Shown piece after piece: positions 1 through 44,052 of a stretch of DNA of 44,052 bases (position 1 is the stretch's first letter; every line of letters begins with the position of its first letter). The position numbers and the translations under genes are program-made. The notes under the pieces were generated by a model. The model was not told where the DNA came from, made no database searches, and was given only the letters and a program-made list of their open reading frames with translations. The stretch is from the NCBI GenBank assembly GCA_020630675.1, contig JAHDIR010000023.1, forward strand, positions 1 to 44,052. Direction: 5' to 3'. Source of the DNA: Bdellovibrionales bacterium (GTDB lineage: Bacteria > Bdellovibrionota > Bdellovibrionia > Bdellovibrionales > UBA1609).

Positions 1-95
1 AATCTGCTATAGAATCAATCAGTTCTTCGGTGTCATTTACTTATGGGGTAATGCGTAATACGATGAATATTAGAATTTTAATATTGTCTGGTTTT

Positions 96-1328
96 CTATG
101 ATTTTTTTTCTAAGAGAGCAGCATAAAAGCCATCACTATCTAAGCTTTTGGGGTTCACTAAAATCTCATTTTGAAACGTCCAATCAGTATTATTTAACAA
201 AAACTCTTCTACTATTTTTTGATTTTCTTCGGGGAAGATACTACAAGTGGCATAAACCATCTTACCTTCATTTTTTACCATTTTAGAATAACGACTTATG
301 ATATTTTTTTGTGTATTTTTAAGTTCATCTAACCGTGACTGAGAAAATTTCCACTTAGAGTCAGGGTTTCGCTTAATCACGCCTGAGCCTGAACAAGGAA
401 CATCAAGCAACAAACGATCAGCTTGCCCTTTTAAACGTTTAATCACCTTACTGCTATGAATAGCTTTACCTTCAATTATTGATATTTTATTTCTTCGAGC
501 TCGCAATTTAAGCTCATGCAGTTTCCACTCATGAATGTCTAAAGATATAATTTTACCTTTATTTTTCATTAAACTTGCTAAATGAAGAGTTTTTCCTCCG
601 GCACCGGCACAAGCATCAATAACTCTCATTCCTGGTGCTACATCTAACAAAGGAGCTATCATTTGTGAGCCTTTGTCTTGAACTTCGAAATAACCCTTTT
701 TAAAAGAGTTGGTGATAAATAAATTTTTTCTAACAACTAGACGTAAACAGTTTTCTTGGCCACTCACTGGTTCAACCTCAACACCTTCTTTAGCTAGGTG
801 AGAAACCAACTCTACAGGTGTCGTCAAATTTGTATTTACGCGAATATAAATATGCGCTTGAGTGTTTAAGTTTGCCGCTAGCTCAGTGGCTTCATCACCA
901 AACACTGACCTTAATTTGTTAGCAAAAAAGTCACAAAAAGAATGCTTAACGGCAAAATCATATTGGTTTTTTTTCCAACGTGCATGAGCCTTCTCGGCAG
1001 CTGACTGATACTTATCTAAAAATTCAGGCAATGCCCAACCGTTTATTACGAACCAACTGGCAAGAATATAATCTATGTCTTCATCAGAAAAGAATTTATC
1101 ATTTACAAAATGGGACTCATGCAAGGAACACACAGTAAGAAGCTTTCGCCACCATCTAACAATATCATATAAGTTTTCAGCCAAAAACTTTCTATCTCTA
1201 GCCCCCAGCTTTCGATTTTGTCGAAACTCTTTTTCTAATAACTTGTTAGCGTAATACTTTTCACTAAAAACCCCCACCATAAGAGAGTGGAGAATATTAT
1301 AGTTTGCACGATATATAGTATTTTTCAT
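96..1328 (-). CDS. rsmB: RsmB/NOP2-family rRNA (cytosine-C5) methyltransferase
   Basis: Predicted SAM-dependent m5C methyltransferase acting on ribosomal RNA in the cytoplasm, 410 aa, close to E. coli RsmB (about 430). The SAM-binding motif I is DACAGAGGKT at residues 238-247. The motif IV catalytic-site PCSGSG lies at 311-316 (Cys312) and the motif VI TCS at 361-363 (Cys362), so both cysteines of the NOP2/RsmB mechanism are present. A family-typical FEVQDKGSQ stretch lies at 214-222. The first ~130 residues form the helical N-terminal region expected of this family (LGARDRKF at 41-48). The gene stands alone; the next minus-strand gene starts upstream at 2078. The family call is secure, but the exact target base (C967 as in E. 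coli) is inferred. Confidence 0.85.
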   Translation of the reverse strand: MKNTIYRANYNILHSLMVGVFSEKYYANKLLEKEFRQNRKLGARDRKFLAENLYDIVRWWRKLLTVCSLHESHFVNDKFFSDEDIDYILASWFVINGWALPEFLDKYQSAAEKAHARWKKNQYDFAVKHSFCDFFANKLRSVFGDEATELAANLNTQAHIYIRVNTNLTTPVELVSHLAKEGVEVEPVSGQENCLRLVVRKNLFITNSFKKGYFEVQDKGSQMIAPLLDVAPGMRVIDACAGAGGKTLHLASLMKNKGKIISLDIHEWKLHELKLRARRNKISIIEGKAIHSSKVIKRLKGQADRLLLDVPCSGSGVIKRNPDSKWKFSQSRLDELKNTQKNIISRYSKMVKNEGKMVYATCSIFPEENQKIVEEFLLNNTDWTFQNEILVNPKSLDSDGFYAALLEKKS

Positions 1329-1397
1329 GAAATCCTAAAAAAAATAGAAACGCAATAATAGCGTTAGCGGTGACTTAAATAAAAAGGGAGTTTTAAA

Positions 1398-2078
1398 TTA
1401 AAAATTAAAAATAGCGCCTGTAGTGAAAAAGTATCCATTAAACTGACCTTTGGAAGTTAAAAAGATATGATTTTTCACACCGGCCTCAGCAATCAAGCCA
1501 ATAGATTCGTAAACATTTAAAAGACGACCACCTAATACCAGTTGATAATCAAAGGATAGGCTTGACTCATCATCGACCTGATCAAAAAATATTCCAACTC
1601 CAGCACCTGCTCCAAAATAAAGAGGGAAACCACTACGAACATCAGGAAAAGTCACTAAAGACATTAAACTCATTTTATTAGCTGACTCACCGTCAACTTT
1701 AAAACTTTGAAAATCAGCTCGAAAATGAAGATCCATAGAGTTGACCCACTCTCCAATTTGATAAGTGACTCCTAGGTTCCATTTACCAATATCGGTGTCT
1801 GTTGATTTTTCCCCCCAACGATGAGCTTTATCATCAATAAAAAAACCAGCCTGCAAGGCTAAGTAATGGGTTGCAGATTCTGGTGCACGTTGAGCCACGG
1901 GGGCAACATTGTGAGGATCATCTTTAACATTTACAATATTAGCCACTTTTCGTTTTCTTTGAATGAAATATTGGTCTGACTTGGCTTTACCAAACTGTGG
2001 GGTTCCGTTGGCGAAAGAAAAACTGGCTGGGACAGTGAGAAGGGAAATAAATAAGAATATTAAGGAGATAGTTTTCAT
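1398..2078 (-). CDS. Predicted outer-membrane beta-barrel protein
   Basis: Exported protein of 226 aa with no recognised family name. I chose the internal ATG at 2078 because it begins a good signal peptide (MKTISLIFLFISLLTVPASFSFA) and has a GAGAGG ribosome binding site about 10 bases upstream; the longer reading frame to 2105 would put charged residues in front of the signal. The mature part has alternating polar/apolar stretches and many aromatic and Gly residues (such as GFPLYFGAGAGVGIFF), and it ends in a C-terminal phenylalanine (GAIFNF). This is the usual end of an outer-membrane barrel recognised by BamA. It may be an OmpA/OmpW-sized eight-stranded barrel; its function is unknown. It has its own promoter (2131-2159). 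Confidence 0.6.
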   Translation of the reverse strand: MKTISLIFLFISLLTVPASFSFANGTPQFGKAKSDQYFIQRKRKVANIVNVKDDPHNVAPVAQRAPESATHYLALQAGFFIDDKAHRWGEKSTDTDIGKWNLGVTYQIGEWVNSMDLHFRADFQSFKVDGESANKMSLMSLVTFPDVRSGFPLYFGAGAGVGIFFDQVDDESSLSFDYQLVLGGRLLNVYESIGLIAEAGVKNHIFLTSKGQFNGYFFTTGAIFNF

Positions 2079-2130
2079 GAACAGATACCTCTCAAGTTCA
2101 ATCAAAAGTAAATTGTTTTTCTTAAACTAA

Positions 2131-2159
2131 AATATACTCGACATTTCGCACAGTGACAA
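2131..2159 (-). promoter_or_regulatory. Sigma70-type promoter for the barrel protein gene
   Basis: On the minus strand there is TTGTCA (2154-2159), a 17-base spacer, and TATATT (2131-2136). Both hexamers match consensus at five of six positions. Transcription would begin near 2124, about 46 bases before the start codon at 2078. Confidence 0.6.
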
Positions 2160-2430
2160 GAAATTTGGGCTCGAGTTTAAAGTCCACCACTATTCTTGGG
2201 GTTTAGAACAAACTAACTAACGCGAATTTACGAGATAGCCCTTTCATTCGGGGTATTTGCTGCTTCTTTTCCGTCTTTGTAAAAAGTAAAATTTTAGAGA
2301 AAGACTTTTTTGCTACACCAAGTGCTCAAAAGACCTCAAGCTTTCCATTTCTATAAAAGAACAGGTTCACCAAGAGCCTTAAGTGCCCAACAATAATTAA
2401 TAATATGAAATAAGTTAGCTATAACTTTAC

Positions 2431-2459
2431 TTGACCCTCCGTTTAAATTCCCCTATTTA
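2431..2459 (+). promoter_or_regulatory. Candidate sigma70 promoter for nrdR operon
   Basis: TTGACC at 2431-2436 and TATTTA at 2454-2459 are separated by 17 bases, about 50 bases ahead of the nrdR start. The -35 is good; the -10 matches only the first three consensus bases, so this is a moderate candidate. Confidence 0.4.
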
Positions 2460-2507
2460 AATTAAACGATTAATTCAATTCAAAATTTTACTAAATGAGA
2501 GTTCTGA

Positions 2508-2981
2508 ATGAAATGCCCTGAATGTCAAAACACTGAAAGTAGAGTTCTCGAAACGAGAGTCTACAAAGACGACGAAATAAGAAGACGTCGTGAGTGTTCT
2601 GGTTGCAAGGCTCGTTTTACCACTGTTGAAACTGTTTTTGTAAATTACCCTCTCATCCTTAAAAGAGATGGCTGCCAAGAACCTTTTAATAAAGATAAAC
2701 TCAGAAAAGGCATTCAACTAGCTTGCCTCAAAAGACCCGTAAGCTTAGCCCAAATTGAAAACATCGTTTCAAAGGTAACAAAAGCCATCATTGAAAAATC
2801 AAATAAATCTTTCTCTGCCATTGATTTAGGTCAAATTGTTGTCAAAGAGCTTAAGTCTCTTGATGATGTTGCTTATGTGCGTTTTGCAAGTGTTTACAAA
2901 GAGTTTAAGGATGTAAAAGAGTTTGTTGAAACTCTCCAAAAAGATTACGTTTTCAAGCCACGAAACGATTCGGCTCACTAG
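2508..2981 (+). CDS. nrdR: Transcriptional repressor NrdR
   Basis: NrdR represses ribonucleotide reductase operons in response to bound ATP/dATP. The 157-aa product has the full family layout. An N-terminal zinc ribbon carries CPEC at residues 3-6 and a second Cys pair in CSGC at 31-34. A basic segment follows, with the RFTTVE motif that precedes the ATP-cone, and the ATP-cone covers about 46-136. Length is normal (150-160 aa). A GAGAG ribosome binding site lies upstream. The stop is 8 bases before nusB, and the two are probably one transcript with the next two genes. No ribonucleotide reductase gene is in the window, so regulation would be in trans. Confidence 0.95.
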   Translation: MKCPECQNTESRVLETRVYKDDEIRRRRECSGCKARFTTVETVFVNYPLILKRDGCQEPFNKDKLRKGIQLACLKRPVSLAQIENIVSKVTKAIIEKSNKSFSAIDLGQIVVKELKSLDDVAYVRFASVYKEFKDVKEFVETLQKDYVFKPRNDSAH

Positions 2982-2989
2982 GACACTCA

Positions 2990-3418
2990 ATGCTCAGAAG
3001 AAAATCTAGAGAACTTTGTTTACAAATTTTATTTCAACGTGAGTTTAATCAAAAATTCGATCTTGCCAGCAGTGTAAATTACTTTAAAGTTCATCATAAA
3101 TCACAGCCAGAAGTTCTTGAATTTGCCCACTTTCTTGCTCAGGGTGTAATTGAAAACACTGATAAAATTGACTCCACTATTAAACTCAACAGTAAAAACT
3201 GGTCCCCTGAAAGAATGTCGAGTGTTGATTTAAATATTATTCGCATGGCCATCTTTGAAGGCCTACTGGCTGAATCTCCAAACGCCCCTAAAGTTGTCCT
3301 CAATGAAGCTATAGAAATTGCAAAAAAATATTCGGCCCAGGACGCTTCGGCTTTTATCAATGGCCTTTTAGATCAAGTCTTCAAAGCCCAATCTAGCTTA
3401 CGAAGTGACGAGGAGTAA
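2990..3418 (+). CDS. nusB: Transcription antitermination factor NusB
   Basis: NusB is the all-helical protein that binds boxA RNA with NusE/S10 in rRNA antitermination. The 142-aa product starts MLRRKSRELCLQILFQRE, the typical RxxARexalqalyq-type first helix. Its C-terminal half has the conserved LNIIRMAIFE and VVLNEAIEIAKKY...AFINGLLD pattern. Length matches the family (about 130-150 aa). An AGGA motif precedes the ATG by six bases. The stop codon lies inside the ribosome binding region of the following GTG-started gene, which points to translational coupling. nrdR-nusB adjacency is common in proteobacteria. Confidence 0.93.
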   Translation: MLRRKSRELCLQILFQREFNQKFDLASSVNYFKVHHKSQPEVLEFAHFLAQGVIENTDKIDSTIKLNSKNWSPERMSSVDLNIIRMAIFEGLLAESPNAPKVVLNEAIEIAKKYSAQDASAFINGLLDQVFKAQSSLRSDEE

Positions 3419-3420
3419 GG

Positions 3421-3792
3421 GTGAGCTTAGTTGTTTTACCAAGAACGGCTGAGTTGAGTGAAGGAGATGATTTATGGGCCTTTGCCGATCAAAAAAACTC
3501 AAAAATTTTAAAAGAAATTGATTGGTTTACCCACTTTCAATTACAAAACAAAAAGCTAAACCTAAATAAGCCCATACTTGTCTGTGCTAACAAAAAACTT
3601 CCAACCAAAGCTATTTTATCACTCCCCTTTAATGGTAACCCTGAAAAGTGGTGCCTTGAGCTCAGCTCTTGTTGGAAAAAATTAGGTCGTCCCAAGCTTA
3701 GAGTGTTCGCTCCCGACTCAATACATAACGTTAAGACTTTACATGAATTAAACAACAACCCCGAAAAAATACACTTGGTGATAAATATATGA
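3421..3792 (+). CDS. Conserved-context hypothetical protein between nusB and ppsR
   Basis: I do not recognise the 123-aa product. It has no signal peptide or membrane segment and looks cytoplasmic, with a central run of short hydrophobic strands (KPILVCANKK, KAILSLPF). The start is GTG, placed five bases after GAGGAG, and its end overlaps the ppsR start by the ATGA tetranucleotide at 3789-3792. The coupling at both ends and unbroken frame argue that it is a real gene. A role tied to NusB or to the PEP-synthase regulator is possible, but nothing in the sequence shows it. Confidence 0.7.
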   Translation: MSLVVLPRTAELSEGDDLWAFADQKNSKILKEIDWFTHFQLQNKKLNLNKPILVCANKKLPTKAILSLPFNGNPEKWCLELSSCWKKLGRPKLRVFAPDSIHNVKTLHELNNNPEKIHLVINI

Positions 3793-4640
3793 CAACTTCA
3801 ACAGACCTTCCTACTATTTATATAATTTCTGATGGAACCGGTGAAACTGCTAGCACTATGGTTCAAGCGGCCATTATTCAGTTTTCTGATCAAGAAGTTC
3901 ATATTGTTAGATGTAAAAATATTAGAACAGAAGTACAGGTAGAAAACCTCGTAGATCAAATTGCTGAAAAACAAGGGTTTATAGTTCACACTGTTGTTAG
4001 CCCAAGTTTGAGTCAAAAAATTATTGAAAATGCAGCCATTAAAGAAATTCCTTGTGTTGACCTCTTAGGACCTCTTTTAAATGATCTCAATAAATATTTA
4101 GGAGGAAGTGAATCTTTTTTTCAGGCAGGACTTTTACGCTCTACCATTGGCAACCGTTATAAAAAAAGAATTGAGGCCATTGAGTACACTGTTAAACATG
4201 ATGATGGAAAACTCTACACTGACCTAGATGCTGCCGACATTATCTTAGTAGGAATTAGTCGAACCAGTAAAACACCTTTGTCTATATTTTTAAGTCATAA
4301 AGGCTGGAAGGTGGCCAATGTTCCATTGGTGCTAACCTCTAAACTCCCCGATGAACTTTTTGAAGTGGACCAAAAAAAAGTCGTTGGGTTAATTATTGAT
4401 GATGAAACTCTCTATCGAATTCGTAGAAAACGACTTGAAAAATTTGGACAAGACCCTGGAAGTGAATATGCCTCTTTAAACTATATTAATAAAGAGCTCG
4501 AGCAGGCCAAAGAAATTTTTAAAAAGAATAAAAAGTGGCCTGTCTTTAACGTCACCGACAGAGCCCTAGAAGAAACAGCCGCTGAAATCATTAAGGTCAT
4601 TTGTGCTCGTATGGGTATTACTCCTGATAGCTATCTTTAG
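3789..4640 (+). CDS. ppsR: Pyruvate,water dikinase / PPDK regulatory protein (DUF299)
   Basis: Bifunctional serine/threonine kinase and pyrophosphorylase that inactivates PEP synthase or pyruvate phosphate dikinase by ADP-dependent phosphorylation and reactivates it by Pi-dependent dephosphorylation. The 283-aa product has the family's N-terminal IYIISDGTGETA (residues 10-21) and the P-loop-like GISRTSKT at 155-162, followed by KTPLSIFLSHKGWKVANVP-type sequence. Length fits (about 270-280). The ATG lies in the stop of the preceding gene (ATGA). No ppsA or ppdK target gene is in the window, so I cannot tell PSRP from PDRP. Confidence 0.92.
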   Translation: MTTSTDLPTIYIISDGTGETASTMVQAAIIQFSDQEVHIVRCKNIRTEVQVENLVDQIAEKQGFIVHTVVSPSLSQKIIENAAIKEIPCVDLLGPLLNDLNKYLGGSESFFQAGLLRSTIGNRYKKRIEAIEYTVKHDDGKLYTDLDAADIILVGISRTSKTPLSIFLSHKGWKVANVPLVLTSKLPDELFEVDQKKVVGLIIDDETLYRIRRKRLEKFGQDPGSEYASLNYINKELEQAKEIFKKNKKWPVFNVTDRALEETAAEIIKVICARMGITPDSYL

Positions 4641-4681
4641 TTCTTACCCTTAAAGAGCATGTAAATATTACCTGAGTTAGC

Positions 4682-4732
4682 CATAAGAAAAAGTTTTAGC
4701 TTGATTTTAACATCTCATAAGAATATTTTATG
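4682..4732 (+). promoter_or_regulatory. Candidate LysR operator overlapping a promoter
   Basis: CATAA (4716-4720) and TTATG (4728-4732) form a perfect inverted repeat around a 7-base AT core. This gives the classic LysR T-N11-A box (T4718, A4730). The half-site CATAAGAA occurs again at 4682-4689, 34 bases upstream in the same orientation. A promoter candidate TTGATT (4701-4706)-N17-TATTTT (4724-4729) overlaps the box, which fits autorepression of the LysR gene at 4813. Confidence 0.45.
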
Positions 4733-4812
4733 ACTTGAGGCGCAACTGACCATTCACAAGCTCCTCTCCCTGACTCCTTTGTCTATTAGGTCTTTGTTGA
4801 ATAGGAGATTCC

Positions 4813-5718
4813 ATGAATTTACAACAACTTACTACATTCTGTACGGTTCTTAGTGAAGGTAGCATGACTGCCGCTGCTGACAAACTATTCTTAACCCAAC
4901 CGGCCGTAAGCCAACAAATTAGAAGCCTTGAAGAAGACATGGCTGCGACTCTACTGGTTAGAGGTGTTAGACAAATCAAGCCCACTTTACAAGGTCAGCT
5001 TCTGTTTGATTATGCTAAAAAAATTCTCCACTTAACTCAACAAGCAGAAGTCGCCATTCAAACAATATCACAAGACATTTCTGGAAACCTTCGAATTGGA
5101 ACCGTCAACTCGATGGGTATGTACTTGATTAGTCCGATTATTGGTTTGTTTTTAAAACATAACTCTAAGCTCAACATAAAATTAGTCTACGGAAGCTATG
5201 ATCAAATCATCAGTGAAATGCAAAACAACCAAATTGATGTTTCTATTTTACCTGAAGTTGGATCTGAGTTTAATACATCCCTAGAAGAGTTTGAGCCTCA
5301 GTATTTATTTAAAGATGAAATGTGGTTAGTGGCCTCAGGAAGAGATAGTTCAACTCCTGGCTCTATTAGTGCCTCTGAGTTTAACAGCCGCCCCGTTGTT
5401 ATTTACTCTGAGATGTACCCTAACTTTAAAAAACTTTTTGAAAAACAAATGATTGAAAATAAAATTGAGTTTTTACCTGTTTTTGAATCTGACAACGTTG
5501 GAACTCTTAAAAGAGTTGTTGAGTCAGGTCTTGGCTGGGGCTTTTTACCCTCTCATTGCATAAAAAAACAAATCAGAACCAATAGAGTCGTACGAGTTTT
5601 AGCCGAAGACTTTAAGTACTCAGTAAATATTAACCTTTACACACGAAAAACGGCTTCTTTAAAGCAAATGTCTGAAGTTTTATTCAGAGCCTTAAAACAA
5701 CAAGCCCTGAATCAATAG
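4813..5718 (+). CDS. LysR-family transcriptional regulator
   Basis: LysR-type DNA-binding regulator of 301 aa, the usual family length. The N-terminal winged helix-turn-helix is clear: MNLQQLTTFCTVLSEGSMTA, then AADKLFLTQPAVSQQI at about 21-36 and RSLEEDMAATLLVR. The periplasmic-binding-like effector domain runs from about residue 90 (LRIGTVNSMG) to the end. A GGAG ribosome binding site precedes the ATG. Neither neighbouring gene is an obvious divergent target: ppsR is co-oriented upstream and an M16 peptidase gene converges downstream. The effector is therefore unknown and autoregulation is the only visible clue. CbbR/CysB-like relatives are possible but unproven. Confidence 0.88.
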   Translation: MNLQQLTTFCTVLSEGSMTAAADKLFLTQPAVSQQIRSLEEDMAATLLVRGVRQIKPTLQGQLLFDYAKKILHLTQQAEVAIQTISQDISGNLRIGTVNSMGMYLISPIIGLFLKHNSKLNIKLVYGSYDQIISEMQNNQIDVSILPEVGSEFNTSLEEFEPQYLFKDEMWLVASGRDSSTPGSISASEFNSRPVVIYSEMYPNFKKLFEKQMIENKIEFLPVFESDNVGTLKRVVESGLGWGFLPSHCIKKQIRTNRVVRVLAEDFKYSVNINLYTRKTASLKQMSEVLFRALKQQALNQ

Positions 5719-5762
5719 TTTTGTGAAAAATTATATTTGGCCGAACACAAGAACAAAATCAC

Positions 5763-5793
5763 TAAAGAGTTTTATAATTAATTAAACTCTTTA
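5763..5793. terminator. Candidate shared hairpin between convergent genes
   Basis: TAAAGAGTTT (5763-5772) and AAACTCTTTA (5784-5793) form perfect 10-bp arms around an 11-base AT loop. It lies between the converging LysR and M16 genes and overlaps the last codons of the latter. There is no long T run, so termination is only suggested. Confidence 0.35.
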
Positions 5794-7169
5794 TGGGAAT
5801 AGTTTTTAACGTCTTCAAAAGACTTTAACTCCTCTAAAACCTTATTTTTATCTGATAAAACCACAATTTGAAGATTCTCAGGATGAATGTATTCATTGGC
5901 AACTCTAAGAATGTCTTCTTTTGTTATTTCACTCACTTTTAGCGTATAAGTTTTTAAATAATCTAATGACACTCCAAAATATTTTAACAACATTATATTC
6001 GTGGCAACGTTACTTGAAGTCTCCAAAGCTCTAGGAAAGGTTCCAATTAGATAACTTTTAGCCACCTCAAGTTCCTGATCAGTGACTCCTGACTTTAAAT
6101 AAGTTTCTACGGTTTGCAAAACTGTTGATATTGTTTCCTGAACTTTATCATGACGGGTAAAGGTATTAATTAGAAAAGGCCCCTGTTCTTTGCGAGCCGC
6201 AAAAGATGAACTCACAGTGTAACTTAAGCCCCTCTTCACTCTCACTTCAGTCAGCAATCTTGAGCTAAAGCCCTGACCTAAGATGGCATTAGCAACTCTT
6301 AAAGCAATAAAGTCTTTATTACTTCTAGCTATCCCTAAATGGCCAAAACGAATTTGAGTTTGCTTTGACTCGGGCTTATGAACTAAGTGAACCCTTCTTT
6401 TTCCATCGTTTAGTTTAGGAAAAACAACTTTTTTTACTTCTGTTTTACTTTTCCAAGACGCGCTTAACTGGTCAAGGTAAGGCTGAATATCCTTTTCAGT
6501 GAAATCACCAACAATGGCCATGATCGAACCTTCTGGTGTATAAAATTTATTATAAAATGATCGCACATCTCTTTGTCGAATTCGTCTTAAAGATTTAACT
6601 GTTCCTGTATTTTTTAAACCATAAGGGCTACCTTTAAAAAGTATGTTATTCATAGCCAAACTTGCCATTTGAGAGGCATCGTCTAAAGACTTAGAGTTTT
6701 GCGCTGTTAACTTCTTTTTAAATCGATTAAACTCAGACAAGCTAAACTTAGGCTGAGTTAAAACTTCTATAAAATCAGAGAAGAGTTCAGTCTTATATTT
6801 AGATAAAGAAGACCCTTCCATCATGGCATAATCTTTAAAAACGCCCACAGAGAAATCACTTCCTTTTAATTCAAACGATTCAGATATTTCAGCCGCCGAC
6901 CTTTTTAAAGAGCCCATTTTTAATAAATGACCTGTTATATAAGCCAGCCCCTGTTTTTTTTCAGAGTCGTTTTGTGTTCCGGCTGGAATTAACAAACTCA
7001 GCTCAAATAAAGGAAGCTTTGAGTTTTGAATCAAAATGACTTCCATTCCATTTTTTAAAGTCATCACCTTGTGATTTGGAATGACATATTGGCTGACCTT
7101 CTCTTTTTTGGGAGCCGAACTACAACTGATGAATAAAACTGAAATAATTATTATTTTTACAAAATTCAT
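5778..7169 (-). CDS. M16-family peptidase homologue, lipoprotein, zinc site degenerate
   Basis: Insulinase/processing-peptidase-like protein of 463 aa. The N-terminus MNFVKIIIISVLFISC with Cys16 followed by SSAPKK is a lipoprotein signal, so the protein should be anchored in a periplasm-facing membrane. The position of the HxxEH zinc motif reads YITGH (residues 77-81), having lost the first His and the catalytic Glu, so it should not be a peptidase by itself. The second half keeps M16 features such as LRVANAILGQGFSSRLLTEVRVKRGLSY-type sequence. It sits 10 bases downstream of an intact M16 gene in the same operon. Active/inactive M16 pairs are known to form heterodimers, as in mitochondrial processing peptidase. 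Confidence 0.85.
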   Translation of the reverse strand: MNFVKIIIISVLFISCSSAPKKEKVSQYVIPNHKVMTLKNGMEVILIQNSKLPLFELSLLIPAGTQNDSEKKQGLAYITGHLLKMGSLKRSAAEISESFELKGSDFSVGVFKDYAMMEGSSLSKYKTELFSDFIEVLTQPKFSLSEFNRFKKKLTAQNSKSLDDASQMASLAMNNILFKGSPYGLKNTGTVKSLRRIRQRDVRSFYNKFYTPEGSIMAIVGDFTEKDIQPYLDQLSASWKSKTEVKKVVFPKLNDGKRRVHLVHKPESKQTQIRFGHLGIARSNKDFIALRVANAILGQGFSSRLLTEVRVKRGLSYTVSSSFAARKEQGPFLINTFTRHDKVQETISTVLQTVETYLKSGVTDQELEVAKSYLIGTFPRALETSSNVATNIMLLKYFGVSLDYLKTYTLKVSEITKEDILRVANEYIHPENLQIVVLSDKNKVLEELKSFEDVKNYSHKEFN

Positions 7170-7179
7170 AAAATTCTTC

Positions 7180-8490
7180 CTATTTTTTTGTCACTTCTAT
7201 TAACGAACTTCTTTCTTTTTTAAAGTATTTTTTAGCCACCCTTAAAATATCATCTTTGGTTACACGAGAGTATTTTTCAAGGTCTCTAAGAAACTCTTTA
7301 TAATCACCAAATAAAATTTCGTTTAAAGCCAGTATGTTAGCTTTGCGACTCACCGTTTGCAAAGAGTCGACGTAACTTTTCATAATTTGATTTTTTACAC
7401 GCTCAAGCTCTTTATCTGTAACTTTTTTTGTTTTAAGTTTTTCAAGCTCTTGGTAGACAATACTTTGGCTTTTTTTAAGGTAACGTTTATTTTTAACAGA
7501 TACAAACGTAGCAAACTGCCCAGGGTCTTTAGGTGTGGAAGAATAACTAAAGGTTTGTGTTGCAATTTGCCCTTTATAGACGAGGCGTTGGTAAAGACGG
7601 CTCGTTTCTCCCCCTCCCAAAATGGAGGATATAATATCTAGAACAAAACTATCTGCTTCCCCGGCTGCTGACGTTTTATAGGAAATATAAAAACTCGGAT
7701 TTTGAACATCTTTTTTTAATCGAGTTACACGACGAGCTAGCTGCTCAGGCTCTTGAGGGATCTTGTGCTGTGGTAACTTTTGTGCAGGAATAGAAGCATA
7801 ATATTTATGGATCAGTTTTTTCACTTTAGGAATAGAAAAGTCTCCAGCTAAGACTAATACGGAGTTGTTTGGAGCATAATGGACTTTATAAAAAGCTCTT
7901 AAGTCATCAATTGATGCTGCATTTAAGTCAGCCATAGATCCAATAATTGGCCAATTATAAGGGTGAACTTTATAAACAGAAGCATACATGGCTTCTCTCA
8001 TATAACCTTGAACACTATTTTCAACACGGTATCTTCTCTCTTCTTTAACAACCTCTCTTTCACTTTGAATAGCGACGGGGTCAAAAATTAAATTTTGCAT
8101 TCGATCAGATTCGATGTCTAAAATTTTTTCAATTTGACCACTTGGTAAATTAACGTAATAACCTGTGTAATCATGACTTGTGAAAGCATTATTGCTACCG
8201 CCATTTAGCTTCACTAAACGCTCAAAGTCTTTTCCTGAATACTTTTTAGTACCTTTAAACATTAAGTGTTCAAAGAAGTGAGCTAAGCCAGTTCTCCCGA
8301 TTTTTTCATTTCGTGACCCAACATTATACCACTGATGAAAACTCACAACCGGGGCTGATTTATCTTGGTGAAGCAAGACCGTTAAACCGTTTTTAAGCTT
8401 GTACTTTTCGACTGGTAAATCTAATTTCAAACTAGAAAATGCCGGAGCTGAAAAAATTAATACAAACAATACAATAATAAACTTATTCAC
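7180..8490 (-). CDS. Periplasmic M16-family zinc peptidase
   Basis: Insulinase-family metallopeptidase of 436 aa with a cleavable signal peptide (MNKFIIVLFVLIFSAPAFS). The inverted zinc motif HFFEH lies at residues 71-75, in the standard context GRTGLAHFFEHLMFKGT. The downstream acidic ligand region SEREVVKEERR lies at 143-153, about 76 residues on, as expected. The second, non-catalytic M16 repeat covers about 195-430. It is the first gene of an operon with the degenerate M16 lipoprotein, which starts 10 bases after its stop. A shared job in degrading peptides in the periplasm is inferred. Confidence 0.9.
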   Translation of the reverse strand: MNKFIIVLFVLIFSAPAFSSLKLDLPVEKYKLKNGLTVLLHQDKSAPVVSFHQWYNVGSRNEKIGRTGLAHFFEHLMFKGTKKYSGKDFERLVKLNGGSNNAFTSHDYTGYYVNLPSGQIEKILDIESDRMQNLIFDPVAIQSEREVVKEERRYRVENSVQGYMREAMYASVYKVHPYNWPIIGSMADLNAASIDDLRAFYKVHYAPNNSVLVLAGDFSIPKVKKLIHKYYASIPAQKLPQHKIPQEPEQLARRVTRLKKDVQNPSFYISYKTSAAGEADSFVLDIISSILGGGETSRLYQRLVYKGQIATQTFSYSSTPKDPGQFATFVSVKNKRYLKKSQSIVYQELEKLKTKKVTDKELERVKNQIMKSYVDSLQTVSRKANILALNEILFGDYKEFLRDLEKYSRVTKDDILRVAKKYFKKERSSLIEVTKK

Positions 8491-8559
8491 AATAATACCT
8501 CACTCGATGCTAAACATGGAATAGCACTTCTTTTTGATAAAAGAATTTTACCTTGAATT

Positions 8560-8588
8560 ATTGTGACTTTAGCACCTTGTAGGGTCAA
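8560..8588 (-). promoter_or_regulatory. Candidate promoter for the M16 operon
   Basis: Minus strand TTGACC (8583-8588), 17-base spacer, CACAAT (8560-8565). The inferred transcript would start about 63 bases before the M16 start codon. The -10 matches at four of six positions. Confidence 0.4.
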
Positions 8589-8624
8589 GTCTTGAACTGA
8601 AAACTATGTTTTGTTTAAGTCAAT

Positions 8625-9140
8625 TTACTGTAAAGCAAACTCTGTAAAATAAGCATTTTTCACAATGCCCTTTTCTAAAAAGGAGTTTACTGCAGTGATA
8701 ATTTCTTGCTTAAGCAAAAGCTTACCACGAACAGACCTTAACTGAGCAGACTGCTTTTCATTAAGAATTTTTAAAACTGTATCTCTGGTTTCAGCACCTA
8801 AGTCAGAGATCTCTTGAAAACTGTTTTGATCAAGCATTTCTAACTTTAGCGACATTCTTACAAAACTACGAGGTGAACCAAACAAGTTGGCATTAAATGG
8901 GTTCAGGGAATAGTAGAGTCTCTCTCCCTCTAATGACTTGTTGACGGCCACCCATTCTTTCATAAGGTTTTCTTCATAGGCGACTTTTTCAGGAGGAAAG
9001 CTCCCAAGATAAGCCAAGCCAAGGCCGGCCAACAATAAAATAGCATTCAAACCAATAAGAATCATACCCAACTTGGATAAACCAGGAGAATGAACCCCCT
9101 CAAGCGGGTCTATTTCGTTATTTTTTATTTCGTCTGCCAT
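8625..9140 (-). CDS. fliL: FliL-like flagellar basal body-associated protein
   Basis: FliL-type single-pass inner-membrane protein of 171 aa. A short cytoplasmic N-terminus is followed by one transmembrane helix at about 22-45. The periplasmic domain carries LNPFNANLFG (79-88), the VRMSLKLEM strand (94-102), LRSVRGKLLLKQEI (134-147) and the family-diagnostic C-terminal YFTEFALQ (164-171). FliL links stator units to the flagellar motor. No other flagellar gene is nearby; the neighbours are an M16 pair and an L,D-transpeptidase, so this may be an orphan or second FliL paralogue. Its start has GAGG about nine bases upstream. Confidence 0.8.
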   Translation of the reverse strand: MADEIKNNEIDPLEGVHSPGLSKLGMILIGLNAILLLAGLGLAYLGSFPPEKVAYEENLMKEWVAVNKSLEGERLYYSLNPFNANLFGSPRSFVRMSLKLEMLDQNSFQEISDLGAETRDTVLKILNEKQSAQLRSVRGKLLLKQEIITAVNSFLEKGIVKNAYFTEFALQ

Positions 9141-9452
9141 AATAAATTACCTCGTGATTATTTATCGGCATATCGACAAAAGGCTAAAGACTTTAGACCA
9201 ATAAAAAGGCAAAAGTGTCTCAAAGCTTTACGTGCGCAAGGCGTCAATCGAAATTGAAAAACAAAATCTCGGTAACAAAATATAAATCTAAATTTGGAAA
9301 TTAAAAAATATGTTTTTTTGTAAAACTTTTTTGCAATCAGCGCTTCATTTTCAAACGCTATGTCCACTTATTTAGAAGTAAAATTTCTTCATAAAAACCA
9401 TCAAAAAAATCTGAATATTGACTTTATCAGCGTATTTCTATCAAATACAAAA
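9141..9452. other. Divergent intergenic region
   Basis: This 312-base region lies between the fliL-like gene (minus) and the L,D-transpeptidase gene (plus). An open frame extends the transpeptidase back to an ATG at 9360, but that start has no ribosome binding site and would bury the signal peptide. A candidate promoter lies at 9418-9446. I see no other feature. Confidence 0.5.
9418..9446 (+). promoter_or_regulatory. Candidate promoter giving a leaderless transpeptidase mRNA
   Basis: TTGACT (9418-9423), 17-base spacer, TCAAAT (9441-9446). A transcript starting the usual six to seven bases after the -10 would begin at or next to the ATG at 9453, which has no Shine-Dalgarno sequence. Confidence 0.4.
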
Positions 9453-10415
9453 ATGAATTTCGCACTCACTATACTACTGTTCTTTGGATCAATTCCGTTT
9501 ACTTTTGCCGAAAACATTGACCCCCCTGGCGTAAAACCACCTGAAGGCAAAATTCCTTCAGGCCTCATCCAAACCAGCAACTCTACTTTTTATAACGACT
9601 ATGTGATTGTCGCTGACAAAACTCGAAGAACTTTAAGCCTTTGGCAAAACAAAAAGGGACAGGTGCAACTTGTTAACTACTTCCCTATGGATCATGGTAA
9701 AAAAAGTGGAAATAAAAATGTTCAAGGCGATCTAAAAACCCCTGAAGGCATTTATTTTGTTCAAACAAAAAAAGAACAACACGAATTAGATTACAATGAG
9801 TACGGGGTTATGGCCTTTACTCTCGATTATCCAAATTTTTTTGATCATATGAAGAAAAAAACAGGAGGTGGAATATGGCTTCACTCTATACCTCCTACTA
9901 AAACCCTCAAAAGAGGATCAAGAGGCTGCCTAGTTGTTCGCGAAAAGGCTATTAATGAGGTCAATAAGTACATAAAAGTCAGCAAAAAAACTCCTGTACT
10001 TGTTTACCGAAAAGTTTACTACGTCACCCCAGAGCAAAACCTTAAAGACAAAGCTAGCATAAACCAATGGTTAAAATCTTGGAAGTCTGCTTGGCTGAGT
10101 AAAGATTTAAACAAATACATGAAGTTTTACTCCCCTCAATTTTATGCCAGCAAAAAAAATTATTCGGCATGGAAAAAGTATAAAAGAGGTGTTTTTAAAA
10201 GCTCAGGCTCTTTTCAAGTCAACTTCAACCACACAGTGATTTACAGAAATTCCCAACACATTATTATTCGCTTTTTACAGGATTATCAGTCAGAAAAACT
10301 TTCAGACTACGGAGAGAAAGTTTTGTACCTTACACTGGAAGGCAAAAAACTAAAAATTGTTAACGAGACATGGAAAGAGGAAAAGGAAAAACCTTTAGCC
10401 TCCATGAGCCTTTAA
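9453..10415 (+). CDS. Periplasmic L,D-transpeptidase (YkuD) with C-terminal NTF2-like domain
   Basis: Predicted 320-aa exported enzyme that forms or exchanges L,D-links in peptidoglycan, or attaches proteins to it. I chose the ATG at 9453 because MNFALTILLFFGSIPFTFA is a clean signal peptide; the frame stays open to 9360. The YkuD domain starts near residue 47 (YNDYVIVADK) and ends with His144-Ser and the catalytic RGSRGC at 154-159 (Cys159). From about 200 to 315 there is an NTF2/SnoaL-like domain (LKSWKSAWLSKDLNKYMKFY), a combination known in a group of proteobacterial L,D-transpeptidases. In predatory relatives such enzymes modify host or own wall; that role here is inference only. Confidence 0.88.
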   Translation: MNFALTILLFFGSIPFTFAENIDPPGVKPPEGKIPSGLIQTSNSTFYNDYVIVADKTRRTLSLWQNKKGQVQLVNYFPMDHGKKSGNKNVQGDLKTPEGIYFVQTKKEQHELDYNEYGVMAFTLDYPNFFDHMKKKTGGGIWLHSIPPTKTLKRGSRGCLVVREKAINEVNKYIKVSKKTPVLVYRKVYYVTPEQNLKDKASINQWLKSWKSAWLSKDLNKYMKFYSPQFYASKKNYSAWKKYKRGVFKSSGSFQVNFNHTVIYRNSQHIIIRFLQDYQSEKLSDYGEKVLYLTLEGKKLKIVNETWKEEKEKPLASMSL

Positions 10416-10444
10416 CTTATATACAAATAAAACTTAATTTTTGA

Positions 10445-10762
10445 TTAATTATTGTCTGAAGAGTAAGGGTTGTATGATGTGTTTGAAAAACCCGAATCTT
10501 GTTGAACAGCTGGCTGTGAGGCTTGGCCATTAACGTCTTGTGCATGGAAGTTTCCTTCTACAGCATTGGCAGACTCGTCAGACATAGCCACTTCATCGGC
10601 TTCAGGCTCGTCAATACAAACTTTAGTTGCATTTTCAGAACAGTCTTGTAAAGAGGCTAGCTCGGCCTTTACTTCATCAGGAGTAATCATTTTGGTAGAC
10701 AAGTTAATGTCTTGCATTCTAACGTCAAACTTAAGGTTTTCAAATTCTGTTTTTAAACTCAT
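10445..10762 (-). CDS. Small acidic hypothetical protein in rhomboid operon
   Basis: Unrecognised 105-aa protein without a signal or membrane segment. The ATG at 10762 is preferred over the GTG two codons upstream because AGGAG lies at the correct distance. The first ~35 residues look helical (MSLKTEFENLKFDVRMQDIN), the middle is rich in Asp/Glu, and the tail is Gln/Ser/Asn-rich and likely disordered, ending YNPYSSDNN. It follows the rhomboid gene with a 12-base gap, so it is the last gene of the sppA-HIT-mce-rhomboid operon. Function unknown. Confidence 0.65.
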   Translation of the reverse strand: MSLKTEFENLKFDVRMQDINLSTKMITPDEVKAELASLQDCSENATKVCIDEPEADEVAMSDESANAVEGNFHAQDVNGQASQPAVQQDSGFSNTSYNPYSSDNN

Positions 10763-10774
10763 GGTCACTCCTGA

Positions 10775-11530
10775 CTAATTCCAATACTTTGGGTCTTTTT
10801 TTGAACTTTCATTATCTACCACTAATTTAAGTTTGCGTCCATGCCTAGATGTGGTTTTTCTTAATCGCTTTCCTTTAAAATTAATCCAATAATATAAAAA
10901 TAAAAAACCCACCACAACGCCACCAAGATGAGCTAAGTTAGCAACATTACTACTAAAACCAGTGCTCAAAAGAGTCAGCAACTCTACGCCACCCAAAAGC
11001 ATAACAAAATACTTAGCCTTCATTGGAATAATCATCAAAAAATAAATGATATTCTCTCCAAAGATCATTCCATAAGCTAAGAACAGCCCATAAACAGCTC
11101 CAGAGGCGCCAATAACAGGGCTTAATAAAGGAGCCCCATCTCCTGTGATTAGTGAGTAGGCGCCAACGACAAGGGTGTACAAAATACCAGCCCCAACTCC
11201 ACAAATTAGGTAATAAATAAGAAAAAAGCGGCTTCCCCATCGTCGCTCAAGCTCAGCTCCCAGCCACCACAACATAAGCATATTAAACAACACATGAAAC
11301 AAGCTGTTTGAGTGTAAAAACATATAGCTAACGAACTGCCAAAGCCAAGCCCGGCTTATGACAACTTCAGGAGTTAAGCCAAACCAAGAAAACAGATACT
11401 CGGACTGCATAAAGTGCTTTTGAAAAATCAATACACCCAAAACCCAAATAACGACATTAATGATAACGAGATTGCGCACCATTGGGGTTATACTAGGAAC
11501 TTGAAACTGGACTTGTTGATTTTGGCTCAT
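10775..11530 (-). CDS. Rhomboid-family intramembrane serine protease
   Basis: Polytopic membrane protein of 251 aa that should cleave transmembrane helices of substrate proteins. The catalytic serine motif GASG lies at 141-144 (Ser143) and the partner histidine is His201 in ANLAHLGG. The oxyanion-supporting HxxxN (His79, Asn83) sits in FHVLFNMLMLWWLG. About six transmembrane helices can be seen. A basic cytoplasmic tail (KGKRLRKTTSRHGRKLK) follows the last helix. All active-site residues are present, so it should be active. It is separated by 10 bases from the epimerase gene upstream. Substrate unknown. Confidence 0.9.
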   Translation of the reverse strand: MSQNQQVQFQVPSITPMVRNLVIINVVIWVLGVLIFQKHFMQSEYLFSWFGLTPEVVISRAWLWQFVSYMFLHSNSLFHVLFNMLMLWWLGAELERRWGSRFFLIYYLICGVGAGILYTLVVGAYSLITGDGAPLLSPVIGASGAVYGLFLAYGMIFGENIIYFLMIIPMKAKYFVMLLGGVELLTLLSTGFSSNVANLAHLGGVVVGFLFLYYWINFKGKRLRKTTSRHGRKLKLVVDNESSKKDPKYWN

Positions 11531-11540
11531 AACTTACTCA

Positions 11541-11966
11541 TTATTGCGGCTGGCTTATTTCTAAAAGAACCCCGCCTGTTGACTTAGGGTGCACAAAAGC
11601 TACCAACATATTATGAGCTCCTTTTTTGGGCTCGTCATTGATTAATTTAATATTTGCCGATTTTAAATTTTCAATCACTGAATGTATATCCCCCACCCTT
11701 AAACAAATATGATGAATACCTGGGCCTTTTTTATCGAGAAATTTTTGAATAGGCCCACTGTTATCAATGGGCTCCAACAACTCTAACTTCGAGCTATTTT
11801 CTAACTCGAGCATAGCCACTTTCACTTTTTCAGATGGAACTTCTTCAAAATGAATATTTTTTAAACCCATAGCTTTGTAAAAAACTAGACTTTCCTCGAT
11901 AGAAGAAACAGCTATGCCGACATGGTCAAAACTAAATGAACCGATAGTCTTTTTTACGTTTTCCAT
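11541..11966 (-). CDS. mce: Methylmalonyl-CoA epimerase (VOC family)
   Basis: Vicinal-oxygen-chelate protein of 141 aa interconverting (R)- and (S)-methylmalonyl-CoA. It has the standard FDHVGIAV strand (metal His15), the LELLEP strand at 61-66 (metal Glu), GPGIHHICLRV at 81-91 (metal His) and LLEISQP at 134-140 (Glu136). This pattern and length are typical of the bacterial epimerase. Neither methylmalonyl-CoA mutase nor propionyl-CoA carboxylase is in the window. The gene lies within the sppA-HIT-rhomboid operon, 33 bases after the HIT gene. Another VOC activity is possible but less likely. Confidence 0.85.
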   Translation of the reverse strand: MENVKKTIGSFSFDHVGIAVSSIEESLVFYKAMGLKNIHFEEVPSEKVKVAMLELENSSKLELLEPIDNSGPIQKFLDKKGPGIHHICLRVGDIHSVIENLKSANIKLINDEPKKGAHNMLVAFVHPKSTGGVLLEISQPQ

Positions 11967-11999
11967 AAATTCTCCTGTTTAAATTTGAACGACTTCTAT

Positions 12000-12542
12000 T
12001 TAAGACTGCAGATCAAAGTAATTTTTATAATTTTGATAAGTTTGCTCTAATTCTTCGGGCACCAGCTTTGTTTCTGCAATTAGAGGAAAAAAATTTGTGT
12101 CTCCAGACCAACGAGGAATAATATGCCAATGCAAATGATCAGGAATACCAGCACCTGCTACTTTTCCATGGTTCAAACCCACATTTAATCCAGCACAATT
12201 ATAAATGGACTTTACTGCTGAGACGGTTTTTCTTAGGAGTAAATTTAAATCTAAATACTCATCATCTGATAACTTTGTTAAATCGCCCTCATGACGACGA
12301 GGCAAAACCAGAGCGTGGCCAGAATTGTAAGGGTATTTATTGAGAACCAACATAGAGTGTTGAGTTTGATAAACACATAAACTTTCTAAGCTCGGACCTT
12401 TTTTTTCTGCCAAACAAAATACACATTCAGTGTCATTGGGCTTCACTACTCGACGCAAGTATTTTAAACGATCAGGGCGAGTGATATAATCTCGTTCTTG
12501 CGGCCAAACTTCATCCCAATTTATTTTAGGGTCTTTAGCCAT
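12000..12542 (-). CDS. HIT-family nucleotide hydrolase/phosphorylase
   Basis: Histidine-triad protein of 180 aa. The signature HLHWHIIPRW at 136-145 gives the His136-x-His138-x-His140 triad, with His140 the nucleophile. An N-terminal CVFC (40-43) and downstream histidines form the Fhit/Ap4A-like zinc site, and NSGHALVLPRRH at 73-84 is the family's substrate-side strand. Likely substrates are dinucleoside polyphosphates or AMP derivatives. The start codon directly abuts the sppA stop, so translation is coupled. The length (longer than HinT) favours the Fhit/Ap4A-phosphorylase-like branch. Confidence 0.88.
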   Translation of the reverse strand: MAKDPKINWDEVWPQERDYITRPDRLKYLRRVVKPNDTECVFCLAEKKGPSLESLCVYQTQHSMLVLNKYPYNSGHALVLPRRHEGDLTKLSDDEYLDLNLLLRKTVSAVKSIYNCAGLNVGLNHGKVAGAGIPDHLHWHIIPRWSGDTNFFPLIAETKLVPEELEQTYQNYKNYFDLQS

Positions 12543-13457
12543 TTACTTAATCACCCCGGGTAAAATAGCCAAAGGCTTTCCTATTAAGTCCATCCAGTTA
12601 GAAATAGGTTTTTGCACTCCTGTGAAGGGAAGCTTCACCTCTCCAATCATTTCATACAAGTTAGGCCTTTTTTTCGGAGGCGTAAAAAGCTCTGGTTTTT
12701 CACCTAAGCCTGTTAACTGACCAATCTCTCTAACCGCATCAGTATATGTTCCCAGCTTATCGGCAAAACCAAGCTCCACAGCCAAAGCTCCTGTAAAAAT
12801 ACGACCGTCAGCATATTTATCGACAATATAATCAGCAATTTTACGGTTATCTGTTATAGCTGACACAAACTGAGTTTGAACTTCATCAATCATAGACTGA
12901 AAGTATTCTTTTTCTTTATCCGTCATGGCTCTTTTTTGAGAGCCAGCATCTTTAAAAGCTCCCGACTGAATGGAATAAGACTTTACCTTCGCCCAACTGT
13001 ATAATTCAGAAAGATCAGCAAACTCCATAATCACTCCAATTGAGCCCATCAAGGTTCCTGGATTAGTGATAATTTTTGATGCCGCAGCGGCCACATAATA
13101 ACCACCACTGGCTGCCAAAGCATTACAAGTGACAACCACAGGTTTCTTTAGCTCATTTTTAATACGTAAAATTTCAGAATAAATTTCTTGGCTGGGCCCA
13201 ACCACACCACCAGGAGAGTTAATTTGAATTAAAACACCTTTAATTTCGTCTTTATCGGCATACTCCCTGAGAGGCTCTAAAATAGTTTTCCCATCAAGAA
13301 TAACCCCTTCTAAAGTTAAGTTTAAAATAGAGTCTTTAGTGATTTTTTCAGAAAATTCAGCAGGAGAAAACTGCGAGGAAACGGCCCCTAAAGAGATTAA
13401 TACAAAGATAAAAAAAATAGCCGCACAAACTGTGACAAAACCTTTCAAAAAACTCAC
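12543..13457 (-). CDS. sppA: Signal peptide peptidase SppA (short, single-domain form)
   Basis: Inner-membrane serine protease that degrades leftover signal peptides. The GTG at 13457 is chosen as the start because GAAGGAG lies five bases upstream and the product then begins with a typical N-terminal anchor (MSFLKGFVTVCAAIFFIFVL); the frame extends to 13499 without a ribosome binding site. With this start the protein is 304 aa. The nucleophile is Ser117 in AASGGYYVA and the general-base Lys is Lys169 in SGAFKDAGS; the NSPGG strand precedes them. It is the single-domain type that oligomerises, as in Bacillus, not the 67K E. coli type. It leads the five-gene operon with HIT, mce and rhomboid. 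Confidence 0.9.
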   Translation of the reverse strand: MSFLKGFVTVCAAIFFIFVLISLGAVSSQFSPAEFSEKITKDSILNLTLEGVILDGKTILEPLREYADKDEIKGVLIQINSPGGVVGPSQEIYSEILRIKNELKKPVVVTCNALAASGGYYVAAAASKIITNPGTLMGSIGVIMEFADLSELYSWAKVKSYSIQSGAFKDAGSQKRAMTDKEKEYFQSMIDEVQTQFVSAITDNRKIADYIVDKYADGRIFTGALAVELGFADKLGTYTDAVREIGQLTGLGEKPELFTPPKKRPNLYEMIGEVKLPFTGVQKPISNWMDLIGKPLAILPGVIK

Positions 13458-13636
13458 GAGTTCTCCTTCATTAGAAAGTATAAAACTTATATCTATCATA
13501 GACTCGTTTTTTTTAAAAAATAATTATGCAAAAACAATAGGAATAACAAAAGGCTTAAGACAATAACAAAGAGAATGCTGGACAAGGGCTCAATTCATAA
13601 AAAAAATTGCCAGCAAGTAAGACTTTCATTTAGAAG

Positions 13637-13671
13637 AAAAAAGGGAGCTTAAAACCTAAGCTCCCTTTTAA
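13637..13671 (-). terminator. Rho-independent terminator of rpsA
   Basis: Perfect 10-bp arms AAGGGAGCTT (13641-13650) and AAGCTCCCTT (13658-13667) enclose a seven-base loop. On the minus strand the stem is followed by a T-rich run. It begins about 25 bases after the rpsA stop and is close to symmetric, so it may also work on the other strand. Confidence 0.85.
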
Positions 13672-13693
13672 ACATTAATTTATAAGAAAGGAA

Positions 13694-15520
13694 TTAACCT
13701 TGATCTGAGCTGTCTCCACCTTCAGAAACGTTAGCTCCTTTTAAAGCGGCTCCAAAAACATCACCAAGACTTGTTTTAGATGTTGAAGTTGCTTTTTTGA
13801 TGTAGTCATCAACATCTACTTTTTGCTCTCTCAACTTAACAATCTTAGCACTTAAACTGATTTTTCTAGCATCTTTATCAATAGTGATAATTTCTGCTTT
13901 TAGGCTGTCGCCCTCTTTAACCACTTCGTCGGCTTTTTCGATTCTTTTCGTTGAAAGTTCACTGATGTGAATAAGACCTTCAATATGAGACTCCAACTCA
14001 ACAAACACGCCAAAGTCAGCTAATTTAACGACTTTAACTTCATGCTGAGAACCAATAGAGTACTTATCTTCGATATTAGACCAAGGATCTCCATCTAATT
14101 GTTTAACACCAAGACTGAAACGCTCGTTTTCAATATCAACGCCAAGAACAACAGCTTTAATTTGAGTGCCTTTTTCTACAACTTCAGAAGGATGATTCAC
14201 ACGCTTAGTCCAAGAAAAATCAGAGATATGGATTAAGCCGTCAATTCCGTCAGAAATCCCAACAAAAGCTCCGAAGTCAGTTAATGATTTAACTTCACCT
14301 TCAATGATTGTTCCCGGAGGGTATGTGTCTTTTAAAGTCACCCAAGGGTTTGGCTCAAGTTGCTTCATACCAAGACTGATTCGACGATTGTCGGCATCAA
14401 GTTCAAGAACAACAACTTTTACTTCGTCACCAACACTAACGATATCTGATGGATGCTTAACTCGCTTAACCCAGCTCATTTCGCTCACGTGAATAAGGCC
14501 TTCAATTCCTTCGCCTAACTCAACAAAAGCTCCGTAATCAGCTAAGTTTACGATTTTACCTTCTAGCTGTTTACCTTTAGGGTAATCTTGAGAGATTTTT
14601 CCCCAAGGATCTTCACTCATTTGCTTTAAGCCAAGACTAACTCTTTCTTTAGAGTTGTCAAATTTTAAAACTTTAACATCTAGCTCATCACCCACAGTTA
14701 ACATTTCTGATGGATGCTTAACGCGCCCCCAGCTCATGTCAGTAATGTGCAGTAACCCGTCCATTCCACCTAAATCAATAAATGCACCGTAGTCAGTGAT
14801 ATTTTTAACAATACCTTTCACTACAGAACCTTCTGACATATTATCTAAGGTTTGTGAACGTAAGCTTTCTCTTTCTTCTTCTAAAATAGCTCTTCGAGAA
14901 AGAACAATATTTCCACGACGTTTATTAAATTTAATCACTTTAAACTTATAAACTTTACCAATGTACATATCCATGTTTCTTACTGGTCGTAAGTCAATTT
15001 GACTTCCTGGTAAGAAAGCTTTGACTCCGATATCTACACTTAAACCACCTTTGACTTTAGCGATCACGGTACCCTCGATCACCTCTTCATTTTCGGCAGC
15101 TCTAGAAATATCATTCCAAGCTTTTAGCATGTCTGCTTTATCTTTAGATAAAACAACCATTCCATTTTCATTTTCAATTTTATCGATGTAAACTTCTACA
15201 TCTTGACCCACTTCAATTTGATTTTTACCATCAACGAGTCTGAACTCACTAATTGGGATTAAACCTTCACTTTTGTATTTGATATCAACCAATACAAAGT
15301 CTTCCTGAATGGATACGATTTTACCATTTACAACATCACCCACTTTACAATCACTATCTTGTAAAGAGTTCTCGTAAATAGTTTCAAAAGAATCTACTCC
15401 GGCTGTGTCGTAATCTTCGTGTGGATTTTTTGGAACTTCACTATCTGCGGCGTCCAAAATGGCCATTACTTTTTCTAGCTCTATTTGAGCCTTAGACTTA
15501 TTTGTGTTTGATGTGTTCAA
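13694..15520 (-). CDS. rpsA: 30S ribosomal protein S1
   Basis: Ribosomal protein S1, which delivers mRNA to the 30S subunit. The 608-aa product has six S1 (OB-fold) domains at about 59-125, 142-208, 227-297, 312-384, 399-471 and 486-556. Domains 3-6 carry the repeated GAFVxL..GIxGLIHxS pattern and end in ISLGxKQL. An N-terminal extension of about 50 residues and an acidic/Ser-rich tail flank them. The start is TTG, six bases after GGAGG; no better-placed ATG exists. It has its own promoter (15599-15626) besides possible read-through from cmk, and a strong terminator. Confidence 0.97.
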   Translation of the reverse strand: MNTSNTNKSKAQIELEKVMAILDAADSEVPKNPHEDYDTAGVDSFETIYENSLQDSDCKVGDVVNGKIVSIQEDFVLVDIKYKSEGLIPISEFRLVDGKNQIEVGQDVEVYIDKIENENGMVVLSKDKADMLKAWNDISRAAENEEVIEGTVIAKVKGGLSVDIGVKAFLPGSQIDLRPVRNMDMYIGKVYKFKVIKFNKRRGNIVLSRRAILEEERESLRSQTLDNMSEGSVVKGIVKNITDYGAFIDLGGMDGLLHITDMSWGRVKHPSEMLTVGDELDVKVLKFDNSKERVSLGLKQMSEDPWGKISQDYPKGKQLEGKIVNLADYGAFVELGEGIEGLIHVSEMSWVKRVKHPSDIVSVGDEVKVVVLELDADNRRISLGMKQLEPNPWVTLKDTYPPGTIIEGEVKSLTDFGAFVGISDGIDGLIHISDFSWTKRVNHPSEVVEKGTQIKAVVLGVDIENERFSLGVKQLDGDPWSNIEDKYSIGSQHEVKVVKLADFGVFVELESHIEGLIHISELSTKRIEKADEVVKEGDSLKAEIITIDKDARKISLSAKIVKLREQKVDVDDYIKKATSTSKTSLGDVFGAALKGANVSEGGDSSDQG

Positions 15521-15598
15521 ACAAACCTCCTGTTGGACAAAAGCTTTCCTAGGGCTTTTACCCGTATTTTAGATTTCTCATGTGATGAGATAGCATTG

Positions 15599-15626
15599 GT
15601 TATAGACGCTCTGTAGCCAAAGTCAA
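15599..15626 (-). promoter_or_regulatory. Strong sigma70-type promoter for rpsA
   Basis: Minus strand TTGACT (15621-15626), 16-base spacer, TATAAC (15599-15604). Both hexamers match at five of six positions. The predicted 5' leader is about 70 bases and contains a small CTCAT-CAC-ATGAG hairpin, a possible site for S1 autoregulation, which is known in E. coli. Confidence 0.65.
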
Positions 15627-15690
15627 AAAGAATTTTCACTGAATCATTTTAGCTACTTGGCAAGGAATACAAGAAACCTAGAAATAAAGA

Positions 15691-16350
15691 TTAAAGGTTG
15701 AGGGAGTCCTTAATTTTAGACTCAACAAATCTCACCACTTGCTGCAAATCCATGTCAGAGGTATCAACAACTTCAGCGTTTTCAGGTATTTGCAACGGAG
15801 CCGAAGCTCTCGACTTATCTTGGTCATCTCTTTGTTTTTGAGATTTTTCTACTTCAGCTACCGATTTACCTTCTTCTATGGCTCGGCGCTGAGCTCGACT
15901 TTCCCCCTTTGCTGTGATGTAAAATTTAAGAGAGGCATCGGGAAAAACCACAGTTCCGCAATCTCTGCCTTCAGCAATAAGCCCTGCCGATAAACGTGAG
16001 CAATCTCTTTGAGCCTGCAATAAGTGCTTTCGCACCAAAGGATACTGACTGATTTGACTGGCAATGGTTCCTACTGCGTCAGAATAAATATGTTCAGTAA
16101 CATCTTTTCCATCAGCAAAAACTAAAGTTTTTTCAGCACTCAAATGCACCTTCCATTGATCGCTTTGTGCCGCTTGCATTAAATCTTCTTCTGATTCTAG
16201 AGGAATTCCTTTGAGTTGTGCATAATAGGCAAGCCCTCTATAAAAAGCTCCAGTGGAAACCCAGGACCAGCCTAATCGACCAGCTACATCACGACTGACT
16301 GAAGATTTTCCTGAAGCCGCTGGCCCATCAATTGTCACAACTAAGTTCAT
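15691..16350 (-). CDS. cmk: Cytidylate kinase
   Basis: (d)CMP kinase of 219 aa, using ATP to make (d)CDP. The P-loop DGPAASGKS lies at 8-16 directly after the first strand. GRLGWSWVSTGAFYRGLAYYA has the family's YxdtGaxYR region, and the AEGRDCGTVVFPDA stretch is the CMP-binding GRDIGTVV motif, here with Cys in place of the usual Ile. RAQRR with the following KRDDQDKSR forms the lid arginines. Its first 23 bases overlap the end of hisC. The gene order cmk-rpsA is highly conserved among proteobacteria. Confidence 0.95.
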   Translation of the reverse strand: MNLVVTIDGPAASGKSSVSRDVAGRLGWSWVSTGAFYRGLAYYAQLKGIPLESEEDLMQAAQSDQWKVHLSAEKTLVFADGKDVTEHIYSDAVGTIASQISQYPLVRKHLLQAQRDCSRLSAGLIAEGRDCGTVVFPDASLKFYITAKGESRAQRRAIEEGKSVAEVEKSQKQRDDQDKSRASAPLQIPENAEVVDTSDMDLQQVVRFVESKIKDSLNL

Positions 16351-17440
16351 TCAAAACCTTCCTTAATGTCTGCATAGTGGCTATATTTTCAAAATCATTA
16401 CCAACACTCACCCTTAAGTGAGTTGGTAAGTGATAAGCTTTTAAAGGCCGAGTGATCACACCCTGCTTTAATAACTGCTCGAAGACTAGCATAGAATCTA
16501 GCCCCGTATCGATTAAAACGAAGTTAGCTTGAGACGGCCAATATGTCACTCCTTCTTTTTTAAGCTCTGTGTAGAAGTAATCTAAACCCTTCCAATTTAC
16601 TTCTTGAGCCCTCTGTAAATAATCTTTGTCTTGTAAAGCAGCCACCGCCGCCACTTGAGCCAATGAGTTTACATTAAATGGGTTCCTGACTCTGTTTAAG
16701 TAACTGCAAACATCTTCACGAGCCAAAACATAGCCCAATCGCAACCCTGCGATTGCAAAAACCTTACTAAGAGTTTTTAACACAACCAAGTGATTATATT
16801 TTTGAAATAATTTTTGGCTATCTGGAAAGTCATCGGCACGAACAAAATCATTGTAAGCTTCATCTAAAATAACCAAAGTGTTTTTCATATTTTTTGTAGC
16901 TTCCAGCAGCTGCACGATGTCACTTTCAGGAACATATGTTCCCGTTGGGTTATTTGGGTTAGCTACAAAAATAAGTTTAAATTCATCAGACTGAGCTTTT
17001 TCACATAAAGCCGGAATATCAAATTGAAGCTCACTGTTTAAAGGAACTTCCTCAACCTTAACATCTGCAGCCACTGAACAAATTTTATAGGCGATAAAAG
17101 TTCCAGCCGAAGTAAGAATTTTCTCATCTTTTTGACAAAATACTCGAATTAACAGATCGATCAGCTCGTTGGAACCATTCCCCACAACAATTTGTTCTGG
17201 CAAGATTCCTTGCACTTGAGCGATAAGCTCTTTCAACTCCGTGCAGTTGGGGTCTGGGTATCGGTGTAAATTAGAAATTTCATTTTGAATGGCCTCTTGA
17301 ACTTTTTGGCTCGGCCCCAAAGGAGATTCATTGCTCGCCATCTTATAAACTTTATCTAAGCCATACTCTTTTTTAGTGGCCGCAATAGACTTACCCGGCT
17401 TGTAAGGGACTAAATTTTCTATATTTTCCGAGACTCGCAT
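16328..17440 (-). CDS. hisC: Histidinol-phosphate aminotransferase (or aromatic aminotransferase)
   Basis: PLP-dependent class I/II aminotransferase of 370 aa. It has NPNNPTG at 161-167, DEAY at 193-196, and the PLP-binding Lys226 in KTLSK followed by the GLRLGY phosphate-site arginine. N-terminal ASNESPLGPS is the substrate-loop NENPLGPS typical of HisC. No other histidine gene is nearby. The position directly ahead of cmk-rpsA is where tyrA/aroA genes lie in many proteobacteria, so aromatic amino-acid transamination is a real alternative. An AAAGGAG ribosome binding site precedes the ATG. Confidence 0.88.
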   Translation of the reverse strand: MRVSENIENLVPYKPGKSIAATKKEYGLDKVYKMASNESPLGPSQKVQEAIQNEISNLHRYPDPNCTELKELIAQVQGILPEQIVVGNGSNELIDLLIRVFCQKDEKILTSAGTFIAYKICSVAADVKVEEVPLNSELQFDIPALCEKAQSDEFKLIFVANPNNPTGTYVPESDIVQLLEATKNMKNTLVILDEAYNDFVRADDFPDSQKLFQKYNHLVVLKTLSKVFAIAGLRLGYVLAREDVCSYLNRVRNPFNVNSLAQVAAVAALQDKDYLQRAQEVNWKGLDYFYTELKKEGVTYWPSQANFVLIDTGLDSMLVFEQLLKQGVITRPLKAYHLPTHLRVSVGNDFENIATMQTLRKVLNELSCDN

Positions 17441-17486
17441 AAAAAACTCCTTTCACTCTTTAACAAAAGCAAAATTTTTCCAATTT

Positions 17487-17515
17487 ATTAAAAATACTGG
17501 ACTGTGCAGGCTCAA
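17487..17515 (-). promoter_or_regulatory. Promoter for the hisC-cmk transcript
   Basis: Minus strand TTGAGC (17510-17515), 17-base spacer, TTTAAT (17487-17492). Transcription would start near 17480, about 40 bases before the hisC ATG. Confidence 0.5.
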
Positions 17516-17634
17516 GGCCGGGTCAGCCGCCATAGCTTTTACTTTTTTTTCTTTGAGTACAATCACAAAACAAATTTTTGGAGGAAGTTCATCATAAAAT
17601 GATATGACGCAAAATAACAATGGGAATTTAGATG

Positions 17635-18195
17635 TTAAATTTGAGACTCTTCGACTTCGATCACCAAAACAGACTTTCCATTCTTTTTGACTTTTCGGTA
17701 AGTACGACAACGCTTTCTTTTGGAAATTTTTCTATTTTTATCAGATGTGGCCTCAACCACGACACTCGCATGCTTACGCCCAGGTGGGTTGTAGACAGCA
17801 CAAGTTTTCATTTGAGAAATTGTTTCTTTCATATTTTTTTTCTTTTTAGAAGATTTCTTTTTGGCATATTTTTTTCTTTTTTTATGTATCTTCTTTTTAG
17901 AGTATTTTTTAGCTTTAGCATTTTTTTTCTTAGAAGTGATTTTTCTTTTAGTGTAAGTTTTTTTTCCTTTTTTATACTTTTTAGTGATGATAATTTTTTT
18001 CTTTCGGGCTTTTCGTTTTTTATTTTTGGAAACAAGTTTGATCTTCATATTTCCATTTTTTGACCCTGGTTTAGATAAAGAATTTTGTTTTTTATCTACC
18101 AACAGTCGCTCTTTGATGATGGTCACATCTTGAGCCATAGAATTTACAACAAAAAAGAGAACAACAACAAGCAAACAACCACCTCTTTTTATCAA
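17635..18195 (-). CDS. Exported lysine-rich basic protein
   Basis: I do not recognise a family. The 186-aa product has a signal peptide (MIKRGGCLLVVVLFFVVNSMA, cleavage near residue 21). A long, extremely basic tract follows at about 50-122, where Lys and Arg dominate (KKKRKARKKKIII, KKYKKGKKTYTKRK). A C-terminal segment at 130-180 looks more ordered, with Cys132 and Cys163 able to pair and the strand KSVLVIEVEE at the end. The start is TTG in a TTGA overlap with the ilvA stop, after GGAGG, so it is translationally coupled to ilvA. A polycation outside the cytoplasm could bind lipopolysaccharide, teichoic-like polymers, nucleic acid or peptidoglycan; this is speculation. Confidence 0.7.
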   Translation of the reverse strand: MIKRGGCLLVVVLFFVVNSMAQDVTIIKERLLVDKKQNSLSKPGSKNGNMKIKLVSKNKKRKARKKKIIITKKYKKGKKTYTKRKITSKKKNAKAKKYSKKKIHKKRKKYAKKKSSKKKKNMKETISQMKTCAVYNPPGRKHASVVVEATSDKNRKISKRKRCRTYRKVKKNGKSVLVIEVEESQI

Positions 18196-19418
18196 ACTTC
18201 CTCCATACTCAAACGACGCTTACAAATCTTTTGATCGACCATACTATCTATTGTTGATTGTAAATGGTCATGACCACGAGTTTCAATTAATACTTCCACC
18301 ATAGTTTCTCTAAGCTCTAACCCCTCACTCAAACGATTATGAAGAACGTCGAGAATATTCACGTTTTGATGACCTAAAAACTGTGTCACTTTATTTAACA
18401 TTCCAGGATAATCATCAATAACAAACCTTAAACGGGCCAAACGTCCCGACTGAGTTAAGCCCTGCTCAATCACTTTTGAAACTAAATTTAAATCAACGTT
18501 GCCGCCACTTAAAAGTAAACAGCAGTTTTTTCCTAAGTCCCACTTTTTGTTAAAAGCGGCAGCAAGAGGCAATGCCCCTGAACCTTCAACGACCGACTTC
18601 GCTCTTTCTAATAAAAACACCATGGCTTGAGCAATTTCTCGCTCAGAAACACTTGCAATGTCGTCTACATATTTTGAAACAAACTGTTCGTACATTTCAC
18701 GATCTGGAGCCTTGACGGCTGTTCCATCGGCAATAGATGGCCCCTCAACACTCTTTATGTTTTGTTCATTTTTATACATATCGCGCATAGCTTGAAAGCG
18801 CTCAGGTACAACGCCATAAATTTTACAACTTGGCTTTAACTCTTTAATGGCCCTACCTATACCTGAGATCAAACCGCCGCCACCAATAGGGATGATAATT
18901 GAATCCATTTCAGGCAATTGTTCAAGCAGCTCCAGCCCTATAGTCCCTTGACCGGCAATAATTTCAGGATCTTTATAAGGGTGTACAAATGTATAGCCTT
19001 CTTTTTTAGCTAAATGACTCGCATGATGAAAACTGTCATCATATATTTGTCCATGTAAAATAACTTCTGCGCCATAACTTTGAGTGGCCATCACTTTAAC
19101 CATAGGGCTGGTTTCAGGCATAACCACTTTAGCGGCAACATTGGTTAAGCTTGCACTATAAGCCAAACCCTGTGCATGGTTTCCGGCTGAACTAGCAATA
19201 ACTCCCTTGGCTTTTTCTTCATCGCTCAAAGATAACATTTTATTCAAAGCCCCTCGAATTTTAAAACTACCCGTGAGCTGTTGATTTTCAAATTTTAGGT
19301 GAATATTGGTTCCTATTTTGCGTGAACAGTTGCGAGAGTATTCAATGGACGTTTTTCGGATGGTGTCTTTAATTTTTGTGCGTGCCTCTTGAATATCTCG
19401 CAATGTCACTTCTTTCAT
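18192..19418 (-). CDS. ilvA: Threonine dehydratase with ACT domain
   Basis: PLP-dependent threonine ammonia-lyase making 2-oxobutyrate, 408 aa. The PLP lysine is Lys53 in LTGSFKIRGA. The glycine-rich PIGGGGLISG loop binds the cofactor phosphate and the SGGNVD motif lies near residue 300. A single ACT domain at about 330-400 (RLRFVIDDYPGMLNKV) is the kind that binds an amino-acid effector. The one-ACT layout resembles the short ilvA1/TdcB-like enzymes, not the two-ACT E. coli IlvA. No other isoleucine genes are near. It overlaps the zinc-ribbon gene upstream and the lysine-rich gene downstream by 4 bases each. Confidence 0.92.
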   Translation of the reverse strand: MKEVTLRDIQEARTKIKDTIRKTSIEYSRNCSRKIGTNIHLKFENQQLTGSFKIRGALNKMLSLSDEEKAKGVIASSAGNHAQGLAYSASLTNVAAKVVMPETSPMVKVMATQSYGAEVILHGQIYDDSFHHASHLAKKEGYTFVHPYKDPEIIAGQGTIGLELLEQLPEMDSIIIPIGGGGLISGIGRAIKELKPSCKIYGVVPERFQAMRDMYKNEQNIKSVEGPSIADGTAVKAPDREMYEQFVSKYVDDIASVSEREIAQAMVFLLERAKSVVEGSGALPLAAAFNKKWDLGKNCCLLLSGGNVDLNLVSKVIEQGLTQSGRLARLRFVIDDYPGMLNKVTQFLGHQNVNILDVLHNRLSEGLELRETMVEVLIETRGHDHLQSTIDSMVDQKICKRRLSMEEV

Positions 19419-19663
19419 TCGTTATGCTCTCCCAAGTTGTCCCAGAAAGCGCTCAACCCATGTACAGGGTTGTACTCTTCGCTGGATAAAACCGGCCGTA
19501 AAGTATTTTCACTCATGACCGGACTAAATTTTTCATCGACATGATGAAAAGGAGCTAAAGGATACTCACAAAACAAACACAAACAAATGTGCTTTTCTTG
19601 ATGATCGGCCTCTATAACCCCATCGCATTTATGACATCGACGAAAGTAATTACCTTCTTTCAT
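19415..19663 (-). CDS. Small zinc-ribbon protein
   Basis: Unnamed 82-aa protein with a CHKC pair at residues 10-13 and CLFC at 29-32, preceded by His25 and Cys27. This makes a compact zinc knuckle. The second half (NPVHGLSAFWDNLGEHNE) is acidic and has no recognised motif. It is the first gene of a three-gene unit, ending in an ATGA overlap with ilvA. A CxxC-x15-CxxC protein of this kind may bind protein or RNA, but nothing specific can be said. Confidence 0.65.
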   Translation of the reverse strand: MKEGNYFRRCHKCDGVIEADHQEKHICLCLFCEYPLAPFHHVDEKFSPVMSENTLRPVLSSEEYNPVHGLSAFWDNLGEHNE

Positions 19664-19718
19664 AAATACCTCTATAAGTTATGAAATTGGTAACTTTATT
19701 TTCTTAGGTCCCAAGTTA

Positions 19719-19747
19719 ATTATTAGCCTAAATTCTATTTTTTGCAA
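19719..19747 (-). promoter_or_regulatory. Candidate promoter for the zinc-ribbon/ilvA operon
   Basis: Minus strand TTGCAA (19742-19747), 17-base spacer, AATAAT (19719-19724). The -35 is part of an 8-base direct repeat TTTGCAAT (19741-19748 and 19750-19757, read on the plus strand) separated by one base, which might be a regulator site. Confidence 0.4.
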
Positions 19748-19916
19748 TATTTGCAATGACTTAGATTGAGAATAAAGTTTCTATAAATGGCCAAACAAAT
19801 TACGACAATCTGCCCCAAGAAAAAATAAGAGTTATATCAACTAGTCTCTGCGTAAAGTCATTAAACAGCTCCACCTTAAAAAATTGATAATTAGAATATA
19901 ATAATTAAAGGCTGTC

Positions 19917-20663
19917 TCAAGCTGACACAGTTGTTTTATAAATCTCAACAAAGGATTCGACGTTTAGGCTAGCTCCACCAATAAGAAAACCATCGACACT
20001 TTCTAAGGCCGCAAGTTCTTCAGAATTGGTTGGCTTTACACTTCCGCCATATAAAATTGGAGTTTGCTGTGAAAAATCAGCCCCCAGCTGCTCGACTAAA
20101 AAAGATTTGATAAATTGATGAACTTCTTCCACCTGTTCTACTGTGGCCACCTTTCCCGTGCCAATTGCCCACACCGGCTCATAAGCCAAAATCATTTGCT
20201 GATCAGAATTAATATTTTTTAAACCTAGTTTTAATTGAGTCGCTAAAACTTCTTTAGTTTGCCCTGACTCTCTTTGCTCAAGAGTTTCACCAATACACAC
20301 TATCGGTTTAATGTTTTTACTTAAAGCTAATTTTAATTTTTCATTTACAAGTTGATCTGTTTCAAAATAAAGAGACCTTCTTTCGCTGTGACCTATTAAA
20401 ACATACTGCGCGCCCAGCTCTTTAAGGTGATTAATAGAGTTTTCACCTGTAAAAGCCCCTGATTCTTGATTGGCCATATTTTGCCCTCCCCAACCAACAC
20501 CAGTTCCAGATAACGCCTGCTGAGCAGCTGCTAGGGAAATCGCTGGGGGGAAAACAATAAACTGTTCCGCCGGAAGCTCAGTTAGTTTTACTTTCAGGTC
20601 TTCTAAAAAAACAGTGGTTTCTTTTGGAGACATATTCAATTTCCAATTTCCTGCACAAATCAT
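19917..20663 (-). CDS. tpiA: Triosephosphate isomerase
   Basis: Glycolytic isomerase of dihydroxyacetone phosphate and glyceraldehyde 3-phosphate, 248 aa. Catalytic residues are all present: Asn6 and Lys8 in AGNWKLN, His92 in GHSERR, and Glu162 in AYEPVWAIGTG, whose following loop is the flexible lid. The phosphate-binding GGSVKP and GFLIGGASL motifs are near the C-terminus. It is the third gene of a gap-pgk-tpiA operon, 23 bases after pgk. About 250 bases downstream hold no gene and only weak AT-rich repeats. Confidence 0.97.
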   Translation of the reverse strand: MICAGNWKLNMSPKETTVFLEDLKVKLTELPAEQFIVFPPAISLAAAQQALSGTGVGWGGQNMANQESGAFTGENSINHLKELGAQYVLIGHSERRSLYFETDQLVNEKLKLALSKNIKPIVCIGETLEQRESGQTKEVLATQLKLGLKNINSDQQMILAYEPVWAIGTGKVATVEQVEEVHQFIKSFLVEQLGADFSQQTPILYGGSVKPTNSEELAALESVDGFLIGGASLNVESFVEIYKTTVSA

Positions 20664-20686
20664 TTTTAACTCCCTATTTTGCTGAA

Positions 20687-21910
20687 TTAATCTTTGGGCT
20701 CTGAGCTCATAGGAGCTCTTAAAGCCTCTAAACCTGGCAAACGAACGCCCTGTAAATACTCTAAGCTAGCCCCACCGCCAGTAGAAATATGGGACATCTT
20801 GTCTGCATAGCCAGAAGCATGTGCTGCAGAGGCGGAATCTCCCCCCCCCACAATATTAAAACCAGAATTTTCAGACAAAAACTGGGCAATTGCAAACGTA
20901 CCTTTTTCACAATTCTCTTTTTCAAAAACACCCATAGGGCCATTCCAAAAACACATCCCGGCTTTTTTTAATTCTTGTCCAAACAAAGCAATCGTTTTAG
21001 GGCCAATATCTAAAGCCATTTTACCATTAGGAATCAAATCTTGTACTTGGGCGCCAGAGGTGTCTTGAAAGCTTGAACTCACGACATGATCAACAGGAAG
21101 AAGGATTTTTTTTCCACGAACCTGCAAACGGTCGATTAGTTTTCTGGCAAAGTTGAGTTTTTCTTTTTCCACTAAAGAAGAGCCTACAGATATATTTTGT
21201 GCTTGTAAAAAAGTATAAGCCATAGCTCCACCAATTAAAAAGCAATCGACATGATCTAATAATTTTTCAATCACACCTATTTTATCACTTATTTTAGCCC
21301 CGCCCAGTACGGCTACAAATGGTTTTTTAGGCTTTTGAACCATCATATCTAGCACTTCAATTTCTTTTTGAATTAAAAAACCATAAGCTCTTTGCTTATG
21401 TGTCAGCGCTTTTGGTAAGGCCACAATACTGGCATGAGCCCTATGGCATGCCCCAAAGGCATCATTGATATAAATATCGGTGTACTCAAGGATACTAGAC
21501 ACCAACTTTTCGCCACCAGAAGTTTCATCCTGGTGAAAACGTAAATTTTCAAGAAGTAATACTTGATCTTTTTTTAAAGAACGCAGCAGAGCTTTTGGGG
21601 CTTCACTGTTAGGCTCTTCAACAAGAATAACTTCAACACTTAAGGCCTCACCAAGAGCTTTGGCTACAGGTTCAAGACTTAGTGAAGTTCTGTGCTCAAC
21701 CGTTTTGGGGCGCCCCATATGAGAGGCCAAAACTAACTTAGCCCCTTGGTCCAAACAGTACTTTATGGTTGGAAGGGCTGCCTTTAAACGAGTAAGATCA
21801 GAAATTTTTCCGTTCTGCATGGGAAGGTTTAGGTCTAACCTTAAAAAAACTCGTTTGTCTTTGAGGTCTAAGTCTTGGATAAACTTAGCTCGTGATAAAT
21901 TTTGACTCAT
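20687..21910 (-). CDS. pgk: Phosphoglycerate kinase
   Basis: Converts 1,3-bisphosphoglycerate plus ADP to 3-phosphoglycerate plus ATP. The 407-aa product has RLDLNLPM near the N-terminus (substrate arginine and aspartate), the SHMGRP motif, FGACHRAHAS, and AVLGGAKISDKI for the hinge/nucleotide domain. The C-terminal loop reads GGGDSASA where GGGDTAAA is usual, a conservative change. It starts one base after the gap stop, so the two are probably co-translated. Confidence 0.97.
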   Translation of the reverse strand: MSQNLSRAKFIQDLDLKDKRVFLRLDLNLPMQNGKISDLTRLKAALPTIKYCLDQGAKLVLASHMGRPKTVEHRTSLSLEPVAKALGEALSVEVILVEEPNSEAPKALLRSLKKDQVLLLENLRFHQDETSGGEKLVSSILEYTDIYINDAFGACHRAHASIVALPKALTHKQRAYGFLIQKEIEVLDMMVQKPKKPFVAVLGGAKISDKIGVIEKLLDHVDCFLIGGAMAYTFLQAQNISVGSSLVEKEKLNFARKLIDRLQVRGKKILLPVDHVVSSSFQDTSGAQVQDLIPNGKMALDIGPKTIALFGQELKKAGMCFWNGPMGVFEKENCEKGTFAIAQFLSENSGFNIVGGGDSASAAHASGYADKMSHISTGGGASLEYLQGVRLPGLEALRAPMSSEPKD

Positions 21911-21911
21911 T

Positions 21912-22916
21912 TTACAAGCCCTTATTTTGCATGTGCAAAGCTAAATCAATCATACGACTAGAAAAGCCCATTTCATTGTCATACCATGAAAAAACTTTTA
22001 ACATTTTTGGTCCCATCACCATTGTACTTGGAGCATCAATAATAGAACTGTAGGGGTCGCCTATAAAGTCAGTGCTAACCAATGGGTCTTTCTCACAACG
22101 AAGAACACCTTTAAAATCACCACTTGCCGCACTTTCTAAAGCTTGGTTTACCTTTTCAACATCCACATCTTCACGAACTTGAGCCACTAAATCAACAAGA
22201 CTCACATTTGGAGTTGGAACTCGAATGGCTAAGCCATTAATTTTTCCATTGAGTTCTGGTAAGACTTTACCAACAGCAGCAGCAGCCCCTGTTGTGGTTG
22301 GAATCATTGAGAGAGCCGCAGCTCTAGCTCGGCGTAAATCTTTATGAGAGGAATCTAAAATTCTTTGATCGTTTGTATAAGAATGAACAGTTGTCATAAG
22401 AGCATTCTCAATACCAAAGTTATCATTGATAACTTTAGCTAAAGGAGCCAAACAGTTGGTTGTGCAAGATGCATTACTTAAAATTTCATGCTGGCTTGGG
22501 TCGTACTCATTTTGGTTAATTCCATAAACAACTGTTAAATCTGCTCCTGGAGCTGGAGCAGAAACTAATATTTTTTTGGCTCCAGCCGCTTTATGTTTAA
22601 GTAAATCTTCTTTCGTTTTAAAGACTCCCGTACACTCTAAAACAACATCTACGCCCCACTCTTTCCAAGGGATATTAGCCGGGTCACGTTCGCGAGATAA
22701 CTTAACCTCTTTACCATCAACAATTAATCCCGTTTCAGAATAAGAAACCTCTTTTTGATATTTTCTGTGGGTACTATCGTATTTTAATAGGTGAGCGGCG
22801 TCTTTAGGGGCCGATAAATTATTTACACCAACAATATCAAGATCATCAAAACCGGCACGAAATAAAATTCTTCCAATTCGTCCAAAGCCATTAATTCCTA
22901 CTTTTAATTTAGCCAA
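21912..22916 (-). CDS. gap: Glyceraldehyde-3-phosphate dehydrogenase
   Basis: GAPDH of 334 aa. The Rossmann start is KVGINGFGRIGR (5-16), the catalytic Cys151 lies in SNASCTTNCLAP, and the C-terminal WYDNEMGFSSR is standard. Two places that normally fix NAD use are altered. The acidic residue after the second strand reads VNNL (Asn33) instead of INDL, and the LP pair in the S-loop reads SS (residues 189-190, DSSHKDLRR), which resembles the AS of chloroplast NADP enzymes. Dual or NADP specificity is therefore likely. It is the first gene of the gap-pgk-tpiA operon, with GAGGAG just upstream of the ATG. Confidence 0.95.
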   Translation of the reverse strand: MAKLKVGINGFGRIGRILFRAGFDDLDIVGVNNLSAPKDAAHLLKYDSTHRKYQKEVSYSETGLIVDGKEVKLSRERDPANIPWKEWGVDVVLECTGVFKTKEDLLKHKAAGAKKILVSAPAPGADLTVVYGINQNEYDPSQHEILSNASCTTNCLAPLAKVINDNFGIENALMTTVHSYTNDQRILDSSHKDLRRARAAALSMIPTTTGAAAAVGKVLPELNGKINGLAIRVPTPNVSLVDLVAQVREDVDVEKVNQALESAASGDFKGVLRCEKDPLVSTDFIGDPYSSIIDAPSTMVMGPKMLKVFSWYDNEMGFSSRMIDLALHMQNKGL

Positions 22917-23018
22917 AATATATTCTCCTCTCTATTTTTTAATAAATAAAATATATAAAATTACTTTCAGTTAAAACCGCTACAAAAAGATTTTGTCTTT
23001 TTTAAAGCCTTAAATTTA

Positions 23019-23795
23019 CTAATTCCAAACTACTTTTTTAAACATTTTCAAAGCATTTTCTTTTGTAATCCGAGAGAGTTCCTCTAGAGAAATGCTTTTT
23101 AGTTCAGCTACTTTTTCAGCGGTATGAACAACATATGCTGAGGTGTTCTTCTTGCCACGAAAGGGTACGGGAGTCAAAAAAGGAGCGTCCGTCTCAACAT
23201 GAATTCTATCGAGGGGAACGCTTTCCACCACTTTGCGCAATGCCGCTGCATTTTTAAAAGTCACAACACCACTAATAGAAATATTATAACCTAGCTTAAG
23301 AACTTCATCCGCTAAGTATTGCGTTCCCGTAAAGCAATGGATCACTCCCCGAACTTTCCCTTCAAATTCTTTCAATATGGAGACGGTATCTTCTTCAGCA
23401 TCACGGGTGTGAATTTCTACAGGGAGGTCTAACTCTTGAGCTAGGCTAAGTTGGTCACGAAAAGCATCTCTTTGAACTTTTCTGTCTGCATGGTCATAAA
23501 AGTAATCTAAACCAATCTCGCCAACGGCTACAACTTCACGAGAGACTCCATGCTGGGAGATGTAGGCTCGGACATCAGGACTGTACTCTTCAGCATCATG
23601 AGGGTGAACTCCTAAAGTACAAAAAACGTTTGGATAAAACTTTTGAGCAAGAGATAAAACAGTTGGGTGATCGTCTGGACAAGTGCCAATAGTAATGATT
23701 TTTTCTACACCATTGTCTTTTGCTTTTTGAAGGGTCACTTCAGGAGTGTCTTCTAGCATATTAAGGTGCGTATGAATATCTATCCATGGCAACAT
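23019..23795 (-). CDS. tatD: TatD-family metal-dependent DNase
   Basis: Amidohydrolase-fold hydrolase of 258 aa, likely a 3'-5' DNase or D-aminoacyl-tRNA deacylase-like enzyme. The ATG at 23795 is chosen because AAGGAG lies six bases upstream and the product then begins MLPWIDIHTHLN with the metal ligands His8 and His10. AVGEIGLDY supplies the metal Glu, then LPVEIHTRDA and GVIHCFTGT follow, and HVETDAPFL carries the late Asp. All are typical. The first 35 bases overlap the end of holB, so tmk-holB-tatD is one operon, a common bacterial order. Confidence 0.92.
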   Translation of the reverse strand: MLPWIDIHTHLNMLEDTPEVTLQKAKDNGVEKIITIGTCPDDHPTVLSLAQKFYPNVFCTLGVHPHDAEEYSPDVRAYISQHGVSREVVAVGEIGLDYFYDHADRKVQRDAFRDQLSLAQELDLPVEIHTRDAEEDTVSILKEFEGKVRGVIHCFTGTQYLADEVLKLGYNISISGVVTFKNAAALRKVVESVPLDRIHVETDAPFLTPVPFRGKKNTSAYVVHTAEKVAELKSISLEELSRITKENALKMFKKVVWN

Positions 23796-24756
23796 AGTCT
23801 TCTCCTTTAAAGTATTGATTGAGTGACGCAAAAAAAGTTTCAAATACTAATAACATATCAAAGTTGGATTTCAAGTGGCTCTCCATTTGAACAGACTGAA
23901 AAAAAAGATCAAAAAGTAAGGTGGGGCCCAACCCAGAAAGTTTATCTATGACCAACTGCTGCGCAATTTTATCTTGAATATTTAAACTGGCCCATAGATT
24001 GGCCTGTAGTAAACTTTGTAAACTTTGAACCAATACAAAACATTGCTCTTTGCTTTTGATAAACCCCTGCAAAGGGCTAAGAGCACTTTGCAAATAACCT
24101 TCTTGAAGATTTGCTATGGAGTTGTATAAGTCAGAAAATAAAGTTTCATAATCTTTATCTTGAAGGCGAGCTATTGTGTCTAACCGTCCACCACTCACTT
24201 TAAACACCCAATCAGGTGCAGACACAATTTGGCGCACCTCAGCCTCAGTTAACCCACCGAAGCGAAAAATTTGACCTCGAGAACGTATAGTTGGCAGCAA
24301 AGCATGTAAAGATGAGGTGACCAAAACAATAAAACAGTTTTCAGGAGGCTCTTCGAGGGTTTTTAATAAAGCATTTGCCGACTGAGGGTTCATTTTTTCT
24401 GCCTCATCAATAATAACTAAACGGTGCTCTGATGCTTCATTTTTTAAAGATAAAAACTGAGTAATTTGTCGAGCCTGCTCGACCTTAATAGGCTCTATCG
24501 ATGGTTTCAAAAGCTTCAAACCTTCATGCTGTTCAAGGTAAACTCTTTGACAGTCACCACAAACACCACAAGCTGCCTCCTGATGATTTTGACGACAAAA
24601 CAAAGTCTGCGCCAAGGCTAAAGCCGCTTTATATTTACCAACAGAGCTGGGGCCGGACAATATGAGTGTGCCAGGTAACTTGTTGGAACTCACTAACCTT
24701 TGTAAGCGATCTAGAACTGGCTTATGGCCTATAATTTCGTCAATAATTCGCTTCAA
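23761..24756 (-). CDS. holB: DNA polymerase III subunit delta'
   Basis: AAA+ clamp-loader subunit of 331 aa. The N-terminus IIGHKPVLDRLQRLVSSNKLPGTLILSGPSS-type region, the zinc module with Cys54, 63, 66 and 69, and LVIIDEAEKMNPQSANALLKTLEEPP are diagnostic for DnaX/HolB. The P-loop reads GPSSVGKYK (35-43), with Tyr instead of Thr/Ser after the Lys. This fits delta', which usually does not hydrolyse ATP. SRGQ (294-type arginine-finger SRC motif) has Gly in place of Cys. It overlaps tmk by 4 bases and tatD by 35. Confidence 0.92.
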   Translation of the reverse strand: MKRIIDEIIGHKPVLDRLQRLVSSNKLPGTLILSGPSSVGKYKAALALAQTLFCRQNHQEAACGVCGDCQRVYLEQHEGLKLLKPSIEPIKVEQARQITQFLSLKNEASEHRLVIIDEAEKMNPQSANALLKTLEEPPENCFIVLVTSSLHALLPTIRSRGQIFRFGGLTEAEVRQIVSAPDWVFKVSGGRLDTIARLQDKDYETLFSDLYNSIANLQEGYLQSALSPLQGFIKSKEQCFVLVQSLQSLLQANLWASLNIQDKIAQQLVIDKLSGLGPTLLFDLFFQSVQMESHLKSNFDMLLVFETFFASLNQYFKGEDYVAMDRYSYAP

Positions 24757-25379
24757 GATAAAAGCCCTTTTAACTCTAAATGCTCAATCAAAAGCGCCTT
24801 TAACTGATCTTGAGTCAAACAAGCGTCTAAGACTAACCAACGCTCAGGATTTTCTTGAGCCTGCTGCAAATAAGAAGTTCTCACACGTTCATGAAAATCT
24901 TGAGATTCTTTTTCGATGCGATCTTTTTCTTCCCCCAAACGACCCGCCATCCGGCTTTGAGAGTCTGCGTAAGAAATATCGAGTAGGACTGTCACATCTG
25001 GATGGAGCTGAGAGGTGGCAAAATCATTTAACCATTGGGTTTCAGGCAAAGAAATCTCTCGCCCGCCCGCCTGGAAAGCCACGCTACTGGCGGCATAACG
25101 GTCTGACAAAACCCAATGACCTTTTTTTAACTCAGGTTTAATTTTACATTCCACATGCTGAGCCCGAATAGCCTCATACATCAGTAATTCAGCCTTAGGG
25201 CAAGGAGGTGGATCTTGGTCTTTGAGTAAAAGCTCACGCAAAGCCTCTCCCAATTGAGTACCGCCGGGCTCTCGAGTGGAGGTAAAAGAAATTTTTTTTT
25301 GACCTAAGTGGCCCATCAAATTCTTAATTAATGTAGACTTTCCAGACCCATCCAGGCCCTCAAATACGATAAATGCCAT
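24753..25379 (-). CDS. tmk: Thymidylate kinase
   Basis: dTMP kinase of 208 aa. The P-loop FEGLDGSGKST is at 4-14. The DRY-like WVLSDRYAASSVAFQAGGRE region binds dTMP, and the lid RMAGRLGEEKDRIEKE carries basic residues of the type II (E. coli-like) enzyme. First gene of the tmk-holB-tatD operon; its stop and the holB start share ATGA. The TREPGG motif that positions the dTMP phosphate is present near residue 36. Confidence 0.96.
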   Translation of the reverse strand: MAFIVFEGLDGSGKSTLIKNLMGHLGQKKISFTSTREPGGTQLGEALRELLLKDQDPPPCPKAELLMYEAIRAQHVECKIKPELKKGHWVLSDRYAASSVAFQAGGREISLPETQWLNDFATSQLHPDVTVLLDISYADSQSRMAGRLGEEKDRIEKESQDFHERVRTSYLQQAQENPERWLVLDACLTQDQLKALLIEHLELKGLLS

Positions 25380-25430
25380 AGGATTTCTATACTTCTACCT
25401 TTTAAAAATAGCCACTAAAATGGCCAAGCT

Positions 25431-25459
25431 TTGCTTGGAGCCAATACAGATAATATGAT
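25431..25459 (+). promoter_or_regulatory. Promoter for secG
   Basis: TTGCTT (25431-25436), 17-base spacer, TATGAT (25454-25459, five of six to consensus). It lies in the 155-base divergent gap between tmk and secG, about 75 bases upstream of the secG ATG. Confidence 0.5.
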
Positions 25460-25534
25460 GCGGCATTTTTCCTCATTTTTAGATTTACTCAGACTGCTTA
25501 ACCACCTATATTCAGTTTCTTTTAGGGAGTTCAA

Positions 25535-25945
25535 ATGCTTACTTTTATCGCCATCGCACATTTGGTTATTGCTGTTATTCTTATTACTCTTATCTTACTT
25601 CAAGACTCCAAAGGTGGAGCCATGGGAGTTTTAGGTGGCGGTGGAGGCTCTAACACTGTTTTTGGCTCCGCTGGAGCAGCTAACTTTTTAACAAAAGCCA
25701 CTCGTTGGATGGCTGTCTTATTTGCCGTCACTTGTTTTGTTCTTGCCTACATGACTGGTAAAAAAAGCGATAGTGTTTTTGATAACGCACCTTCAGTGAG
25801 TGCTCCGGCTCAAAACTCTGCTGCTCCCGCCAGCGCTGCCGGCGCAGCTCCTGTCAAAGCAGAAGAAGATTCCAACAAAGCTAAAGAGGCTAAAAAAGAA
25901 GAGGCTCCAGAAAAAGCCCCTAAAACGGATGACGCCAAGAAATAA
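25535..25945 (+). CDS. secG: Preprotein translocase subunit SecG
   Basis: Small inner-membrane subunit of SecYEG, 136 aa. The first helix (residues 2-22) is followed by the conserved LLQDSKGGAMGVLGGGG loop with SNTVFGSAGAANFLTK, then a second helix at about 57-76 and MTGKK. The tail beyond residue 80 is a low-complexity Ala/Lys/Glu stretch of about 50 residues, longer than in most SecG proteins and likely disordered. GGGAG precedes the ATG by six bases. In many bacteria tpiA lies directly before secG; here tpiA is 5 kb away on the other strand. Confidence 0.95.
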   Translation: MLTFIAIAHLVIAVILITLILLQDSKGGAMGVLGGGGGSNTVFGSAGAANFLTKATRWMAVLFAVTCFVLAYMTGKKSDSVFDNAPSVSAPAQNSAAPASAAGAAPVKAEEDSNKAKEAKKEEAPEKAPKTDDAKK

Positions 25946-25970
25946 AGCATAAAACTATGCTTTCTACCTT

Positions 25971-26819
25971 ATGGAATTTAATGGCAAAATAATTTTACCT
26001 ATTGTACTTGTCGCCATTGTTGGTGGCTTGTTCTTTCTTAATCAAAAAAAACATAGTTTCGAGCCAGCCCCCACACAACTGGAAGCGATTGCTCAAATTT
26101 CAAGTGCTGTGGGTAAAGTTAATTTTTTACCAAAGCCCAACGCTCCCGGCTTAGATACTCTTGATTTTCCTGAAAAAATTTATCATGGCAGTGAATTAAA
26201 AACATTCACTGGCTCAAATGTACAAATCACAATTGATGATGGCTGGGCCATTGATATCAATGCTGGCACTCACTTACAGTTTCAAAGCTGGGGGCAAGGT
26301 AGCGAGGCGAAGGTACTTTTGCATTTTTATCAGGGAGGCTACGAGGTCGTTAACTCTGGCCTAAGCAATAACTTATTAATTTTATACAAAGGCGACTTTT
26401 ACGCTATAAATGAAAACTTCAATGACAAAATATCTTTGGCCATGGAAATAAATGCTCTCAACCTAAAAGACAAAGCCGAACAAGAGCTTAAAGATGAAGA
26501 AATGCCTGACTCAGCTTCGAACCCACTGAACTCTAATGAAAAATCAACTCGTTACATTGAAACTTCTATCTTTAAAAAAAGAAATTTATTTGAAAAGTGC
26601 CTCGCCAATCGAGTTCGTGACCATCGCATGGTTTCTGGGCGCATACTTGTTGGCTTTAGCGTCACCGAGATGGGCTCTTTAAAAGATATCAACATCATAG
26701 AAAACAAAACCCAAGATAAAAAAATTGAAACTTGTATTATTGATGTATTTTCCAGAATAAAAATCAGAAATTATGACGGGGGAAAAACCTTTTTTGCCTT
26801 CCCTCTTGATTTTAAATAA
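25971..26819 (+). CDS. Membrane-anchored FecR-like/AgmX-type envelope protein
   Basis: 282-aa protein with one N-terminal transmembrane helix (about 6-23) and a large periplasmic part. Residues ~45-140 resemble a FecR-like beta domain (YHGSELKTFTGSNVQITIDDGW). Residues ~205-282 match the AgmX/PglI C-terminal type, a TonB-like fold (GRILVGFSVTEMGSLKDINIIEN ... FAFPLDF), with Cys210 and Cys260-region cysteines that could pair. Such proteins occur in myxobacteria and bdellovibrios and may transmit force or signals across the periplasm. It begins 25 bases after secG and is probably co-transcribed. Both domain calls are from pattern only. Confidence 0.6.
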   Translation: MEFNGKIILPIVLVAIVGGLFFLNQKKHSFEPAPTQLEAIAQISSAVGKVNFLPKPNAPGLDTLDFPEKIYHGSELKTFTGSNVQITIDDGWAIDINAGTHLQFQSWGQGSEAKVLLHFYQGGYEVVNSGLSNNLLILYKGDFYAINENFNDKISLAMEINALNLKDKAEQELKDEEMPDSASNPLNSNEKSTRYIETSIFKKRNLFEKCLANRVRDHRMVSGRILVGFSVTEMGSLKDINIIENKTQDKKIETCIIDVFSRIKIRNYDGGKTFFAFPLDFK

Positions 26820-26875
26820 GTTTTCCCCATTTTTTTCTTTACTCCCCCCTAAAGTTTACAGATAATTTTTTCAGC

Positions 26876-26896
26876 AATCTGTCCGGACGACAGATT
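26876..26896. repeat. Perfect 8-bp inverted repeat, candidate operator
   Basis: AATCTGTC (26876-26883) and GACAGATT (26889-26896) flank a five-base CGGAC core. It lies 27 bases before the start of the HEARH protein gene, ahead of its ribosome binding site. There is no T run, so an operator or a leader hairpin is more likely than a terminator. Confidence 0.45.
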
Positions 26897-26923
26897 CCAA
26901 TTTAATTCCAGGGAGGGGTTAAT

Positions 26924-27595
26924 ATGAGATTGCTTTGCATTGTCATTGTTTACTTTAGTTTTTGTCAGTTCACTCAGGCCTATACTTTTGATCGCAAAAT
27001 GCCATCAGAGGTTAAACAAGAAATCCTAAAAGACCTAAGCTTCATGAGCTCCATAGAGGGCCGATCGCCGTCTGCTCTTCACCAAGAAATCTTTGGCTTA
27101 ATGAATGGTGATAATTACAATCAATTTTTTAAAGATCGTGTGAAGAAATTTGGACTTAGCACATGTGGTAGCAAAAACTCCGTGGCCTGTGTTATTCCCT
27201 GGGTGACAAATACTGTTTATTTAACTGAAAACTATACTAAATTTAAACATCCGCAAATTGCTCGACTACTTGTTCTTTATCATGAAGCCCGACATACAGA
27301 AGGGCACAACAGAAATTGGCCTCATGCCAAATGCCCTCAACCTTTCAACGATGAAAATGGTCAAGCCAGAACTAGTATTTGGACAGGAGCTAGCCTGGCT
27401 GGTGCTCCAGGATGTGATAGTTCTTACAAAGGAGCTTACGGCTCAACAGTGGTTTTAATGAAAAACATTGCCCTTAACTGTGAGAATTGCTCTGAAAAAG
27501 TTTTAATGGATGCAGAAATTTATGCTGACGACCAGTTAATACGAGTCACTGACCCAAAAGCTAAAGAAGATATTCTCAATGATCTTTACCGCTAA
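26924..27595 (+). CDS. Exported putative zinc metalloprotease-like protein (HEARH)
   Basis: 223-aa protein with a signal peptide (MRLLCIVIVYFSFCQFTQA). The stretch ARLLVLYHEARHTEGH (113-128) has a gluzincin/metzincin-like HExxH (His120, Glu121, His124) in a hydrophobic helix. The third ligand is uncertain: His128 or His134 nearby, or Glu198/Asp196 in LMDAEIYADD. Six cysteines in the mature part (81, 89, 137, 164, 186, 189) suggest disulfides. The start has a GGAGG box eight bases upstream. Its 3' end overlaps the next gene by 17 bases. Family not recognised; peptidase activity is inferred from the motif alone. Confidence 0.6.
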   Translation: MRLLCIVIVYFSFCQFTQAYTFDRKMPSEVKQEILKDLSFMSSIEGRSPSALHQEIFGLMNGDNYNQFFKDRVKKFGLSTCGSKNSVACVIPWVTNTVYLTENYTKFKHPQIARLLVLYHEARHTEGHNRNWPHAKCPQPFNDENGQARTSIWTGASLAGAPGCDSSYKGAYGSTVVLMKNIALNCENCSEKVLMDAEIYADDQLIRVTDPKAKEDILNDLYR

Positions 27596-28298
27596 AAATA
27601 ATAAAGTGGCCTTAAGTTTATTTGTTATGGCCACTGTTTTATTTTTTATATTTCATGACAAGAAAAATTCAAAACGAGTTAAACCGTTGCCCGCCACATC
27701 CTTATCAAAAGGAGAACAACTGCCAACTGCTGTAAAAACTCCACAAAAGCTCAAGCCGAATGTAGCTATAAATGACCGTTTACCCTCTGAAAAAAATTCT
27801 GCTGAACCTGTAAAATTAAAAGCTCAAATTTTGTTAGAAATTCTTGAAAGTAATAATGACAACGACCCCCGCCTAGACACTGAGCTTAAAACTTTAAATG
27901 AAAATGAAAAAAGCGAGTTCAGAAAAATTTATTCTTTAATGCAAGATGAAAACCGTGCAGGAAAAGGAACTCTTGTTTTTTTATTGGGCCGTAATATTAC
28001 CAGCGAAAAAGACCTTCCTTTTTTTTCATCGGTACTGAATGAGCCTTTATGCCTAAGCCTAGAAAACTGCCAAGAGGAACACCTAAACGAAGACTCTCAT
28101 GGTAGCCCAGCTGGAGCAACCCTTGTTTATCCACAAATCATGGCATTACAAAGTATAAAAAAAGCTGTTCAGTTAACAAATGACCCTTATCTAAAACAAC
28201 AACTGATCGAGACAATAAAAAACGGACTCAGTCATGATAGTCAAAAAGTCTCCCAAAGGAGTGAGCGGCTACTACGGTCTTGGGCGCAAGACAATTAA
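27579..28298 (+). CDS. Membrane-anchored hypothetical protein
   Basis: 239-aa protein of unknown family with a single N-terminal anchor (KVALSLFVMATVLFFIFHD, 9-27) and a periplasmic part. A Pro/Lys/Ser-rich linker (30-80) leads to a mostly helical C-terminal half (KAQILLEILESNN, LQSIKKAVQLTNDPYLKQQL). It starts inside the HEARH gene (17-base overlap), so the two are translationally coupled and probably work together. Its stop shares the TTAA at 28295-28298 with the stop of the converging HAD gene. Confidence 0.65.
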   Translation: MIFTAKNNKVALSLFVMATVLFFIFHDKKNSKRVKPLPATSLSKGEQLPTAVKTPQKLKPNVAINDRLPSEKNSAEPVKLKAQILLEILESNNDNDPRLDTELKTLNENEKSEFRKIYSLMQDENRAGKGTLVFLLGRNITSEKDLPFFSSVLNEPLCLSLENCQEEHLNEDSHGSPAGATLVYPQIMALQSIKKAVQLTNDPYLKQQLIETIKNGLSHDSQKVSQRSERLLRSWAQDN

Positions 28299-29371
28299 CG
28301 AAAGTCGTGTAAATAATCGACTCGCTCTGGCACCCAGGGCTCTGAAACCCCTAAAAATGTTAATTGTGATTCACAAAAGTAAACACCTACGGCATCAATA
28401 GCTGGCTCGAAATAATTATGAACCAGCTTTTTTTCCTGTAAGCGCGGTAGAATTTTAGCCAAGGTGTCTTGCCCAATAATTTTTCGTCGAACTAAGTCTT
28501 CAATGCTTTTTTCAATTTCATCTGTGGTAAAAGCGTAATTTTTTAACATACTTGTTCCCACTTCCAAAAGTTGATGAGTGTTTATTCGACCCAATTGAAA
28601 TAAATCCAAGGCCGACTGAAAGCTATTATAGGTCGGTAAACAGCGACGACCAAATTTCATATAATATTCAGCATCGGTGTCTTCTTCTAAGTTAATATAG
28701 TATCGATCAACAGGATCGTTTGTTGGTACTTGAGATTGTAGGTCCATAATTTTTTTAATTTGAGAATCAATAACATGAAACTCCTTTAAAACCTTGATGA
28801 TTTCATCGCGACTACGACGCCGGGCACATATGTCAGAATAAAGTGAGTAAATAATGGCATCGGCTTCACTGTCATCTCCCCATAAAACTTGTTTAACATT
28901 TTCTGATAGTTTTGAGCGGAGTTGCATCAAAGCATGCAGTTTATAGCCAATTTGTTTTTTTAATCGCCACAAACGTTGGGGGTGTAGGTTTTGCATATTA
29001 TCTTTACAAAATAACCCGGCAGGCTCAATATTATCAAAAATAAGCTTTTCTCTGATTTTTTTTTCAAGCTGAGGCGGAGATGCTGTGATGAAAAATAAAG
29101 GAAAACAAGACATTCCTGAGGTATGGTTTTTTATAGCTCTTACTAACTCAGAGGTACCAGGGATATTTTTTTTTTCAAAAGCCTTTTCAAATACGGTGCG
29201 AAATAAACCCTTTAATGACTCAAACTTGGTATCCAGATAGGTTTTATCTAGATCCCACAGAAAAACATATTCGGCCTTTGAAATATTTTCCATAGAGTAA
29301 GAAAAGAAAACAACATCGCTATCAATTTCAGATCTACTTCTCCACTCGGCCAATTTTTTAGTTCCTTCCAC
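28295..29371 (-). CDS. HAD-type phosphatase resembling App1 phosphatidate phosphatase
   Basis: 358-aa cytoplasmic protein. VFLWDLDKTYLDT (36-48) is a HAD motif I DxDxT (Asp40, Asp42, Thr44), LFFITASPPQ is motif II (Ser/Thr-containing strand), and VLWGDDSEADAIIYSLY is motif IV (GDD). The order and the TASP motif are like the App1/DUF2183 phosphatidate phosphatase group, where YVSASP and GDSGEKD occupy the same places. The C-terminal ~150 residues are helical and unassigned. The annotated GTG start has no ribosome binding site; a TTG six codons inward follows AAGGA and may be the true start. Lipid or protein substrate unknown. Confidence 0.7.
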   Translation of the reverse strand: MEGTKKLAEWRSRSEIDSDVVFFSYSMENISKAEYVFLWDLDKTYLDTKFESLKGLFRTVFEKAFEKKNIPGTSELVRAIKNHTSGMSCFPLFFITASPPQLEKKIREKLIFDNIEPAGLFCKDNMQNLHPQRLWRLKKQIGYKLHALMQLRSKLSENVKQVLWGDDSEADAIIYSLYSDICARRRSRDEIIKVLKEFHVIDSQIKKIMDLQSQVPTNDPVDRYYINLEEDTDAEYYMKFGRRCLPTYNSFQSALDLFQLGRINTHQLLEVGTSMLKNYAFTTDEIEKSIEDLVRRKIIGQDTLAKILPRLQEKKLVHNYFEPAIDAVGVYFCESQLTFLGVSEPWVPERVDYLHDFR

Positions 29372-29430
29372 AATAAATGATTAAAATTTAAGTTAACAAA
29401 TTTTTTATAAACAATCTATTCAAATCAAGC

Positions 29431-30378
29431 TTAGAAAGCTAAAAGTAGGAACACTGCCACATTTAAAATGATAGTCAAGGCGGCCACTAATGGCTTTTTT
29501 TCTTTGATTTCTTTTGTGGCTTCAGTAACTTCAGGAGCATAGTACTCAGAGCTAATCTTAGACTTCAAACCATCTGAAATTAAAAATTGCTCGCGCAGTC
29601 TTTGGTTTTCTCTAGGAATTCTCACCAAAGAGTATTCTTTTATTTTTCTTAAAGGAACGTAACGATTGAGCTCAACAGTAAGAACATCTTGCTGCACAAG
29701 AATGACATCACCTTCTGCCAATATTTTAAACTCAGAGTCGGACTGAAAAAGAGGCTTATAGTTTTTCATTTCTATTTGTATGACCTGAACCTTATCACCC
29801 TTCACTACTTTTATTTGATTGCCCACCTTCACTCGGATTGTTTTTTTATTTCCCTGCTTAGAAACAGGTTTACCGATAAAGCGATCAATATAAACATAGC
29901 CTTGATAAGGAACTGAGGCGACAAAATCGTTGAGCAAACGAACACTCGCCTTTTTTAATTGGCTGCCAATAGGCAAAGAAGGATGCAAGCTAATTTTTGA
30001 GCGCCAAAGAAGCTGACCATGTGTTCCCTCATAAACTTGCATATGTAAGGATCTTTTTTTCAAAAAAACTGTGATCAAAGCATGAGCATCTAAAAGTTGA
30101 GCCAATATAATGGAGTCTGCAGGAGTTAGCTCATTTCTTGCTTGAAAGACATCTTTTTTAATTAAGAAGCTTCGACTAGCAATAAGAAATCTCTGGTCTT
30201 GAGTGAGTTTTTCGCGAATATGCCACCAGGCTGCATCAGCTTCTTCTTGATACTTGGATTGAACTGAAAATGGAAAAACAGTAATTCTTCGAATAAGCTC
30301 ATGCTGATTGAATGAGTCTGCCTGACTTAACTGACAAAAAAAAACTAAACTGGTGAGGAATAAAATTAAAGGCTTCAC
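29431..30378 (-). CDS. Envelope protein with signal peptide and C-terminal membrane segment
   Basis: 315-aa unrecognised protein. MKPLILFLTSLVFFCQLSQA is a signal peptide. ELIRRITVFPFSVQSKYQEEADAAW followed by LTQDQRFLIASRSF resembles the N-terminal domain of TolB/CsgG-like and FlgT-like proteins. A beta-rich middle (KKTIRVKVGNQIKVVKGDKVQV) follows, and a final hydrophobic helix at 298-315 would anchor the protein. It is separated by 59 bases from the HAD gene downstream and may share its transcript. The resemblance is weak, so I give no name. Confidence 0.6.
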   Translation of the reverse strand: MKPLILFLTSLVFFCQLSQADSFNQHELIRRITVFPFSVQSKYQEEADAAWWHIREKLTQDQRFLIASRSFLIKKDVFQARNELTPADSIILAQLLDAHALITVFLKKRSLHMQVYEGTHGQLLWRSKISLHPSLPIGSQLKKASVRLLNDFVASVPYQGYVYIDRFIGKPVSKQGNKKTIRVKVGNQIKVVKGDKVQVIQIEMKNYKPLFQSDSEFKILAEGDVILVQQDVLTVELNRYVPLRKIKEYSLVRIPRENQRLREQFLISDGLKSKISSEYYAPEVTEATKEIKEKKPLVAALTIILNVAVFLLLAF

Positions 30379-30489
30379 TCTCGCTATTGTAATCCATTTA
30401 ACAGGACCTAATCTATCAGATAATGCGGTATTATGACCAAAGACTTGCTAAAAGCCAAAACCTTAATGAAAAGCCCTATTATTATAAGA

Positions 30490-31371
30490 CTACCAGGTGA
30501 TTTCTTCTTTAGGTAATTCGATCCAGCCCTCTTTGGCTGGAAATGTTTTTGGAATGGGCTCGACTTGTTTTTTATATTTTAAAACTCCAGTGAGAGCACA
30601 TAAAAAAGCTTCAAAAGACGAAAAGTCCTCTATTAACTTCTTTTTGTCTTCATCATATATAAATGCAATATCAGAGCGCACTAAGTGGTTAATAATGGCT
30701 TCTCGCACCTCCTCTCCGTGAACAGAGTGTTTATGAGTGCGCAAGTAAGACTTTTGGATTCCTATAGATCGACCAATACGCCATAAACTTAATTTTGGAT
30801 AAACCTCAATGAAAGGCTTATTTATTCGTCGACGTAGATAATAAGCCCTTGCTGTCATTGGCGCCATATTAGCCCCTAAGGCGTGAGACGAGTGAAACTT
30901 CTCCTCTAATTCATTAGCGACAAAAACCTCGGCACAACGTTCAGTATAGGGCGTAAATAGTTTAGCTTTTGTCTTTTTTTTCTGAGAGCGACGATAAGAG
31001 GACCAAAGCCAGGCAATTTCTGGCTCTTCACATTTTTCAAAGCCAGGACATTTTAATTCACAGCGAATGCATTTAGGTAAACTTAAAGGAGCATTTATGG
31101 CGATGTACTTAATTTTAGATTTTTTTAAGCTTAGGTTTTCAAAAAGCTTTTGATCAGAAGAATAATCATCTTCTGTTTTAATTTTATTTGTTAAGCTATG
31201 TAAAAAAATTTTATTTTTATTTACGAAATACTCTATGTTCGCTACTGCCGTTTTATCGGTTTTGCCACCACCCAAAGCTACTCCTTTAAAAATAAAGCTT
31301 TTTAAAGGGCCTTTTAATCCTGAGGGGTATACGGGTCCGCTGTCAGAACTTTGTAGTTTTTCTCTTGGCAT
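30490..31371 (-). CDS. DUF429-like (RNase H-fold) protein with degenerate active site
   Basis: 293-aa protein resembling the DUF429 predicted RNase H-like family: KGVALGGGKTDKTAVANIEY near 29-48 matches the first strand and glycine turn, and IAINAPLSLP matches the IDAPLSLP strand. A Cys cluster (CIRCELKCPGFEKC) follows it and may bind metal. Where the family has Asp in strand 1 (GIDLGG) and strand 4 (IDAPL), this protein has Ala and Asn. The late DALDA motif reads FEAFL. The catalytic acids therefore appear lost. Its start overlaps the GHMP kinase end by 58 bases, so it is translated from the same mRNA. Function may be structural, or the gene may be decaying. Confidence 0.6.
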   Translation of the reverse strand: MPREKLQSSDSGPVYPSGLKGPLKSFIFKGVALGGGKTDKTAVANIEYFVNKNKIFLHSLTNKIKTEDDYSSDQKLFENLSLKKSKIKYIAINAPLSLPKCIRCELKCPGFEKCEEPEIAWLWSSYRRSQKKKTKAKLFTPYTERCAEVFVANELEEKFHSSHALGANMAPMTARAYYLRRRINKPFIEVYPKLSLWRIGRSIGIQKSYLRTHKHSVHGEEVREAIINHLVRSDIAFIYDEDKKKLIEDFSSFEAFLCALTGVLKYKKQVEPIPKTFPAKEGWIELPKEEITW

Positions 31372-32306
31372 GCCTGTTCAATCCTTGTTTTGTCTTCTGG
31401 GTTTGACCAAACCATGACACACCCTCCACCACCTGCACCACAGATTTTAAATCCGGTAGCTCCATTTGTAAAGGCAATGCTCTTAAGATCGCCAATTTCT
31501 TTGTTCATAAAACCTGAACTTAAGCGCACTCTCACATCATTTTCTTTATTCAGAAGCGCAGGTATATCATCCCACTTTTTATCAACACAAATCTGCTTAA
31601 AATCATGAGAAAGCCTAGCAATTTCTTTTAGTTCTTTCATAGTTTCTTGTTTTTTTTCAACCACCTCTTTAATCACTTGCCAGTTGTTTATACCCGAATG
31701 ATGAGACTTTCCTGTATAAATAACAGAAATACGATCTTTAAAGTAATCTTTATCATACGGAAGAGCTTCAAATTTGATTCCATCATAATCGTAAGTAATT
31801 AAATTTAAACCCTGGCTGTAAGCTCCAATATAGTCTTGAGTTCCGGTCGGTGTTCCCAAAAACCGGGCCTCTAGGTTGGAAGCTAAAGTCACTAAATCGA
31901 CACCTTTTACAGGGCGTTCTAACCATTTTGAGAAAGCTTGAATTAAACTGACTGTTAAGCTTGAGCTTCCGCCAAGTCCACCTCCTACAGGGCTTTCTGA
32001 AGACGTTTTTAAATAAAAACCCTCACTTGGCTGCCAATAGTTCAAATGAGATTTAATTAAAACTAACTCCGGATCATCACACTCTAATAAAGACTGTAAG
32101 TGAGGAAACTTTTTACGGTAGGATAAGTCTTTTATATCTAACTCAATCTCTGAACCTGACAAGGGCTGCAAGTGAACATGGGTAAATATCGAAATTGATA
32201 GATTAATTGTATAGCATAAACCAACAATAGCATTGAGTGGCCAACAATCTAGAGTTCCTCCGGCTAAATCTATTCTTGTCGGGGACTTAACAATGATGGC
32301 AGACAT
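31314..32306 (-). CDS. GHMP-superfamily sugar kinase
   Basis: 330-aa kinase of the galactokinase/homoserine/mevalonate/phosphomevalonate fold. The substrate motif SPTRIDLAGGTLD is at 8-20. The phosphate loop is PVGGGLGGSSSLTVSL, and the C-terminal motif is KICGAGGGGCVM. The overall pattern is closest to D-glycero-manno-heptose-7-phosphate kinase (HddA-like) and related sugar kinases. The substrate cannot be decided: no heptose or cell-wall sugar genes adjoin it. The ATG at 32306, after GAGGT, is preferred over the GTG two codons earlier. Confidence 0.8.
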   Translation of the reverse strand: MSAIIVKSPTRIDLAGGTLDCWPLNAIVGLCYTINLSISIFTHVHLQPLSGSEIELDIKDLSYRKKFPHLQSLLECDDPELVLIKSHLNYWQPSEGFYLKTSSESPVGGGLGGSSSLTVSLIQAFSKWLERPVKGVDLVTLASNLEARFLGTPTGTQDYIGAYSQGLNLITYDYDGIKFEALPYDKDYFKDRISVIYTGKSHHSGINNWQVIKEVVEKKQETMKELKEIARLSHDFKQICVDKKWDDIPALLNKENDVRVRLSSGFMNKEIGDLKSIAFTNGATGFKICGAGGGGCVMVWSNPEDKTRIEQACQEKNYKVLTADPYTPQD

Positions 32307-32410
32307 AAACACCTCTTTTTAAATGAAATGATAATATGCTAGCACCAAATAAATAGATTGTCTTGTGGAATTTAATGGGTCGACAAACGTAAAAAATAGC
32401 ACTTGAGAAA

Positions 32411-33370
32411 TTATTGTAACTCATTTAAATGCTGTTTTATTTTAATAACTTCTTTTTTATTGAGTTGAAAAATGTGAGGCCGACCTGAAATAATAGCATA
32501 GTGCTTTTCTTGATCCTCAGAACTCACAGTCAATTTCCAGTTTTTAATTTGATTTGACGACTCGAACTTTAACTCTAACTCAAACAATGGGTGAATAAGA
32601 CCGTATTTATTTAACAAAGATTTATTTTGAATTTCACTAAGAAATCTAAATATAGAAATAGACTCCAATGTAGAAACTAGCTGACCCATAGATTTTCTGG
32701 TAAAAAAAACTGAAGAGTCACTGTCATTTTTCCACTGCTGCTCAGCAGAGTCGTAAGTTAGATGTGTTTCTTTGGCCCCCGACCTAAAAATAGAAAGCTT
32801 TTGAACAGAGCCAGAGTATTTATAAATATTTTTTCGTCGAAAATCATATCCTTGCTTATCTGCAAGGTTGTGCCAAAAAGAACTGGCGACAAAAACTTGG
32901 TCTTCATTGAGCTTATGCACAAAGACTTTATTATCGGCTGTGTTTAAACTTCCAACCACAAGATCTAGTACTCTCCCCTCGTGGCTTTTAAAACTTACCG
33001 TTAGTAATGGCTGACTTAAACCATATTCCACTTTTTTTTCGGGGCTAAGAGGGCCTGAGCTCACTAAAAAAACTTGGTCCTCCAAAAGCTGTGATAACAA
33101 CTGCTGTATAAACTCTTGGTCTGCAAAATCTTGTAACGGCGATTTTAGTAGCCAAACTTTGTTATTTTTTTTTACAAAGAAAGACTTTTGATTTTTTTCT
33201 ATGATATACTTAAACTCTTTGACATCTGCGGACTTTATTCCTGGAAAAATTTTAGAATTTTCTACTTTTGAATCATAAGCTTTTTTTTCATTATTGAACT
33301 CAAAAACTGAATAGCCTATAACTAAAAATACAAAGCTTGCAAAAATAAGGGTTTTAGAAAAGTACTTCAT
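32411..33370 (-). CDS. DUF4340 protein of Gld-type ABC system
   Basis: 319-aa protein with one N-terminal membrane helix (about 6-22) and a long periplasmic part. The repeated beta pattern (VKEFKYIIEKNQKSFFVKKNNKVWLL, SPLQDFADQEFIQQLLSQLLE) and the motif VEYGLSQPLLTVSFKSHEGRVLDLVVG match DUF4340. Genes of this family follow gldG-like genes in many bacteria. It overlaps the GldG-like gene upstream by 4 bases (ATGA) and ends the operon. Probably a periplasmic accessory of the transporter. Confidence 0.8.
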   Translation of the reverse strand: MKYFSKTLIFASFVFLVIGYSVFEFNNEKKAYDSKVENSKIFPGIKSADVKEFKYIIEKNQKSFFVKKNNKVWLLKSPLQDFADQEFIQQLLSQLLEDQVFLVSSGPLSPEKKVEYGLSQPLLTVSFKSHEGRVLDLVVGSLNTADNKVFVHKLNEDQVFVASSFWHNLADKQGYDFRRKNIYKYSGSVQKLSIFRSGAKETHLTYDSAEQQWKNDSDSSVFFTRKSMGQLVSTLESISIFRFLSEIQNKSLLNKYGLIHPLFELELKFESSNQIKNWKLTVSSEDQEKHYAIISGRPHIFQLNKKEVIKIKQHLNELQ

Positions 33371-34899
33371 GCCGATTTTCTTTTAAAGTAAACAAAACCA
33401 CTCATCATCAATAAAAAAAGAGGAAATAATACTCCTGCTAAAATCACCGTATTTTGTAAGCGACCAGTCATTATTAAAACGGTCCCTTTAAGTTTTTTTT
33501 CAGGCACCTGAATAAGGTCTGGCTCTTTGGCTAAATAGGCCAAGGCGTTCAAGCCTAAGCGTCGATTCACCCCATGAACGATATCTTTGTTAGTTAAAAA
33601 ATCACTATCACCAAAAACAACTAAACCAAAATTACTATTATTTTTTTTTGTCACTTCTAAAGCGATTACTTTTTCTTGGCGGACTCCCGCTTTGACTTCA
33701 ACTTGTAGCTCTTTCACTGTAAAACTCTCTTGAGCGGAATATACTAAAGGCCGATAGTTATAGTCACTGTCAGGGCTAGTCTCAACGTGATTTAATTCAC
33801 TAGCAAGTTCAAAAATAGCGTAAGGCGCCCCCATAACTCCTAAGGGTTTAGAGATCAAAGACTCTTGATCAAAGCGCAAACCCAAAGCAGAAGAAGCACT
33901 CCGCCCTAACTTTTCAGCCACCTCACCAATGATATAGTTGTTTCTAAATAAAACGCCCATATAAGATAAAAGTTGCTCAACGCCATGGTTAACTCCAGGG
34001 TCTGCAGCCACCAATAAACGTCCACCTTGTTTTAAGTAATTCGTCAAAGCCACAACTTCATTGGGAAACAATTTTAATCGTGGGCCGACTAAAGCAAGGG
34101 CACTTGCATCTTGAGGGATTGTTACTTTGGTCATAACAAAGTTTAGCTCTTTAACGTCAAAGGCCATGGCCTCTAATGAGTTCTTAAGATCAAGCAAGCC
34201 CGCTGGCTCTTTTGAGTCCAAAGCAGCTTCACCATGCCCCTTCATAAAATAAATTGTCTTTTTACTTTTTCGGGTGGCTCGAATTAAAGCGGTTGTAAAG
34301 TTTTTTTCATTCATCGGGTATTCAACTTTAATTTGTCGCTCGCCCATTGATACTATAGAGATCATTTCTCCTTGCGATGAAAACTTTTGAAGCTGCTTTT
34401 CAGCTTTTAAACGATCAGAATAAGAGTTCACAAAATAAGATTTAAGAAAACGATTTTTACTTCTATAGCGATCAATTAATTGCTTAACAGCTAATTTGAT
34501 CACCTGATCTTCAGCACCTCTATAGTAGGTTGTCACTTTTATAGGTTGGTCAATATTTTTTAGTAAAGCCTCTGTTTCTTGGCTTAAGGTGTTTAGTTGG
34601 TTACTGCTTAAGTCCCAAGATTTATCTTTGAGAACACTTAAAAAATTAACTGCTCCAAAAAGTAAAAAGACTAAGAGAATTATAACTCCCATATTCATGC
34701 CTTTTTTTGTTGTTTTCAGTTGCAAAAATTGAATGTAAAATTTTATATCTACAACTAACGCAGCAAAAAAACTAACCATAAAAAAAGCGAGAGGAAAAAA
34801 GAGGTAATTCACCCAACCACCAAGAGCCACCCGACAAATAATTAAAAGTAAAAAAGCAAAAATAGAAATAGCTAAAAAAATTTGACCGTATCTGCTCAT
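33367..34899 (-). CDS. GldG-like ABC transporter auxiliary protein
   Basis: 510-aa membrane protein. The ATG at 34899 is chosen because a perfect GGAGGTGAT box precedes it; the open frame runs 17 codons further. Two N-terminal helices and a third start the protein, followed by a large periplasmic domain (INTLSQETEALLKNIDQPIKVTTYY-type strand, then KTIYFMKGHGEAAL and GGRLLVAADPGVNHG) and a C-terminal helix near residue 480-505. This fits the GldG/ABC_transp_aux family. It lies 4 bases after the permease gene. In gliding Bacteroidota GldA-F-G is needed for motility; in other phyla the substrate is unknown. Confidence 0.82.
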   Translation of the reverse strand: MSRYGQIFLAISIFAFLLLIICRVALGGWVNYLFFPLAFFMVSFFAALVVDIKFYIQFLQLKTTKKGMNMGVIILLVFLLFGAVNFLSVLKDKSWDLSSNQLNTLSQETEALLKNIDQPIKVTTYYRGAEDQVIKLAVKQLIDRYRSKNRFLKSYFVNSYSDRLKAEKQLQKFSSQGEMISIVSMGERQIKVEYPMNEKNFTTALIRATRKSKKTIYFMKGHGEAALDSKEPAGLLDLKNSLEAMAFDVKELNFVMTKVTIPQDASALALVGPRLKLFPNEVVALTNYLKQGGRLLVAADPGVNHGVEQLLSYMGVLFRNNYIIGEVAEKLGRSASSALGLRFDQESLISKPLGVMGAPYAIFELASELNHVETSPDSDYNYRPLVYSAQESFTVKELQVEVKAGVRQEKVIALEVTKKNNSNFGLVVFGDSDFLTNKDIVHGVNRRLGLNALAYLAKEPDLIQVPEKKLKGTVLIMTGRLQNTVILAGVLFPLFLLMMSGFVYFKRKSA

Positions 34900-34903
34900 G
34901 ATA

Positions 34904-35668
34904 TCACCTCCATCTCGATGATTCCAAAACTCTTTCGGAAAGAAAGACAAACAAGGCCGATAAACTTAAAAAGTATATAAATGAACTCCAACGAAAGGTT
35001 CCTTTAACAAAACCAAATAAATGATCACCCACCGACATATGCTCCATGACCGCAATAAAAACATCATTATCAGAAGAGGTCGAACCCTGACTTAAAAACC
35101 AAAGCCCTAGGTTAAAGACAACTCCCATGATGACGCTTAAAAGTAAGGACCGAGTCATTGAGGAGCTTAACAGGCCGATAGCGACATAAACAAAGGTCAT
35201 TAAAGTCAACCCCAGATAAGACGAAAACACTAAACTGTAGTTTACTTCTGAAATAAGGCCTGACAACAAAGGGTATAGTATAGAAATAAAAAGTAAAAGA
35301 AGGCTAGCCCCTAAACCAGCTATATATTTACCCATGATGATTTGACAGGAACTGACAGGGGACGTCATTAAAAGGTCATAAGTCCGGCGATTTTTTTCTT
35401 CACATATGAGCTTCATTGTTAAGGCAGGAACAACAAATATAAAAACCATATTTACAAGAGATATATGCCCTGTCACAACACCTTGATGAAGGCTTACAGT
35501 CACTGAATTAAAAACTTTTGGAGCACTTGAGTTAAAAGCAAATTGAATAAGTGATTTAATATAACTAAAACTCCACAAAAAAGTGCACAAGCTTGAAACC
35601 ATTAAAAACACAGGACTAAAAACTATGCTTTTAATATCTCTTTTAGCAATGTAAAGCATTGAGTTCAT
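34904..35668 (-). CDS. ABC-2 type permease (GldF-like)
   Basis: 254-aa polytopic membrane protein with about six helices, including VFLMVSSLCTFLWSFSYI and the final FIYFLSLSALFVFLSERVLE. The conserved CEEKNRRTYDLLMTSPVS lies after the second helix, the signature loop of ABC-2 exporters such as GldF. It shares ATGA with the stop of the ATPase gene upstream. It probably forms the channel with the ATPase and the GldG-like protein. Confidence 0.88.
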   Translation of the reverse strand: MNSMLYIAKRDIKSIVFSPVFLMVSSLCTFLWSFSYIKSLIQFAFNSSAPKVFNSVTVSLHQGVVTGHISLVNMVFIFVVPALTMKLICEEKNRRTYDLLMTSPVSSCQIIMGKYIAGLGASLLLLFISILYPLLSGLISEVNYSLVFSSYLGLTLMTFVYVAIGLLSSSMTRSLLLSVIMGVVFNLGLWFLSQGSTSSDNDVFIAVMEHMSVGDHLFGFVKGTFRWSSFIYFLSLSALFVFLSERVLESSRWR

Positions 35669-36615
35669 TCAGAAGCCCCTTGTTTATCTTGGCGGCGTTT
35701 TCGGTGGGTTAAGCGTTGAAAAATACTTTCTAGCCCGGGGCTTTTACCAGCTCTAAAACCTACTAACCCAGAGCCTGACCCCACAATGTGACCAGACAGC
35801 TGCTCACCAGAAAGTTGCTCGCTGTCTATATGAATTTCAAAACCTGAAGACATAGGGGTTATTTTGATAACGCCTGGTAGTTGATTTAAATTTTTTTTCA
35901 ACTTATCTTCGTCCCGTAAAACTTCCACCTCATAAGATTTTGGAGTGTCATTTTTTTGCGTTAAATTTTCAAGGGTGTCTTGAACGACAATACTGCCTTC
36001 ATTAATAATTATCACTCGTTCACAAGTAGCTTGAACCTCGCTCAAGATATGGGTAGATATTAACAGAGTATGATCACCTTTTAGGTTGAGAATTAAACTT
36101 CGAATTTCTTGAACTTGATTAGGGTCTAAGCCTACCGTCGGTTCATCTAAAATAAGCACTTTTGGTTTAGAAACTAAAGCTCCAGCAATGCCCACTCTTT
36201 GTTTATAACCTTTAGATAAGTTTCCCACCCAACGATTTTTTACTGTTTCTAGTTGAGTTTTCTCCAAGGCCTCACCGACATAGGAAACAATATTTTCTGA
36301 AGAAACATTTTTTAAATGAGCAACAAAACGAAGATAATCTTGAACATACATATCTTCGTACACCGGAGGTACTTCTGGTAAATAGCCAATCATCGACTTA
36401 ACAGCTAAAGGGTTTTCAAAAACATCTAAATCAGAAATTCTTGCAACACCGCTGGTAGCTGGCATATAGCCAGATAAGATCTTCATGGTTGTACTTTTAC
36501 CGGCCCCATTAGGGCCAAGGAACCCAACTACACTTCCTGCTTGGATAGAAAAATTTAGGTTATCAATGGCTTTGCGCTCGCCATATTTTTTGGTCAACTG
36601 TGTGACTTCTATCAT
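35665..36615 (-). CDS. ABC transporter ATP-binding protein (GldA-like)
   Basis: 316-aa ATPase. Walker A is GPNGAGKST, the signature is NLSKGYKQRV (LSKGY in place of LSGGQ), and Walker B is LILDEPTVGLD, with the H-loop in LLISTHI. The C-terminal ~90 residues beyond the ATPase core are the usual GldA/CcmA-type extension. The ATG at 36615 follows GGAG, so the eight-codon extension to 36639 is not used. First gene of the ATPase-permease-GldG-DUF4340 set. The NFACT gene lies 56 bases upstream and could be on the same mRNA. Confidence 0.93.
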   Translation of the reverse strand: MIEVTQLTKKYGERKAIDNLNFSIQAGSVVGFLGPNGAGKSTTMKILSGYMPATSGVARISDLDVFENPLAVKSMIGYLPEVPPVYEDMYVQDYLRFVAHLKNVSSENIVSYVGEALEKTQLETVKNRWVGNLSKGYKQRVGIAGALVSKPKVLILDEPTVGLDPNQVQEIRSLILNLKGDHTLLISTHILSEVQATCERVIIINEGSIVVQDTLENLTQKNDTPKSYEVEVLRDEDKLKKNLNQLPGVIKITPMSSGFEIHIDSEQLSGEQLSGHIVGSGSGLVGFRAGKSPGLESIFQRLTHRKRRQDKQGASE

Positions 36616-36671
36616 TGATTCTCCATAAGTTTTATCCAAAAAAACTTAAAACCCTTACTGATAATAGAAAA

Positions 36672-37952
36672 TCACTTACAAAGAACAGTCAAGTTCTTAT
36701 TCTGAGTATAAGTGACTTTACCAACAGAACCTTTCAAAAGTTTTAAATGCCTTATTTCGCAATAAATAACATCAAACTTAATTCCAATAAATTTCTTTTT
36801 TTTTGCACCAAAAGTAGCATTAATGAGCTCTTCTCCTGCTAACTGCAAGGTTTGGTAAGAGGGAGGCTTTTTCTTATCGCTAATAATCACTCCATGCGAG
36901 CTTGGGTAATCTCTTAAATGTAACCACACATACCAAGGCTTTGAAGATTTAATTAACTCAGCATTGTCCTTTGCCGAGTTTCCTAAAAAAAGTTTAAAGT
37001 CAGCCCCTAATTGCACCGTTTTAAATTTAAGGGATGATTTTTTTTTAATTTTCAAAGGCGAAGGGCCTAATTGACGAACTTTTATTTTTTTATACCAAGA
37101 CGAAGGGTCCTGAACAGCGACAAGCTCCTCTCGTTCAGCACGAATTTTATCCAAACGCTCTTTTGTGCCTATCAGTTTTCGCCTTTCCTTTTTACTGGCT
37201 TCAAAAGCTTGTTGCATATTTTCAAAACGATTTTTTTGAGCTTCATAAAAAACCTTTAGAGCTGGTGGTATATCTTCAGTCAGGTGAGACTTTAAAAACT
37301 CACCCAACTGACTAAACCCATCGATTTTTTGTTTTTTTAAAATTAATTCTTCTTCAATTTTTTTTATGGATTTTTCTTTTCGTAGTATTTGACTTTGCAA
37401 AAGCTCTTCCGGATTTTTAGTGGGCGAACTCACCTTCTTTTTTTCACTTTTCTTTTTGTACTGCTCAACTAACTCTTCAACTGACCTAGCTTTTAAGTCA
37501 CCACTCACAGAGGTCATCACCGACAGTAGCTTGGGTTTTAGGTAGCTCACTGTTTTACTTTTAGAGCTTAAAATTAAATTAACTCCTCCCGGAAATAGTC
37601 GCAAGGTTATTTGCTGGGGTTCAAGTTGTTCCGAACTATTAAAAATCATCTCTATGCAGCGCTCTTTAGGTCCTGTCGGCTGGGCTGACAAAAAGGTAGA
37701 ACCCAGAAAGTGGGATTTTAAAAATAAGCTCCAAGGCTTGTACTGACTTTTCTTAGGCGCTTTGCCTGTAAAAGGTAAAAACACAGGGCACTTTTGCCAA
37801 AGATCTAAAAACCAAATATGACTTTTTTTCCCATCCCAAAACAACAGATACAGATGAGAAGCCTGCCCGGTTATACTTTGTAATGTGCTACCAGAAAGCT
37901 CATTGAGCCTGGAACAAAGACTTTCAATTTCAAGGTAGTTTAAGGGCTGCAT
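36672..37952 (-). CDS. NFACT/RqcH-like protein
   Basis: 426-aa protein. The C-terminal ~120 residues form an NFACT-R RNA-binding domain: FKLFLGNSAKDNAELI is the GrnakqNdeL motif, and WYVWLHLRDYPSSHGVII is the D-x-W-hxxGSHhhl motif, with SSHG for PGSH. The middle (about 165-285) is a charged coiled coil, and the N-terminal region resembles the NFACT-N lobe (LNYLEIESLCSRLNEL). RqcH proteins bind peptidyl-tRNA on obstructed 50S subunits and add C-terminal alanine tails. This one is shorter than Bacillus RqcH (about 570 aa), so the HhH part is probably missing and function may differ. Confidence 0.8.
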   Translation of the reverse strand: MQPLNYLEIESLCSRLNELSGSTLQSITGQASHLYLLFWDGKKSHIWFLDLWQKCPVFLPFTGKAPKKSQYKPWSLFLKSHFLGSTFLSAQPTGPKERCIEMIFNSSEQLEPQQITLRLFPGGVNLILSSKSKTVSYLKPKLLSVMTSVSGDLKARSVEELVEQYKKKSEKKKVSSPTKNPEELLQSQILRKEKSIKKIEEELILKKQKIDGFSQLGEFLKSHLTEDIPPALKVFYEAQKNRFENMQQAFEASKKERRKLIGTKERLDKIRAEREELVAVQDPSSWYKKIKVRQLGPSPLKIKKKSSLKFKTVQLGADFKLFLGNSAKDNAELIKSSKPWYVWLHLRDYPSSHGVIISDKKKPPSYQTLQLAGEELINATFGAKKKKFIGIKFDVIYCEIRHLKLLKGSVGKVTYTQNKNLTVLCK

Positions 37953-38021
37953 ATAAGAAAAGCATAACCATTTTTTAAATATTTTTCATTGATTATTTTT
38001 ATTTATAAAAAGAAAGAGCTG

Positions 38022-38061
38022 AAACAAAAAAAAGCCCAGCTCATTCTGAGAGCTAGGCTTT
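38022..38061 (-). terminator. Rho-independent terminator of lipoprotein gene
   Basis: AAAGCCCAGCTC (38031-38042) and GAGCTAGGCTTT (38050-38061) pair over 12 positions with one mismatch and a seven-base loop. On the minus strand the stem is followed by eight T residues. It lies about 60 bases after the stop at 38120. Confidence 0.85.
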
Positions 38062-38119
38062 GGGAAAGGTCATTTGATTTCACCTTCAAGGGCACAGAAG
38101 GCTTACAGCTTTCAATAGA

Positions 38120-39388
38120 TTAATTTGAAGGCCCATAGAGTTCTTCATAAGGATTTTCATTTGTTCTCTTTGGCTCTTGAGTCTTCTTAGTATCGTAAGG
38201 GTTGCTCGAAATTTCATCACTGACTGGTCTTTCATTTAACCCAAATGTACTTTTTATCCTATTTTCGTAACTTCCTGGCTTTAACTCTTTTGGTCCGAGT
38301 ACTCTCTCTACTTTATTAGATAATGATGGAATTTGCTTCCTAAGCTTGCTCTCAACGTTAGCCCCTAAAGATTTCGGCGAAATTGCATTTTTTATTTTTT
38401 CTGAAGTTATGGTTGCATTATCAACTGGCTCATAAATTGTATCAGAGCTTGGCTTATTAGGGTGTTCACCAACTTCATTAGTTGATTTTGTATTAAATTG
38501 CTCTTCTGTCACATCATTTGTAAATTTACTTTCTGGGTGCTCAAACCCATCACCTGAAGATTCCACATTTGCCTTTTCACTAACGGGAATATCATATGGG
38601 TTTCTAGCTACAGATAAGTCTGAGCCCTCACTGCTATCACTAGCTTTAGAGGTTTCTTGTGGTTGAAAAACTTGAACATATTCCGAACTATCTTCAGCAG
38701 CTGGTGCAAGGTAAAACACATTTTGATTGACTTCATTACCTTCTGATTCAATAACTTGATTTACTCTTAGTATATCACAAGCTACAGTAGAGCCTTCTTT
38801 GTCAGATGTGTTCTGACAACTCACATTGGTGTTTTCACTATCAACATAAGTGGTTCTAGTTTCTTCATCCATCCAATCAGTAACTGTGGCTTTACCATCT
38901 ACTATTGAAATGGTAGCCACCAGGCTCTGCCCTGTTACAGCTTGACGTCTTAACTGAACATTAACTTCTTCTTGATTAGAGCTATCTAATGAGGACTCAT
39001 TGTTTACCACAGCAGAGTATTCGCTATAGTTTTTAAAAAACTCATCAGCATCAAAATTATCCTGTTGTTTTAAAAAAGCAATAAATTCAGCAACACTTTT
39101 ATTTGTTTCGTCAGAAGAATCTAGAAATTGCTTCATTTGTTCAGCAACCTCTTGATCTTGCTGAGCCTTTGATTCCGACATTTTTTTTTGTAAGGCCATA
39201 AGTTCTTTTTTATTACTTTCAGCTGTTTTAAAATTAGTACAAACTGTTGAATCAGGAACAACACATGGGCCAGTTGGGCCGCCAATTGAGTTTTGATTGG
39301 ATTTAAACCCTCGGTTGGTATCACAAGACACGGCTATAAGTAATGTCGAAGTTAAGGCCAAGCTTCCTAAAATTTTTGAATACTTCAT
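38120..39388 (-). CDS. Large predicted lipoprotein with NPY motifs
   Basis: 422-aa lipoprotein with no recognised domain. The ATG at 39388 is chosen because AAAGGAG lies upstream and the product starts MKYSKILGSLALTSTLLIAVSC, lipobox Cys22; the frame extends 36 codons further without support. A helical, Lys/Gln/Glu-rich region (about 45-110) is followed by a beta-like middle with two Cys (VSCQN, VACDI) and a long Ser/Glu/Asn-rich, likely disordered tail. The tail holds NPYD twice and NPYE once (about residues 263, 396, 412). The gene is monocistronic, ends at a strong terminator, and diverges from the ECF sigma gene. Confidence 0.65.
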   Translation of the reverse strand: MKYSKILGSLALTSTLLIAVSCDTNRGFKSNQNSIGGPTGPCVVPDSTVCTNFKTAESNKKELMALQKKMSESKAQQDQEVAEQMKQFLDSSDETNKSVAEFIAFLKQQDNFDADEFFKNYSEYSAVVNNESSLDSSNQEEVNVQLRRQAVTGQSLVATISIVDGKATVTDWMDEETRTTYVDSENTNVSCQNTSDKEGSTVACDILRVNQVIESEGNEVNQNVFYLAPAAEDSSEYVQVFQPQETSKASDSSEGSDLSVARNPYDIPVSEKANVESSGDGFEHPESKFTNDVTEEQFNTKSTNEVGEHPNKPSSDTIYEPVDNATITSEKIKNAISPKSLGANVESKLRKQIPSLSNKVERVLGPKELKPGSYENRIKSTFGLNERPVSDEISSNPYDTKKTQEPKRTNENPYEELYGPSN

Positions 39389-39540
39389 TTGGGTTTTCTC
39401 CTTTAAAAACATCAGTTCAATCAATATGGGAGTAGCAAATCCCAATCCAGAAAACGACCACACCCATTTTAATAAAATTAAACACTTACCGCTCAAAAAA
39501 AATGTATACAGAAAAGCTGTGACGTAAATTGTTAGTCAGC

Positions 39541-39568
39541 CGAACTCCTATTTGTCCTCAAGTGTCAT
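39541..39568 (+). promoter_or_regulatory. Candidate ECF-type promoter upstream of sigma gene
   Basis: CGAAC (39541-39545) and GTCA (39564-39567) lie at ECF spacing, with 18 bases between GAAC and GTCA, about 20 bases before the sigma factor start. This fits the GAAC/GTC element type that ECF factors use for autoregulation. Confidence 0.35.
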
Positions 39569-39586
39569 CCGTAGTAATAAGATAGA

Positions 39587-40138
39587 GTGGATATAAATGA
39601 TCAGCTTGAAGTTGAGCTCTTAGTTAAAAAATGCCAAGAAGAGGCACCTTACGGCATGAGGGCCTTTGAGGCCTTAGTGAATGCCTTCGAGCCTTCTGTT
39701 TACCGGCTTTGTTTGAATTACATTAAAAACTCTGCCGACGCCGAAGACCTTGTTCAAACCATTTTTCTGCGTGTTTTCCATAATATTAAAAATTTCAAAG
39801 GAGACTCGAGCTTTAAAACCTGGCTATATAGAGTTTCTATCAATCAGTGCAATGACCTTTATAAAAAGAAAAAACGGCAAAAAGAACTCCGCGAAGGGCT
39901 TCAAACTGAAGAGGTGCAAACCTCCTCCCCTCCTGAGGCTGACAACCTTGAGCTTCGCGAACAAATTGAGCAGGGCCTAGAAAAGCTAAGCCCACAAGAA
40001 CGTGAGGTGATTGTACTTAGGTTTTACGAAGGCTTCAAAATTCAGGAAATTGCTGAAACTCTGGGGATTCAACTCAGCGCTGCAAAAATGAGACTTTCTC
40101 GTGCCATAGAACACTTTAAAATACTTTATGACCCCTGA
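39587..40138 (+). CDS. ECF-type RNA polymerase sigma factor
   Basis: 183-aa extracytoplasmic-function sigma factor. Region 2 covers about 20-95 (AFEALVNAFEPSVYRLCLNY, DAEDLVQTIFLRVF, WLYRVSINQCNDLYKKKKR). Region 4 covers about 125-178 (LEKLSPQEREVIVLRFYEGFKIQEIAETLG, SAAKMRLSRA). The start is GTG; an upstream ECF-like promoter points to autoregulation. Downstream are a small membrane protein and an MscS-type channel, all co-oriented. No anti-sigma factor with the zinc HxxxCxxC motif follows. The layout recalls sigX-cfrX-cmpX of Pseudomonas, although gene order differs there. Confidence 0.92.
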   Translation: MDINDQLEVELLVKKCQEEAPYGMRAFEALVNAFEPSVYRLCLNYIKNSADAEDLVQTIFLRVFHNIKNFKGDSSFKTWLYRVSINQCNDLYKKKKRQKELREGLQTEEVQTSSPPEADNLELREQIEQGLEKLSPQEREVIVLRFYEGFKIQEIAETLGIQLSAAKMRLSRAIEHFKILYDP

Positions 40139-40218
40139 TGTGACTAAACAACAGCCCAAAGAGTCTATATAAACAAGAAGTCGCTGAAAATGAGCGCAAA
40201 AACGAAAAAGAGGAAAAA

Positions 40219-40494
40219 ATGAGTAAACTAGCTAAAACTCAAGAAATCACAGAAGAAGAGATCAGACGCCTATTGGAGGCCGACCGTGCCCATAGCCCGC
40301 AAGTCAATAACCAACAGCGCCGGCAAGCTTCTGTGAAAAATATCGTACAAAAGGCAAAAACAGAAACTTCAGCCAAGGCAGTGGCTGAGTACACAACTGT
40401 TTCGATTTGGACAGCCATGTTGGAATTTGTCGCAGTTTTTTGTATTTTTATGAACCAAAAGAGTGTAAACAAAAAGAGTATAGATAAAGACTAG
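40219..40494 (+). CDS. Small membrane protein between sigma factor and MscS gene
   Basis: 91-aa protein with a charged helical N-terminal half (EITEEEIRRLLEADR) and one transmembrane helix at about 59-80 (TTVSIWTAMLEFVAVFCIFM), ending in a Lys-rich tail. The ATG follows AAAGAGGAAA. There are no ZAS-type zinc ligands. It could act as a membrane-bound partner of the sigma factor or channel. The position matches CfrX in Pseudomonas, but I cannot confirm homology by eye. Confidence 0.6.
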   Translation: MSKLAKTQEITEEEIRRLLEADRAHSPQVNNQQRRQASVKNIVQKAKTETSAKAVAEYTTVSIWTAMLEFVAVFCIFMNQKSVNKKSIDKD

Positions 40495-40505
40495 GAGCCT
40501 CTCAA

Positions 40506-41339
40506 ATGGAAATGAGCACTTTTCAAAGTAACCTTATTGAATCCCTACTATCCATGTGGAAAAATATCACCCAATTTTTACCCAACCTATTATTTGCCAT
40601 AGTTATTTTTGTTGTTGGTTATTTTATTGCTTCTTTTGTTCGTAAAGTCGCCAGTAAAGCTCTTGCTAAAATTGGCATTAACCAAATGAGTGACCGCATG
40701 AAGCTCACTGAGAGCCTGCGCGGCATGGGCATTAAATCCAGCTTAGCTGACTTAATTGGAAAAATTTTATTTTACCTTCTAATGCTAGGAGTTTTAATTA
40801 CGGCCTCGGACGTTCTTAAAATGGAAAAGCTTTCGCAAGCTATCGAAGGTTTTATTAATTATATTCCTAATATTTTTGGCGCAGGTTTTATTTTATTTCT
40901 CACACAAATGGCAGGGCTATTCATTAGAGAAGCCATCGAAGCCACCTCTGAACACCTCAACTTTGACTACGGCAAAGCTGTCAGTCGAGCCGTATATGCT
41001 CTCATCTTTGTCATCGGTTTAGTTTTAGCTTTTGGACAATTACAAATTGAAACTGAGCTTCTGAGCAATGTGATTCAAATTTTACTTTTAGCTGCCGGCG
41101 CATCGATAGGTATTTCTCTAGGCTTAGGAACAAAAACTGTGTCTAGCCAAATTGTCTCAGGTGTTTACGTTCGTGAAGGCTTTGAAAATGGGGATGAAAT
41201 TTCTTTAGACGATATCTCTGGAACTGTTGTTGATGTTGGCTCAGTAACAACTAGAGTACAAAAAGCTAATGGGGAAATTGTTTATGTTCCAAATAATAAA
41301 ATTATTGAAAACGTCGTTCATTGCAAAAAAAGATCTTAA
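40506..41339 (+). CDS. Mechanosensitive ion channel, MscS family (CmpX-like)
   Basis: 277-aa inner-membrane channel. About five helices are seen: 25-45, 82-103, 116-140, 158-178 and the pore helix at 185-209, whose AAGASIGISLGLG is the Gly/Ala-rich TM3 pattern. A short beta domain follows: VREGFENGDEISLDDISGTVVDVGSVTTRV with VPNNKIIENVV. The C-terminal alpha/beta domain of MscS is absent, as in CmpX-type proteins. It begins 11 bases after the small membrane protein stop, so the three genes are probably one operon. Likely opens under membrane tension. Confidence 0.85.
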   Translation: MEMSTFQSNLIESLLSMWKNITQFLPNLLFAIVIFVVGYFIASFVRKVASKALAKIGINQMSDRMKLTESLRGMGIKSSLADLIGKILFYLLMLGVLITASDVLKMEKLSQAIEGFINYIPNIFGAGFILFLTQMAGLFIREAIEATSEHLNFDYGKAVSRAVYALIFVIGLVLAFGQLQIETELLSNVIQILLLAAGASIGISLGLGTKTVSSQIVSGVYVREGFENGDEISLDDISGTVVDVGSVTTRVQKANGEIVYVPNNKIIENVVHCKKRS

Positions 41340-41672
41340 CTGAAAAAAATAAGGGCAGAGCAGTGGTTAAGTGCTCCGCCCCCAAAAGGTATTTAAGCTG
41401 GTTAGGCTTAAATGGTCGTTGATTGGCCGGGTATAAGTAGTAATTACACAATATATGCCACATCAAAACTAGCTCGTTCGTCCTGAACCTCTGGTCTCAA
41501 TTGAATACTAGTCAATGTCGAATATTTTCACACCCCCCTGTTTCTAACTTTGCCCATGGCAACAAGCCTTCGAAATAACTAATAAAAAACAGCGAACTGT
41601 TTTATACTTTCATTGAAGTTATCGTATTGAGACAAAACTTTGATCAAAACTTCTTCAACTAAGGACACCTTT
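41340..41672. other. Hairpin-rich intergenic region
   Basis: No convincing gene in 333 bases. Three hairpins can be read. GGGCAGAGCA (41353-41362)/TGCTCCGCCC (41372-41381) has one mismatch. ATTTAAGC (41391-41398)/GCTTAAAT (41406-41413) is perfect. AAAACAG (41586-41592)/CTGTTTT (41597-41603) has a CGAA loop. The first is followed by a T-rich run only on the minus strand. Confidence 0.5.
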
Positions 41673-42233
41673 ATGCCCTCAACACATAGTGCAGATTTAC
41701 AAAAAAAACTCTTGTTTCAAAAAGTAGGAATTTTTATTGATGCTGAAAACATAGAGTTATCTGGGTTAAAACAACATGAGGGTCGAACGGACTATAAAAA
41801 AATCTTATCTAAAGTTGGTGAGCGAGAAATTGTTCGCATTTTATATTACAAACCCGAATACAAAGAAATTTCTAAAGACTTTGAAAGCTTTTGGCACAGC
41901 TTAGGTGGCGAAATTAAAAGACCACAAAAAAATGCTGATACTTTTTTGGTCATTGATGCGGTAACTTTAGCCGAAAAACTTGATGTAGCTATTATTCTTG
42001 GCGGAGATAAAGATTTTTTACCTCTGATTTGGTATCTAAAATCTAGAGGTTGTCGGGTGGAAATTTGGTCATGGCCGGAAACAACTTCTCCGGAAGTAAA
42101 GGAAGCCGCTGACTTTTATTTTTCTCTTACGAAAAACTTTGTTATTAAATCTAAAGAGTCTAAACCGACTAAAGCAAAGAAAAACACGAGTAAAAAATCA
42201 ACGAGCAAAAAATCAAAGTCGCCAGTCAAGTGA
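41673..42233 (+). CDS. NYN-domain (LabA/DUF88) putative ribonuclease
   Basis: 186-aa protein. The PIN-like NYN fold has its acidic residues in place: Asp23 in GIFIDAEN, Asp89 and Asp95 in NADTFLVIDAV, and Asp112/Asp114 in GGDKDFLPLI. Metal-dependent RNase activity is likely. The C-terminal ~30 residues are Lys/Ser/Thr-rich (KAKKNTSKKSTSKKSK) and would bind nucleic acid without specificity. The ATG at 41673 after AAGGA is preferred over a TTG 11 codons earlier. It is a single gene, convergent with the lipoprotein gene at 42250. Confidence 0.85.
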   Translation: MPSTHSADLQKKLLFQKVGIFIDAENIELSGLKQHEGRTDYKKILSKVGEREIVRILYYKPEYKEISKDFESFWHSLGGEIKRPQKNADTFLVIDAVTLAEKLDVAIILGGDKDFLPLIWYLKSRGCRVEIWSWPETTSPEVKEAADFYFSLTKNFVIKSKESKPTKAKKNTSKKSTSKKSKSPVK

Positions 42234-42249
42234 CCAAGAATCTTATTTT

Positions 42250-42804
42250 TTATTCTTCTGAAAGCACTATGCCCTGAACAGTACTATAAACTTTATGGCC
42301 CGAGGGGTGCTCGTACTTAAGGGGCACACTCAAATTAGATAAAGAGGCACTGATTTTATGCCCCCCAGATGTGTTCACAATAGCCGAGCCCGGAACATTA
42401 CTAATCACTGACTTTGATAACACTGGCGCTACGAACATGGCCTCAGCGTGAACATTAAACTCTAAGTTCGTTAATGTTAGATTTTTTGTTCCTGCTAAGC
42501 TAGAGGTGATTGCACATCTTGCAATCCCTTGACTATTTGTTCTTCCACAACTTCTGAGCGAAGAGTCTTCAACACTTAACTCAGGTAAAAAGTTAACAAC
42601 TGGTGACCCGTCACTGTTCAAAACATGGACCTCAATATATAAAAAGCTACTTCCGTTGGCGATACCATCGCCTAGAACCACAATTTCTGTATTGGCAAAA
42701 TCTACACCTGAAGTAAATTCAACATTCCCACCGTCAGAAAAACAGCCCGAAGTTAGAGTTAAAAAAAACGCAATATAAAAAAGCTGTAAAAATACTTTAA
42801 CCAT
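42250..42804 (-). CDS. Predicted lipoprotein with Ig-like (Big/invasin-type) domain
   Basis: 184-aa lipoprotein: MVKVFLQLFYIAFFLTLTSGC has lipobox LTSGC with Cys21. The middle (SSFLYIEVHVLNSDGSPVVNFLPELSVEDSS ... TNSQGIARCAITSS) follows the Big-1/adhesin-type Ig pattern of xxxV.v.d..G.PV.......S..... and TN..G.A. Two cysteines (in LRSCGR and ARCAI) could form a disulfide. Strong AAGGAAGG ribosome binding site. Monocistronic on the minus strand. Probably a surface or periplasm-facing structural protein; function unknown. Confidence 0.65.
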   Translation of the reverse strand: MVKVFLQLFYIAFFLTLTSGCFSDGGNVEFTSGVDFANTEIVVLGDGIANGSSFLYIEVHVLNSDGSPVVNFLPELSVEDSSLRSCGRTNSQGIARCAITSSLAGTKNLTLTNLEFNVHAEAMFVAPVLSKSVISNVPGSAIVNTSGGHKISASLSNLSVPLKYEHPSGHKVYSTVQGIVLSEE

Positions 42805-42872
42805 AGCTTTTCCTTCCTTTTTTCTTAAACTGGCTCATAAATTCCTTATCGGTAAAATCACAATTTTATTTA

Positions 42873-42889
42873 GACTTAGGTCTTAAGTC
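42873..42889. repeat. Inverted repeat GACTTA-N5-TAAGTC
   Basis: Perfect 6-bp arms (42873-42878 and 42884-42889) in the 184-base divergent gap between the lipoprotein gene and the GlsB-like gene. It could be a regulator site; short enough to occur by chance. Confidence 0.3.
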
Positions 42890-42988
42890 CTTTAAAAAAC
42901 TCAAGGTTTTACGTTATATTGTATCAGAGAGAGACAACGACTAGACCATTGGTTATATTGTTAAAAAACCAAAAACAGGAGGCTTTTC

Positions 42989-43276
42989 GTGGAGTATTTG
43001 GCTCAGTATCAAAATCAAATTATTGTTTGGGGAGTGCTTGGACTCTCTGCTGGCATTATAGCCAAGTACTTATTACCTGGGAAAGACAAGGGAGGGCTTA
43101 TTTCAACAGCTCTGCTAGGGGTTGCTGGGTCATTTCTGGGTGGTTTTATGGCTCGCTATTTCGGTCTGGGCGGCGCAAACCTCACTTCTGGGGTAAGTCT
43201 TTCAACTGTGCTTACAGCCATTGCCGGGTCATTTGTTTTACTTGTCGCTTTTCGCCTAATAAGGTTTTTAGTTTAA
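42989..43276 (+). CDS. GlsB/YeaQ/YmgE-family (transglycosylase-associated) membrane protein
   Basis: 95-aa membrane protein with three helices: residues 9-29, 37-57 and 68-91. The family pattern GLSAGIIAKYLLPGKDKGG followed by LLGVAGSFLGGFMARYFGLGG is clear. The start is GTG, six bases after CAGGAGG; another frame overlapping here (42919-43308) has no such signal. Members are small stress-induced inner-membrane proteins of unclear biochemical role. Adjacent to a cold-shock gene downstream but separated by about 208 bases. Confidence 0.85.
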   Translation: MEYLAQYQNQIIVWGVLGLSAGIIAKYLLPGKDKGGLISTALLGVAGSFLGGFMARYFGLGGANLTSGVSLSTVLTAIAGSFVLLVAFRLIRFLV

Positions 43277-43484
43277 TATATAAGCCAAAACGATGGCCTT
43301 TGATTTGAGGGCCAAAGGGCCTTAAGATCTATAACAAACGGCTTATCTGCGTCATAATTCCCTCCTAAAGCCTTAATTTATTGAATTTTAATGGACAGTC
43401 TATACCCCCACACCTATAACTCTATATGTGCCTAAATCATAATATTTAGGAACAATAACTAATAACAAAGAATGAGGAATACAA

Positions 43485-43679
43485 ATGAGTACAGGAACAG
43501 TAAAGTTTTATAATGCTAGTAAAGGTTTTGGATTTATTACTCCGGAAGATGGAAAAGATTTATTTTTTCACGTTTCAGAAATCCAAGGTCAAGAGCCACA
43601 TGATGGTGATAAAGTTGAATTCGAAATTGGCGAAAGCAAGAAGGGTCCCTGTGCCGTTAGTGTTAAAGTTGTAAACTAA
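43485..43679 (+). CDS. csp: Cold-shock protein (CspA family)
   Basis: 64-aa single-domain OB-fold RNA chaperone. RNP1 is KGFGFI at 13-18 and RNP2 is LFFHV at 26-30. The family start [15 protein letters not shown] is typical, and the length is that of short Csp proteins. A GAGGA box lies nine bases before the ATG, after a long AT-rich leader that may be temperature-sensitive, as known for cspA. It ends at a strong terminator 22 bases after the stop and is monocistronic. Confidence 0.95.
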
Positions 43680-43701
43680 TTTTTAAATTTAATTGAGTCT
43701 T

Positions 43702-43734
43702 AAAAGCCCAAACATTTTGTTTGGGCTTTTTTTT
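43702..43734 (+). terminator. Rho-independent terminator of csp
   Basis: Perfect arms AAAAGCCCAAAC (43702-43713) and GTTTGGGCTTTT (43719-43730) with a five-base loop. The T run continues to 43734. It is strong on the plus strand and symmetric enough to serve the minus-strand gene ending at 43769. Confidence 0.92.
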
Positions 43735-43768
43735 GCCTTAAATATAAATTGATTGAGAGACTGCTAAT

Positions 43769-44052
43769 TTATCCTTTAAAAATATTAGGATCTACTACCC
43801 TGGCACTAGCTCCTAAGTGACTGAACAAGCCCTCCCCATTATGCCCTATAGCCCTTAAAAGAGCGTGCTGAAAGGCAAAGGTGCTATTTCCTTTTAAGTC
43901 AACAAACTGCCTTTGTGTATTAATTCGACCACCGGCTTTTCCGATAGTTACGGTAAAAAGGTTGTCCGGCGAGTGTGACTCTGAACCATCCGCCATATCG
44001 CCACCAAAATATAGAAGAGAGTTATCTAAAACACTTTTACCGTTTACATCTT
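43769..44052 (-). CDS. DUF1552-like protein, C-terminal fragment (cut by window edge)
   Basis: The frame is open from the stop at 43769 to the window end, giving 93 or more C-terminal residues; the internal ATG at 43996 is not the real start. The sequence SVLDNSLLYFGGDMADGSESHSPDNL resembles the C-terminus of DUF1552 proteins, as does the later TIGKAGGRINTQRQFVDLKGN. Those are large exported proteins frequent in myxobacteria, planctomycetes and bdellovibrios. The related DUF1501 family is an alternative. Function unknown. Confidence 0.55.
   Translation of the reverse strand, partial: DVNGKSVLDNSLLYFGGDMADGSESHSPDNLFTVTIGKAGGRINTQRQFVDLKGNSTFAFQHALLRAIGHNGEGLFSHLGASARVVDPNIFKG

Follow-up and report, generated by a model that had tools for sequence, protein, structure and literature searches.

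An ECF sigma factor, a 91-amino-acid protein, and a short MscS-type channel are encoded side by side in a genus of Bdellovibrionales related to predatory bacteria, and the chances are about even that the three genes form an envelope-stress operon of the SigX kind. In such an operon, the small protein would restrain the sigma factor, and the channel would act as a sensor or a co-regulator. We favor this reading because the trio is present in all four genus genomes, the sigma factor of each scores highest against SigX among curated families, and Pseudomonas aeruginosa has a parallel arrangement. Against it count a SigX model (NF007222) score below the cut-off, a different gene order, the lack of an OprF-like neighbor, and a promoter-like motif that is not enriched. 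In P. aeruginosa, moreover, overexpression of cmpX has no effect on sigX or cfrX expression (PMC10965496).

The window, meaning the whole 44,052-nucleotide stretch of DNA that was analyzed, is one contig (number 35) of the 110 that make up a 3.1 Mb genome. All three genes are on its forward strand. The sigma factor gene (39587-40138) begins with GTG and encodes 183 amino acids containing Sigma70_r2 (7.6e-19) and Sigma70_r4_2 (1.6e-15) domains. It is followed after 80 nt by the gene for the 91-amino-acid protein (40219-40494, ATG start), the positional counterpart of Pseudomonas CfrX, and, after a further 11 nt, by the gene for a CmpX-like channel of 277 amino acids (40506-41339, ATG start). 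The sequence-only reading had described an ECF sigma factor, a 91-amino-acid ORF, and a short MscS-type gene lying close together, and the ORFs and Pfam domains confirm this description. Purine-rich sequences resembling ribosome-binding sites precede the ATG of the small-protein gene (AGAGG) and that of the channel gene (AGGAG). The GTG of the sigma factor gene lacks an evident ribosome-binding-like sequence and aligns with the ATG or GTG start of its relatives. A scan of the window for Rfam families and tRNAs found none.

Co-occurrence in relatives had been proposed as a check on the trio. In the genus sample, which consists of four metagenome-assembled Bdellovibrionales genomes including the one that carries the window, the sigma factor, small protein, and channel are encoded in identical order in 4/4. 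The distance between the sigma factor gene and the small-protein gene ranges from 7 to 80 nt, and the small-protein gene almost abuts the channel gene in every case. Since this order is conserved in all four, the unit reflects more than chance. The three relatives share 54-59% of sigma factor residues with the window, 35-41% of small-protein residues, and 63-66% of channel residues.

The small protein is present in 4 of the 58 relatives searched, and these are the four genus members. Its profile, searched against 368 genomes of the phylum at an E-value of 0.01, gave six matches: the four genus members and two weak ones in G267 and G244 (E-values of 0.007 and 0.009). The weak matches were rejected as fragments with no trio in the fetched loci, and one of them contains three stop codons. 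Convincing matches to this profile thus never occur in one of the 368 genomes without the other two genes. The channel profile (E-value of 1e-35) also matched six of the 368 genomes, the four genus members and two of another genus in the family. The latter channels (G259 and G260) have no sigma factor or small-protein neighbor by profile and were not taken as modules. In one genus member, G002, another CmpX-like channel gene, more distant than the first, lies on locus L022 (1411-2313, minus strand), with an ORF of 89 amino acids directly ahead of it (2313-2582, minus strand) that has no match to the small-protein profile. The layout of this pair is similar, but it was set aside as a module, with no sigma factor gene in the fetched stretch.

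Wider searches were also performed. A profile search of genome contigs with the channel alignment returned six loci, three of them genus mates and none from Pseudomonas. A match on an Acinetobacter plasmid is a longer, multi-repeat channel and not a module. Searches for relatives of the small protein were negative in plasmids and in 296 genomes from the phylum of a Bacteroidetes metagenome-assembled genome, the latter search having no positive control. Viral contigs gave no match for the channel or small-protein queries, and the sigma factor query matched three viral loci at 21-28% identity. The trio is inherited within the genus and is found nowhere else in the 368-genome phylum sample.

The flanks are largely syntenic, which indicates that the trio is old within the genus. 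Downstream, a conserved pair of genes (42250-42804 and 42989-43276) is kept near the trio in 3/3 relatives. Between the trio and this pair lies an NYN-domain gene (41640-42233, forward strand) that is 65-87% identical in many relatives from the family and the order. It was not counted as part of the unit because it is present in only two of the four genus genomes. Upstream, a lipoprotein-like gene is encoded divergently on the minus strand (38120-39388). Its ORF was called from 39496, and its likely start is an ATG near 39388 (MKYSKILGSLALTSTLLIAVSC). The initial residues of this protein are common to the relatives and the remainder is hardly conserved; BLAST similarity is limited to the start region in two of the three relatives, and the third was recognized by eye. 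No OprF-like protein was identified among the neighbors examined. Farther upstream, at 33367-36639 on the minus strand, genes for an ABC transporter ATPase, an ABC-2 membrane protein, and an ABC_transp_aux protein stand in a row, followed by one for a DUF4340 protein. We take the ABC/ABC_transp_aux row to resemble the gliding-type GldA-GldF-GldG sets.

The sigma factor of the window has NF007222 (SigX; PRK09640; ECF102) as its top NCBIfam match, at 143.2 bits. Among the best 25 of its 125 NCBIfam matches, the ECF superfamily model scores 123 bits and other ECF models score at most 107.6. NF007222 also ranks first for the sigma factors of the three genus relatives (129.8, 126.9, and 132.2 bits). 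At an E-value of 1e-25, the model matches 46 of the 368 phylum genomes, with the four genus members at 126.5-143.2 bits and the other 42 at 90.9-101.7. Two of those 42 were tested as controls; their ECF factors have RpoE as the top family, and SigX ranks 10 and 7. The equivalog cut-off of NF007222 is 194 bits, and none of the 46 matching phylum genomes reaches it. Since the model ranks first but below its cut-off, the sigma factors are SigX-like by sequence and are not SigX members by the curated test. A tblastn search with the window channel and small protein against the fetched stretches of 26 of the 42 other ECF loci found no relatives. The earlier comparison to SigX therefore holds for the first-ranked family in 4/4 and for the conserved neighbors, but not for curated membership or for the order of the genes.

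The 91-amino-acid protein has no useful family match in Pfam or NCBIfam, no anti-sigma domain match in Pfam, and no match below an E-value of 0.28 in the PDB. It had been described as a single-helix membrane protein. A hydrophobic stretch lies near residues 60-78, and its best 19-residue Kyte-Doolittle window has a mean of 1.95 (1.87, 1.83, and 1.42 in the relatives). Because these values are modest and an invariant Glu69 lies inside the stretch, the predicted membrane helix is borderline. Most of the invariant residues are in the second half of the protein, around W64, LEF at 68-70, and K81-V83-K85. The AF2 model is of low confidence (mean pLDDT of 65.7) and places a helix at residues 12-24 and a long helix at 30-86.

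The 277-amino-acid protein matches MS_channel_1st_1 (PF05552, a conserved transmembrane helix; 3.6e-20) and MS_channel_2nd (PF00924, the MscS beta domain; 3e-10, 40.5 bits against a cut-off of 20.2). Like MscS-family channels, it has both Pfam domains above cut-off, and the family model NF033912 scores 70 bits, with a cut-off of 100. All seven members of the channel alignment match MS_channel_2nd at an E-value of 0.001. Positions 116-268 of the channel profile align with residues 24-172 of the 286 in Escherichia coli MscS, so the protein has TM1-TM3 and the beta parts, lacks the cage, and extends about 115 residues farther at its N terminus, ahead of the aligned part. Unlike in E. coli MscS, where the chain continues after residue 172, the channel ends 9 residues past the last MscS-aligned position and has no C-terminal cage domain. 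The AF2 model of the channel (mean pLDDT of 72.1 from 7 rows) has no more than a short strand at its C-terminal end, and its best Foldseek matches are MscS structures (E-value of 1.3e-7) with TM-scores of only about 0.3. Four further beta-domain proteins are encoded in the same genome.

Upstream of the sigma factor gene, a GAAC-N18-GTCA element (39542-39567, forward strand) had been put forward as an ECF-like promoter. This candidate did not survive comparison. Within 190 bp upstream of the sigma factor gene, the loose motif is present in only one of the four genus genomes, and its occurrence in the window is at chance level (0.86 occurrences expected and 2 observed, a number attained in 23 of 100 shuffles). 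A better conserved block, TGACGTAAATTGTTAGTCA, lies just ahead of it (39520-39538, forward strand), and its first 16 nt are identical in three of the four genus genomes. The word TGACGTAAATTGTTAG is exactly common to the same fraction of upstream regions (3/4), and shuffling these three regions 300 times gave common words of at most 8 nt. The ends of the block, TGAC-N11-GTCA (TGAC-N11-GACA in one relative), flank a conserved AT-rich core. Two shorter blocks on the forward strand keep their distance from the start codon in three genomes of the four: TTTGTC (39551-39556) at -36/-37 and C[GA]TAGTA (39570-39576) at -17/-18. In G003, TGACGTAAATTGTTAG and both shorter blocks are absent from that upstream position.

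The block at 39520-39538 is a possible operator for some regulator, a possible -35 region, or both, and the conserved intergenic DNA may also serve the divergent lipoprotein-like gene. A TTGTTAG-N16-17-TTGTC arrangement in the conserved block resembles an ECF promoter. Searched genome-wide with a spacing of N16-18, this motif gave 4, 2, 5, and 1 occurrences in G000-G003 versus 1, 2, 4, and 3 for the reversed control. As it is not enriched over the control, no regulon was derived from it. A sigma-70 promoter scan found three sites, all on the minus strand, where 4.9 were expected.

The known system of this kind is that of P. aeruginosa. There, cmaX-cfrX-cmpX lies directly upstream of sigX, cfrX-cmpX is driven by SigX, and membrane stiffening raises sigX (PMC7641640). 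CfrX is 84 residues long; as of 2020, neither where it is located nor what it does had been demonstrated (PMC7641640). SigX is said to have no co-encoded anti-sigma factor (PMC3832394). A 2022 review describes CfrX as soluble and as a putative anti-sigma factor, which bears on the claim of the sequence-only reading that the circuit has no classical anti-sigma factor, and proposes CfrX, CmpX, and OprF as a mechanosensing complex (PMC8999054). In a cmpX mutant, sigX transcription is reduced, and on cmpX overexpression, sigX and cfrX expression is unchanged (PMC10965496). An I59N change in CfrX (spelled CrfX) has been reported in a ceftazidime-passaged isolate (PMC8721600).

The likeness to this module consists of a SigX-like ECF gene beside a small-protein gene and then an MscS-type gene; the MscS-type gene is directly 3' of the small-protein gene, as in the SigX-CfrX-CmpX module, in all four genus genomes. 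The small proteins (91 and 84 amino acids) are likened by position and size. In contrast to P. aeruginosa, where sigX is downstream of cmpX, the sigma factor gene comes first here, and neither cmaX nor oprF is beside the trio. The borderline membrane helix of the 91-amino-acid protein also differs from the soluble CfrX of the review (PMC8999054). RpoE/RseA-type pairs are similar in that the gene after the sigma factor gene encodes a small protein that may be membrane-bound. However, SigX is the first-ranked model for the sigma factor here, with RpoE well below it, and the small protein has no Pfam anti-sigma domain.

By analogy with P. aeruginosa, we infer a series of regulatory steps that includes an anti-sigma role for the small protein, a sensing role for the channel, and autoregulation. 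The CfrX-like protein would keep the sigma factor inactive. Translated from one shared message with the cage-less MscS-type channel, it would lie beside that channel, at or within the inner membrane. A shift in membrane tension or stiffness would alter the channel, and this change would be relayed to the small protein, resulting in release of the sigma factor. The freed sigma factor would then transcribe envelope genes and probably its own operon.

Stress sigma operons commonly include an anti-sigma factor and a target gene. This favors an alternative in which the channel is mere output: the 91-amino-acid protein would be a plain anti-sigma factor that senses a signal of its own, and the MscS-type protein would be a co-transcribed osmotic valve. 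We hold this to be tentatively plausible; it ranks close behind the SigX operon reading, and sequence decides neither. In P. aeruginosa, SigX targets both cfrX and cmpX (PMC7641640), and the unchanged sigX and cfrX on cmpX overexpression agrees with an output role, but the lower sigX transcription in the cmpX mutant does not (PMC10965496). Two further points speak against it, each a weak discriminator: of the three proteins, conservation is highest in the channel (63-66%, compared with 35-41% in the small protein), and the profile finds no copy of the small protein away from this channel.

A stronger version of the SigX operon reading, which we regard as rather doubtful, is that the trio is one mechanosensing unit common to Pseudomonas and this Bdellovibrionales genus. 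The cage-less channel would act as the tension receptor, the CfrX-like helix with its invariant Glu would rest against the channel and hold the sigma factor, and transcription would be switched by the state of the channel, with no need for an anti-sigma factor to be proteolyzed. The opposite view is convergence, in which this genus separately brought together an ordinary ECF gene, a gene of MscS type, and a small gene with no kinship to CfrX. It would account for the confinement of the trio to one genus of the phylum sample, the NF007222 scores under the cut-off, and a small protein that lacks a family match and has no relatives in plasmids or in the 296 Bacteroidetes-phylum genomes (searched without a positive control). 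We find it improbable, as SigX outscores every other curated family in 4/4 whereas two other ECF factors of the phylum prefer RpoE, and chance sharing of a sigma factor subtype and two kinds of neighbor is unlikely. Least probable by far is a shared operon without a shared function, in which the small protein is an accessory subunit of the channel and the sigma factor is regulated at transcription only: the nearly touching small-protein and channel genes (4/4, against a sigma factor gap of 7 to 80 nt), the conserved upstream block as a possible operator, and the existence of ECF factors without an anti-sigma factor (PMC8999054 and PMC3832394) are compatible with it, but the operon order is fixed in 4/4 and equivalent kinds of genes adjoin sigX in Pseudomonas.

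This kind of system is known; its occurrence in this phylum, its gene order, and the family of its small protein are, as far as our searches go, new. No report of the trio in relatives of Bdellovibrio was found in the literature covered, which was partial, came mainly from non-subscription sources, and did not include the main ECF reclassification paper. In Pseudomonas, the control of SigX is debated, with the statement that it has no co-encoded anti-sigma factor (PMC3832394) set against the later proposal of a mechanosensing complex that contains CfrX (PMC8999054). A distant, stripped-down operon of a sigma factor, a small protein, and a channel would reveal which parts are the core of such a system, and the conserved residues of the small protein would indicate a contact surface. 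The trio could thus serve as an outside comparison for how the SigX system senses the membrane.
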